A stretch of DNA of 64,000 bases from Histomonas meleagridis (taxonomy: Eukaryota; Parabasalia; Tritrichomonadida; Dientamoebidae). The notes under the pieces are model-generated. The model was given only the letters and a program-made list of their open reading frames with translations. It did not search any database and was not told where the DNA came from. The translations under genes and the position numbers were made by a program. Positions 1 to 64,000 of this stretch are shown in pieces. Position 1 is the stretch's first letter. Each line of letters begins with the position of its first letter. The stretch spans positions 496,001 through 560,000 of the forward strand of contig WSYJ01000164.1 in assembly GCA_020186115.1 (NCBI GenBank), written 5' to 3'.

Positions 1-18239: not shown

Positions 18240-19325
18240 TGAATCAATTCCTTCTTGTTCAAGAATTAATTTTGTTATTTCTATACGACCATTTTTAGAT
18301 GCATACATAAGTGCTGTCCAAAATATTTTAAATAATTTCCAAATATTATTTTGAAATTCCGAATTATCTAAATAAATTTCAAATAAAACAATTAAATATC
18401 TTTAGCATTAATATCAATTCGTTTTGATCAAGAAGTAATTTGACTGTTTCTGTATAACCATTTTTAGATGCGTACATAAGTGCTGTTTTAAATCATTTAA
18501 ATAATTTCCAAATATTATTTTGAGATATCAAATTATTAAAATAAATACTAAATAAAACAAATAAATATTTTAAACATTAATATCAATTCCTTTTTGTTCA
18601 AGAAGAAATTTCATTAATTCGAAATTTCCTGACTCTGATGCACAGATTAAAGTTTTCTTTTGAAGTTTATATTCATTCATAAAATATTTCACTAAAAAAA
18701 TATTCCCAATTTTTGCTGTTTCATTAATTATACTTTTTTAAATTTTGACTTTATATTATCTAATAAAGATACGAATAAAGAATAATTATCATTTTTAATA
18801 CATTCAATTTCTAATTGAGTGAATTCTTTAATTTTAAGCGTTTTGTTCTTATAAAAATATCAAAGACATTATTCCTATGAAATTCTAAAGCAATTTCATG
18901 AACTCGGTTAAAAGAACATTTATTTTCTTCACATAAATGAATGATCTCTATATTTCCACCTGCAACTGCATATTTATCCACATTAATGTAGCTTTTACAA
19001 CTTTTTTATTAACAAATGAAAATACTTCATAAAGTGATGGTTCAATTATTTGGTTAAAATCAAAATCTCTTGTGATGAAATTTCTTGAATTTGATCAACA
19101 TCATCAATACGAATTGATTTAATAGATTAACAGACATGGGATTAGTTCCTTCTTTAATAAGTTGTTTATGTAATTTCCAGTTATCTTTTTTAAGATCTTC
19201 AATATTCATTAAGAAATTTAAATTTGTTATATCAAAAGAAGAAATTAATTTATTTAATCGATTAATTTTTGTTTCAGTATAATGTGTTTGTATAATGTAA
19301 TATAGTTATCTTTTTGGTTCATTCA
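18240..19325 (-). pseudogene. Decayed DUF3447/ankyrin gene
   Basis: Read on the minus strand, the 5' part encodes DUF3447-like stretches (for example DLKKDNWKLHKQLIKEGTNP near 19170, YAVAGGNIEIIHLCEE near 18950) interrupted by stops and frame changes. The 3' part (18240-18640) holds ankyrin repeats of the form ALMYASKNGRIEI..LILEQEG. They are spaced 169-170 bp apart with AT-rich out-of-frame spacers closely similar to those of the 44.8-46.0 kb array. It is related to the intact gene at 12162-13289. I could not find a continuous frame, so I call it a pseudogene. Confidence 0.7.
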
Positions 19326-19426
19326 TATGAACTCATTGATTCAATTGTTTATTATTAAAGTGCTATTTGAAAAGTTGTTGATCGTTCGTATTCAAATAAC
19401 TTTTTGAAAGATTAAAACAATTAACG

Positions 19427-20533
19427 TTGGATAAAACTAAATCTGTTTTTCCAAAGTCCACTGATGATGAATATGTTGACTCATGGTACAAATTAATATC
19501 AGACTTAACTTTTAAAACATGGATATTCCATTTGAGTAATGAAGAAGGATCTCTTCTTCAAAGAGTGATAAATTGTACCATTTACAATAAACCTGTTCAC
19601 CCTGAAGATAAACCAGATCTAGATATTTTTGTATCCAAAGTTTCCAACTTTTTTGATCAAATCAAGTCAGAATGCCTACCAGGTTCTGGATTCTTCTTTC
19701 GTCTTGGAAGACGCTCTCCTAAAGATGCTGTATTTTTCAGCAAGCTTGCAACTAAGCGCTTTCAAGACCTACTTTATGCAAAATATCTTACTGAATATAA
19801 CACTCTTAATCTCCAAACTCGCGAATCTAAGATTTTATGGCTAAACCAAAAGCCCACTATGAAGGATCTCTTTTACATTAGTGAATGCGACAACAAAGCT
19901 CTCAGATGTCAAACTATTGAAGAAATGTTTGAACTAATATACAACAGTGAACGTGTTTTTTTTGATCTAAATTATGAATTGGAGAAAGAAAAACCGAATT
20001 TCACATTTAACTTTCGACTTTGGGACGATCGTTTACTCGATCATCTGGAATTTCGAGGTTTTGTCTATCATCACAAGCTTTGTGCCTTAACGCAATATGA
20101 TAATCGACAATTCTTTCGAGATATCTATGATTCTAAAGAACTTATTCAAAAATCGATTCAAGAATTTTATGAATCGAAAGTCAAACCAAGGATTGATATT
20201 CCTAATTCTCCATTTTTAGAAGGATCATATGTTATTGATTTTGCTATAGTGTTTGAGAGTGAGAATAAAATTGATGTGGTTTTAATTGAGATTAATCCTT
20301 TCCAAGTTTCAACTGTTGCATCTTTGTTTAATTGGAAAGATGACATCGATGTGTTAACTGGGAAAAAAGAATTTGAGTTTAGAATAGTCGAAAGCAAAAT
20401 AGAGCCTGAGTATATCCATTTTAGTCATGAGTTAAATGAGTTAAGAAATCAAGTAAAAGAAAGAATCGTAAATGAAAACAAATCGTTTTTCGAAAGATGG
20501 GTTACATGGAGAGATGATGCAAAAGTAATTTAA
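19427..20533 (+). CDS. CDC123/D123-like protein without an ATG start
   Basis: A protein of about 368 residues with ATP-grasp-like CDC123 features: FFFRLGRRSPKDA, EFRGFVYHHKLCALTQYDN, YVIDFAIVFE and IEINPFQVSTVASLFNW. CDC123 assembles the eIF2 translation factor by binding its gamma subunit. The open frame begins after a stop at 19397 and has no ATG until residue 145, which lies after the conserved RSPKDA motif. The listed start is a TTG; an ACG directly before it could be a mutated ATG. Either initiation is non-AUG, or the start has recently been lost. No trichomonad-type splice signals were seen upstream. Family identity is firm; activity is doubtful. Confidence 0.7.
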   Translation: MDKTKSVFPKSTDDEYVDSWYKLISDLTFKTWIFHLSNEEGSLLQRVINCTIYNKPVHPEDKPDLDIFVSKVSNFFDQIKSECLPGSGFFFRLGRRSPKDAVFFSKLATKRFQDLLYAKYLTEYNTLNLQTRESKILWLNQKPTMKDLFYISECDNKALRCQTIEEMFELIYNSERVFFDLNYELEKEKPNFTFNFRLWDDRLLDHLEFRGFVYHHKLCALTQYDNRQFFRDIYDSKELIQKSIQEFYESKVKPRIDIPNSPFLEGSYVIDFAIVFESENKIDVVLIEINPFQVSTVASLFNWKDDIDVLTGKKEFEFRIVESKIEPEYIHFSHELNELRNQVKERIVNENKSFFERWVTWRDDAKVI

Positions 20534-20808
20534 ATAAAAATTGTCTTCACGCAGCTTAAAATATTTAATTTTTTCTTTTGATAAAATAAGTCATTAAATT
20601 CCATTCATTAAAACTACTATCAACAAATATAATTTTTTGTTAGTTTTGTTATCAATTAAATTTTTAAATTTTAATGTATAATATCAAATATGAAATCCAT
20701 ACATTATAAAATCATAAAAAAATTTTGGTATGTAATAAATTTAATTCTAAATTTTTAATTTCTAAAATTTTCATTTTTAATATTATTTCATTGTTTATAT
20801 AAATTTAA

Positions 20809-23800
20809 TCAATTTCCATCGTTATCGTCAACATCTATATCGCCAATTTCGTCTATTTCTTCGTCGTCGACATCGTCATATTCTTCGTTTCCTTCGTCTA
20901 CATATTCCGCGCCAGCCTTTTCATAAATCTTTTGTAGCTCCTCTTTCTTCATGAACCAACTTAAGTCTGTTCCATTATTGCGCAACTCTTCGAGTATCGC
21001 ATACGCCTCTTTGTACTTTCCCAACTTGACGCTTGCCTTCACGAGTATCATGTATACGTCGTCTTGTCTCATGAACGTCTCCAAGTTTTGTATCTTCAAT
21101 AATTCGCTTGCGATTACGATTGCTTTTTTAGGCTCATTTTCGATCAAACTTTGTGCTTGTAAATATTTTTCGATTAATTTGATTTTCTTTTTTAACACAT
21201 TTATATATTGTTCTTTGTTCTTCATGTTTTCGACGTTCATAATTAACTCCAAACCTTTCTTCATTAAGTCTAATCCAACTTCATATTCTTGATATTCATC
21301 AATTTCAACTTGAGCAGAAGCTTCATAAAAACGCCCAAGTTTATCTAACGCGTTTGCTTTTTTATATAGATTTACTATCACATTAAATAAAGTGTCGGAT
21401 TTTCGTGGATTAAATGTTTGTAAATAATTTGCCGCTAATATATAAGTTTCACGTTTTCGCATTAAATTCGCAAATTTTATGACTTTGTTAGTGTCGCCAG
21501 AACGTATTAATGCTTTCATAGCTGATAAATGATCTTTAAACTTAACATATAATGTAGCGGCAGTAGTAAAAGCACCTTGTTGCTCACATAATGAAGCAAA
21601 TCGTTTCATGATTTCAGGATCTGCTTTTAGTTCGGAAAGTTCTTGTATGATTGAACTTTGTAATTTAATATTATGTTTGTTACATAAGTCAATGACTATA
21701 TCGAATTGTTGTGCTAATGCATAACATTGTGCTGCTTTAGACCATCGTTCACTTTCCATGAAATATTTTCCACAACGTAATAATATATTAGTATCTGTTT
21801 TGCTTGTTAAATTATCGGAGATTTCATCTAATGCATCATATTGTTTCATTGTGAAACATAATGCTAACGCTCGATTTAATCTTCCTGCTCTACTATATAA
21901 CAAAATTGCGTTTTTTGCTTCTTTTTGTTCTTCAAACCAACGCGCAGCTTTACAAACTAATGTAGAAGGAGCAGAGAATGATAATGATAATATATCATCA
22001 ATCATTTCATATTGTAAAGCGATATCCATAGCTTGTGAGAATTGTCGTGCTCGTTTAAATAATTCGATAACTTCATGTTTCATTTTGTTGACATCTATTT
22101 GTGGTACTTCATTTCCTGGCTTTGAATAATAATCAATTCGTTTCATTAAGATACGTGCATAATAACATATTACACTTCTTTGGTTTGATTTCTTTACAAT
22201 GGTTAATGCTTTATCCCATTCTCCAATACAACAATAAAGTCGTATGATTTCACGTTGATTATTAGCTAAGTCATAATATTCGATTGCTTGTTCATATTGT
22301 TTATGTGCTTCATAAAATCGGCCAATCCAAACAAATAATTTAGGATGGATTTCGGATGGATTATGTTCAGTTATATAATTAAATATTATCTTTAAATCAT
22401 TAGCTTGTAATGATAATCGTGGTAATTCATTTTGTATTGTCCCAGACATTTCATATTTCTCAATAGCTTCTTGAAGTTCTCCTCGTAATTCTAATGATCG
22501 CGCATTATTATAAGCCATAACTTTTAAATGAATTCGATCTGATGAATTAACAATATTCATAGCTTCTTTCCATTCACTTAACGATTCATAAATATTTGCT
22601 AATAAATCAAATCGTCGCTTATCTTTAGCAGCTGATTTAGCTTCATTATATAAACCTAATTGTGAATCTACAACTACAATCGATGTAGTTTCATCCGAAT
22701 CTTCTTTCTTAGCATTATGTAATAATAATGCTGAAGCGCCATCTTCCATTCGACCAAAACATAAATCAGCTAAATCGATTCGACGACTTTGTGCACATGT
22801 TTGTGCTAATGATCTCCATGTAGCTTTATTATCGATACCACGAATCGAATTAAATGCGGAATCAATATCACCAGTAGCTAAATGAAAGTTTAATTCCATT
22901 ATCGCTTTTTTAGATTGTTCATCAGTATTATCTAATCCTTCAAATTGTGGTAATATTGAAGATGAAGGTTCATTATTTGATGACTTTGATTCATTATATA
23001 TCGAAGTATAATATATTCGTGGAATTATTACTGTACAAAGTTTTTTGCCATCTTCAATTTGTAATGTTGATTGTCGATATGTATCTAAATTATCTGCAAC
23101 AAATATCGGATATATTATCGTCCCAGTCATTGTAGATTCGAAATTAGGTCCATATGGAATAGTTTCAATACAAAGAAGTCGTGGATCTTCTGTATCCCAT
23201 AAATGTTTTGTAGGAATTCGTCCTTCGAATTGTAACGTAATAATTTTGTCGAATTGTGGTGAATGTAAATATAAATTCGTGGAAGGTTTCCAAATACCAT
23301 TTTCATATATATCAATTGTAAATGAAATAGAAAATCCGCCACATGATAATGAGATTGATCGGATTCGAAATTCATTTTCAGTTTCAAGTTCAAATGTTTT
23401 GTTATATATTAGTTTCGGTGTACGTCGTGAAATATCATATAAGAAAATGTTGTTGTCGGTACATAAAACTATTAAATATTTCCCATTAATTTCCATATAT
23501 TTCGATGTGGAATTTCCTAAATTAGTGGTTTGCTTAATTGTGCCTTGAAGATTACGACATTCTAATGAACTCTCTTTACAGTCATAAACTTCTTCCCCAC
23601 TTAAGCTAACAAGTGAAGTTTCTAGTGAAATGCGTGAAAATGGTACAAGACCACCCGACCGAATTGTGAATATTTCAGTATTATTTTGAGTAGAAACTAA
23701 AACATATGATCCACTAATACTAGCACGCTCAACTGTTGATGAGATTTTAATAGGTTGTTGATTCTTCATCATTATTTGATCAGGAGTTGGTTGCCAAATA

Positions 23801-24849
23801 ACTGCTTCGGAATTTACCATAACCTTAAGATCATTGTGACGGAATATAAGGGGACGACGACCAGTACAAATTGCAATAAATGATAATACATATGGTGACC
23901 ATGTAGCATTTTCAATTTGAAAGCCACAATCCGATTGATGTGGATTTGACCAGCCTACACGACTGATAAGTCCTTTCATAGTACATTTCCATGATATGAT
24001 TGAGCCTTCTTTAGTTGTTGCATATAATTCAGCGGATATGTGGTCGAAGTGAAGTGAAGTGATTTTGTGCGATTGGGGTGCCCTAAGAATGTGAGTTTCA
24101 TCATTTTGAACGTTCCAAATATATATTGCGTCATTAATTGAATAACATAATACATCATTACGAATGGCTATACAAAATGGTGGATCTCCAGCAGGAAGTT
24201 TAACATTTGATAACTTATTATTTCCTGGTGGAAAACTAAATTGTGTTAATTCATTTTCTCCATGAATAATAATTAGACGCCTAGTAGAAACAGATGAAAA
24301 AAGATAGTGAATTGGTAGTGATAACTTAGATATTTCTGTTAAAGCATTGCTTTGATTTTCAAGTGAATATAAAGTTCCATCAGATGATGTAATATATGCA
24401 AATGGCATTTCTTTTGGTACCCATTGAGCAAATTGAAATGTAGTGTCTGGCTTGCTTGCTTTAAATAATGGTAAAATCATTGAAGAACAATCCCATACAC
24501 AAATGTTTCCATTTTTAGCTGTGGATAAAAGAATTGGTGAATTAGGATGCCATTCTAGCATATTTACTGGACCTTTTAAAATATTTTCTGAATCATATGT
24601 TTGTCCCTGACTCCATAATGTAATACATCCATCAGACCAACCAATGGCAAGATATCGTGATGTAGGAGACCATGAAATTTCTGTTGCTTTCTTACTTGGA
24701 AGTGTATTTAAATATATTTCATCACCATATTTATTGTAAAAATGTACCATATTGTCAGCAGGAATGATTGCACATATTTCATCCATGAAAGACCATTTTA
24801 ATTTCTTATATGAAGCAATGCTGGTTAGATCTGAGCTGACGAAAGACAT
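20809..24849 (-). CDS. Intraflagellar transport protein IFT140
   Basis: A protein of 1346 residues, very near the length of human IFT140 (1462). The N-terminal 600 residues form WD repeats (EISWSPTSRYLAIGWSDGCI, MLEWHPNSPILLSTAKNGNI). After HLWDTEDPRLLCIET comes a long TPR-like helical half with family-conserved stretches such as ATGDIDSAFNSIR, LAANYLQTFNPRKSD and ASAQVEIDEYQEYEVG. The acidic C-terminal tail is also typical. IFT140 belongs to the IFT-A complex that powers retrograde transport and import of membrane proteins into flagella. The last 300 bp are visibly richer in G+C than the rest. Upstream are two AACGTT words within 35 bp of the ATG. Confidence 0.92.
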   Translation of the reverse strand: MSFVSSDLTSIASYKKLKWSFMDEICAIIPADNMVHFYNKYGDEIYLNTLPSKKATEISWSPTSRYLAIGWSDGCITLWSQGQTYDSENILKGPVNMLEWHPNSPILLSTAKNGNICVWDCSSMILPLFKASKPDTTFQFAQWVPKEMPFAYITSSDGTLYSLENQSNALTEISKLSLPIHYLFSSVSTRRLIIIHGENELTQFSFPPGNNKLSNVKLPAGDPPFCIAIRNDVLCYSINDAIYIWNVQNDETHILRAPQSHKITSLHFDHISAELYATTKEGSIISWKCTMKGLISRVGWSNPHQSDCGFQIENATWSPYVLSFIAICTGRRPLIFRHNDLKVMVNSEAVIWQPTPDQIMMKNQQPIKISSTVERASISGSYVLVSTQNNTEIFTIRSGGLVPFSRISLETSLVSLSGEEVYDCKESSLECRNLQGTIKQTTNLGNSTSKYMEINGKYLIVLCTDNNIFLYDISRRTPKLIYNKTFELETENEFRIRSISLSCGGFSISFTIDIYENGIWKPSTNLYLHSPQFDKIITLQFEGRIPTKHLWDTEDPRLLCIETIPYGPNFESTMTGTIIYPIFVADNLDTYRQSTLQIEDGKKLCTVIIPRIYYTSIYNESKSSNNEPSSSILPQFEGLDNTDEQSKKAIMELNFHLATGDIDSAFNSIRGIDNKATWRSLAQTCAQSRRIDLADLCFGRMEDGASALLLHNAKKEDSDETTSIVVVDSQLGLYNEAKSAAKDKRRFDLLANIYESLSEWKEAMNIVNSSDRIHLKVMAYNNARSLELRGELQEAIEKYEMSGTIQNELPRLSLQANDLKIIFNYITEHNPSEIHPKLFVWIGRFYEAHKQYEQAIEYYDLANNQREIIRLYCCIGEWDKALTIVKKSNQRSVICYYARILMKRIDYYSKPGNEVPQIDVNKMKHEVIELFKRARQFSQAMDIALQYEMIDDILSLSFSAPSTLVCKAARWFEEQKEAKNAILLYSRAGRLNRALALCFTMKQYDALDEISDNLTSKTDTNILLRCGKYFMESERWSKAAQCYALAQQFDIVIDLCNKHNIKLQSSIIQELSELKADPEIMKRFASLCEQQGAFTTAATLYVKFKDHLSAMKALIRSGDTNKVIKFANLMRKRETYILAANYLQTFNPRKSDTLFNVIVNLYKKANALDKLGRFYEASAQVEIDEYQEYEVGLDLMKKGLELIMNVENMKNKEQYINVLKKKIKLIEKYLQAQSLIENEPKKAIVIASELLKIQNLETFMRQDDVYMILVKASVKLGKYKEAYAILEELRNNGTDLSWFMKKEELQKIYEKAGAEYVDEGNEEYDDVDDEEIDEIGDIDVDDNDGN

Positions 24850-25237
24850 TCCTTTATTAACGTTTATTTTAACGTTCTCAGGATGATGAAAAACAAATTC
24901 ATATAAAAAATAGAATAATGTTCATTATATGTTACAATTTCCATCATTTTTAGACTATATGAAAAATTTTATGATAGTTCATGACAAATAGAAAAAGAGT
25001 ATTTTGTGAAATTATAATTGAAGGAAAGATAAAAACAAAGCATTTGTGAATATTACTAAAATATATTATATTAGTACTCAAACCCTTCGTAAAAAGTTAT
25101 AAATGTGGCTTGAATATTCGAAGTTAAAGTTGTTTGCATTATTATATAGTCAGAAAAACTTTTATATAGTTTACATATATAAAGCGTTAGAGTTCAACTT
25201 TTTCAGAATATTATCACCGTCTAATCGGAATTTTGCG
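24850..25237. other. Intergenic region between divergent genes, 388 bp
   Basis: AT-rich. AACGTTTA and AACGTTCT words sit next to the IFT140 start. An open frame runs from 25103 into the TMEM50 gene, but its first 45 codons are low in complexity and are taken as leader sequence. No other signal. Confidence 0.4.
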
Positions 25238-25696
25238 ATGGTTGTTGTTCGAAATGTTGTTCTAACATCATTAGTTGGATTTTTATTTGCAGCTTCTTGG
25301 TGGGTGTTCGTTGACGGTGTTTCTCTTTCTGATGTTAATAATTCAGGAACAGGCCCATTCTGGCTATATTGTCCAGGAATTCTAACCACAATAGGATTAT
25401 TTTTAATAAGTAATCTTCCAACATATATGTTTGCCAAAGAAGATACTGGAGAGGAAACAACTGTTCTCCAGAAGATAATTTTAGTTATTTCTGTTATATG
25501 TCTATTTGGCGGTGTAGCTGCTGGTATATGGTTGAATGCTTCTAAGAAAGTTGATCGCAGTGATTCTTTCAAAAAATGGCGTGCAATTGCAGCTTTAATT
25601 CAATCTTGTGTAATTACCCTTATTTCATTTGCATGGTGTTACTTGTATGTAGATCCAGAGACTGCACCATACAATGCCCTCACAACACCATTTTGA
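25238..25696 (+). CDS. TMEM50/UPF0220 family membrane protein, copy 1
   Basis: A small membrane protein of 152 residues with about four membrane segments. The first segment includes the family's SWWVFVDGVS pattern; GPFWLYCPGILTTIGLFLIS and the charged KEDTGEE loop also match. Relatives include TMEM50A/B and yeast Vps68, which act in endosomes and late secretory membranes. I start at the ATG at 25238 because the upstream in-frame extension has no counterpart in the paralogue at 27598. The two paralogues are clearly similar along their whole length, so they look like a local duplication separated by one coiled-coil gene on the other strand. Confidence 0.85.
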   Translation: MVVVRNVVLTSLVGFLFAASWWVFVDGVSLSDVNNSGTGPFWLYCPGILTTIGLFLISNLPTYMFAKEDTGEETTVLQKIILVISVICLFGGVAAGIWLNASKKVDRSDSFKKWRAIAALIQSCVITLISFAWCYLYVDPETAPYNALTTPF

Positions 25697-26044
25697 TTGT
25701 AATTAATTGTTTTTAAAATATAATTAAAATCACTTAAGTGACTTCTTTTTCTCCCTAAATAAAAACCTGTCATCTCGTATCGAAACTCATTTTCAGTTCA
25801 TGCCTTTAGATATTATTTTGTTTTAAAGATTTCTTTAACCTGTATTTTTTTCAATTTGAAATAAAAATGAAATCAAACAAAAATAATATAACATGAGATA
25901 AAATTTGGTTATTTCGATAAACATGGAAAAGTAATTCAAGCAATAAAACCAAATTTTTCATTACAAAGCAAAACATTTGGTTCTGTCAAAAAAAAGTTTA
26001 GAACAATTCTAACTTTAACTACAAATACACAATCATGAAAATGA
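25697..26044. other. Intergenic region between convergent genes, 348 bp
   Basis: AT-rich; no coding or structural signal was seen. Confidence 0.4.
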
Positions 26045-27403
26045 TTATTTTTTGATCAATTTCTTCCTTAGTTCCTCATTTCCCCTCTTTAACGCGTCGA
26101 CTCTTTTTTCCATATCCAAAATTTTCTTCATTAATTCTCTATTTTGGACCAATGTTTCCTCCAACAACAACTCCTTCAACTTAAACTCTTGTAACCCCAA
26201 AACTCTTTTTGTTGGTGTCATTCCCAATGCAATTCTTCTAATTTCATCATCTTTTTCCTTAATTTCATCATGCGCGAGTGTGATTGCCTCTGTCAGCATT
26301 TCGATTTTGTCCTGTAATGTTTCGTTAACAGATTTCGCTTTGTTAATTTGTTCTTTTAATTCAAGATCAACACGTGATACAAGTTCATCATCGCCATTCT
26401 CTTTAATGTTAAGAAAACGACGTCGACTTTCTTGAATACGCTCATTAAGTTCGGAAAGTGCTTTATTTGATTCGCGCTTTGTTTCTTCAAATTGAAGTTC
26501 AAGCGATTGAAGTGTATGCTCTTTATCAGATACTTGTTGGGAATAAAGAGGCTTGTTAGTGCGGATCTCGGAAAGCTTAGTGAGATATTCTTGTTCATTA
26601 GCTTCGGTTTCTTTCTTGCGAGATTCAAATTGTGACTTACTAGATTCTAATGTTTTGGTAAGGTTTTCGATCTCTTGGTTGGCTTCGCTGATGCGGAGAG
26701 TGATGTTTTTGAGTTTTTGTTCGATTTGTGTGATGTTATAGGATTCTTCTTTAATTTGCTTGTCAAGAGATTCGCCTTGAACTCGTAAATTACTGACTTC
26801 CGCTTCGGTCTTAGTAAGGATTTGATCATATTTTTTCTTTTGGGATATGAGAAATTGCTTTTGTGAACTGAGATCTTCCAGAAACATTAATACTGGTCGA
26901 GTGTGCTTGAGAAATGTAACAACTGGAGCAAAGCGTTTCGATTTTTCTTCTAATTTTTCTAGTTTAGCGGATTTGTTTTTATAACTGGTATCATATTCTC
27001 GGTATAATTGACGAAGTTTATTGATTTCTTCATCGGATTGATTTGTAGTTTTTGTTACTTCAGTTATTTGTTGTTTAACTTCAACAATTTTTTCTTCAAT
27101 TATTTGCTTTTTCTTGGATGTATTTTGAGTTGAAGAAGATTGAATTTCTTGTAATTTTTGTTCTAATTCTTGAATCTTTTTTGTATATGTTTCTTGCATT
27201 TCAACCCTTTCGTTTTCGATACTTTCAAGTTGAGATTTATATTTTTGAAGTTCTGGATCTGACTTCTTAAGAGCTTTTAGTTCTTCATTTAGTTGATAAT
27301 TTTTTTGGCTTATTTCCACAAATTTGTTTTGGAATTCAGCAAATTTTTCGTCTTCAATCATTTGTTCTGCCAGCCGATAAAAAGTGCCTTTATACGTAAA
27401 CAT
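26045..27403 (-). CDS. Coiled-coil protein of unknown function
   Basis: A protein of 452 residues, almost wholly predicted coiled coil, rich in K, E, Q and L with heptad-like spacing from about residue 20 to 345. A more hydrophobic break at about 160-185 (RFAPVVTFLKHTRPVLMFLE) separates two rods. The C-terminal 90 residues (ALGMTPTKRVLGLQEFKLKE onward) form a second coiled segment. I do not recognise a family; cytoskeletal or flagellar structure is only a guess from composition. It is divergent from the second TMEM50 gene across 194 bp that hold two ACCGTT elements. Confidence 0.75.
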   Translation of the reverse strand: MFTYKGTFYRLAEQMIEDEKFAEFQNKFVEISQKNYQLNEELKALKKSDPELQKYKSQLESIENERVEMQETYTKKIQELEQKLQEIQSSSTQNTSKKKQIIEEKIVEVKQQITEVTKTTNQSDEEINKLRQLYREYDTSYKNKSAKLEKLEEKSKRFAPVVTFLKHTRPVLMFLEDLSSQKQFLISQKKKYDQILTKTEAEVSNLRVQGESLDKQIKEESYNITQIEQKLKNITLRISEANQEIENLTKTLESSKSQFESRKKETEANEQEYLTKLSEIRTNKPLYSQQVSDKEHTLQSLELQFEETKRESNKALSELNERIQESRRRFLNIKENGDDELVSRVDLELKEQINKAKSVNETLQDKIEMLTEAITLAHDEIKEKDDEIRRIALGMTPTKRVLGLQEFKLKELLLEETLVQNRELMKKILDMEKRVDALKRGNEELRKKLIKK

Positions 27404-27457
27404 ATCAAAAAGTGCTATGGTTTTTTTCGGTGGTGAGTTCTATTAATCTATTAATGG

Positions 27458-27492
27458 AAACCGTTTAAGATTCACCGGATTCGACCGTTAAG
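27458..27492. promoter_or_regulatory. Divergent promoter with two ACCGTTTAA/ACCGTTAAG elements
   Basis: AAACCGTTTAA at 27458-27468 and GACCGTTAAG at 27483-27492 lie between the divergent coiled-coil and TMEM50 genes. They match the elements at 2031-2076 and other start sites. Regulatory function is inferred from position and recurrence. Confidence 0.5.
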
Positions 27493-27597
27493 AAGCGGAC
27501 ATTTGGGAGCATTTTTATGCCCTCTCAAATTTCAAACAAAAAGCTCATATCGTAAACACTGAGTTTTCACAACAATAACCGCTGGGATTTCTGTCAA

Positions 27598-28032
27598 ATG
27601 AATACTCGAAACATTGTTCTGTCTGCTATATGCGGACTTTTCTTTGCTGCTGCATGGTGGATCTTCATTGATGGAGTTTCAGTCGTAGATGTCAAAGATC
27701 CTGATCAAGGCGCTGGTCCATTTTATTTGTATTGCCCAGGCATTTTAGCAACAATTGGACTCTTCTTAATGAGTAATCTCCCATCATTTATGTTTTCCAA
27801 AGAAGATACAGGTGAAGAAACATCCCTTTTACAAAAACTCATCCTTGTTTTATCAGTCGCTTGTATGCTTGCAGGTATAATTGTTGCTATTTGGTGTTAT
27901 GTAGCTAAGAAAGGTGACCGTGACACAGGCCTTAAGCAATGGCGTGGTGTTAGTATGATTATACAATCAATTGTGATTTCATTAGTTTCATTCGCATGGA
28001 ACTTCTTTTATAAAGATCCAAATGGCTTCTAA
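27598..28032 (+). CDS. TMEM50/UPF0220 family membrane protein, copy 2
   Basis: A protein of 144 residues and paralogue of the gene at 25238. Shared stretches include WWIFIDGVS, GPFYLYCPGILATIGLFLMS, KEDTGEE and ISLVSFAWNFFY. It has about four membrane segments and a short polar C-terminus, with no insertion or truncation. The N-terminus (MNTRNIVLSAICGLFFAAAW) aligns with MVVVRNVVLTSLVGFLFAAS of copy 1 and supports the start chosen there. The role is probably in endosomal or secretory membranes. The stop reads TAAAC. Confidence 0.87.
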   Translation: MNTRNIVLSAICGLFFAAAWWIFIDGVSVVDVKDPDQGAGPFYLYCPGILATIGLFLMSNLPSFMFSKEDTGEETSLLQKLILVLSVACMLAGIIVAIWCYVAKKGDRDTGLKQWRGVSMIIQSIVISLVSFAWNFFYKDPNGF

Positions 28033-28393
28033 ACAAATAAACATGATGAAATTCATTACATATTTCCTTTTTTGTCTGACAAACTATTATGTGTTTTTTT
28101 TGGAATCAGGTTAATTGCTCAGAAGGAAAAATCAATGTGAAGAACTATTCTTCATAGCCAATATTAAATTCATATAATATTTGCAAATGTTTGTATTCTG
28201 TACTCCTTTTTTCAAGCTTTAAATCTTTGTAAATAAGGATAAAAAAACCGTTATTGGGTTCTAAAAAGTGCCAAAAAGTTTCAAATGCTTTTTTATTCAT
28301 AATAAAGATTTGCTTTAAAATACATTTTGCACTTTAATGTTACTAATTTCATGATTGTAAATTTTAATTTTTAAAATCAAATACAAAAACATT
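28033..28393. other. Intergenic region between convergent genes, 361 bp
   Basis: AT-rich with T tracts; nothing recognisable was seen. Confidence 0.4.
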
Positions 28394-31171
28394 TTATTTA
28401 TAACAATTTCTCGTAAATTTCGATGATTGTCTTCCTTTTATATCTTTTTTCGGAAGAATTAGTTTCGGTTTATTAATAAATATCATTGAACTTTTTGTTC
28501 TTCTTCTATTTCCTTCTGGAATTAGAGCCAACGAATTTATTTCTCTGCTCTTTATATCGAAGTTATCTCTCACCACCTGTGGGTTCTGCACGAATCCTCC
28601 GCCCAAATAATTGTTTAGCGGCGCCTCAGTTATGAACCAATTATTTGATTTATCTTTTTCTTCTTTTACGACTGAATAATTTTTCAGCTTTAATTCGACT
28701 GTATATTCAGTACGTAAAAGTAATTTCTGTTTTATGTTTGATACATTTTCGATTTCATTTTTGACTTCGTTTTCGTTTTGTTCCAAAATGTTTTTCATTT
28801 CTATCATTTCTTTTTCTTTGTTACTTAAATCTTTTTTATATTGTTTAATATATTGTTCAATTTGAGATTTGGTATATTCCGATTCTTTTGGTGTCTTTTG
28901 AAGTTCTTCTTTAAGTTTATCTTTGGTCTCTTGTAACATTATAAGTTTTCGATGCGCTTTGTCTAATTTTCTGGTTAAGATCGTTTTATATTTTATGCTT
29001 TTGGTATACTCGGGATCAACAGATTCAAGGACATTCCATCGATGAACATTTCGACGAACTGCAAATTCATTAATTAATGAAGATGTTTTTCGTTTTTCAA
29101 ATGTTCGCTCATTTAAAATATTTTGCATTTTATATCCAAGAGTATTAAGTTTATTTTTTTGAAGTTCTAATTCATGCATCTTTTGGTTTAATTCATTTAA
29201 GGTTTCAAGTGAATTCTTGATTTCATTTGTTTTATCATTGAAAATTTTCGAGCACTTTTTGATAAACGATTCATTTGTCTGAATTTGAGATTTGATGTTC
29301 TCCAAATTCTTTGTTTGCGAGTTAAGGTTATCGTGAATAGTTTGGATGTTATTGTTAAGAATTTGTCGATCTTTGTCTTGTTGGAGTTTTTCATGTTGAG
29401 ACTCAATAAGAATTCGATTTAATATTTGCATTTCAGCTTGCATTCGACTGATTGATCTTTCTGTTTCTTTGATTCCTTTTTTACATCTTTCAATGGTTAT
29501 ATCAAGATAATTTATTTCTTGCTTACTACTGATGCTATCAAAATGTGAATCAATTGTTTTGTTCATTGTTTCTTTAATTTTTTCTTTTGTTGCATTTACA
29601 CTATCACAAAGATTTGCATAATCTGTACTCAATTTCTTGTTTTCCTTTTCAACAGATTCAAATTGTCTTTTGTAATTATTTCGTTCATCTCGAAGTTTTT
29701 CAATAAAACGTAATTGGTCTTCATTCTTTCTTTGATATATCCTTAGGACTTCTTGATTCTTTTCGTTTTGTTGATTTGTTGCATCAATTATTTCTTTTGT
29801 TACATTATAATTCACTTTATTTTGTGTGATTTCTAATCGTTTTTCCTCAATTTCGTTGTAAAGATTTAAAACGGTTTCTTTCATGTTTTGAAGTTCACTT
29901 TTTGTGGACTTTGTTTGATTTTGAATGGTTTCCGAGATGCAATTTATGTCTGAAGCATTCTTCTGTTCCTCAATTATCTTTGCATTTTGAGCAGAAGCCT
30001 CAACATTTATCGCACTAATTTTGCGAGATTGTTGATGCGTTTCATTTGTACTTTTAGTTATCTGGTATTTGATATCAAAAAGAGTAACTTGAAGCTCCTT
30101 CATTTGCTTCCTATAATTCGATTTTTCTTTATTTATTGCTTCGAGTTCATTTTTTGCTTCAATTGACTTTTTTTGAAGATCTTCATGTTCATTTTGTATG
30201 TGCTTAAGTTCGCTATTTAATTCTGAAATTATATGTTCACTGTCATCAATTGACTTTTTTAAGTCATTACAAAGGTCAGACTTTTGATTTACTGATAAAT
30301 TAATTTTTTCTGAATATTTTTTTCTGTTCACAGATTTGGAATCAATGTTACTTGAGTCCTTCCTGACAGTCGTGAGTGTATTTATAACTTGTGAATATGT
30401 TTGTTTGAGTGTTTTGTTCAGTTTCTTTTTTTCAGATATTTGATTTTGTAGATTTTCAATATCTTTTTTAAGTGTTTTAATTTGTGGCTTTAGCTCCAAA
30501 ATTTGATTATATGTCTCTGTGTTCGTTTTTTTGTAGTCTTCTATCAACTTATCATTTTGAGAATCATTATTAGAAAGACGAGAAAATTCGGATTTAAGAT
30601 AATTACATTCTCCCAACGAAATTTTTTGTTGGTCCTTTAAAGTGGAGATTTGCGTTTTATAACGAGAGATTTCTTGATTTGCTTGATCTCGTTCTTTAAT
30701 AAGATTTTGGATGTCTTGATTTGACCCAAATGAAGTTTCATCTTTACCAAAAGAAAATACTTCGCCATGAGAAACTTGTTCTGATAAACTTGAAATTTGT
30801 GATTTTAATGAATTTAAAATATTTTTAGCTTTACTTTCGGATTGATATGAAAAACTAACAATTTTAGATGCTTTGTCATATTCTGATTTTAATTCATTAA
30901 GAACTTCTTTATCTTTTAAAGTTACATCTGTGATTGCTTTAATTTTCATCATGTTGACTTGTAATTGAGTGTTTAGTGAATGGCAATGATCAAACAATTT
31001 AATGTTTTTGTGATAAATTTCTTCAAAAAATTGAAACATTTTATTGAATCCATTTAAATATAAGTGCCCCGGTGAATCATCCCTAAAGGTTTTATTGATC
31101 TGTTCGAATAGTGTTTTAATTTCTTCATATGCATCCCCCTCTTGTAAATCAGTGGGTACATCATTTTTCAT
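28394..31171 (-). CDS. CFAP58-like flagellar coiled-coil protein
   Basis: A protein of 925 residues, nearly all coiled coil. The C-terminal NVHRWNVLESVDPEYTKSI, followed by LTRKLDKAHRKLIMLQETKD and a KEELQKTP segment, matches the most conserved part of CFAP58/CCDC147. In that family the motif reads NVHRW-x-K-LE-x-x-DP followed by a second helix that ends before an RQPGPE-like turn. CFAP58 is a structural axonemal and sperm-tail protein of similar size (about 870). A short non-coiled tail (NNYLGGGFVQNP onward, basic at the end) follows. The final 250 bp of the gene have a higher G+C content than the rest. Upstream TTTAACGTAC lies about 30 bp before the ATG. Confidence 0.75.
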   Translation of the reverse strand: MKNDVPTDLQEGDAYEEIKTLFEQINKTFRDDSPGHLYLNGFNKMFQFFEEIYHKNIKLFDHCHSLNTQLQVNMMKIKAITDVTLKDKEVLNELKSEYDKASKIVSFSYQSESKAKNILNSLKSQISSLSEQVSHGEVFSFGKDETSFGSNQDIQNLIKERDQANQEISRYKTQISTLKDQQKISLGECNYLKSEFSRLSNNDSQNDKLIEDYKKTNTETYNQILELKPQIKTLKKDIENLQNQISEKKKLNKTLKQTYSQVINTLTTVRKDSSNIDSKSVNRKKYSEKINLSVNQKSDLCNDLKKSIDDSEHIISELNSELKHIQNEHEDLQKKSIEAKNELEAINKEKSNYRKQMKELQVTLFDIKYQITKSTNETHQQSRKISAINVEASAQNAKIIEEQKNASDINCISETIQNQTKSTKSELQNMKETVLNLYNEIEEKRLEITQNKVNYNVTKEIIDATNQQNEKNQEVLRIYQRKNEDQLRFIEKLRDERNNYKRQFESVEKENKKLSTDYANLCDSVNATKEKIKETMNKTIDSHFDSISSKQEINYLDITIERCKKGIKETERSISRMQAEMQILNRILIESQHEKLQQDKDRQILNNNIQTIHDNLNSQTKNLENIKSQIQTNESFIKKCSKIFNDKTNEIKNSLETLNELNQKMHELELQKNKLNTLGYKMQNILNERTFEKRKTSSLINEFAVRRNVHRWNVLESVDPEYTKSIKYKTILTRKLDKAHRKLIMLQETKDKLKEELQKTPKESEYTKSQIEQYIKQYKKDLSNKEKEMIEMKNILEQNENEVKNEIENVSNIKQKLLLRTEYTVELKLKNYSVVKEEKDKSNNWFITEAPLNNYLGGGFVQNPQVVRDNFDIKSREINSLALIPEGNRRRTKSSMIFINKPKLILPKKDIKGRQSSKFTRNCYK

Positions 31172-31535
31172 CCAAAACTCCCCAACGTATTTTGAAAAGT
31201 GACATTTAACGTACTTAAATTTTTTTTCTATTTGAGCTCACAGATAAACATAAAATATTAAATAATGCAGGATTACTTAAAACTTAATTCACACACATTC
31301 TCCTTTGCCAAACGCTTTTTACATAAAATTTATCACCTTGATATTATGTTATAATTTTCATCAAATCAATTTGTAATATTAAAAAAAAAATCATATAAAA
31401 TCTAATTATTAAATGGTATTTTATATTTTGGGTTCAATATTTCTTAAGCTTTGAACCGAATTAATATAAAAGTTTGTTTTTTTCCGAAAAAGTATTGTTA
31501 TAATTTCATTCTTTATATTCAATTAATTTTATTTA
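31172..31535. other. Intergenic region between divergent genes, 364 bp
   Basis: AT-rich. TTTAACGTAC sits near the CFAP58-like start and a TCATTCTTTA initiator-like word near 31507. No coding signal. Confidence 0.4.
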
Positions 31536-34500
31536 ATGCTATTGATTTTCTTTTTCTTACAACTATCTACTAACATAAGTGAAGATATGGAAGCCTTATA
31601 TAAAAAAGCTAAAGCAAGTCGCATGATTAATCATGAAATTTTATCAAATGAAGATATTTATCATGTTGGCTTTTACAATATGGGATGGCTTTCATTTTAT
31701 CTTACACATGAAGCGCATGGTCCTTCAGCCATTGGAGTTGATGGTTTTTCCATAAATTCAGATGAAGATTTATTATGTGTTATTAATGGTAAATATATTC
31801 TTGAAGATCATGTATTTTTTGTTGGTGAAAAAAAGCAAATATTTAAAATTCATGAAGTTTATACGAAGTATAAAAAAGGCAGGTTTTTTAATGTGTCAGT
31901 TGTACGAAACGAACTTGAAATTTTTGCAAACCTTAGAGTAAAAGCAGTTACAAACTCAAATTATGATTGTACCCATTTTCAAGATCTTGAAGTTTGTAAT
32001 TGTAACGTAAATCTTAATTGGGATTTAGAAAGGGATAAACCAGGAATAATTTATAATATTTCTGATGGAATCGAAATTTTGACAGGAGCAAGAGGTCATG
32101 CTCATATGTATTTTGATGCTAATTTTCAGCCATTTCCTCCAACATGTTGGATTGGTTATGATGCCGGAGTTTTTGTGAAGGCAGCTGTTGGAATTCGAAT
32201 TGAACAAGAAATTAATATACCATCCATTGCTTTACCTTCAATTACTTTTACAATTTATGGTGGCCATTTCAGTGTTTTTGGTTTTACAGTTGAATTAGGA
32301 ATTTTTTTTGTTATTGATATTTCTGTTATTGACATTAAAATACTTTTACCAAAACCTATTGAAATTATTCGAGGCATAGAAATAATTGTATCTAGAACAG
32401 GTTACTTTTCACTTAAAGGAGATCATATTTATCATCATACAAATCAAGTCCATCCATATTCATATTCAAGTATCAAACCAAAAGAAATTTTTGAATTTAT
32501 AAAAAAAATTGGTATAACATTTACTCCTGAAGGTGTATTTTCTCTTAAAGCAAGTTTAGAATGTGGGAAAATTCAATCAGAATTGTTGATAGGAATAAAA
32601 GTTGATATAAAATTCACATTTTATGCAAACGTAGAAATGTGTGTGTGTCCATATATATATGGATCAATTGAATTTACAATAACTCCTTATATCCATGTCA
32701 TACCTTTAACAGTATGGAATCTTAAAGTTATCCCGGAATTGTATCATGAATGGAAAATTGAAATCATTAAGACTGATCCCACTTGTTTATTTTCATCGAA
32801 AAAAGCAAAAGAAGGGAAAAATGATCTTGTAAATCTTGATTCAAGTTTAGCATATATTATACATCCATATAGCATAGTAATTTCAAATGGATATATCGTA
32901 ACATTTTCTTTAATTGCATTTGATGAAAAAGAAAAATATGCAGAAGCTGATTTTGGCACATTAATAGGGAAAGGAAATGATATAATAAAAACAACCAGAA
33001 AGTTAATTATACGTAATCTTGATAAAATGCCAAGTTTACAATTTAAAGGTACATATAAAACAAGTGCAAATTCAGAAAGTTTTCAGTTCACATCTAATCC
33101 TTTTATTTTAGAAGTTTCTACTGATGATGTTTCATTTGAAGTTGTTCCTCTTGGTTCTGGAATGTTGAAAGTAGATTTTAAGATTGAAACAGCAAATAGT
33201 GTTGAAATATTCAAGGAATTCTCAGGGAATCAACAATCTCAAATTGCATTTAAGCCATTTGTTCCTCAATCTGCTCATCTTGGACTTATCACTCATGATA
33301 TTGTAGATAAAAAATATTCAGCTTCTTTACTTGATTATGATTTTTATGATGAAACAAGTGAAATAGGGAAAGGAACATTTGCTGCAAGAAATGAAATGAC
33401 AATTGAAATAGTTTCACTAATACAAAATATATCTCCAAATCTTGCTGTTGATATGAATTTTAAACTTATTGATAAAGGAGTAGAAAAAACTCTTAATACT
33501 TTTCATTTAATATTATCTAAAGTAAATAATGAATATAGTGCAGAAGATTTAGGGATTGAAATACATGATATTATTGAATTCACGGGAAAAAATGCAACTA
33601 TCCAATTAGAAATTAGTTTTGCATCATGTAAAAATACATATTTCATTAGACAAGAACAATTAGAACAAGATGAAAAATTTGATTATGATTTTGGTGATAA
33701 TGATTTTCTGATAACATTACATATTGAAAGACGTATTCCAAATGTTGTTTTTACACTCCATCAAAATTTTACAGAAAATGACAGAGGAATTGTATCACGT
33801 GTTTATCATTGTCAAGACAAATGGAAAAATGTTTCCGTTAAAGTATTGGTTGAAATGCAAGATTCAGAACAATATGGAATTTTATTATATGATACAATTA
33901 CTTTACCTCAAGGACAAACAATTGCTTGTATTATTCAAGCAGAAAGTTTTGTACCACTTTGTTCTTCAACAATTATCAATGAAGATCAATTTCTTATTGT
34001 ATTAAAACCAGATTATACTCTTTTTAATTATAATTCAATTCATATTCCATTTAGAAGAAAAGATGATGAATCCAAAAAATTCGATGCAACTTTATTAACG
34101 ATTTTTACTACAAGTAAAGATACCAAATGTAATTTTGGTTTTGTAGCTAGTACAAATGCTAAATTTATTGGTTGTTTTGAAGGTATAGAAGTTGGAACCA
34201 AAAAGATATTTGAATATAAAATTCTTGATCTTTCAAACACATTATACCCAGTACAAATTTTATATGGTGCAAAAGTAAAATGGATATTTAGATTATTTGA
34301 TGTATCTAAATATCCAATGAAAGAATTTACAATTGCTCCATCTTTAATTGACTTTAAAGATACATCAACCGAAGCTTTTATAGAAGCAGATATTATAAAT
34401 TATTATGCAAAATATAAACAAAGTCAATTAGGCATTATATGTGCACGTTGTGATAGAATTAAAGTACAATATGAAGGTAATAAAGAAGAAATGATTGATA

Positions 34501-35243
34501 GAGGACGTGATAAAAAGTTTAGTTTTACTCCTAAAATAAATGGTGCCGTTGTAGTTTTTGCAATGTGTCATAATGAAATAAAAAAATTATGTATATTTAA
34601 TCAATCATTTAAAAAAGATGGGGTAGCACTTCTCAAATATAAAACAATCGATGGAGTACATGAAGATAAAAGAAAAAATGAAGATCCTAAAGATTTTGAT
34701 AATGGGATTAAATATCAACTTATTCATAACAAAGTTGATGCAACTTTATCTAAAAATTGGGAAGGCAAAATAGTTAGAGTAGCCAGAAATATTAAACCAA
34801 ATAATGTTAGTTTAAGTTACTATTTATTTAGAAATTATTCGATAAAAGTCTCCGCAAAATTTGGAGATTTAATGATTCCATTTAGTTTGAAGAAATTTAA
34901 TTTGAATATAGAAAAATCATTCGAAATATTGGGGTTTAGGAGAACTGGAAAATTACCATTTTTCTTAATATGTTACGTAAATACAAAAGGTAACATTATA
35001 CTGTTAAAAGATTTTACACTAGATAAATCAAAAATTTTGTTGAATAGACTGAATGAAGTTTTTGATTTGCCAGAAGGACATATATTAGGTGCATCATACA
35101 GTATGGAAAAACAACTAAGCGTTTTATGCATTGTGCTTATTGTACTTGGTTGCTTGCTTGTTTGTGGAATTGGCGTTGGTGTAGGTGTATGGATTTACAT
35201 GAAGAAAAGAAGTAGTAGAAGTGATATTAATTTAGGTGATTGA
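31536..35243 (+). CDS. Large type I surface membrane protein of unknown family
   Basis: A protein of 1235 residues with a signal peptide (MLLIFFFLQLSTNISE), a long extracellular part and one C-terminal membrane segment (CIVLIVLGCLLVCGIGVGVG). A short cytosolic tail of about 18 residues (MKKRSSRSDINLGD) ends the protein. The ectodomain is predicted to be mainly beta, with repeated G-x-F and aromatic-rich strands at about 220-300. Scattered cysteines are present (CNCNVNLNW, CVCPYIYG, CARCDR) but no domain I can name. The layout is like that of other large trichomonad surface proteins. A role in adhesion or in sensing is inference. Confidence 0.75.
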   Translation: MLLIFFFLQLSTNISEDMEALYKKAKASRMINHEILSNEDIYHVGFYNMGWLSFYLTHEAHGPSAIGVDGFSINSDEDLLCVINGKYILEDHVFFVGEKKQIFKIHEVYTKYKKGRFFNVSVVRNELEIFANLRVKAVTNSNYDCTHFQDLEVCNCNVNLNWDLERDKPGIIYNISDGIEILTGARGHAHMYFDANFQPFPPTCWIGYDAGVFVKAAVGIRIEQEINIPSIALPSITFTIYGGHFSVFGFTVELGIFFVIDISVIDIKILLPKPIEIIRGIEIIVSRTGYFSLKGDHIYHHTNQVHPYSYSSIKPKEIFEFIKKIGITFTPEGVFSLKASLECGKIQSELLIGIKVDIKFTFYANVEMCVCPYIYGSIEFTITPYIHVIPLTVWNLKVIPELYHEWKIEIIKTDPTCLFSSKKAKEGKNDLVNLDSSLAYIIHPYSIVISNGYIVTFSLIAFDEKEKYAEADFGTLIGKGNDIIKTTRKLIIRNLDKMPSLQFKGTYKTSANSESFQFTSNPFILEVSTDDVSFEVVPLGSGMLKVDFKIETANSVEIFKEFSGNQQSQIAFKPFVPQSAHLGLITHDIVDKKYSASLLDYDFYDETSEIGKGTFAARNEMTIEIVSLIQNISPNLAVDMNFKLIDKGVEKTLNTFHLILSKVNNEYSAEDLGIEIHDIIEFTGKNATIQLEISFASCKNTYFIRQEQLEQDEKFDYDFGDNDFLITLHIERRIPNVVFTLHQNFTENDRGIVSRVYHCQDKWKNVSVKVLVEMQDSEQYGILLYDTITLPQGQTIACIIQAESFVPLCSSTIINEDQFLIVLKPDYTLFNYNSIHIPFRRKDDESKKFDATLLTIFTTSKDTKCNFGFVASTNAKFIGCFEGIEVGTKKIFEYKILDLSNTLYPVQILYGAKVKWIFRLFDVSKYPMKEFTIAPSLIDFKDTSTEAFIEADIINYYAKYKQSQLGIICARCDRIKVQYEGNKEEMIDRGRDKKFSFTPKINGAVVVFAMCHNEIKKLCIFNQSFKKDGVALLKYKTIDGVHEDKRKNEDPKDFDNGIKYQLIHNKVDATLSKNWEGKIVRVARNIKPNNVSLSYYLFRNYSIKVSAKFGDLMIPFSLKKFNLNIEKSFEILGFRRTGKLPFFLICYVNTKGNIILLKDFTLDKSKILLNRLNEVFDLPEGHILGASYSMEKQLSVLCIVLIVLGCLLVCGIGVGVGVWIYMKKRSSRSDINLGD

Positions 35244-35572
35244 AATTCAGGATGGTATCGATACCAAAGATTATCATAATAAAAAAGTGATAAGCAAGCA
35301 TTCAAATTTATTGTATCGTATTGTACGATAGTATTCATATTTTCATCAAAAAAAATAAAAATATCTTGTGAAATATGATGCATATTTATGTTTAATCATT
35401 GATACCTATATATATTCATAAATGTAAATAAAAATAGGTATAATTTTTTTTAAAATAAAAATGTTAAAATTATTATGAAATGGAAATTCCAAATTTTTTT
35501 TATAAATATATTTAAATACAAAACAATTACAAAAATCCGAAAGTATTATAAAATTATTTACAAAGAATCTGG

Positions 35573-36349
35573 TTAAATTAGTGCAAAGAATTGAGTTCCA
35601 TACCAAAGATCTCCACGATGTGAGAAAGCACATCCCATCTGGTTAAAATTGCCGAGAAGGTTCTTCCTATGCGGCGGGGATTTAATCCACCCGTCGACGA
35701 GGGTTTGGATTGGATTTGGATATCCTTGCTCATATCCAACATTTTCGCCAGTGGAGAGAGCCGAGGGTACTTGTGAAGACCTCTCATTGAAACCATCATG
35801 TCCAAGAGGCTTTCGGCCGTTCAACATGTCATCAGTATGTGGTTTTGCAATTTCGGATAATCTTTTGGAAAATTGAAGAGACCATAGTCCATTTTCTCTC
35901 CTAAACTTGTTAACAAGGTCAAGACAAAGTTGGTCTTCTTTGCTTCCAACCTCTTTCGAAATAATTATTGGTGGTGGACCTATCCCTCTTTTAGGACCTT
36001 CATGAGGTTTATAAATTGCTCTGTGGTATATGACACCAGGGCCAAGTCCAAACCCGCGTTTTGGACCCTCATGACCAATAAAACTGATTGATCCATCTGC
36101 ATTTTTTTGTATAGGTACAACATTGTGCGTATGAGGTTTTGGCCTAGAAACAGTTATTGATGGTTTGAGAGGAGGATATACAGGGTCTTTATGTTCTGGT
36201 GGTTTTCCATGTCCTCGAATTGGTCCTTTTCCATTTCCAATTTTTGTTGTTGCGTAACTTCCAACGCCACGCTTCGGACCACTATTTGGGTGGAATGGAA
36301 AATTAGCGGTGGCTCTTACTGATTGTGTAACAGTAAAGCGTAGAGTCAT
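35573..36349 (-). CDS. CAP/SCP (YkwD-like) domain protein with GPKRG repeats
   Basis: A protein of 258 residues. The C-terminal 125 residues are a CAP domain of the bacterial-like YkwD type: CLDLVNKFRRENGL, KPHTDDMLNGRKPLGHDGFN, STGENVGYEQG and GWIKSPPHRKNLLGNFNQMG. The last pieces supply the histidine and glutamate of the CAP cavity. The N-terminal half is proline- and glycine-rich, with HEGPKRG or SGPKRG repeated three to four times. No N-terminal signal peptide is visible, unlike most CAP proteins. The gene is richer in G+C than its neighbours. An ACCGTT element lies about 25 bp upstream of the ATG. Confidence 0.88.
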   Translation of the reverse strand: MTLRFTVTQSVRATANFPFHPNSGPKRGVGSYATTKIGNGKGPIRGHGKPPEHKDPVYPPLKPSITVSRPKPHTHNVVPIQKNADGSISFIGHEGPKRGFGLGPGVIYHRAIYKPHEGPKRGIGPPPIIISKEVGSKEDQLCLDLVNKFRRENGLWSLQFSKRLSEIAKPHTDDMLNGRKPLGHDGFNERSSQVPSALSTGENVGYEQGYPNPIQTLVDGWIKSPPHRKNLLGNFNQMGCAFSHRGDLWYGTQFFALI

Positions 36350-36412
36350 TAAGTTGGGTGAATCCCCATAAAAACCGTTGTAAAGTATTCAATATTACGT
36401 ATCGCAACTTGT

Positions 36413-36994
36413 TCAATCTTCGAAATTTGTTTCATCAGGAAATATAAATTGAGATTCTGTCACTATATCTGGTTCTTCTTTTGAAGGTTCTTCGTTTATT
36501 TCTTTGTTTGTATTATTCAGATTTATTTCATTTCTAATGTTATCAGGAAATTTTAGGATAGGAAAATCATCTACGCTTATAACTTCCATTTTGATTTCGT
36601 CCTCTTTGTTTAAGTTTTGCATTCTCTGGGAGAAATCATTAAAATCTTTCGAAATATTATCTCTTAATGACTTCATCTGATTACTAACAGAAAAATTTAA
36701 TTTTCGGATCTGGTTCTGATGTGATTCTTCATTGTGTTCCAAATGAAATGATTTAGGTTTTTTGACATTGAAATCAAATGAAATTTTATGAATTGCTGGT
36801 GGGGATTCAAACTGTTGTTCTGGTTGTGGTTTTATGTGTGTTATTTGTCTTTGCTCTTGAATTTGCGAACGATTATTTTTGGAGTTTGGAGATTGTTCGT
36901 TGAACGAAGTTGCTGTAGGTTGGTTGCCATCACTAAATAGGTTTGATTCCATTATTTTTCTTTTGTTTTGGTTTGCAACTTCTTGAGAGTGCAT
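36413..36994 (-). CDS. Low-complexity protein of unknown function
   Basis: The open frame reaches back to a TTG at 37024, but the first ATG is at 36994, giving 193 residues. The protein is hydrophilic and rich in N, E, Q and S, with short basic and acidic patches. Its C-terminal end (FIFPDETNFED) is acidic. I recognise no domain. It may be an intrinsically disordered nuclear or cytosolic protein. It lies in the same direction as the CAP gene and 63 bp from its ATG. A start at a later ATG (MESNLFSDG) is equally possible. Confidence 0.5.
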   Translation of the reverse strand: MHSQEVANQNKRKIMESNLFSDGNQPTATSFNEQSPNSKNNRSQIQEQRQITHIKPQPEQQFESPPAIHKISFDFNVKKPKSFHLEHNEESHQNQIRKLNFSVSNQMKSLRDNISKDFNDFSQRMQNLNKEDEIKMEVISVDDFPILKFPDNIRNEINLNNTNKEINEEPSKEEPDIVTESQFIFPDETNFED

Positions 36995-37024
36995 CCTAAA
37001 TAAACGTTTTTTGGCGAAGTGCAA

Positions 37025-37327
37025 AACAAAAACAAAACATTGTTTTTCTATAGACCATTGAAGCTTTGCTAAAAATATTTAACTATTTTAAATGATAATA
37101 TTTTAATTATTTAAGAAATCTTTTCTTAATGCAAATATTTGAAGATAATAAAATAATATATAAAAACAAAAAGTTGAATAGAATAAATACTTCACTTCTT
37201 GGTTATTGAAACATAAGTAGATTAAAATCAACTATAATTAGAAAAGAAGATAGAATCCTTGAAATAAAAACTTTCAATTTTTACTCACTGATTTTGAATA
37301 CGTAATTGGTCGGAACACACCAAACAA
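37025..37327. other. Intergenic region between divergent genes, 303 bp
   Basis: AT-rich; nothing recognisable was seen apart from an AAACGTTTT word at about 37001-37010 next to the minus-strand gene. Confidence 0.4.
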
Positions 37328-37798
37328 ATGGGGTTCTCAGATGCTCTATTGTATCCATTTCAAAAATGGTTTAAGCCCACGCCAATTCACACTCCATTCA
37401 GTACAATTCGTTTACCAAACACTCTTATTACAATGTTAATACTTTTTACCTCATTCATTATTATTTGTGGTGGATTTATTTTTTGTCATGTCCGTGGAAT
37501 GCCAATGGTGGGTTATGTACGTGATCGCTATGGAAAGCCAGTTCCATCATGGATCGATCTAAACTCTTTAAATAACCAATTTTTAGCAGAAGGTATTATT
37601 GCTTCTCTTATGTTCTCACTTACAGCCGCATCTTTGATTGCTGCAATTTATTCCTTATCCCGACCTAATGATAGGAAAGAAACCGATTTTGAATCATTTA
37701 TTTCAAAATTTGCATTAACTTCTCCAATTTGGTGTTTATTTTCTTATATGATTTTCCATTCAAAGATACCTAGTTTCATTCCAAAATTTAAAGCTTAA
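37328..37798 (+). CDS. OSTC/DC2-type oligosaccharyltransferase subunit
   Basis: A membrane protein of 156 residues with three hydrophobic segments. The family pattern is clear in the polar N-terminus, in IITGGFIF-like ICGGFIFCHVRGMPMVG, in the lumenal loop DRYGKPVP and in LNNQFLAEGIIASLMFSLTA. It matches human OSTC (149 residues) in length and order. OSTC joins the oligosaccharyltransferase to the translocon so that nascent chains are N-glycosylated in the ER. The stop reads TTAAATAAA, with the poly(A) signal overlapping it. Confidence 0.85.
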   Translation: MGFSDALLYPFQKWFKPTPIHTPFSTIRLPNTLITMLILFTSFIIICGGFIFCHVRGMPMVGYVRDRYGKPVPSWIDLNSLNNQFLAEGIIASLMFSLTAASLIAAIYSLSRPNDRKETDFESFISKFALTSPIWCLFSYMIFHSKIPSFIPKFKA

Positions 37799-37943
37799 AT
37801 AAAAACTTCACAGATTCTTATTTTCTATTAAATTTTTTCAATAATTAAAAAAAAAATATTTTACTTTTTTGGATCAAAAAAGTATCAGCAAAATGAACTT
37901 ATTTTGTTTCTTTAGCTAATTGGTAAATTAGAAACATTTTGTT

Positions 37944-39278
37944 TCAATCCCAAATTCCACGATAAACCTGAACAATGTAACCCAGTGAAAAACATTTTCC
38001 ATCACCTCTTCCTCTGCCAGCCATAACTCCACAAAAGGTTCCCTTATTGTATTTACTTCTTGTGATAATGTATGATATTGTGGATTGATAAAAAACATTT
38101 ACTCCTATTGTAGGTTCCTTTCTTCCATTGAAATAGAAACATTCCAAAGAATAACAATATGAAAATGCATAATCTTTTATTTCTTTTATTTTTCCCCAAA
38201 TATATACTGAATATAACTGTGTACAATATGAAAATGCATACTCACTAATGATTTTTAAAGATTTTGGCAATGCAATTTCATTTAATGATGTGCATCCTTG
38301 AAAAGCTGATGATCCTATTTTAACAATATTTCTTTTAAAATATATAGTTTTTATATAAATACAATCAAGAAATGCATAAATATAGATTTCTTTTATACTT
38401 AGAGGAATAACAAAATAATCTAGATTTTTTCCTTGAGGAAAACGTACTAATGTTGTTCTATCTTTAGAATAAAGAATACCATCATTATTATTCATGTTTG
38501 TATAAATTACATTATTTTCACTTACTTGAATAAACAATAAAGAATAACATTTTAAAAATGCAAGTGGATGAATAAATATATGAATACTTTTTATAATAAT
38601 TTTTTCCAACTTAATACATTGTTCAAAACATAACTTATCAAGTTGTTCTACTGACCTAGGGATTTCTATTGTTTTAATTTCTGTGCAGTCATAAAATGTC
38701 TGTGGTTGAATATTTTTAACACTTGTTCCAATAATGAATGAAGTTAAACTTATACAATTCTTAAAAGCTGAATCACCAATATATTCTACTGAATTCGGTA
38801 TAATAATATTTGATACAGCGATACAACCAGCAAATGCCGCTTCTCCAATTGTCATTAAATTTAATCCAAAAATAATTTTTCCTGCTGAAAAACATGAATC
38901 AAAGGCAAAATCTCCAATACTTAATAACGAATTTGGAAGTATAATTTCAACTAATTCTATACAATTAGCAAAAGCCTTATTTTTTATTGTAAAAATATTG
39001 ATTCCAAAATTGACTCTTTTTAAACCTTGGCAGTTTTGGAATGCACTTTCCTCAATTATTTCAGTAGAATCCCATATTGTTACACTTTCTAAAGATCTCC
39101 ATAAATTAAACGCATTTGTCCCTATAACAAATACACCTTCTCCAATAAATAAATTTTTATAAAAATAGTTCTTATATAGTCCATGTGTGATTTTTGGGAC
39201 ATTTGAAATAACAAGATCATATGAAAGAGCATGCTTCATTAAAACATAGAGTATAATAAAGAAAGCATGAACATTCAT
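37944..39278 (-). CDS. BspA-like leucine-rich repeat surface or secreted protein
   Basis: A protein of 444 residues with a signal peptide (FFIILYVLMKHALSYDL, residues 6-22). LRR_5-type repeats follow to about residue 410: VFVIGTNAFNLWRSLESVTI, EIIEESAFQNCQGLKRV, LLSIGDFAFDSCFSAGKI, VKIGSSAFQGCTSLNEIALP and others. The C-terminus (SKYNKGTFCGVMAGRGRGDG) is basic and lacks a clear membrane anchor. BspA-like proteins form the largest surface family in trichomonads and bind host tissue or bacteria. It is more complete than the short copy at 14823. Confidence 0.88.
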   Translation of the reverse strand: MNVHAFFIILYVLMKHALSYDLVISNVPKITHGLYKNYFYKNLFIGEGVFVIGTNAFNLWRSLESVTIWDSTEIIEESAFQNCQGLKRVNFGINIFTIKNKAFANCIELVEIILPNSLLSIGDFAFDSCFSAGKIIFGLNLMTIGEAAFAGCIAVSNIIIPNSVEYIGDSAFKNCISLTSFIIGTSVKNIQPQTFYDCTEIKTIEIPRSVEQLDKLCFEQCIKLEKIIIKSIHIFIHPLAFLKCYSLLFIQVSENNVIYTNMNNNDGILYSKDRTTLVRFPQGKNLDYFVIPLSIKEIYIYAFLDCIYIKTIYFKRNIVKIGSSAFQGCTSLNEIALPKSLKIISEYAFSYCTQLYSVYIWGKIKEIKDYAFSYCYSLECFYFNGRKEPTIGVNVFYQSTISYIITRSKYNKGTFCGVMAGRGRGDGKCFSLGYIVQVYRGIWD

Positions 39279-39854
39279 ATTTAAATATAATATAAAATCT
39301 TAGTACACTCAATTTCTACGAAAGTCCTAGCATATCTTGATTTACTAGCAAACTCAATTTATATAACTTTTTAAAGAAAAGTAATAAAATTAGATTATTA
39401 AATCATAGAATTATAAAAAAAATCAATTTAATTGACATTACAAAAGTTTTACGTAAATAAAGAATGCCCTTGCCAATGTCATAATGTTTGATATCAAAAT
39501 ATGATTTTTTTGATTTTTAGTATATACTTTAGAGACAAACACTATAAAGATAATTCGAACTTAAAGAAGTTATATTATATATAAGTTTACATTAAATAAT
39601 ATTAATTTAATTGTAAATAGGTGTATAAAAAAGAAATAATCTTATTTTACAAAAACATTAATTTAAATTATCAGATGCATGATAACGTGTCAATTCAAAC
39701 TATATAAATAATGAATCAGAGTAAAGAATCTTCTTTGATGAAATTTATATACTATTTGCTGACATTTAATTCTACGAGTCTAAAATATATGAAATTTAAG
39801 AATTATGTTCGATGCACTCAAAAACATAATAAATTACTGCCTAAATTATTTTTA
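39279..39854. other. Intergenic region, 576 bp
   Basis: AT-rich; no coding signal apart from an antisense open frame that overlaps the cupin gene and is judged a shadow. Confidence 0.4.
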
Positions 39855-40301
39855 TTAGGTAAATCTTGGTTCAGTTTGAAGAAACTCTGCATCATGCCCA
39901 GTTTTAAGTGGTTCCTTATTTTCTTTAGTTTGAATGCAAATTATTACCAAAGGTTCAGTTCCAGTATTCTTGTAGCATCGACTAGCTCCTGTACCAACAC
40001 GGATAACAGATCCTTCTTCGATTGGGAAAACAGTGTTATCAACTTGATATTCTCCTTTGCCTTGAATAACAATATATACTTCTTCATTTTCTTTATGAGA
40101 ATGGAAAAATGAAAGTTGAACACCTGCAGGAATGGATGTATATGAAATTTCAGATCCTGTTAAATGAAGAGCTTGTTGCAAGAAAACTTTTCCTGGAATT
40201 GGTTGACCAAAACCTGTGAAAACATATTGTTCAATTTTTGATGCTGGACCTACATTGACAGCAGTGTAATTACTTCCTTCAGAAATTACTTGAAGAGACA
40301 T
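39855..40301 (-). CDS. Cupin-fold protein
   Basis: A protein of 148 residues with one cupin barrel. The metal-binding motif is visible as SFFHSHKENEEVYIVIQGKG (H-x-H-x3-E-E), and the second motif, around SVIRVGTGASRCYKN, is a weaker version of P-x-G-x2-H-x3-N with cysteine in place of histidine. The fold is that of bacterial Cupin_2 proteins; substrate and metal are unknown. The open frame extends upstream to a TTG at 40343, but the ATG at 40301 gives a normal N-terminus. It is probably a gene taken from bacteria, judged only from the family. AACCGTTTT lies at 40437-40445, about 135 bp upstream. Confidence 0.85.
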   Translation of the reverse strand: MSLQVISEGSNYTAVNVGPASKIEQYVFTGFGQPIPGKVFLQQALHLTGSEISYTSIPAGVQLSFFHSHKENEEVYIVIQGKGEYQVDNTVFPIEEGSVIRVGTGASRCYKNTGTEPLVIICIQTKENKEPLKTGHDAEFLQTEPRFT

Positions 40302-40655
40302 GCTCAAAATGATATGAAACTTCAAATCTTCACCATCAACCAAAAAACAATCAATTTTTTCAAATGTTTACGATTGGTCGGATAATCGTTTTGAATTAAA
40401 TTTTCACCACTTTACTTTTTCAAAATAGAATTGGGGAACCGTTTTATTTGAGCGTGAAGTGGAACACGACCATATATATATACTTTCAAAAACACAAACG
40501 TGCCCCTAAAATTTGATCAAATGCAGTTAATGACTTTTTTATAAGTTATCTGGTCGCTGCTCATTTTGGTTCTTCAGCTTTATTTGGACAAATTTATTCA
40601 GAGTTAAAATCCATAAAACAGTTCTTTACTCACACCTAAAACCATTTGACGCAAA
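40302..40655. other. Intergenic region, about 350 bp
   Basis: Contains AACCGTTTT at 40437-40445 and a TATATATA stretch near 40472-40480. No coding signal was seen. Confidence 0.4.
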
Positions 40656-41891
40656 TCATTCAAATTCCCAATTCATGATTGCTCCAAAAGCCATTGCAAT
40701 ATTCGCCATATATAAACCTGTTTTTGAGTTAACCTGATTATGAGTACTATACTCATTAAAGAATTCTACAATTTCAGGCAAATTTGGAATATCAGCCAAG
40801 ACCAAAACCAGAATCATTATAGGTAAAATATCTTCTTGTCCAACTTGTACAGTAGGTCTAAAATCAGCCAAAGAAGTTTTCACATGAGCTCTCACGTACA
40901 TAATTCTAACCAATTCCTCAAACAAAAAATCGTGTATATTACATATTATCCTAAAAAGTTCATCTGGAATACATGCAAATGGTAACATGTTACATTCGGA
41001 AACAGAACGACGATATAATCCGGGGCATAACGTCACAGGTGTATTAAACGACCCTGGAGGCATGAATTTCTCTTTTGACCCAAATCCGGAGCCCGTTAAC
41101 TTGCGTAATTTTGACACTTGTGTTAAAAATTGACTGTTAACCGTCGGCGTTGGGAATAATGGGTGAGTTAACATGTAGCGTTGGTATAATGCGCGAGAAC
41201 AAAATGCTGATATTTGTGGAAGATCTTCAGGGATACTATATTTGTTTCGAAAATATTTGACACATTGATCAGTAAAGGCAACAAATTGAGCCCAGCGTTG
41301 ACTGAGATCTATGGTCGAGTAGAATTGTTGTAAAAAGGTTTCAAGTTCAGGATCACAATTGAATATGGCTTCTTCAAATGCATATTGGAGACGCCATTGA
41401 AAATCCATGGTTTGAGAGTCACGATCATACGGTGTGGAAGCAATAAGCTCTTTGATCATATTACCTTTGTCAACATTACGTGGCATATCAAGAAGAATAT
41501 CAGATATGTTAAGAAAGGTTCGTGAACAATATTTTTCAAACTTGGGTTCGTTGGGATGTTCAGTGAAAATAAAGAGGATTTTGCGTAGCTTTAATTGAAA
41601 ATTATGAAAATAATAATAATGGTTCATGTGTTGAATAAGTTGTTTGAGACTAGTAGAAACTTGGTCTACAGAGGGGCGCTGGGCATTAGTAGGGGAAAAA
41701 TATTCAATGATAGTTCTAGTACAATGCGTCATTGTGCCAGGAGTAGATAATTGTTGAGATGCTGAATCTTGTTGATTAGAGTCTGGTTTACGTTCTTGAA
41801 CAGGCTCTGGTTCTGGAATTGGGATATTTGGAACTGAAGCTTCAGCAGAAGGGTCTGCTTGTTGAGGAGTTGGATCCATAAGGTTTGACAT
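40656..41891 (-). CDS. VPS9-domain Rab guanine nucleotide exchange factor
   Basis: A protein of 411 residues. The C-terminal third has the VPS9 catalytic signature: GQEDILPIMILVLVLADIPN, then LPEIVEFFNEY and SKTGLYMANIAMAFGAIMNW. VPS9 proteins load GTP on Rab5-type GTPases in early endosomes. A helical bundle lies before it (about 170-330), and the N-terminal 55 residues are proline- and glutamine-rich. The listed ATG touches a TAACGGTTA element at 41892-41900. If that element is the core promoter, translation more likely starts at residue 5 (ATG at 41879). The gene is divergent from the tubulin-ligase-like gene. Confidence 0.82.
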   Translation of the reverse strand: MSNLMDPTPQQADPSAEASVPNIPIPEPEPVQERKPDSNQQDSASQQLSTPGTMTHCTRTIIEYFSPTNAQRPSVDQVSTSLKQLIQHMNHYYYFHNFQLKLRKILFIFTEHPNEPKFEKYCSRTFLNISDILLDMPRNVDKGNMIKELIASTPYDRDSQTMDFQWRLQYAFEEAIFNCDPELETFLQQFYSTIDLSQRWAQFVAFTDQCVKYFRNKYSIPEDLPQISAFCSRALYQRYMLTHPLFPTPTVNSQFLTQVSKLRKLTGSGFGSKEKFMPPGSFNTPVTLCPGLYRRSVSECNMLPFACIPDELFRIICNIHDFLFEELVRIMYVRAHVKTSLADFRPTVQVGQEDILPIMILVLVLADIPNLPEIVEFFNEYSTHNQVNSKTGLYMANIAMAFGAIMNWEFE

Positions 41892-41904
41892 TAACGGTTA
41901 AACG
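41892..41904 (-). promoter_or_regulatory. AACCGTTA element abutting the VPS9 gene
   Basis: TAACGGTTAAACG on the plus strand lies immediately upstream of the minus-strand ATG. Its first nine bases read TAACCGTTA in the gene's own direction. It matches the recurring AACCGTT motif of the window. Function is inferred from position. Confidence 0.45.
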
Positions 41905-42435
41905 TACAATTAACAGTTTTTATAGAAAAAGTTGTTTCTCATTGAGAAATTCTCAAGCTGTTTAAATCTTAGAATGAAATATATTCTATCTAATCATATT
42001 AATTTAGTTAACATCAAAATTAGATTTTGAAATCAATCAATTAACTCAATTTGATAATATTCTTAATACTTTCCAAATAGAAATATCTAATTCGAATAAT
42101 ATTTTATTTGCAAAAATATGTACAAACATACGAAAAGTGTTAGTTGGAATGTACATTGAATAATAAATTTTTATTGATTTGCCGTAATTTATCGAAATTT
42201 GAAAATTTTCATTCCGTTTTTTCATGTTTTTGATAGAATACCCATTCTATATTTATAAAGATGTTATTATGCGTTTTTAAAAAAATTATGAATATTTGCC
42301 TCAAAATTTCTTCCAACTGTAAAAGTGGTCAATTTTTCCAGGAGTAATTTATTCAATTTTCTGAAGTTTAATTTGAACTTTTGATAACTTTACATCATTC
42401 AAAATTACACCTTCAAATTACATCAGACAAAAGCC
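41905..42435. other. Intergenic region between divergent genes, about 530 bp
   Basis: AT-rich. TCATTCAA and TTACATCAG words near 42396-42424 could be initiators for the next gene. No coding signal. Confidence 0.4.
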
Positions 42436-43650
42436 ATGGAAAAACTCCAAGCAACAAACGGAAAAGTTTTGTTTGCTGTTGTGAAACAGGCATTACGTCT
42501 TTCCGGAATTGAGTACACAAAAGCTAATCCAAATGCAATGTTGGTTTGGACAGATACAATGAAGGTTGATTATTTTCAGCAAATGATGCCATGGCAAGTT
42601 ATAAATAGAATCCCATGGGCTCGAACAATGTGTCGCAAGGCACCATATGTAAGACTTATCTGTAGGACAGCAAAATATTTTCCGAATTTATATGATTTTA
42701 TCCCAAAATCATTTATTTTACCTCTAGAAAGAAATGAATTTCATAAGGCATACAAAGAATCACCAAAAAAATACATTTATAAACCAGATAAAGGTGCACT
42801 TGGTCATGGAATAAAGGTAATAAATTCCGAAAAGGAAACTCCAAAATCACGGCATTTAGCTGTAATTCAGGAGTACATAGATTCTTTTACAATTGATAAC
42901 AAAAAGTTTGATCTTCGAATATATGTTCTTATTTTATCAGTTAAGCCACTTACAATCTACGTGTATCGTGGCGGTGTAGCACGCTTTTGTAGTGAAACTG
43001 TTGATACCAATTCTAAATTCTCTTTACTTACAAATACCGCAGTTAACATCAAAAACCCAGATGCCATTCCCGACAAAATGACCCAAATGTTGTCTGATGT
43101 TTTTGAAAAGCTTAAACAAATGGGTTATGACATTGATGCTCTTTGGGAAAGGATTGACAGGGCTATCGTTCTATCGGTCATATCGGCCTACGGTTTCCTG
43201 TCAAAATTCGAAGATGAAGAATGTCCTAATCTTGGGTATTCACGATGTTTCCAAATTGTTGGCTTTGATGTATTGCTTGACAAGCAACTTAAGCCATATG
43301 TTTTAGAGATTAATTTCCGACCATCGTTAAAATGTAATACTATGAATTCACATACATTAAAACAGAACATGTTAATGGATGCACTAAAGATCGCAGCGCC
43401 ATTGATGCCATTGCAAAGGCTTAAGGAAACAACGGAATTTCCAACAGATGCAAAAGAATTCAAAAAATTCATGGAAAATCACAAGGATACAATACAACAA
43501 ATAAATGAGCTTAGAGCTAAAAACGAAATCGGCAATGGTTTCAAGAAGGTGTTCCCTAATGATAATTTTCCAAATTATCAAACGGTTCTAAAATCAGTCA
43601 TGAACATGCCAAACATTTCAACTTGTGATTACAACTTACCAATATCGTAA
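42436..43650 (+). CDS. Tubulin tyrosine ligase-like (TTLL) protein
   Basis: A protein of 404 residues with the ATP-grasp fold of TTLL enzymes, which add glutamate, glycine or tyrosine to tubulin tails. Visible motifs include KYIYKPDKGALGHGIKVI (ATP-binding lysine and glycine-rich loop), IQEYIDSF, KKFDLRIYVLILS (K-x-D-x-R-x-Y), YVYRGGVARFCSE and the metal site YVLEINFRPSL. The pattern KFDLR...EIN is typical of polyglutamylases, but the chemistry cannot be told from sequence alone. The short C-terminal tail (QQINELRAKNEIGNGF) has no extra domain. It would modify flagellar and cytoskeletal microtubules. Confidence 0.88.
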   Translation: MEKLQATNGKVLFAVVKQALRLSGIEYTKANPNAMLVWTDTMKVDYFQQMMPWQVINRIPWARTMCRKAPYVRLICRTAKYFPNLYDFIPKSFILPLERNEFHKAYKESPKKYIYKPDKGALGHGIKVINSEKETPKSRHLAVIQEYIDSFTIDNKKFDLRIYVLILSVKPLTIYVYRGGVARFCSETVDTNSKFSLLTNTAVNIKNPDAIPDKMTQMLSDVFEKLKQMGYDIDALWERIDRAIVLSVISAYGFLSKFEDEECPNLGYSRCFQIVGFDVLLDKQLKPYVLEINFRPSLKCNTMNSHTLKQNMLMDALKIAAPLMPLQRLKETTEFPTDAKEFKKFMENHKDTIQQINELRAKNEIGNGFKKVFPNDNFPNYQTVLKSVMNMPNISTCDYNLPIS

Positions 43651-44329
43651 TAATTTTTTGTTCGCTCTTTGTATTTTGACACGAATTATAATAAATGTTA
43701 TATTATATCTATCGTTTTTAATTCAATGAATAATAATCGTTTTGACTGAAAAATATCTATCGTATTGTATAAGCTTCATCATGACACCGCCCCAAAAGCA
43801 AACGGTTTTCGATTATTGGCAAAAATGGTTTTTGTTCTTTCGGAATAATTTTCTTTATATAAATTGGTCAATTTTTTGAGGGTCAAATTTACCAACCCAA
43901 AATAGATAATGATCTAATTTAGTATAGAAATAATTTATATCCATACCATTCAATCGATCCAAAAGGGCTAATGATCTACGCAAGGTGTTTATGTTTTTTT
44001 TATGAGTTAAGAAAAGTGTCTATGAAGAGTGTCACTTTTGCGTCCATTTTCAACCTCCAATTCGAATTTAGCAATTATTTTTTTACTTGACTCTGTTGTA
44101 AAAAAAAATCACATCGCCATATATAAAAATTAATATATTATTTTATCTAAATCATATTTTTTTCATAAATTATATAAATAAATAATATTCCAGATCATAG
44201 ATATAAATATATAAAAAACAATAGTATCACACTTTTTCATTTCAGACCTTAAGATTAAGGAATTTGTTGTTGGGGTTACGATGCAAAACCCAATAAAATA
44301 TTTTAAATTATGATTAGTTTATCAAGAAA
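43651..44329. other. Intergenic region, about 680 bp, with a 32-codon mini-ORF
   Basis: AT-rich with an open frame at 43781-43879 described separately. It contains AACGGTTTTC at 43801-43810. No other signal. Confidence 0.35.
43781..43879 (+). CDS. Possible 32-residue membrane microprotein
   Basis: ATG to stop with a natural-looking composition: a short polar start (MTPPQKQTVFDYWQKW) followed by a hydrophobic, aromatic-rich stretch (FLFFRNNFLYINWSIF). TCATC precedes the ATG. The size and a single hydrophobic stretch would suit a small membrane subunit, but I recognise no family and it may be chance. Confidence 0.2.
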   Translation: MTPPQKQTVFDYWQKWFLFFRNNFLYINWSIF

Positions 44330-44350
44330 TTTCACCAATTATTGGTGAAA
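44330..44350. repeat. Perfect inverted repeat before the GC-rich ORF
   Basis: TTTCACCAAT and ATTGGTGAAA flank a single T, so the 10-bp arms are perfect inverted copies. It lies 11 bp upstream of the ATG of the GC-rich mini-ORF. It could be a binding site for a dimeric protein or the end of a repeated element. Confidence 0.7.
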
Positions 44351-44360
44351 GCATTTTTCA

Positions 44361-44495
44361 ATGAATAACGATCGCAACCGGCCGTCAGGATGGTGGGTGG
44401 GGTGCCCTAGTGTGGCATTTCCTCTGTTTTTCCTCAAATTTACTATCGTTCAAAACCGCAAAACGCGCTCAGAGCCGATGTTGGTTATAAATTAA
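44361..44495 (+). CDS. 44-residue ORF in a GC-rich island
   Basis: The stretch 44365-44485 has markedly higher G+C than its surroundings and encodes an uninterrupted ORF from an ATG. The sequence begins MNNDRNRPSGWWVGCPSVAF and has a hydrophobic middle (PLFFLKFTIV) and a basic end (RKTRSEP). I do not recognise a family. It could be a small gene, a fragment of a dispersed repetitive gene family, or a structured RNA that happens to be open. Confidence 0.35.
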   Translation: MNNDRNRPSGWWVGCPSVAFPLFFLKFTIVQNRKTRSEPMLVIN

Positions 44496-44649
44496 TGTTT
44501 ATCTCATTATAAATAGGATGTATCAAGATATGTTCAAATTAACTTTTTATCACATATATGTACTTTATAAAAATATTAATATTTTTATATAAACTCTTAT
44601 TAGTCTGGAGATCATATATTGAAAAAGAAAACAAAGATAATAAAAAATG

Positions 44650-46133
44650 CCAAATTTAAAATTGTCAAATTTATTCTCAACCTGATGCTTTCTCAATACC
44701 AAAAAGAATTTGTATCATTTATTAAATGGCAAATCGAACAAAAAATATTTGATATTAATGGTAAATATGTTTCTCATGAAGATTGAATGTTTAATATTTA
44801 TTTTTGGAATTCATCTAAAATTAATGAAACAGCACTTCATTGGGCAACACGCCAAGGTCATTCTGAAGTCACAAAAGTTCTTCTTGAACAAGAAGGAATT
44901 GATATTAATGCTAAAGATATTTATTTGTTTTATTTAAAATTTATTTGAATAATTTAGTGTTTCAAAATAATATTTCAAAATTATTTAAATTATTTTTTAC
45001 ATCACTTATATCTGCATCTAGAAATGGTCATACAGAAATTGTTAAATTACTTCTTGAACAAGAAGGAATTGATATTAATTCTAAAGATATTTATTTGTTT
45101 TATTTATTATTTATTTTAAATAATTATTATTTCAAAATAATTTTTGGAAATTATTTAAAATATTTAATACAGCTCTTATGGGAGCATCTTATAATAATCA
45201 TACAGAAATTGTTAAATTACTTCTTGATCAAGAAGGAATTGATATTAATTCTAAAGATATTTATTTGTTTTGTTTGATATTTATTTTAATAATTTATTAT
45301 TTCGATATAATATTTGGAAATTATTTAAATTATTTGCTACAGCACTTATGTATGCATCTAGAGATGGTTATACAGAAATAGTTAAATTACTTCTTGAACA
45401 AGAAGGAATTGATATTAACGCTAAAGATATTTATTTATTTTATTTAATATTTATTTTAATAATTTTATATTTCAAAATAATATTTGGAAATTATTTAAAA
45501 TATTATGGACATCACTTATGTGGGCATCTAAAAAAGGTTATACAGAAATAGTTAAATTACTTCTTGAACAAGAAGGAATTGATATTAATGCTAAAGATAT
45601 TTCTTTGTTTTATTTAATATTTATTTGAATAATTTAATATTTCAAAATAATATTTGGAAATTATTTAAAATATTTAAAACAGCACTTATTAGAGCATCTA
45701 AAAAAGGTTATACAGAAATAGTTAAATTACTTCTTGAAAAAGAAGGAATTGATATTAATGCTAAAGATATTTCTTTGTTTTGTTTGATATTTACTTGAAT
45801 AATTTATTATTTCAATATAATATTTGGAAATTATTTAAATTATTTGAAACAGCACTTATTTTAGCATCAAAAAATAATGATATAGAAATAGTTGAATTAC
45901 TTCTTGAACAAGATAATATTGATATGGATGCTAAAGATATTTCTTTGTTTTATATAAAGTATATTCAAAAAATATGATATTTCACATAAACATTTGGAAT
46001 TACTTATAAATATATAAAACAGCGCTTATAATAGCATCCGAAAACAAAGATGCAGATATTATTCAGTTGTTTGTAAACAAAATTCGACAACAGAAATGTA
46101 ACCACATAATAAAATTAAACGATTCTAAAGGAT
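44650..46133 (+). pseudogene. Ankyrin-repeat gene broken by regular out-of-frame spacers
   Basis: From 44650 a short N-terminal stretch (MLSQYQKEFVSFIKWQIEQK in one frame, with an in-frame TGA soon after) leads into eight ankyrin repeats. Each repeat reads TALxxASxxGxTEIVKLLLE followed by QEGIDINAKDI. The EQEG positions repeat every 170 bp exactly (44886, 45056, 45226, 45396, 45566, 45736, 45906). Each repeat of 93 bp is followed by a 77-bp AT-rich spacer with stops; because 170 is not divisible by 3, neighbouring repeats are in different frames. Canonical trichomonad splice signals (GTAYGT, ACTAACACACAG) are absent. It is either a decayed tandem array or has unusual processing. Confidence 0.65.
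44855..46020 (+). repeat. 170-bp tandem array (ankyrin unit plus conserved spacer)
   Basis: Seven consecutive units with identical 170-bp period. The spacer core TTTCAAAATAATATTTGG plus AAATTATTTAAA is as well conserved between units as the ankyrin-coding part (by eye about 86-90 per cent). The minus-strand locus at 18240-18640 carries the same unit and spacer. Confidence 0.9.
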
Positions 46134-47330
46134 AAAAGAGGAAATATTTAATTATTGCAATAAACATTTTCTAAATTCACTTTGTTTTAATACATTATTA
46201 TAGACTCATGTAATTTGATTGATATAATGTGAACCAAAACTTGATTCATTGAATATTTTTATCATACCCCTTTGCTCTCACAATTCACCTTTGTTCCATA
46301 GTTCTAATAATTTTCACAACAAATATTGTACATTTAGGGGAAAATTTTTTTTACATGATTTTTAAAAATCTAATATAAATAAAATGTAGTATAGTAGGTA
46401 AAAAACAAAGCACCAAAATTTCGAAAACCAATTTTGAAAAATTATTGACATTTGAGACTTTGAAATTTTGTACAATTATGATAATTTTAATTTTCCATGA
46501 AATTTTGTTTTTGGCTTGCTTAATTGATATAAAAAACTTTTTCTAAATATTGTTAATGAGTATTTTGATTCTATTATAGTGAAACTAAAAATCATTTAAA
46601 ATTAAAAAAAAATATCATTCAAAACTAGGATGTATCAAAAATATAACTTCAAAATCATGAGTTTTATTATTACTATGATTGAATTGTATCAATACATTCA
46701 TGGCATGGAGATAAAGAAGAAACAAATATCAAAAAAACACGTTATTTAGGCTTAACGTACAAAAAGGGTGAATTATTTCATTATATGATTTGCAAATAAT
46801 TTTTGTAAAAAAATTATGAAAAATGCATTACAGAGTATTATTAATTTAATAGCAGCAAAAAAATTATTTACTATTCATAATATTTTTTAACTCTTAAAGT
46901 TGAATGAAGGTCTATTGAGTACACCTTATTATTTTCATTCCAAAAATACAAAATATTTGTTCTTGAGTCGAAGCACATCGTTGCTACTGTTTCCTGTAAC
47001 TCGAAATCATGTAATGTTTGGACAAATTGTCATAAATGCAAATCATGGTAATACTAAATCATCACTTCAAGCAACTTAAATCTGTACAAAAAAAATTTTT
47101 TTAAATAGATTCACACTTGGTTATTTCCTTACATCAACTTTGATTCATATATTTATTTTCAATGCATATTTAACATATAATTCAATAAAAATGAAATTGA
47201 GAATGCACCAAAACAACAGGGAGCAGAAAATCAATTCCGATCTTAAAATCTTTCAAAGTCCTTATACAATTAATTTTTCTCAACATTTTAAACAGAAAAC
47301 AAAATAAAAATACAAAATAAAATTATATTT
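46134..47330. other. Intergenic region with two short coding-like relics
   Basis: Mostly AT-rich. On the plus strand 46683-46799 reads IVSIHSWHGDKEETNIKKTR followed by a further 18 residues to a stop, with a stop directly before it. On the minus strand about 46885-47045 reads LQETVATMCFDSRTNILYFW and onward, which has the look of a beta-propeller blade. Both are too short to name and are probably gene remnants. Confidence 0.3.
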
Positions 47331-47960
47331 TTATTTATTAAAGTTAAACATTCGAACAACATTATTAAATGGTTGGAATATATTGAAATTATGTTGTTTA
47401 TCTTGAAATGGATAAATTTGGTTGTGAGAAAACCAACCAGCGTTCTTGAAATTTGCATTTTCTTTGTTTTCTTGAATATTTTTTTTTTCTTGTCTTTCCT
47501 TTTTCTTACCACTTGGAAATTCATTCTCATAAAATGCATGAACAAATTCAGGGCTTTTGCGTGATGAATGTGATTCATAATGTTTGAACGTTGGGTTCCT
47601 ATAATCATTATATTCGTGATTACTTAGTTCTTCTTCACTTTCTATTTCAAATCTACATAAGTCATCAAGTGCTGTTCTAAGAAAGTGACCAAATAATCCA
47701 TCTGTTATTTTAATTCTTTTATCTGTGAACGTAAAACCTTCGGCTAAATTGTTAGAATGATGACATATACATCCATCTAAAAGTGGTGATCATCTTTGAT
47801 CTAATTTAGGTGTTACCCTTTTTTTCTGCAACCTATGAATAGAATTTATAAATCTTCTAATTTTCTTTTGCAATTTTTTGCTAAAAAATTGAATTCGAAA
47901 TTCTATATTATATACAAATGACAAATGAACAAAACAGAATTTTTTCAATTAGAATTCAAT
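47331..47960 (-). pseudogene. Unrecognised ORF with one in-frame stop
   Basis: The frame is open from about 47960 to a TAA at 47331-47333 except for a single TGA at 47790-47792. The upstream part is basic and helical (KKLQKKIRRFINSIHRLQKK), and the downstream 153 codons contain GLFGHFLRTALDDLCRFEIE and an N/F/K-rich tail ending in RMFNFNK. Composition looks like real protein on both sides of the TGA, which could be a TGG-to-TGA change. There is no clear ATG. I recognise no family. Another frame in the same place (47288-47608) is less natural and is rejected. Confidence 0.4.
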
Positions 47961-47985
47961 CGCATCGATTCTACTTTTTGAATAC

Positions 47986-48005
47986 AAAACCGTAATCACG
48001 GTTTT
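47986..48005 (+). promoter_or_regulatory. Inverted AAAACCGT/ACGGTTTT element before the FHA-like gene
   Basis: AAAACCGT (47986-47993), AATC, ACGGTTTT (47998-48005) form an inverted repeat ending 16 bp before the ATG at 48022. It combines two copies of the AACCG/CGGTT core found before many genes of the window. It suggests expression by the protist's own transcription system, which is inference. Confidence 0.5.
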
Positions 48006-48021
48006 TAAGCAAAAATCTAAA

Positions 48022-51000
48022 ATGGTGGAACTGGATGAACACATTCCTGAATATCGCATTAATATTAAACCATCAAATGTTTTAAATGAGGAAACACAGG
48101 AAATAATGGAAGGATATATAATAGAAGTATTGAAAATAATTGATATTTCTCAAGATGGACAACTTACTCACATGTATAAAACTGTATTTGAACAAGTTGT
48201 AACTCCATTTATTTATACTATTAGTGAACAAAAAGCAAATAATATTCATTTATATGAAATTTTGCAAAAAGTTCAAGCACAAATAGCATACCAATTAACC
48301 CAATTAAAAACTGATTCTAGTCAAACACCAGAAAGCAATGAAAATAAGAAATTAAGTGAACAAAATATTGAAACCGAATTATCAAGAGGATGGAGTTTAT
48401 TTATTCCAGAATTTGGAGAATTGTTAATTTCACACGATGGAAATATTGTTTTGGACACGCAATTAAAAAAATCCATTCAAATTAATGCTCCAAAACAAGT
48501 AATTTTATATAATACAAATTTAACACATATTGAAATTGAAGCATCATCTGTACTTCTTATTGGAAAGACGAAGTCGACAATTAAATCATTAGTTTTTAAA
48601 GGAAATATAAAATCTCCAGAATTAATTAATACTTTATTTATTGAACAAGAAGCTGAACTAACAATCGAAAAAATAATGTTAGATAATGTGTTTTTGTTTA
48701 ACTTTGGGAAACTTAATATTAATAATATTGATTTAAATAATGGATATTTATTTAATATTGGAACAATTAAAACTTCGGATAATACCATTTTTAAAGATAT
48801 ATTATACTTTTATAACAAAGGTATAATAGAAATCTCAAAAAAGTTAATCATAGGAACATCCACAATTTCTAACGAAGGTATTATCAAAGGATCAATTTTA
48901 AAATTAATAACATCAGAATTATTTAATAATCAAGGAACGTTAGAATTAGAAAATAATTTAGATATTGTTGGATATGATATAATAAATCATGGTAAAATAA
49001 ATGGCAAAACTGGAGAAATAAATATAATTTCTGATGATTATGTACAAAATGAAGGTGAAATTATTGCTTCAAATGTCAAATTCCATTCTAAAGAAATTAA
49101 TTTAATAAATGGAATCGTTGCAGGACAAGTGTTTTATGGTAAAGGTAATAAAATAACAAATAAAGCAAATATAAACTTTCAAAAAGGAATTATCAATGGA
49201 ATATTTCTTAATATTTCTCAATTAACAACATTTGAACACGAATTAGAATTAATTGGGCCTCAAACAATGATACAAAATTCATCAAATGGTATAATTAAAA
49301 CATCTGAAATTATAAGTAATGCAATTATAGGATGTATAGAAAACGGAACTTTTAATTCTAAAACAATTAATATTAAAAAACATTTACAAATCAATAGTAA
49401 ATTACCACAATTAACAAAAATAAAAATATTTTCAGAAGCAAAATTATTAATAAATCAAACATCTGAAGTACCTGAATTAACACAAATAGAAAATGAAGGT
49501 ATTACATGTATATTATCAAAGATTCCCAAATTATTTATAATTAAAAATAGTATAACAGGTCATTTACAAATTAAAACAAATTCCATTTTAACTAAAATTA
49601 ATGATCTTTTTGGATTAAAAGGAAAAATTGATATTTCTGCTTCTTTACCTAATCTTACGAAATTAAATTTATATTCTGGTGCAATTTTTTCAGTATGTGC
49701 AAATGCAGATTTTTCGAATTTAAAAGAATTAAATGTTTATTATGGTGCAAAATTTTTAGCTGATGAAAATACAAAATTCAACGGACTTAAAATATTAAAA
49801 AATTCTGGAATAACAACTTTTAAAACGCCATTAATGAATTTAGAAGTTATTAATAATGAAATAAATGCTGACTTACATTTGTTAGATCGAGTTCATATAA
49901 GAACAGATTTGATAAATAATGGGAAAATTTTATTTAGACATAAAGATGATTATAAAAATTATAATGAACGTGATTTGTTTATAGGAAAACACTATATTGG
50001 AGGTGAGAAATCTATTTTGAAATTTGAAAACAAATGTAATATTTCATGTGATTTTATAAATAATGGAATTATATATTCTCTTCAAAAAATGGACTTCCTT
50101 TACATCCCACCAAAACTTGGAAAATTTGTTTGTGAAGAAATATCATTTGAAATATCTGAAACTTCATTAAATTTTGATAATTTTAAGCCAATACTTAGTG
50201 GAGGGAAGAATTTGGAAATTATTGCAAAAAATGGAGTTAAATTAATAAATTCAATCAATTGGAATGTTAATTTATATATTGAAGCGCCATCATTAGAAAT
50301 AAATTCAGATTTAACAGTAATATCATTAACAATAAAAACCCAAAAATTCAATAATACAAAAACTATATCAGCAAAACATTTTATTAATATTGAAACAAAT
50401 GAATTTACAAATACAAGTGGCCGCCTTCAAACATATGGAGATATTAATATAGAAGCAAAAGGAAGATTTATAAATACAGGTGGAGGAAGAATTGAACATA
50501 ATAAACCAGAGATAATATATTATTCAACATGGACCAATTCGAGATTAAATAGACAATCTCAAACAATATATAGAGATGTATATTATCCAAATTTATCCTT
50601 AGCTGGAGTAATAACATGTGGTACTTTTATGAATATTATTTCAGGTTCATTTAATAATAGTTTTGGAATAATAAATTCTTCAGATGATTTAAATATTAAA
50701 TCATCAGGAGAAGTACGGAATGAATGTGGCTTAATTTATAGTAGAGGATCAACAACAATAAATGGGACAATATTAAAAAATGGATATAGAAAAGGAAGGC
50801 AATTAATTAGTGGTGTTAATCCTAATGCCCCAATTGAACATATAACAACTGAGTCATTATCCATTTTAGGTTTAGTTAGATATAATAGAAAAGGTGTTTG
50901 TTTTGGAGATGTATGTTATAATGGAAGAAGAATGACTATCGATGATTTTATGAATAATTATCCAACAAAACTTCAAGAATTTATGGGACTTAGTCGTTCT

Positions 51001-54000
51001 GGACATAATCGAATATATGTTCCTTGTAGTAGAGCTAGCTTTTGTCCACCGGCAGGTATTTATAAAGCAGGTGAGGCCAAACATGGAGGTTTATATCTTG
51101 GTGGAGAACATAAAAAAACTTATAAAACTATCACTGGATATCAATCTCAAGTTCAATATTCTACAGAATCGAAATATCCTGGATATATATTTTCTTATGG
51201 TGATTTAAAAATATGTATGAAAAGTGATACATATTTAGGAACTATAGTTTCGAATGAAAATATTTATATTCAAGGAGTTTTACAAAAGTCAATTAATCAT
51301 GCTGATCGAGGATTATTAATAGCTAAAGGAAATGTAAATATTGAATTACGGAAAGCTGCATTAGAACAATTAGCAATACAATCCGAAAATATATATATTA
51401 AATTAATCGAAGAAATGATAATTAAAGGAATTATTGAACCGGTTTTAATGCCAAGTGGTCAAGTAATACAACTTATTAATCTTCGAAAGTTAGGAAATCA
51501 AATTGGTTTTCTTATAGATGAAAAAACGTTTTCCGAACAAGGAATGAGATTTACTTCTCCAACTGGATTAGTACCAATTTCTTCAAAACAATATAATGAA
51601 GGATTTTCAATATATAAAACTTCTGAATCTGGTTTCATTAGTTATAAACCTGAAACAAAATATTTCATTCCAACTCTTCAATCAGGTATATTAAGTCATT
51701 TGACTACTTTAATATTAACACCTCTTGAAGGTAGAAATATATTATTAACAATTGATTTAACAGGAAAATTAAAAAAACAAGGATCGAAAATATCTAATTT
51801 ATTTAGAGGTATGAAAAACATTGTATTACCTGATGGAAATCCAGCAATTTTGTTTGATAAAAGTTCAAATCCAGATGTCGAAATAGAAGCAGAAGGAGAG
51901 AAAATGTTAGTTCCATTATTTGATCCTTATTTAATATGTAACACTATTTCTAAGTTGAAAAATATTATTAAAGCTCAACAATTAATTTCTATTCATAATC
52001 TAGAAAATATACATTTAGCACCTGGAAAAATCAATTTAGAAAGTATAGATTTTACATTAGAATCAGAAAAAGAAATTCGAATTGCATCTGAATTCACATA
52101 TTCTGATTCTCATTATAAAACAGGAGTTGATCCTGTCGATATTGAAGTTCCTGGTACTTTTATTGCATCAGGTAAAAAAGGAGTAACACTTGAAGGTGCA
52201 AATATTAAAGCTAAAAATATACAAATAACAAGTTCTAATGGTAATATTATTGATTTAGAAATGGAGTTAGATCCAACTCTTACTTTTGGTAAACAAAATT
52301 GGGTTAGAGAACAAAAAACAATAACATCATCTCTAAAAGCAAAAGATAATATACAATTAAATGCACCTAAAGGAATTATAGATCAACATGGTACTAATTT
52401 AGAAGCTGGAAATGGAGGAATAACTTTTGAAGCACAAAAACATATTATTAATCCTGCATATGAAAAAAGTGAAATTGCACATTGGGCTAAAAGGACATTT
52501 ACTTGCATGAACTTTAACACACCTAAAGGAGCTAATATTAAAACATCAGGAACAATTATATTTAAATCAGCTGATACTTCTTTAGTTGGTGCTGAAATAA
52601 TTGCAAATACTATTAGTAACCCAAATGATGGCGATTTTTCAATCATTCCTGCATATGGTTCACAAAATAACTTCAGTATGACATATAAAAATGGTGGACT
52701 ATTTGGTCTTGGAAAATCTTCTAGAAACATTTATGAAACTCGAGATTTGATTGAAAGGGCACAAATAATTACTGATCATTTTGAATCTATAGGTAAAGGG
52801 ACATGTGTTTTTGAAGGCACAATTATTAAAGCTCTTGATATGTCTATTACGAAAAATTTGATTGAAAAAGCAGCATATTTACATAGTAAGAGTAATATTG
52901 TTCAACATTCTTCAGGATTTTTTGCACCTAAAATTAAAGGTGATCCATTTATTGAAGCATTAAAAGGTGTTGAAAACATTATAAGTTTTGGAGATGCAAT
53001 TCCAACAGCTATGAACATTATTGGTACTGGAGCACAAACATTAACACATGCTTTAACATTAGCAAACATTGCGAAAAATCCAAATCCGATAATAGCAATA
53101 TCACAAATCTTTTTAAATAGATTTGTTACTGGTTTTGTATATAATAATTCTACGACAACTATTCAACGAAAAGAAAGTCAACCAATACAAAGTCAAGTCG
53201 AAGTTGGAATTCTAAAAATTAACAATGATCGTACACATCTTGAAGGAATATGGAAAGTAAATAAGGCAAGTATTGAAACAGGAAAAATAACTTCAGATTC
53301 TCCAAAACATACTATTGAACAAAGTTCTAAAACAAAAGGATTTAATATAAGTTTATCACCAATAGCTTTTATAGAAGCTTGTATCTCTCCGACTATTGGA
53401 ACATTACCAAATATATCAGTATTTGAATCAGAAGTTAGTTTTGATCAAACTAATCATTCTAATATGATTATTGAAGCAGGAGATTTATTTATTCGATGTA
53501 ATGATGCCATATTTAGAGGGTCAACAATACGTGCTAATGTAATTGAAATGTTAGTTTCAGGAAATTTGACTATTGAAACTATTAAAGATTTGTTCAAAAG
53601 CGAAAGTAATAATACACAAATTTCAAGTAGTTTATCATCTATAAATAGTTTAATTCAAGGAGTTAAAGTAGATAATTCTATATTAAATCCAAAGTTAGGA
53701 GTTGTCCCAACAATTCGTATAGCTGATGAAGAATGTTTACAAGAAAGAATTAATAAAGTATCACAACTTATAGGAATCGAAAAATTCTATTTGAAAGTCG
53801 GTGAACTTCTATATAATAAAGGAGCAATTATTAGTGATGGTGTAATATCTGGAAAACGTATCGATGAAAAAGTTGATGAAAAAACTGAAAAACATCAAAA
53901 AGTTATTAATCCATGTATTGGTGAACTTGTAACAATGATTGGACAAGTTAATGAATTTAAAGAAGTTCAACAAAAATATATAACTCAAAGAGTATTAGAA

Positions 54001-55008
54001 GGTGTTAATAGTGAAAATGCTATTGAAGAAGCTAATGAAATCACCAAAGAAATTGTTGATAAAGTTTCGACTTTCATTAAACGCCTTCAAGAAACAGAGA
54101 AAAAAGTATCAAATGAAGTTAAAGAAATTGTTGAAAATACAAAAGAAGTAAAAGTTTCAGATAATATGAATGAAACACATATACAAACAGAAATCTTAAA
54201 ATGTTGTCATATAAAAGAATTCGAACAAATGCTAAAAAATACACATTATGAACAAAATAAGGTAATTGAAGAATATAAAAAGTTCAGTCAAACATTAAAA
54301 CCAAAATTAAAGAATTACTTCACTGAAATTATGAATACAATTGGAGATTTTTGTCATCATATTAATGACCATATACAAAAAGCATATGAAATTGGTTATC
54401 TTTATATGTATTTAGATGATCCATTAATTGATGAGTTTAATCGAAATGAAATCAAAGAATCAATAATTAATAGAGAAATATCAGATCGAAATAATAACTT
54501 AATCGAAAGTGCTGAAACATTATTATCTATAATTGAAATTATAGGAATTACTAAATGTAATTTTTTAAAGCCGACTATTAAAAATATGAAATTTACTCAA
54601 ATAACTAAAAATGTAAAACCTGTTAATAATACATTACTAAAAGGTGAAGGAAAATTTGATACTTACGCAAAGTTAAAAAAATGGAACAAAGAAAATGGAA
54701 TTGTTGGAATGGAAGCACATCATATGACATCTAAAAAACATATGCAAAAATTAGGAATAAATCCAAACGATGCTTATGCTATAAATGTACCAAAAGAATT
54801 ACATAGAAAAACTAGAACTTTTGGAGGAAGAAATAAAATAGCTTCGAATTTACCAAATAGGTCTGAATTAGCTGCTGATGTATTCGACTTGAGGAAAATA
54901 TTAATAAATGAGGGTAAGTATAATCAGCAATGGAAGGAAATACTAATTAATTACACAAGAAAACAAAAGGAATTATTCCCTCAGATTTTTACGAAGATAG
55001 GAAAATAA
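48022..55008 (+). CDS. Filamentous haemagglutinin/CdiA-like protein with C-terminal HNH-type nuclease motif
   Basis: A single intact frame of 2328 residues. Residues 1-130 are polar and helical, with no signal peptide or recognisable TPS secretion domain. From about 130 to 1500 the sequence has the repeated I/N/G-rich strands of a beta-helix. Haemagglutinin-type repeats are clearest at about 790-925 (FTNTSGRLQTYGDINIEAKG, GSFNNSFGIINSSDDLNI) and 1387-1470 (LEGANIKAKNIQITSSNG). A hydrophobic stretch lies at about 1650-1710 and a coiled coil at about 1930-2060. The last 100 residues have an EAHHM motif with the histidine pair at 2233-2234 and a following LHRKTRTFGG, as in nucleases of bacterial polymorphic toxins. 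Base composition matches the host. Toxicity and transfer are inference. No immunity-like gene follows. Confidence 0.75.
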   Translation: MVELDEHIPEYRINIKPSNVLNEETQEIMEGYIIEVLKIIDISQDGQLTHMYKTVFEQVVTPFIYTISEQKANNIHLYEILQKVQAQIAYQLTQLKTDSSQTPESNENKKLSEQNIETELSRGWSLFIPEFGELLISHDGNIVLDTQLKKSIQINAPKQVILYNTNLTHIEIEASSVLLIGKTKSTIKSLVFKGNIKSPELINTLFIEQEAELTIEKIMLDNVFLFNFGKLNINNIDLNNGYLFNIGTIKTSDNTIFKDILYFYNKGIIEISKKLIIGTSTISNEGIIKGSILKLITSELFNNQGTLELENNLDIVGYDIINHGKINGKTGEINIISDDYVQNEGEIIASNVKFHSKEINLINGIVAGQVFYGKGNKITNKANINFQKGIINGIFLNISQLTTFEHELELIGPQTMIQNSSNGIIKTSEIISNAIIGCIENGTFNSKTINIKKHLQINSKLPQLTKIKIFSEAKLLINQTSEVPELTQIENEGITCILSKIPKLFIIKNSITGHLQIKTNSILTKINDLFGLKGKIDISASLPNLTKLNLYSGAIFSVCANADFSNLKELNVYYGAKFLADENTKFNGLKILKNSGITTFKTPLMNLEVINNEINADLHLLDRVHIRTDLINNGKILFRHKDDYKNYNERDLFIGKHYIGGEKSILKFENKCNISCDFINNGIIYSLQKMDFLYIPPKLGKFVCEEISFEISETSLNFDNFKPILSGGKNLEIIAKNGVKLINSINWNVNLYIEAPSLEINSDLTVISLTIKTQKFNNTKTISAKHFINIETNEFTNTSGRLQTYGDINIEAKGRFINTGGGRIEHNKPEIIYYSTWTNSRLNRQSQTIYRDVYYPNLSLAGVITCGTFMNIISGSFNNSFGIINSSDDLNIKSSGEVRNECGLIYSRGSTTINGTILKNGYRKGRQLISGVNPNAPIEHITTESLSILGLVRYNRKGVCFGDVCYNGRRMTIDDFMNNYPTKLQEFMGLSRSGHNRIYVPCSRASFCPPAGIYKAGEAKHGGLYLGGEHKKTYKTITGYQSQVQYSTESKYPGYIFSYGDLKICMKSDTYLGTIVSNENIYIQGVLQKSINHADRGLLIAKGNVNIELRKAALEQLAIQSENIYIKLIEEMIIKGIIEPVLMPSGQVIQLINLRKLGNQIGFLIDEKTFSEQGMRFTSPTGLVPISSKQYNEGFSIYKTSESGFISYKPETKYFIPTLQSGILSHLTTLILTPLEGRNILLTIDLTGKLKKQGSKISNLFRGMKNIVLPDGNPAILFDKSSNPDVEIEAEGEKMLVPLFDPYLICNTISKLKNIIKAQQLISIHNLENIHLAPGKINLESIDFTLESEKEIRIASEFTYSDSHYKTGVDPVDIEVPGTFIASGKKGVTLEGANIKAKNIQITSSNGNIIDLEMELDPTLTFGKQNWVREQKTITSSLKAKDNIQLNAPKGIIDQHGTNLEAGNGGITFEAQKHIINPAYEKSEIAHWAKRTFTCMNFNTPKGANIKTSGTIIFKSADTSLVGAEIIANTISNPNDGDFSIIPAYGSQNNFSMTYKNGGLFGLGKSSRNIYETRDLIERAQIITDHFESIGKGTCVFEGTIIKALDMSITKNLIEKAAYLHSKSNIVQHSSGFFAPKIKGDPFIEALKGVENIISFGDAIPTAMNIIGTGAQTLTHALTLANIAKNPNPIIAISQIFLNRFVTGFVYNNSTTTIQRKESQPIQSQVEVGILKINNDRTHLEGIWKVNKASIETGKITSDSPKHTIEQSSKTKGFNISLSPIAFIEACISPTIGTLPNISVFESEVSFDQTNHSNMIIEAGDLFIRCNDAIFRGSTIRANVIEMLVSGNLTIETIKDLFKSESNNTQISSSLSSINSLIQGVKVDNSILNPKLGVVPTIRIADEECLQERINKVSQLIGIEKFYLKVGELLYNKGAIISDGVISGKRIDEKVDEKTEKHQKVINPCIGELVTMIGQVNEFKEVQQKYITQRVLEGVNSENAIEEANEITKEIVDKVSTFIKRLQETEKKVSNEVKEIVENTKEVKVSDNMNETHIQTEILKCCHIKEFEQMLKNTHYEQNKVIEEYKKFSQTLKPKLKNYFTEIMNTIGDFCHHINDHIQKAYEIGYLYMYLDDPLIDEFNRNEIKESIINREISDRNNNLIESAETLLSIIEIIGITKCNFLKPTIKNMKFTQITKNVKPVNNTLLKGEGKFDTYAKLKKWNKENGIVGMEAHHMTSKKHMQKLGINPNDAYAINVPKELHRKTRTFGGRNKIASNLPNRSELAADVFDLRKILINEGKYNQQWKEILINYTRKQKELFPQIFTKIGK

Positions 55009-55033
55009 AGTTGGAAAAAGTTTTGTAATTTGT

Positions 55034-55055
55034 ATGAAAATGATATCATTTTCAT
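55034..55055. repeat. Perfect 22-bp palindrome downstream of the FHA-like gene
   Basis: The sequence from 55034 equals its own reverse complement (half-site ATGAAAATGAT). It lies 26 bp after the stop codon. As RNA it could fold into a hairpin and mark a 3' end; as DNA it could be a dimer binding site. Confidence 0.75.
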
Positions 55056-55294
55056 GTAATAAATCTTTAGCTGTAATAATTGTTTTTTCAAAATCTTTAT
55101 TGAAATTGAATTTCCAAATTTTAACTTTTATTGAAATGTTTTTTCAAAATTTTTTTAATTTAGATATTCTAATTGATATGAGCGGACACTAAATATACAT
55201 TACTAATTAAGAAATATGTTTAAATATTTTTTAAAATGAAAAAAATTTGCTGTCGTTTGCCTGAATAAGTCACTTTTCTATCGGAATTATAAAA

Positions 55295-56522
55295 ATGAAT
55301 AGACTCGAAACTCTTCGAATGTTGGAGCAAATTGTTTTTAAATTAAATTATGATAATATTAAATTATCAATTCAATCGACCTTAAACATACTTAAAGAAA
55401 ACAATTTTTTAAATACATTTAATCTAATTATTTCTCGATTAGTTTATTCTTCGTTTATTTCTCATATAAACATTGATTCATATTTGTGTTAAATATTTAT
55501 ACAATTTGCAATTAAAGGAAGATGAAATTAAGAAGAATGTTCCCAATCTTATAAATACTTTTTCCAAATATTTACTAATGTTGCATCAACAAGAATCATA
55601 CTACCTTCTTGAGAAGTTAGTAGTGGATTAATTGACGTAAGCTTTGTTGAAAATACAGGGACGTTTTATTTTGATCATCATTTCAAAATGAGAAATGGAT
55701 TTGGTATTAAAGTCCCTTTTTATTCTGAATTTACTAGAAATATAAAAGAACTTTCAAAAAATGATTGAGCACTTCATTAGAAATTAATTAGAGAAGGACA
55801 TAATCCAAATGAAATATCAAAAATAATTCGGAATGATGAAATAGAAAAACTTCAAGAAATATCATCACGAAATTATTTTGATTTTAATCAAATAATTGAA
55901 CCATCACTTTATGAAAGATGTTCATTTATTAACAATTGGAAAGTTACATTAATTGATTATGCAGCATTTTTTTCAGCAGTTAAATGTTTTAAATATTTAC
56001 TTCTGAATGGTGCTAATGTAGAAGACACAGGTAAATATGCAATTGCAGGCGGAAATGAAGAAATCATTCATTTATGTGAACAAAATCATTCGTCATTTTC
56101 AAAAGCATATGAAACAGCAATTAAATTCCATCGAAATGAGATCTTTCATTATTTTTATGATAATAAAATCGGAAAATTTGAAGGAGTTAAAAAAATTCAT
56201 TTATCCTCAAGTGGCTGTGGTCCAGATTATTCTTATCACCTTCAATCTTATGTTCCATATATTTCTAATTCTAGAAATACCAATGATTTTCATTTGCCTA
56301 ACACATCTAATTCTAATGCATCTGGTTTTAATTTCTCTAACATATCTTCACTTCAATCAATTTTATATTACTCCTGATCTAAATAATTTTACTAGCAATT
56401 CAGTTGAGGATAGCATTTTTTTTCTTGGTAAAAAATGTATAAAACATAGCATTTTCGAAATTTTAGCCTTCTTAGAAAAGGAAGGGTTGAAAACGGATGT
56501 TCTTTTAAAAAAAATTGATTGA
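55295..56522 (+). pseudogene. Decayed DUF3447 gene
   Basis: The first 65 codons from the ATG at 55295 (TLRMLEQIVFKLNYDNIKLS onward) align with the start of the intact gene at 12162. Later pieces in other frames continue the alignment: ESYYLLEKLV, GHNPNEISKIIRNDEIEKLQ, IDYAAFFSAVKCFKYLLLN, KYAIAGGNEEIIHLCEQNHS and a C-terminal IFEILAFLEKEGLKTD. Several frameshifts and stops separate them, so no full protein can be made. It lies directly downstream of the FHA-like gene. Confidence 0.8.
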
Positions 56523-57121
56523 CGTATTTAAGATTTAAAACTTTACTAAAAACATTTATAACTTTGCATACAAACTGTTTTAATTCACTTTTTTATTGGC
56601 TGATTATTTTGCCTTTTTAAGTGAACATGTTATTTTTTAACACTTCATAGATGAATTAAATGGAAATTCATCCAAGCATTACCAATAATTTTTTATTGGA
56701 TAACTGTTGCTAAAATAGTTACAAATCAAAGGCAAAAAGTGCGACTTCAAGAAATTTCTTGAACAAATTTTATCATGTTCAAATAAAAAAATAAATTTAA
56801 CATTGGAACAATTTTTAATTTCAAATATATTTTGATACATTAGAATATCTTAATTATTTATTGAGTTTTGTATTTCTTTCTAAAGACGAAGGGAAAGCAT
56901 ATATAAAATTGAGGCAAAATGATATTGTCTTTGGTCTAATTGTATGAAAAGGTGAAATTTTTCACAGTTTAATTGAAAACAGATTATCTTTCGTTTTGAT
57001 ATCAAAAAGTTGAAATTTACAACCAACAAGCCGCCTCATTTGAGCCCGCTTTTTGAATTAAATACAGCGATAGGAACCACTTTTATCTCAATTAAAATCT
57101 CCCATTCAAGAGCTCACCCAG
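56523..57121. other. Intergenic region, about 600 bp
   Basis: AT-rich. A small hairpin CCAATAA-TTTT-TTATTGG lies at 56682-56699. An open frame at 57010-57195 overlaps the next gene and is judged a shadow. Confidence 0.4.
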
Positions 57122-57742
57122 ATGGAAAACGGGAACATTGGCAATATGATATCTGTGATAATAAAACCGGACTCATCACAGAGCAAAATTGTTAACGTTA
57201 AAAATACGGATCCTATATCAACATTATCAAATTATTTAGATAACCCAGAAAAGAAGCATTTTTATCTTTACAATCAAAATCTTGTTTCGCCTGCTTTCTC
57301 GTTCGGGTACCATGGCATTAAGGATAATTCTGAAATTGAAGTTTTCACAATACCTGGTCCCAAAAAGAAAATTCCTGATAAGTACCAAATGAAAGTTGTC
57401 AACTACCCAACACTGAGTCAACTACGTGAGTGTAGCAAACAATCATTTCATCTCTTTGGTCAAAAGCCAGATTTTGAGTCTATCCAAAGAATCGTTGAAA
57501 ATATGACAAACCCAGACTACATCAATGAAGCCGCCAAAATCCATGATCAACACTTTGACAAGATCGAAGGTAATGCTCCTTGTCATCGGAAATTAATCAA
57601 CCGATTTCTGAATTACGATGATACAAACGAAACACAAACGCTTGGAATCAAAAGCAATTATACAGCAGACACACCTAGCGAACCCTCAAAAGATGCACTT
57701 CCATGTTTTTGGAAAGAAAGATGGAAAAAACTCGATCACTAG
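57122..57742 (+). CDS. Protein with N-terminal ubiquitin-like fold
   Basis: A protein of 206 residues. Residues 8-78 have the pattern of a ubiquitin-like domain: an ISVIIKPDSSQSKIVNVKNT hairpin, a helix (ISTLSNYLDN), then HFYLYNQNLVSPAFSFGYHG and SEIEVFTIPG, corresponding to the family's strand-turn-strand ending. The rest (about 85-206) is helical and polar and ends in CFWKERWKKLDH. I do not recognise the C-terminal part. It may be an adaptor in ubiquitin or autophagy-type pathways, but that is a guess from the fold. Confidence 0.6.
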   Translation: MENGNIGNMISVIIKPDSSQSKIVNVKNTDPISTLSNYLDNPEKKHFYLYNQNLVSPAFSFGYHGIKDNSEIEVFTIPGPKKKIPDKYQMKVVNYPTLSQLRECSKQSFHLFGQKPDFESIQRIVENMTNPDYINEAAKIHDQHFDKIEGNAPCHRKLINRFLNYDDTNETQTLGIKSNYTADTPSEPSKDALPCFWKERWKKLDH

Positions 57743-57878
57743 ATACTAACAGATGATTGTGTGTTTGTAAAGAATTATTAAAATCTTTTTTATTTATTCG
57801 TCAAACCAATTTACTTTGATGAAAAATTAATTTTTTTTGTGTAAAAAAAATTGCACTTTTTTGTAAACCATGAACTGA

Positions 57879-59612
57879 ATGCGACCGTTAATTATTTTTG
57901 AAATGTCAACAAAAAGAACTTTTTTCCTAAGCACAATTGAAATGGCTGTTGACACGACTATTATGAACAAAAGGGTTTCTGGTTTCTTGTGTCTAATACG
58001 TCAAAGCAATAACTTTCAATTAATTTGGTCACCATTTGATCCATCTACAGGAGAATCAATTTTTCAACCAATAAAAATTCCCACCACTGATCAATGGGCT
58101 AAAAATGGTCCCTTCATATTTGATTGTAAGGAAGTTTTTTTCATTCAGTTCAGTGAAAATCCATTAACTCTCACAATATTCCGAAATAATGAAGGAAACC
58201 ATACTTACCTCATACCAGAATCAGAGTTTATATCGGTAGTTCAGCTAGTTGAACAACTTATTCTTAATGGTATTGCAGTTCCATGTAAAGAACCTTCATA
58301 TTCCCTTGAATTTTATAAGCGATGTCGCGAAGGTGTTTATTCATATACTCCACCTCCACTTAAACTTAATTACAAACCATATACCACACTTTCTAATTTC
58401 TGGTTAGATGTTCATCACTTTTTCACCGAGCTCATGATATATTTAGATTCCAGTGGTACCGTACCTCTTGATACCGACTTTCCATTAGCATCCGCTGCAC
58501 GAGCCTGCCATGAATTAGTTATGAATGAAATCAATGATTACTTATCAAAAGTTCCGCAGTATACCCAAATCACCAAATCCGAAATTCCAACTTTATTTGA
58601 TTCCAATGGCCGTCTTATTGATCCCGAGCTTTTTTTACATCGCGCATATCATTCCGGAATAGAGCCCTCTGCGCTTCCTGATCTGTTACCATTTGTCTTT
58701 GGGGTCTATTCATATGATTCCACTTCCGAAGAACGTGAAAAAATACGCGCAGACCTTCAAAACGAATTTTCTATTTTGAAGTCACAAGTCGAATCGAAAC
58801 TTCCGATACAAATCCAAAACAGCAAAAAGACAACTGACGATTATCGGGTCATCTCACACGATGTTGCGCGTACAGATCGAGGACTTTCATCCTTTAAGAA
58901 CCTTAAAGGAACAGGTCCGAAGATCTTAGCTGAACTTTTACATGTTTCAACACAATATGATCCAGAACTTGGTTATTTGCAAGGGATGAATGATCTTTTT
59001 GTTCCGATAATGTTATCATATATTCCATTATGGAATGATGATAGTGAGCCCATAAACGAAAGTGGGGAAATCATTGATTGTAGTAATGTTCTATATATCA
59101 TTTTTTGGTGTTTCCAACGAATGTTAACAAAGACTAAACAATTGGAATTACTTGCGGACGTCACTGAATGCTGCAAGAAAAGGGCCGCAACTGTTATACA
59201 TTTGTTATCATCTGTATCGCCAGTCGCCGCGATTTGGATGAGGAATAGAGGTATGCAAGACCTGCTATGGTGCTATTCCGATTTCTTGCTGATGTTCAAG
59301 AGAACGTACGCTGACGTGTGGAGCGTTTGGCTTAAGTTTAGCTGCTCACTAAAGCCGGACAAGTGGCTGTGCTACTTCACGTGCGCAATGATAATCGCGT
59401 GCTTCGAGAAGTTGACGTTGGAAAAGGATACGTCGCTAACGGCAATGATGGACGCATTCCCAAAAAGAGTGAGCGAAATGGACGTGGAAACTGTGGGAAG
59501 CATCGCGTTGTGGCTATGCGAAAAGGTACCGCTGCCTGACGACGAAGAGATTGATGACGGAGATGAGGAAATTGAGAAATTCGACTTCTTCGAGGCATTA
59601 TGCACAAAATAA
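57879..59612 (+). CDS. TBC-domain Rab GTPase-activating protein (TBC1D15/Gyp7-like)
   Basis: A protein of 577 residues. The N-terminal 250 residues resemble the lipid- or Rab-binding region of TBC1D15-type proteins (GFLCLIRQSNNFQLIWSPFD). The TBC domain starts near 320 with ISHDVARTDRG (the arginine finger region, I-x-x-D-v-x-R-T) and LGYLQGMNDLFVPIML, where YxQGMND carries the catalytic glutamine. It continues with WCFQRML and WSVWLKFSCSL. It would switch off a Rab. A GACCGTTAA element lies just after the listed ATG (at 57882), so translation may begin at residue 9 (ATG at 57903). The 3' third of the gene is clearly richer in G+C than the 5' part. Confidence 0.88.
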   Translation: MRPLIIFEMSTKRTFFLSTIEMAVDTTIMNKRVSGFLCLIRQSNNFQLIWSPFDPSTGESIFQPIKIPTTDQWAKNGPFIFDCKEVFFIQFSENPLTLTIFRNNEGNHTYLIPESEFISVVQLVEQLILNGIAVPCKEPSYSLEFYKRCREGVYSYTPPPLKLNYKPYTTLSNFWLDVHHFFTELMIYLDSSGTVPLDTDFPLASAARACHELVMNEINDYLSKVPQYTQITKSEIPTLFDSNGRLIDPELFLHRAYHSGIEPSALPDLLPFVFGVYSYDSTSEEREKIRADLQNEFSILKSQVESKLPIQIQNSKKTTDDYRVISHDVARTDRGLSSFKNLKGTGPKILAELLHVSTQYDPELGYLQGMNDLFVPIMLSYIPLWNDDSEPINESGEIIDCSNVLYIIFWCFQRMLTKTKQLELLADVTECCKKRAATVIHLLSSVSPVAAIWMRNRGMQDLLWCYSDFLLMFKRTYADVWSVWLKFSCSLKPDKWLCYFTCAMIIACFEKLTLEKDTSLTAMMDAFPKRVSEMDVETVGSIALWLCEKVPLPDDEEIDDGDEEIEKFDFFEALCTK

Positions 59613-60009
59613 TTTTTGATATGTTTTTTTGTTTCATTTATAATAAACATCGATTTTGGTATAAATTTTCTTTTGTTTTTAATGTGAAACAATGCAATAC
59701 GATCACAAAATATAAAAATATTATTTCTACTGCTTCTAATAGCAATTCGTGGATTGAAAGAGAAATGAAATTAGGATGATCATCATTCATAAATAAAATT
59801 TGTTGTTTTCCAAACGATAATTTGCGGTTATTTATTGTGAAAAGTGCAGAAACAATCGTTTTTACCAAGAATTTGACGGTTATTTGACTCTTAAATTCTT
59901 GTCAACCATTCAATTGGTTTTTAGAGAAAATGACTTCAATTGGAGTAAATCACTCATTTAAATTTGCCCCTTTTTTGAATGGTTTATTTTAACAGCAAAA
60001 AATTGGAGA
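59613..60009. other. Intergenic region, about 400 bp
   Basis: AT-rich with GCGGTTA at about 59824-59830 and GACGGTTA at 59875-59882 upstream of the Rab gene. No coding signal was seen. Confidence 0.4.
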
Positions 60010-60627
60010 ATGCAAAGCCAAACAGTCCCATCATATAAAATCGTGATGGTTGGATCATCTACAGTCGGAAAATCTTCTATCGTACAAAGGCTCGTTCAAG
60101 GCGATTTTTCAGCAGACGGAACAACAACTTGTGGTGCTGATTTTTATACATTTACTTGTCCTGTTCATGGAGAAAACGTAAAACTTATGATTTGGGATAC
60201 AGCAGGACAGGAACGTTTCAGAGCAATTTCTAAAAGCTATTTTAGAAACGCAGTTGGAGCAATTCTGGTTTTTGACATAACAAATCTCTCGTCTTTTGAT
60301 GACCTTACTTCTTGGCTAAGTGATTTCCAAAGTTTAGCCTCACCAAATGCTTATGTTCTTCTTGTTGGGAATAAGGTAGATCTGGAAGAAAGCAGACAGG
60401 TTGGAGCCCAACAAATTAAAGACTTTGCAGACAGGCATCATTTAGAAGTACTCGAAACGTCTGCGCTTCGAGGAAAAAACATTCAAGAAGCATTCACAAG
60501 ATTAGCTTTTGAAGTAACAGCACGTGTAAACAATGGACAAATTATAATTAGTCAGATGCCAAACAAAGCTACACAGCCCACTCTTTTTGTAACCGAGCCA
60601 ACTAAAAAAAACAAATCATGTTGCTAA
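60010..60627 (+). CDS. Rab-family small GTPase
   Basis: A protein of 205 residues with every Rab motif intact: P-loop GSSTVGKSS, switch I with TTCGADFYTF, WDTAGQERFR, GNKVDL and ETSALRGKN. The C-terminus KKNKSCC carries the two cysteines for geranylgeranylation. The closest general type is the Rab5/21/22 or Rab8-like group, but a subfamily cannot be assigned by eye. Switch I has TTTCGAD where most Rabs have TIG-x-D/E-F. It would direct a step of vesicle traffic, and it sits between a TBC RabGAP gene and a TRAPPC11-like gene. Confidence 0.93.
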   Translation: MQSQTVPSYKIVMVGSSTVGKSSIVQRLVQGDFSADGTTTCGADFYTFTCPVHGENVKLMIWDTAGQERFRAISKSYFRNAVGAILVFDITNLSSFDDLTSWLSDFQSLASPNAYVLLVGNKVDLEESRQVGAQQIKDFADRHHLEVLETSALRGKNIQEAFTRLAFEVTARVNNGQIIISQMPNKATQPTLFVTEPTKKNKSCC

Positions 60628-60800
60628 AAACAAAATTTCTTTCATTATTGCGCTATTACAATTAAACAAAAACTTTTTTACAAAACCTTTTAATATTTTT
60701 TTCTGATTATTTCCTTCTTTCTATATTCCCAAAAAAATTTTTATCATTGTACTTTTCTGTGTAAAGTATTTAATTACTTCGTTAATAAACGTTCTACCAG

Positions 60801-62537
60801 ATGAATAGAAGCGAATTTGTACAGAAGCTAAGCGAAGCAGAAAAATTTTATAAAGAAGGAGATCTACAAGAAGCTAACCGCATACATGGTAACATTCTTA
60901 ATCCACCACTTTCTTTTTATTCTCTAACTGCACGCTATTCATATCTAAGTTGCCAATTGATTCCAAGATTACCACAACTTTCCATGAGGTGGATTGATGA
61001 ATCTTTACGGTGCCTTTCACCAAATTATTTTCAATATATTCCAGAAGAATTTTTCCAAAATTTTCTTGATGTTTTTTTTAAAATGGATGAAAATAATTTT
61101 ATTCCATCAGGAGGTTTTTTTAATGTTACAGAACATAGTTTTCTTGAAACATCATGTTCGTTTGTTACTGATAATGTTTTTGAAAATGAAGATATCAATA
61201 TTATCGTTGATATTACAAATTTAATTCCCAAGTTTATACCACACTGCAAATTTTGTGTTCGTCTCACGAGTCTTAATACTAAAAAAGATACAAATGATAA
61301 AAACATAATATTAATTGATAATGAATATGATATTTGTTCATACCAACGCCTTCGCATTCACCATTCATTTCGTCTTTCTGATTGTCAAGACTACTGTGTT
61401 GATTCTATTGGTCTCGTTCTTAACAATTTTACACTTTTCTTCCCCAACTTAACGTTCTCCAAACTTGCACTCAAGACAAAACGCAATGACTGTATTTTAA
61501 CGACCAATCTTCCACCTGTAGGGATTGTATATATTGCCACGCCCATCAAACTTATTTTTAACACAGGCGATGAAAAAGATTATGATATAATTATTACATT
61601 TCACTGTTCTAAAGGGATTATTACCTTCAGTAAAGACAAGTCCGATGTACTCCAAACACATATATTACATATTTCGGAAGCGCATACCATATATGAATAT
61701 GATTTTTTTGTTCATTGTTATATACCTGGCCAAAACACAATAAACGTTGAATGGTTTATTCGCCGTGACTCCAAAGATTTATATTTCACTCGACAAGATT
61801 TACCTCTTGAATTTGTTTGTCCATTTGTATTGCGTAATTCTATCTATGACATGTACCATTCAATTGTCTATAATGAAAGCTACAAAGAAATCCATTCATT
61901 ACACACGTCATCAGATTATTATCTCTTTAATGAATTCAAGATGAACATTGGCTGGAAAGTCAACATTCTTTCGTTTGAAATCCAATCGAAAAATGACGTT
62001 GTCAATTACATTGATACATTTATTGAGTTACCATTTGAGCTTGAGTCGAATGATGAGTTTTCTGTTATGAACAAATTTCATATTAATGGAACAAAACTTA
62101 ATAATATTGATCTTGGTAATATAATCATAACATATAACATCGACTCCGACAATTATTTAGGCACACATAAATATATAATATCATTACCAAATGTCCCAGT
62201 TGTTGAGCAAGAAATAATTGTGAAACTCGATTTCCCTTCGTCAGGTTCACAGTTCGAAATGTGCGAAATGTTTTTGGAGTTAACAAATGTGAGCAAGTTC
62301 CCAATCGAGGCTGTGTTCGAGATATGCAATAGCCAACACTTCGCAATATTCGGTATAATGAATACACAAATTTGTTTGATACCGCAGCAGCCTTTGAAAG
62401 TGAGCATAAGGTTCTTCCCTTTGACACACGGAAATTTGGCTTTCCCAACAATATCATTGACTGCAGCAAATAACTTAAAGAAGTGTTTCTGGAATTCGTC
62501 GCCGTCGTTATTCGTAAGTTATTCAACTGCTTCTTAA
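60801..62537 (+). CDS. TRAPPC11-like trafficking protein (C-terminal Gryzun region)
   Basis: A protein of 578 residues. The second half is beta-rich and its last 150 residues match the end of TRAPPC11. The pieces are KYIISLPNVPVVEQEIIVKL (family: a TLPHVIVENIPLHV-type strand pair), then MFLELTNVSKFPIEAVFEIC, LKVSIRFFPLTHGNLAFPTI and SPSLFVSYS. TRAPPC11 is part of the TRAPPIII complex, which activates Rab1 and acts in ER-Golgi traffic and autophagy. Human TRAPPC11 is about 1130 residues with an N-terminal foie-gras domain. That domain is missing or unrecognisable here, and the N-terminus instead has TPR-like helices (KLSEAEKFYKEGDLQEANRI). AACGTT lies about 12 bp before the ATG. Confidence 0.6.
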   Translation: MNRSEFVQKLSEAEKFYKEGDLQEANRIHGNILNPPLSFYSLTARYSYLSCQLIPRLPQLSMRWIDESLRCLSPNYFQYIPEEFFQNFLDVFFKMDENNFIPSGGFFNVTEHSFLETSCSFVTDNVFENEDINIIVDITNLIPKFIPHCKFCVRLTSLNTKKDTNDKNIILIDNEYDICSYQRLRIHHSFRLSDCQDYCVDSIGLVLNNFTLFFPNLTFSKLALKTKRNDCILTTNLPPVGIVYIATPIKLIFNTGDEKDYDIIITFHCSKGIITFSKDKSDVLQTHILHISEAHTIYEYDFFVHCYIPGQNTINVEWFIRRDSKDLYFTRQDLPLEFVCPFVLRNSIYDMYHSIVYNESYKEIHSLHTSSDYYLFNEFKMNIGWKVNILSFEIQSKNDVVNYIDTFIELPFELESNDEFSVMNKFHINGTKLNNIDLGNIIITYNIDSDNYLGTHKYIISLPNVPVVEQEIIVKLDFPSSGSQFEMCEMFLELTNVSKFPIEAVFEICNSQHFAIFGIMNTQICLIPQQPLKVSIRFFPLTHGNLAFPTISLTAANNLKKCFWNSSPSLFVSYSTAS

Positions 62538-63142
62538 ATAAATAAATATAATATGTACGGATTTGGAAATGTGTTTTTATAATTTCGTTTGTTGAAATAT
62601 AGTTTTGTTTGGTTTACTATTTCATATATAGGAATATTAAAAATTATATGAATAATTAATTGATGATCTAATAATGTCAAAATTCATGCCGTGTATATTT
62701 TCATATAATTTACTAGATAAAGATACTTTTTTGATTTTTTTTTTAAATATGTTTCTGTCTATATTATATACACAATTGTGTAATAATATAATGTTATATT
62801 GACATTTCAATATAATATGATGGTATGAAGTTCTATCTTTTTTTTTGATGAATAAATAAATATTTATTTCCTTTTCGCTCTTATTTATATAAGTACTCTA
62901 TATGATACTTAATCACCTATTTAAGTTATTTTATCTTTACTCCGAACATTCTTTGAATTACTTCAAAAATGGCATTTGTCAAATACAGACATAATTTGTT
63001 GAATCCTTTATATTGTTCAAATGAAGTCAATTTGTGTACTATAATTTGATCAATGAATTAAAGAATAAATTTGTATTTTTGATTGTGAAAAAAATAGAAC
63101 GTTGTGAATGAATATTCTTTAAGTAAAAAAATGAAAAATTAT
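62538..63142. other. Intergenic region between convergent genes, about 600 bp
   Basis: Very AT-rich with T tracts and a near-palindromic ATATTATATACACAATTGTG stretch around 62760. No coding signal was seen. Confidence 0.4.
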
Positions 63143-64000
63143 TTATTTTTGTTGTTCAATTGTAAAGAATCCCCAAACCTCAACAATATCTGCAGCAAAC
63201 ACCGGCTCTCCCGCCAAGAATGTCTGTGCCTCTGTACTTCCGGGGTTGAATCCAATTCCGTATGAATTTTCGATAGTTGCGCTGCATTGGTCGAAGTCAT
63301 CAGCCAATATCAGGTCGTATTTACCGAATGTCAATGTATCCTTTGTTGCGTATAAGTTGCACGAGTCCTTAACTCTCGGCTTATACGGAATGAAAGCGTC
63401 TTGTGACACGCTAAACAAAAACGAGTTTCCTCCGTGACCGAAAGGAATTCCGTCGCAGTTCCATTTAGCAGCAGCGAATCCGCCGAATATGAATTCTCCT
63501 TTCTTAATCAAAACAGCAGTGATACCAATGCCGTCAATCATCTGATGCATTTTCATTATCGACCTTCCATCTCTTTCAGTGGAGAACAACAAATGCGTTT
63601 GCGGTAATGCTCTGAATGGGAAACATAAGTATAATGCCTTACATTGCGCTGGCGATGTCAATATTGCGCTTTCTTGGAATGGCACGAAGTTAAGTTGTTG
63701 CCCCTTTTGCTTATTCTTCTTTTCGCGGCGTTGCGCTAATGCTATTAACGATGTATACTCGGGACCGAAATCACTTTTACGTTTCATTCCGGAGATGCCA
63801 CTTGAAATGTTCATTTGTTGTTCCTCTTTAGCTTCGGAAACATTCGCATTACTAACAATGTTTTCACTTTGCGTTTCTTCTTTCTTAGATTCAGAATCAG
63901 AGTTCTTCTTATGCGGCGTTCGCTTCGGTGTTCCATCGGCTTTCTTCGTCCGCTGCTTTGTTCCTTTCGATTTTTCTTCATTGTTATGCGTTTTCTTTGT
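63143..64000 (-). CDS. TLDc-domain protein, 5' end outside the window
   Basis: The first ATG in view is at 63814, but the frame stays open to the window edge, so the gene is incomplete at its 5' end. The upstream 62 residues are highly charged with KSKGTKQRTKK and K/S/E-rich stretches. The C-terminal 160 residues form a TLDc domain: LLFSTERDGRSIMKMHQMID, VLIKKGEFIFGGFAAAKWNC, GGNSFLFSV and the terminal VEVWGF. TLDc proteins such as OXR1 and TBC1D24 protect against oxidative stress or bind the V-ATPase. The 3' half has higher G+C than neighbouring noncoding DNA. Confidence 0.85.
   Translation of the reverse strand, partial: TKKTHNNEEKSKGTKQRTKKADGTPKRTPHKKNSDSESKKEETQSENIVSNANVSEAKEEQQMNISSGISGMKRKSDFGPEYTSLIALAQRREKKNKQKGQQLNFVPFQESAILTSPAQCKALYLCFPFRALPQTHLLFSTERDGRSIMKMHQMIDGIGITAVLIKKGEFIFGGFAAAKWNCDGIPFGHGGNSFLFSVSQDAFIPYKPRVKDSCNLYATKDTLTFGKYDLILADDFDQCSATIENSYGIGFNPGSTEAQTFLAGEPVFAADIVEVWGFFTIEQQK

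Follow-up and report, generated by a model that had tools for sequence, protein, structure and literature searches.

Bacterial two-partner exoproteins of the CdiA/FhaB type, and HxuA by its fold, have haemagglutinin repeats and a beta-helix in common with the gene of the poultry parasite Histomonas meleagridis, a single-celled eukaryote, that we describe here. Transfer of polymorphic toxin domains to eukaryotes has been described (Zhang et al. 2012, PMC3482391), in a paper whose available portion makes no mention of Trichomonas, and the NlpC/P60 hydrolases of Trichomonas are presented as laterally acquired antibacterial genes in a parabasalid (PMC6299479, available portion). Among the matches listed in our literature search, titles and abstract openings did not name such a gene as ours. 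The initial annotation of the window, the whole stretch of 64,000 nucleotides analysed, had proposed that a protist chromosome carries a contact-toxin-like gene of the FHA/CdiA type. This central proposal is borne out: homologues of the gene lie in alphaproteobacterial MAGs, one of them (L001, CALXQQ010000023.1, grouped with P0008 as an uncultured alphaproteobacterial CDI-like toxin) with a CdiI neighbour, its tip is homologous to tips of bacterial polymorphic toxins, and the protein is identical to a Histomonas protein on a 1.14-Mb contig, the longest of the two contigs that carry it. Our preferred reading, to which we give a probability of about 0.5, is that this homologue of alphaproteobacterial CdiA/FHA-type toxins was likely laterally acquired and is likely kept under selection, with a predicted nuclease tip that would be directed against bacteria. 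The gene and its immediate surroundings are as follows.

48022..55008, + strand: complete FHA/CdiA-type polymorphic-toxin homologue, 2328 codons in one open frame
50983..54105, + strand: part covered by the deposited model GPJ56_005798, residues 988-2028 only
47988..48003, + strand: AACCG and CGGTT, a candidate host-type promoter element, lying 34 and 23 bases ahead of the ATG
44880..46029, + strand: upstream ankyrin-repeat array, its frame broken unit by unit, either dead or with an intron per unit
55295..56522, + strand: downstream remnants of one ankyrin/DUF3447-type gene, a local contrast for decay

The frame is intact as claimed, with no in-frame stop over its 2328 residues; the other two forward frames hold 223 and 331. 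After 54105 the deposited model joins 57074-57742 through a predicted intron of 2968 bases (GTATCA...GATAG), at odds with what we take to be the trichomonad splice consensus. Because the open frame continues into a tip that has bacterial homologues, we regard this intron as an artefact of the gene predictor. The gene is wrongly annotated, the deposited model lacking residues 1-987 and 2029-2328 and thereby hiding it. The encoded protein and its tip can be divided as listed here.

48022..48381, + strand: N-terminal region, residues 1-120, aligning from residue 9 just behind the apparent signal peptide of the bacterial proteins
48382..53946, + strand: conserved body, residues 121-1975
53437..53616, + strand: best stretch of the Fil_haemagg_2 match (PF13332), residues 1806-1865
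53947..54621, + strand: variable linker ahead of the tip, where identity to relatives falls to about 10-20%
54622..55005, + strand: C-terminal tip, residues 2201-2328, homologous to those of LXG, HINT and FHA-type toxins from bacteria
54718..54726, + strand: HHM of the tip, invariant across four aligned tips
54802..54804, + strand: second invariant His of the tip (H..T.T), from the four-tip alignment

The protein is homologous to the bacterial toxins over most of its length, the nearest relatives found being 45-50% identical over residues 1160-1975, and it has a haemagglutinin-repeat beta-helix body of the CdiA type. The search against FHA profiles matched PF13332 above the Pfam cut-off (E 7.7e-7 with the whole protein, 3.3e-12 with a 600-aa piece), and residues 1318-1834 were largely modelled with good confidence as an HxuA-like beta-helix in a predicted structure, so that both the repeats and the helix of the initial annotation are recovered. 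The body fold came from VIA-align, and Foldseek with the body model matched nothing at E<=0.001. In blocks, the Histomonas protein (P0001) is 24-64% identical to P0002 and P0003 along the body and 9-22% identical past about residue 2000, and three recognised tip kinds occur on this one body family; judged by sequence, then, the locus has the conserved body and exchangeable C-terminal toxin tip of CdiA. The leader of P0002 and L001 is without a counterpart in the Histomonas protein, in agreement with the proposed absence of a signal peptide. This rests on alignment together with a hydropathy scan, in which the best 11-residue windows were 2.42 (P0002) and 1.83 (L001) at residue 10 and 1.71 at residue 33 of the Histomonas protein, behind a shared PEY, hydropathy alone giving no clear split. 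The reported lack of a TPS domain (PF05860) is correct for P0001 and its N-terminal piece (no match at E<=1) but is not peculiar to it, since the two bacterial relatives with a scannable N-terminus, P0002 and the first part of the L001 gene, also gave no match at E<=0.1.

The tip is of bacterial type. A profile built from three bacterial tips, with the Histomonas protein left out, scored the Histomonas tip at 73.5 bits (E 2.2e-21), while the top score against 2000 shuffles of the Histomonas tail was 10.5 bits, and among the matches listed from 512 stretches of the window (down to E 7) only the stretch containing the gene appeared. The signature shared with the LXG/HINT/FHA toxins consists of HHM, H..T.T and R..LA.D..D...I, and no curated name was found for this tip family. 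Against Pfam the tip reached no cut-off, the only two matches at E<=1 being below it and to non-nuclease families; no NCBIfam model matched, and the Bacillus and Streptomyces tips likewise fell below every profile cut-off. Searching the protein collection with the tip gave 221 candidates, none at E<=1. Thus, of the claim that an EAHH/HRKT motif resembles the nuclease tips of polymorphic toxins, the homology stands, while the likeness to nuclease families comes through those homologous tips and not from a nuclease profile of Tox-AHH or its kin (HNH/EndoVII fold). Since the AlphaFold2 model of the tip was unusable (pLDDT 43.5), it is the motif and the company it keeps that suggest a nuclease fold, and the tip is predicted to be an HNH-like nuclease.

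As to origin, we infer an alphaproteobacterial donor, perhaps a protist symbiont resembling the Holosporaceae, and loss of the signal peptide during transfer, which would place synthesis of the protein in the cytosol. Searches for further relatives found none in a first scan of genome contigs (23 pattern stretches) or in viral contigs (28 stretches), and nothing matched in plasmids searched with P0002 or phages searched with P0001. The mechanism that we favour is that the long beta-helix rod, bearing an HNH-like nuclease tip, would meet engulfed or invading bacteria through phagosome leakage or unconventional release, and that the tip would then degrade their nucleic acid. With no recognised immunity gene adjacent, compartment or target specificity would have to protect the host. 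Seven ORFs of at least 40 aa overlap 55009-57121 (longest 161 aa); in keeping with the absence first reported, no immunity gene was recognised beside the toxin gene with two of the seven scanned, both being ankyrin-gene remnants without a Pfam match at E<=1. The protein itself also showed no immunity domain. For a CdiB/TpsB partner, 43651-57121 has no other ORF above 200 aa; likewise, the six other ORFs scanned on the 16-kb L001 contig included no transporter. Against this explanation, a live cytosolic nuclease with neither a recognised immunity gene nor an export signal would endanger its owner.

It is possible, though we lean away from it, that an AT-rich alphaproteobacterial toxin gene was recently inserted without signal peptide and immunity gene, and is a silent passenger that has not yet decayed. 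The missing export signal and unrecognised immunity gene would fit, and from the decayed remnants adjoining the gene it is evident that dead genes are tolerated in this region. The composition is host-like, as had been claimed (GC3 0.107, host mean 0.212, three other AT-rich host ORFs 0.105-0.131; codon usage correlating at 0.97 with that of 24 window ORFs), the last 188 codons correlating at 0.85 against 0.94-0.96 in other pieces, perhaps an effect of size. However, an AT-rich donor could also give host-like codon usage, and the age of the transfer is therefore not fixed by it. Retention of family-invariant columns is somewhat low: P0001 keeps 77/90, 132/157 and 169/217 in three sets, under the bacterial-type rows P0002, P0003, P0006 and P0008-P0010 in all three and the lowest of seven in the last. 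On the other side, the closest relatives found are only 45-50% identical, and the leader is missing while all the sequence behind it is intact. The host-type motif upstream also speaks against a passenger, weakly: counting this gene, 13 of the 27 upstream 70-mers contain one of six related 5- and 6-mers, compared with 8.9% of non-coding 70-mers taken at random, with the motif picked on the same data used to score it, so that the apparent promoter of the initial annotation is reduced to a weak motif case. In a decay simulation the two L001 pieces each gained 117-137 in-frame stops on average and at least 94-111, but the simulation was given no weight because it assumes an L001-like donor and an equilibrium GC of 0.09-0.10, under the real non-coding GC. 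Between weapon and fossil, we lean towards a kept and probably functional gene.

A role for the beta-helix body alone, in which the body was retained as an adhesin or scaffold and the tip is only a bystander, seems to us quite unlikely. The body does make up most of the protein, and P0004, a possible second eukaryotic member of Asn-rich composition, has repeats where a recognised tip would be. However, the Histomonas tip retains 12/20 of the columns invariant in three bacterial tips, including HHM and the second His; for the bacterial tips the same test yields 12/21, 12/17 and 12/16. P0004 also invites the broader idea, which we find improbable, that eukaryotes domesticated near-complete CDI-type toxins from protist-associated alphaproteobacteria, Histomonas with a leaderless CdiA-like rod bearing a live nuclease tip, used on bacteria within its own cell, and P0004 as a second, independent capture of this family. 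Histomonas and P0004 do not group in the tree, which does not settle the position of Histomonas among the other rows; both have biased composition, and P0005 is a long branch.

Very improbable is a host-directed legacy, in which a symbiont's toxin once acted against or addicted its protist host, with the copy in the host now acting as decoy or regulator. The precedent is a Paracaedibacter-like symbiont of Bodo saltans with three polymorphic toxin systems, proposed in the available portion of the report to addict the host (PMC8163844), and a homologue fragment (L003) sits in a Holosporaceae MAG. The protein has no immunity domain, as noted above, which argues against it. Moreover, we know of no such symbiont of Histomonas, the one paper listed on the subject being a general classification. 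Bacterial contamination or a chimeric join, suggested by the bacterial-type sequence, the culture with bacteria and one chimeric contig with phage genes in the same genome (PMC8529796), is rejected as hardly credible on assembly-level evidence, since eukaryotic genes flank the locus (TTL family left, TBC and Ras families right), codon usage is host-like, the protein lies on two contigs, and the culture had E. coli only at harvest (PMC8529796).

Toxin domains were already known to enter eukaryotes; a nearly whole contact toxin on the chromosome of a protist, with both rod and tip, would be a new form of weapon capture. The gene offers a concrete test case of the means by which a parasite that depends on bacteria might keep them in check with no immunity protein; it points to alphaproteobacteria as donors, and its full frame corrects the deposited model.

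Among known systems, the alphaproteobacterial CDI-like toxins of L001 (P0008) and P0002 (96% identical to a fragment in L002, CAJODB010000043.1) share the body at 46% identity over residues 1160-1975 and, like the Histomonas protein, show no TPS-domain match. Unlike it, they have an apparent signal peptide and a PF21111 tip, and L001 has the adjoining CdiI gene and a toxin gene broken by an in-frame stop. P0009 belongs to the same family by its body, and its HHM tip is homologous as well (31% across 101 residues); its bacterial-type body is 92% identical to P0008, and the available protein begins inside the body. The LXG toxin WP_080626817.1 (Bacillus licheniformis plasmid pBL027-1) has a C-terminal tip homologous to that of Histomonas, but on a T7SS LXG carrier with a PT-TG pretoxin domain, and two Imm30 genes come after it. 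In contrast to CdiA/FhaB, the Histomonas gene is eukaryotic, with no TPS-domain match, partner seen or signal peptide. The Trichomonas NlpC/P60 proteins, as presented in the available portion of PMC6299479, are peptidoglycan enzymes of a different architecture. Finally, the cases in the available portion of PMC3482391 likewise place a bacterial conflict domain in a eukaryote, whereas Histomonas carries almost the entire exoprotein, including both its body and its tip.

The homology, architecture, intactness and location of the gene at 48022-55008 (+) are direct observations, and we hold firmly that it is a nearly complete homologue of a bacterial contact toxin on a parabasalid chromosome, a gene both real and surprising. 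It forms a single unbroken frame of 2328 codons with zero in-frame stops, the remaining forward frames holding 223 and 331, and its sole Pfam match above cut-off is the haemagglutinin repeat PF13332, so that both the intact frame and the haemagglutinin-type repeats of the initial annotation were borne out.

For the Histomonas genome, two strains kept monoxenically with E. coli DH5alpha were sequenced by Nanopore and Illumina, and genes were modelled with AUGUSTUS (PMC8529796). Our protein search with the relative P0003 retrieved one such model, GPJ56_005798 (P0007), present on two contigs (the longest of 1,144,546 bases) that are probably the two sequenced strains. Residues 988-2028 of the window protein are identical to it at 1041 of 1041 positions, after which the model runs on into the ORF at 57122-57742; this match assigns the window to Histomonas (Parabasalia, Tritrichomonadida). 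Its start is 987 codons too late, and it exits the frame through a predicted intron of 2968 bases, with the result that the tip is lost. GPJ56_005798 (50983-57742) thus merges two unrelated genes and obscures the greater part of the toxin homologue.

The flanking ORFs assigned by Pfam are eukaryotic, and ankyrin-type sequences lie on both sides of the gene:

42436-43650, tubulin-tyrosine ligase, eukaryotic flanking ORF
44880-46029, ankyrin array upstream of the gene, frame also broken
55295-56522, decayed ankyrin-type gene downstream, in pieces matching the gene at 12162
57879-59612, RabGAP-TBC, eukaryotic flanking ORF
60010-60627, Ras family, eukaryotic flanking ORF

The downstream pieces match the gene at 12162 with E-values of 6e-9 and 5e-7 (single comparisons). 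The upstream array consists of 6.8 copies of a 170-base unit that pairs a single ankyrin repeat with some 70 bases of AT-rich spacer; as the unit length is not divisible by 3, the frame rotates along the array, and the array is either dead or carries a small intron within every unit.

The first protein search gave 4 relatives among 7946 candidates and that with P0003 gave 6, query counted, among 3337; these word-based searches are of limited sensitivity, and further relatives are likely. A second genome scan found three loci, two on uncultured alphaproteobacterial MAG contigs (L001, CALXQQ010000023.1; L002, CAJODB010000043.1) and one, a fragment of 80 residues, in a Holosporaceae MAG. As P0008 is encoded on L001 and P0002 shares 96% identity with the L002 fragment across 682 columns, both are taken as bacterial. 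A CdiI immunity gene overlaps the end of the L001 toxin gene (E 3.6e-33), and the L002 fragment is preceded by an Ntox8 segment and by a gene of the DUF2750 family; both are polymorphic-toxin loci. Neither bacterial relative with an N-terminus, P0002 and the L001 toxin (scanned in its first part), has a match to the TPS secretion domain, and six further L001 ORFs scanned included no transporter; a TpsB-like partner may lie elsewhere in these genomes. Two L001 proteins of no Pfam family (870-2687 and 12993-14627), alike by eye, bracket the CDI pair and are possible accessory genes. In the Holosporaceae MAG (10001-11037), the toxin-body remnant adjoins a piece resembling, by eye, an IS110-type transposase.

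The family combines a conserved body with exchangeable tips. In 80-column blocks, the window protein is 24-64% identical to P0002 and P0003 within the body and 9-22% past about residue 2000. Across residues 1160-1975 it shares 45-50% identity with six relatives, 38% with P0004 and 29% with P0005. Among nine distinct family proteins, four tips are PF21111, one WHH/Colicin-DNase and two HHM, and two are not recognised. P0009, which shares 92% body identity with P0008, has a tip homologous to that of the window protein and matching three plasmid records, one for an LXG toxin of Bacillus licheniformis and two for HINT toxins of Streptomyces longwoodensis (the sequences of two of the three were examined); two Imm30 genes, by Pfam, follow the Bacillus gene. 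A profile from three bacterial tips scores the window protein at 73.5 bits, and 12 positions are invariant across the four; when each tip is compared with the columns invariant in the other three, 12 of 20 are conserved in the window tip and 12/21, 12/17 and 12/16 in the bacterial tips. The EAHH/HRKT tip noted earlier as nuclease-like thereby gains homology to bacterial toxin tips, and its nuclease nature is predicted from the paired histidines and the association with toxins. Zhang et al. (PMC3482391) describe HNH/EndoVII toxins whose families carry the motifs [AG]HH and [SG]HH, the latter with Imm30 alongside.

P0004 (2976 aa, on 9 contigs, 12.5% Asn) carries some 200 additional residues rich in Asn and Ser where the leader would be, and NDNSINKS repeats in place of a recognised tip. 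From its sequence we would guess at a second eukaryotic member; the tree of residues 1160-1975 does not group it with the Histomonas protein.

The alignment with P0002 begins at PEY, which in P0002 sits behind a leader-like hydrophobic stretch without counterpart in the window protein. An in-frame stop lies upstream of the ATG, 23 codons intervening, and the most hydrophobic stretch (residue 33) is inside the part common to relatives. The alignment agrees with the proposed lack of a signal peptide, and the product would be made in the cytosol, barring another export route.

That the gene is kept under selection is argued for by zero stops in 2328 codons beside the decayed gene at 55295-56522; the array at 44880-46029 is also broken in frame, which introns could explain. 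GC by codon position is 0.366/0.312/0.107, compared with 0.19-0.24 in five intergenic stretches and 0.24-0.25 in the two flanks; against this, the donor may have been AT-rich. Also in favour, with family-invariant columns set without P0005, the window protein keeps 132/157, P0004 0.78 and the six remaining rows 0.89-0.96; in all three column sets (77/90, 132/157, 169/217) it falls below the bacterial-type rows, which speaks against retention of the gene. Its tree branch of 0.52 is intermediate among the rows (P0006 0.23, P0003 0.28, P0002 0.38, P0010 0.70) and counts for retention. Also counted against retention is the absence of an immunity gene recognised by Pfam, in two of the seven ORFs of at least 40 aa overlapping 55009-57121. 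On the favourable side, host-type short motifs precede the start in 13 of 27 genes, this one counted, over a background of 8.9%, the motif having been chosen on the same genes. Within 70 bases upstream of starts, AACCG occurs in 8 of 27 stretches (1.7 expected) and CGTTA in 8 of 27 (1.8 expected), possibly a Histomonas core promoter element.

Those relatives for which a locus was found belong to bacteria and come with apparent signal peptides and immunity genes, so transfer probably ran from bacteria to Histomonas, the likely donor being an alphaproteobacterium among those living with protists. Our favoured reading is a captured antibacterial toxin, with putative nuclease activity in its tip, that would act on bacteria taken up by the cell. 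Bacteria are the presumed target, and such use is plausible in that growth of Histomonas requires bacteria (PMC8529796) and laterally acquired antibacterial enzymes are already in use in parabasalids (PMC6299479; PMC12612818). Polymorphic toxins do occur in flagellate symbionts: the Paracaedibacter-like symbiont of Bodo saltans is described as having three such systems, one with a terminal AHH nuclease domain (PMC8163844).
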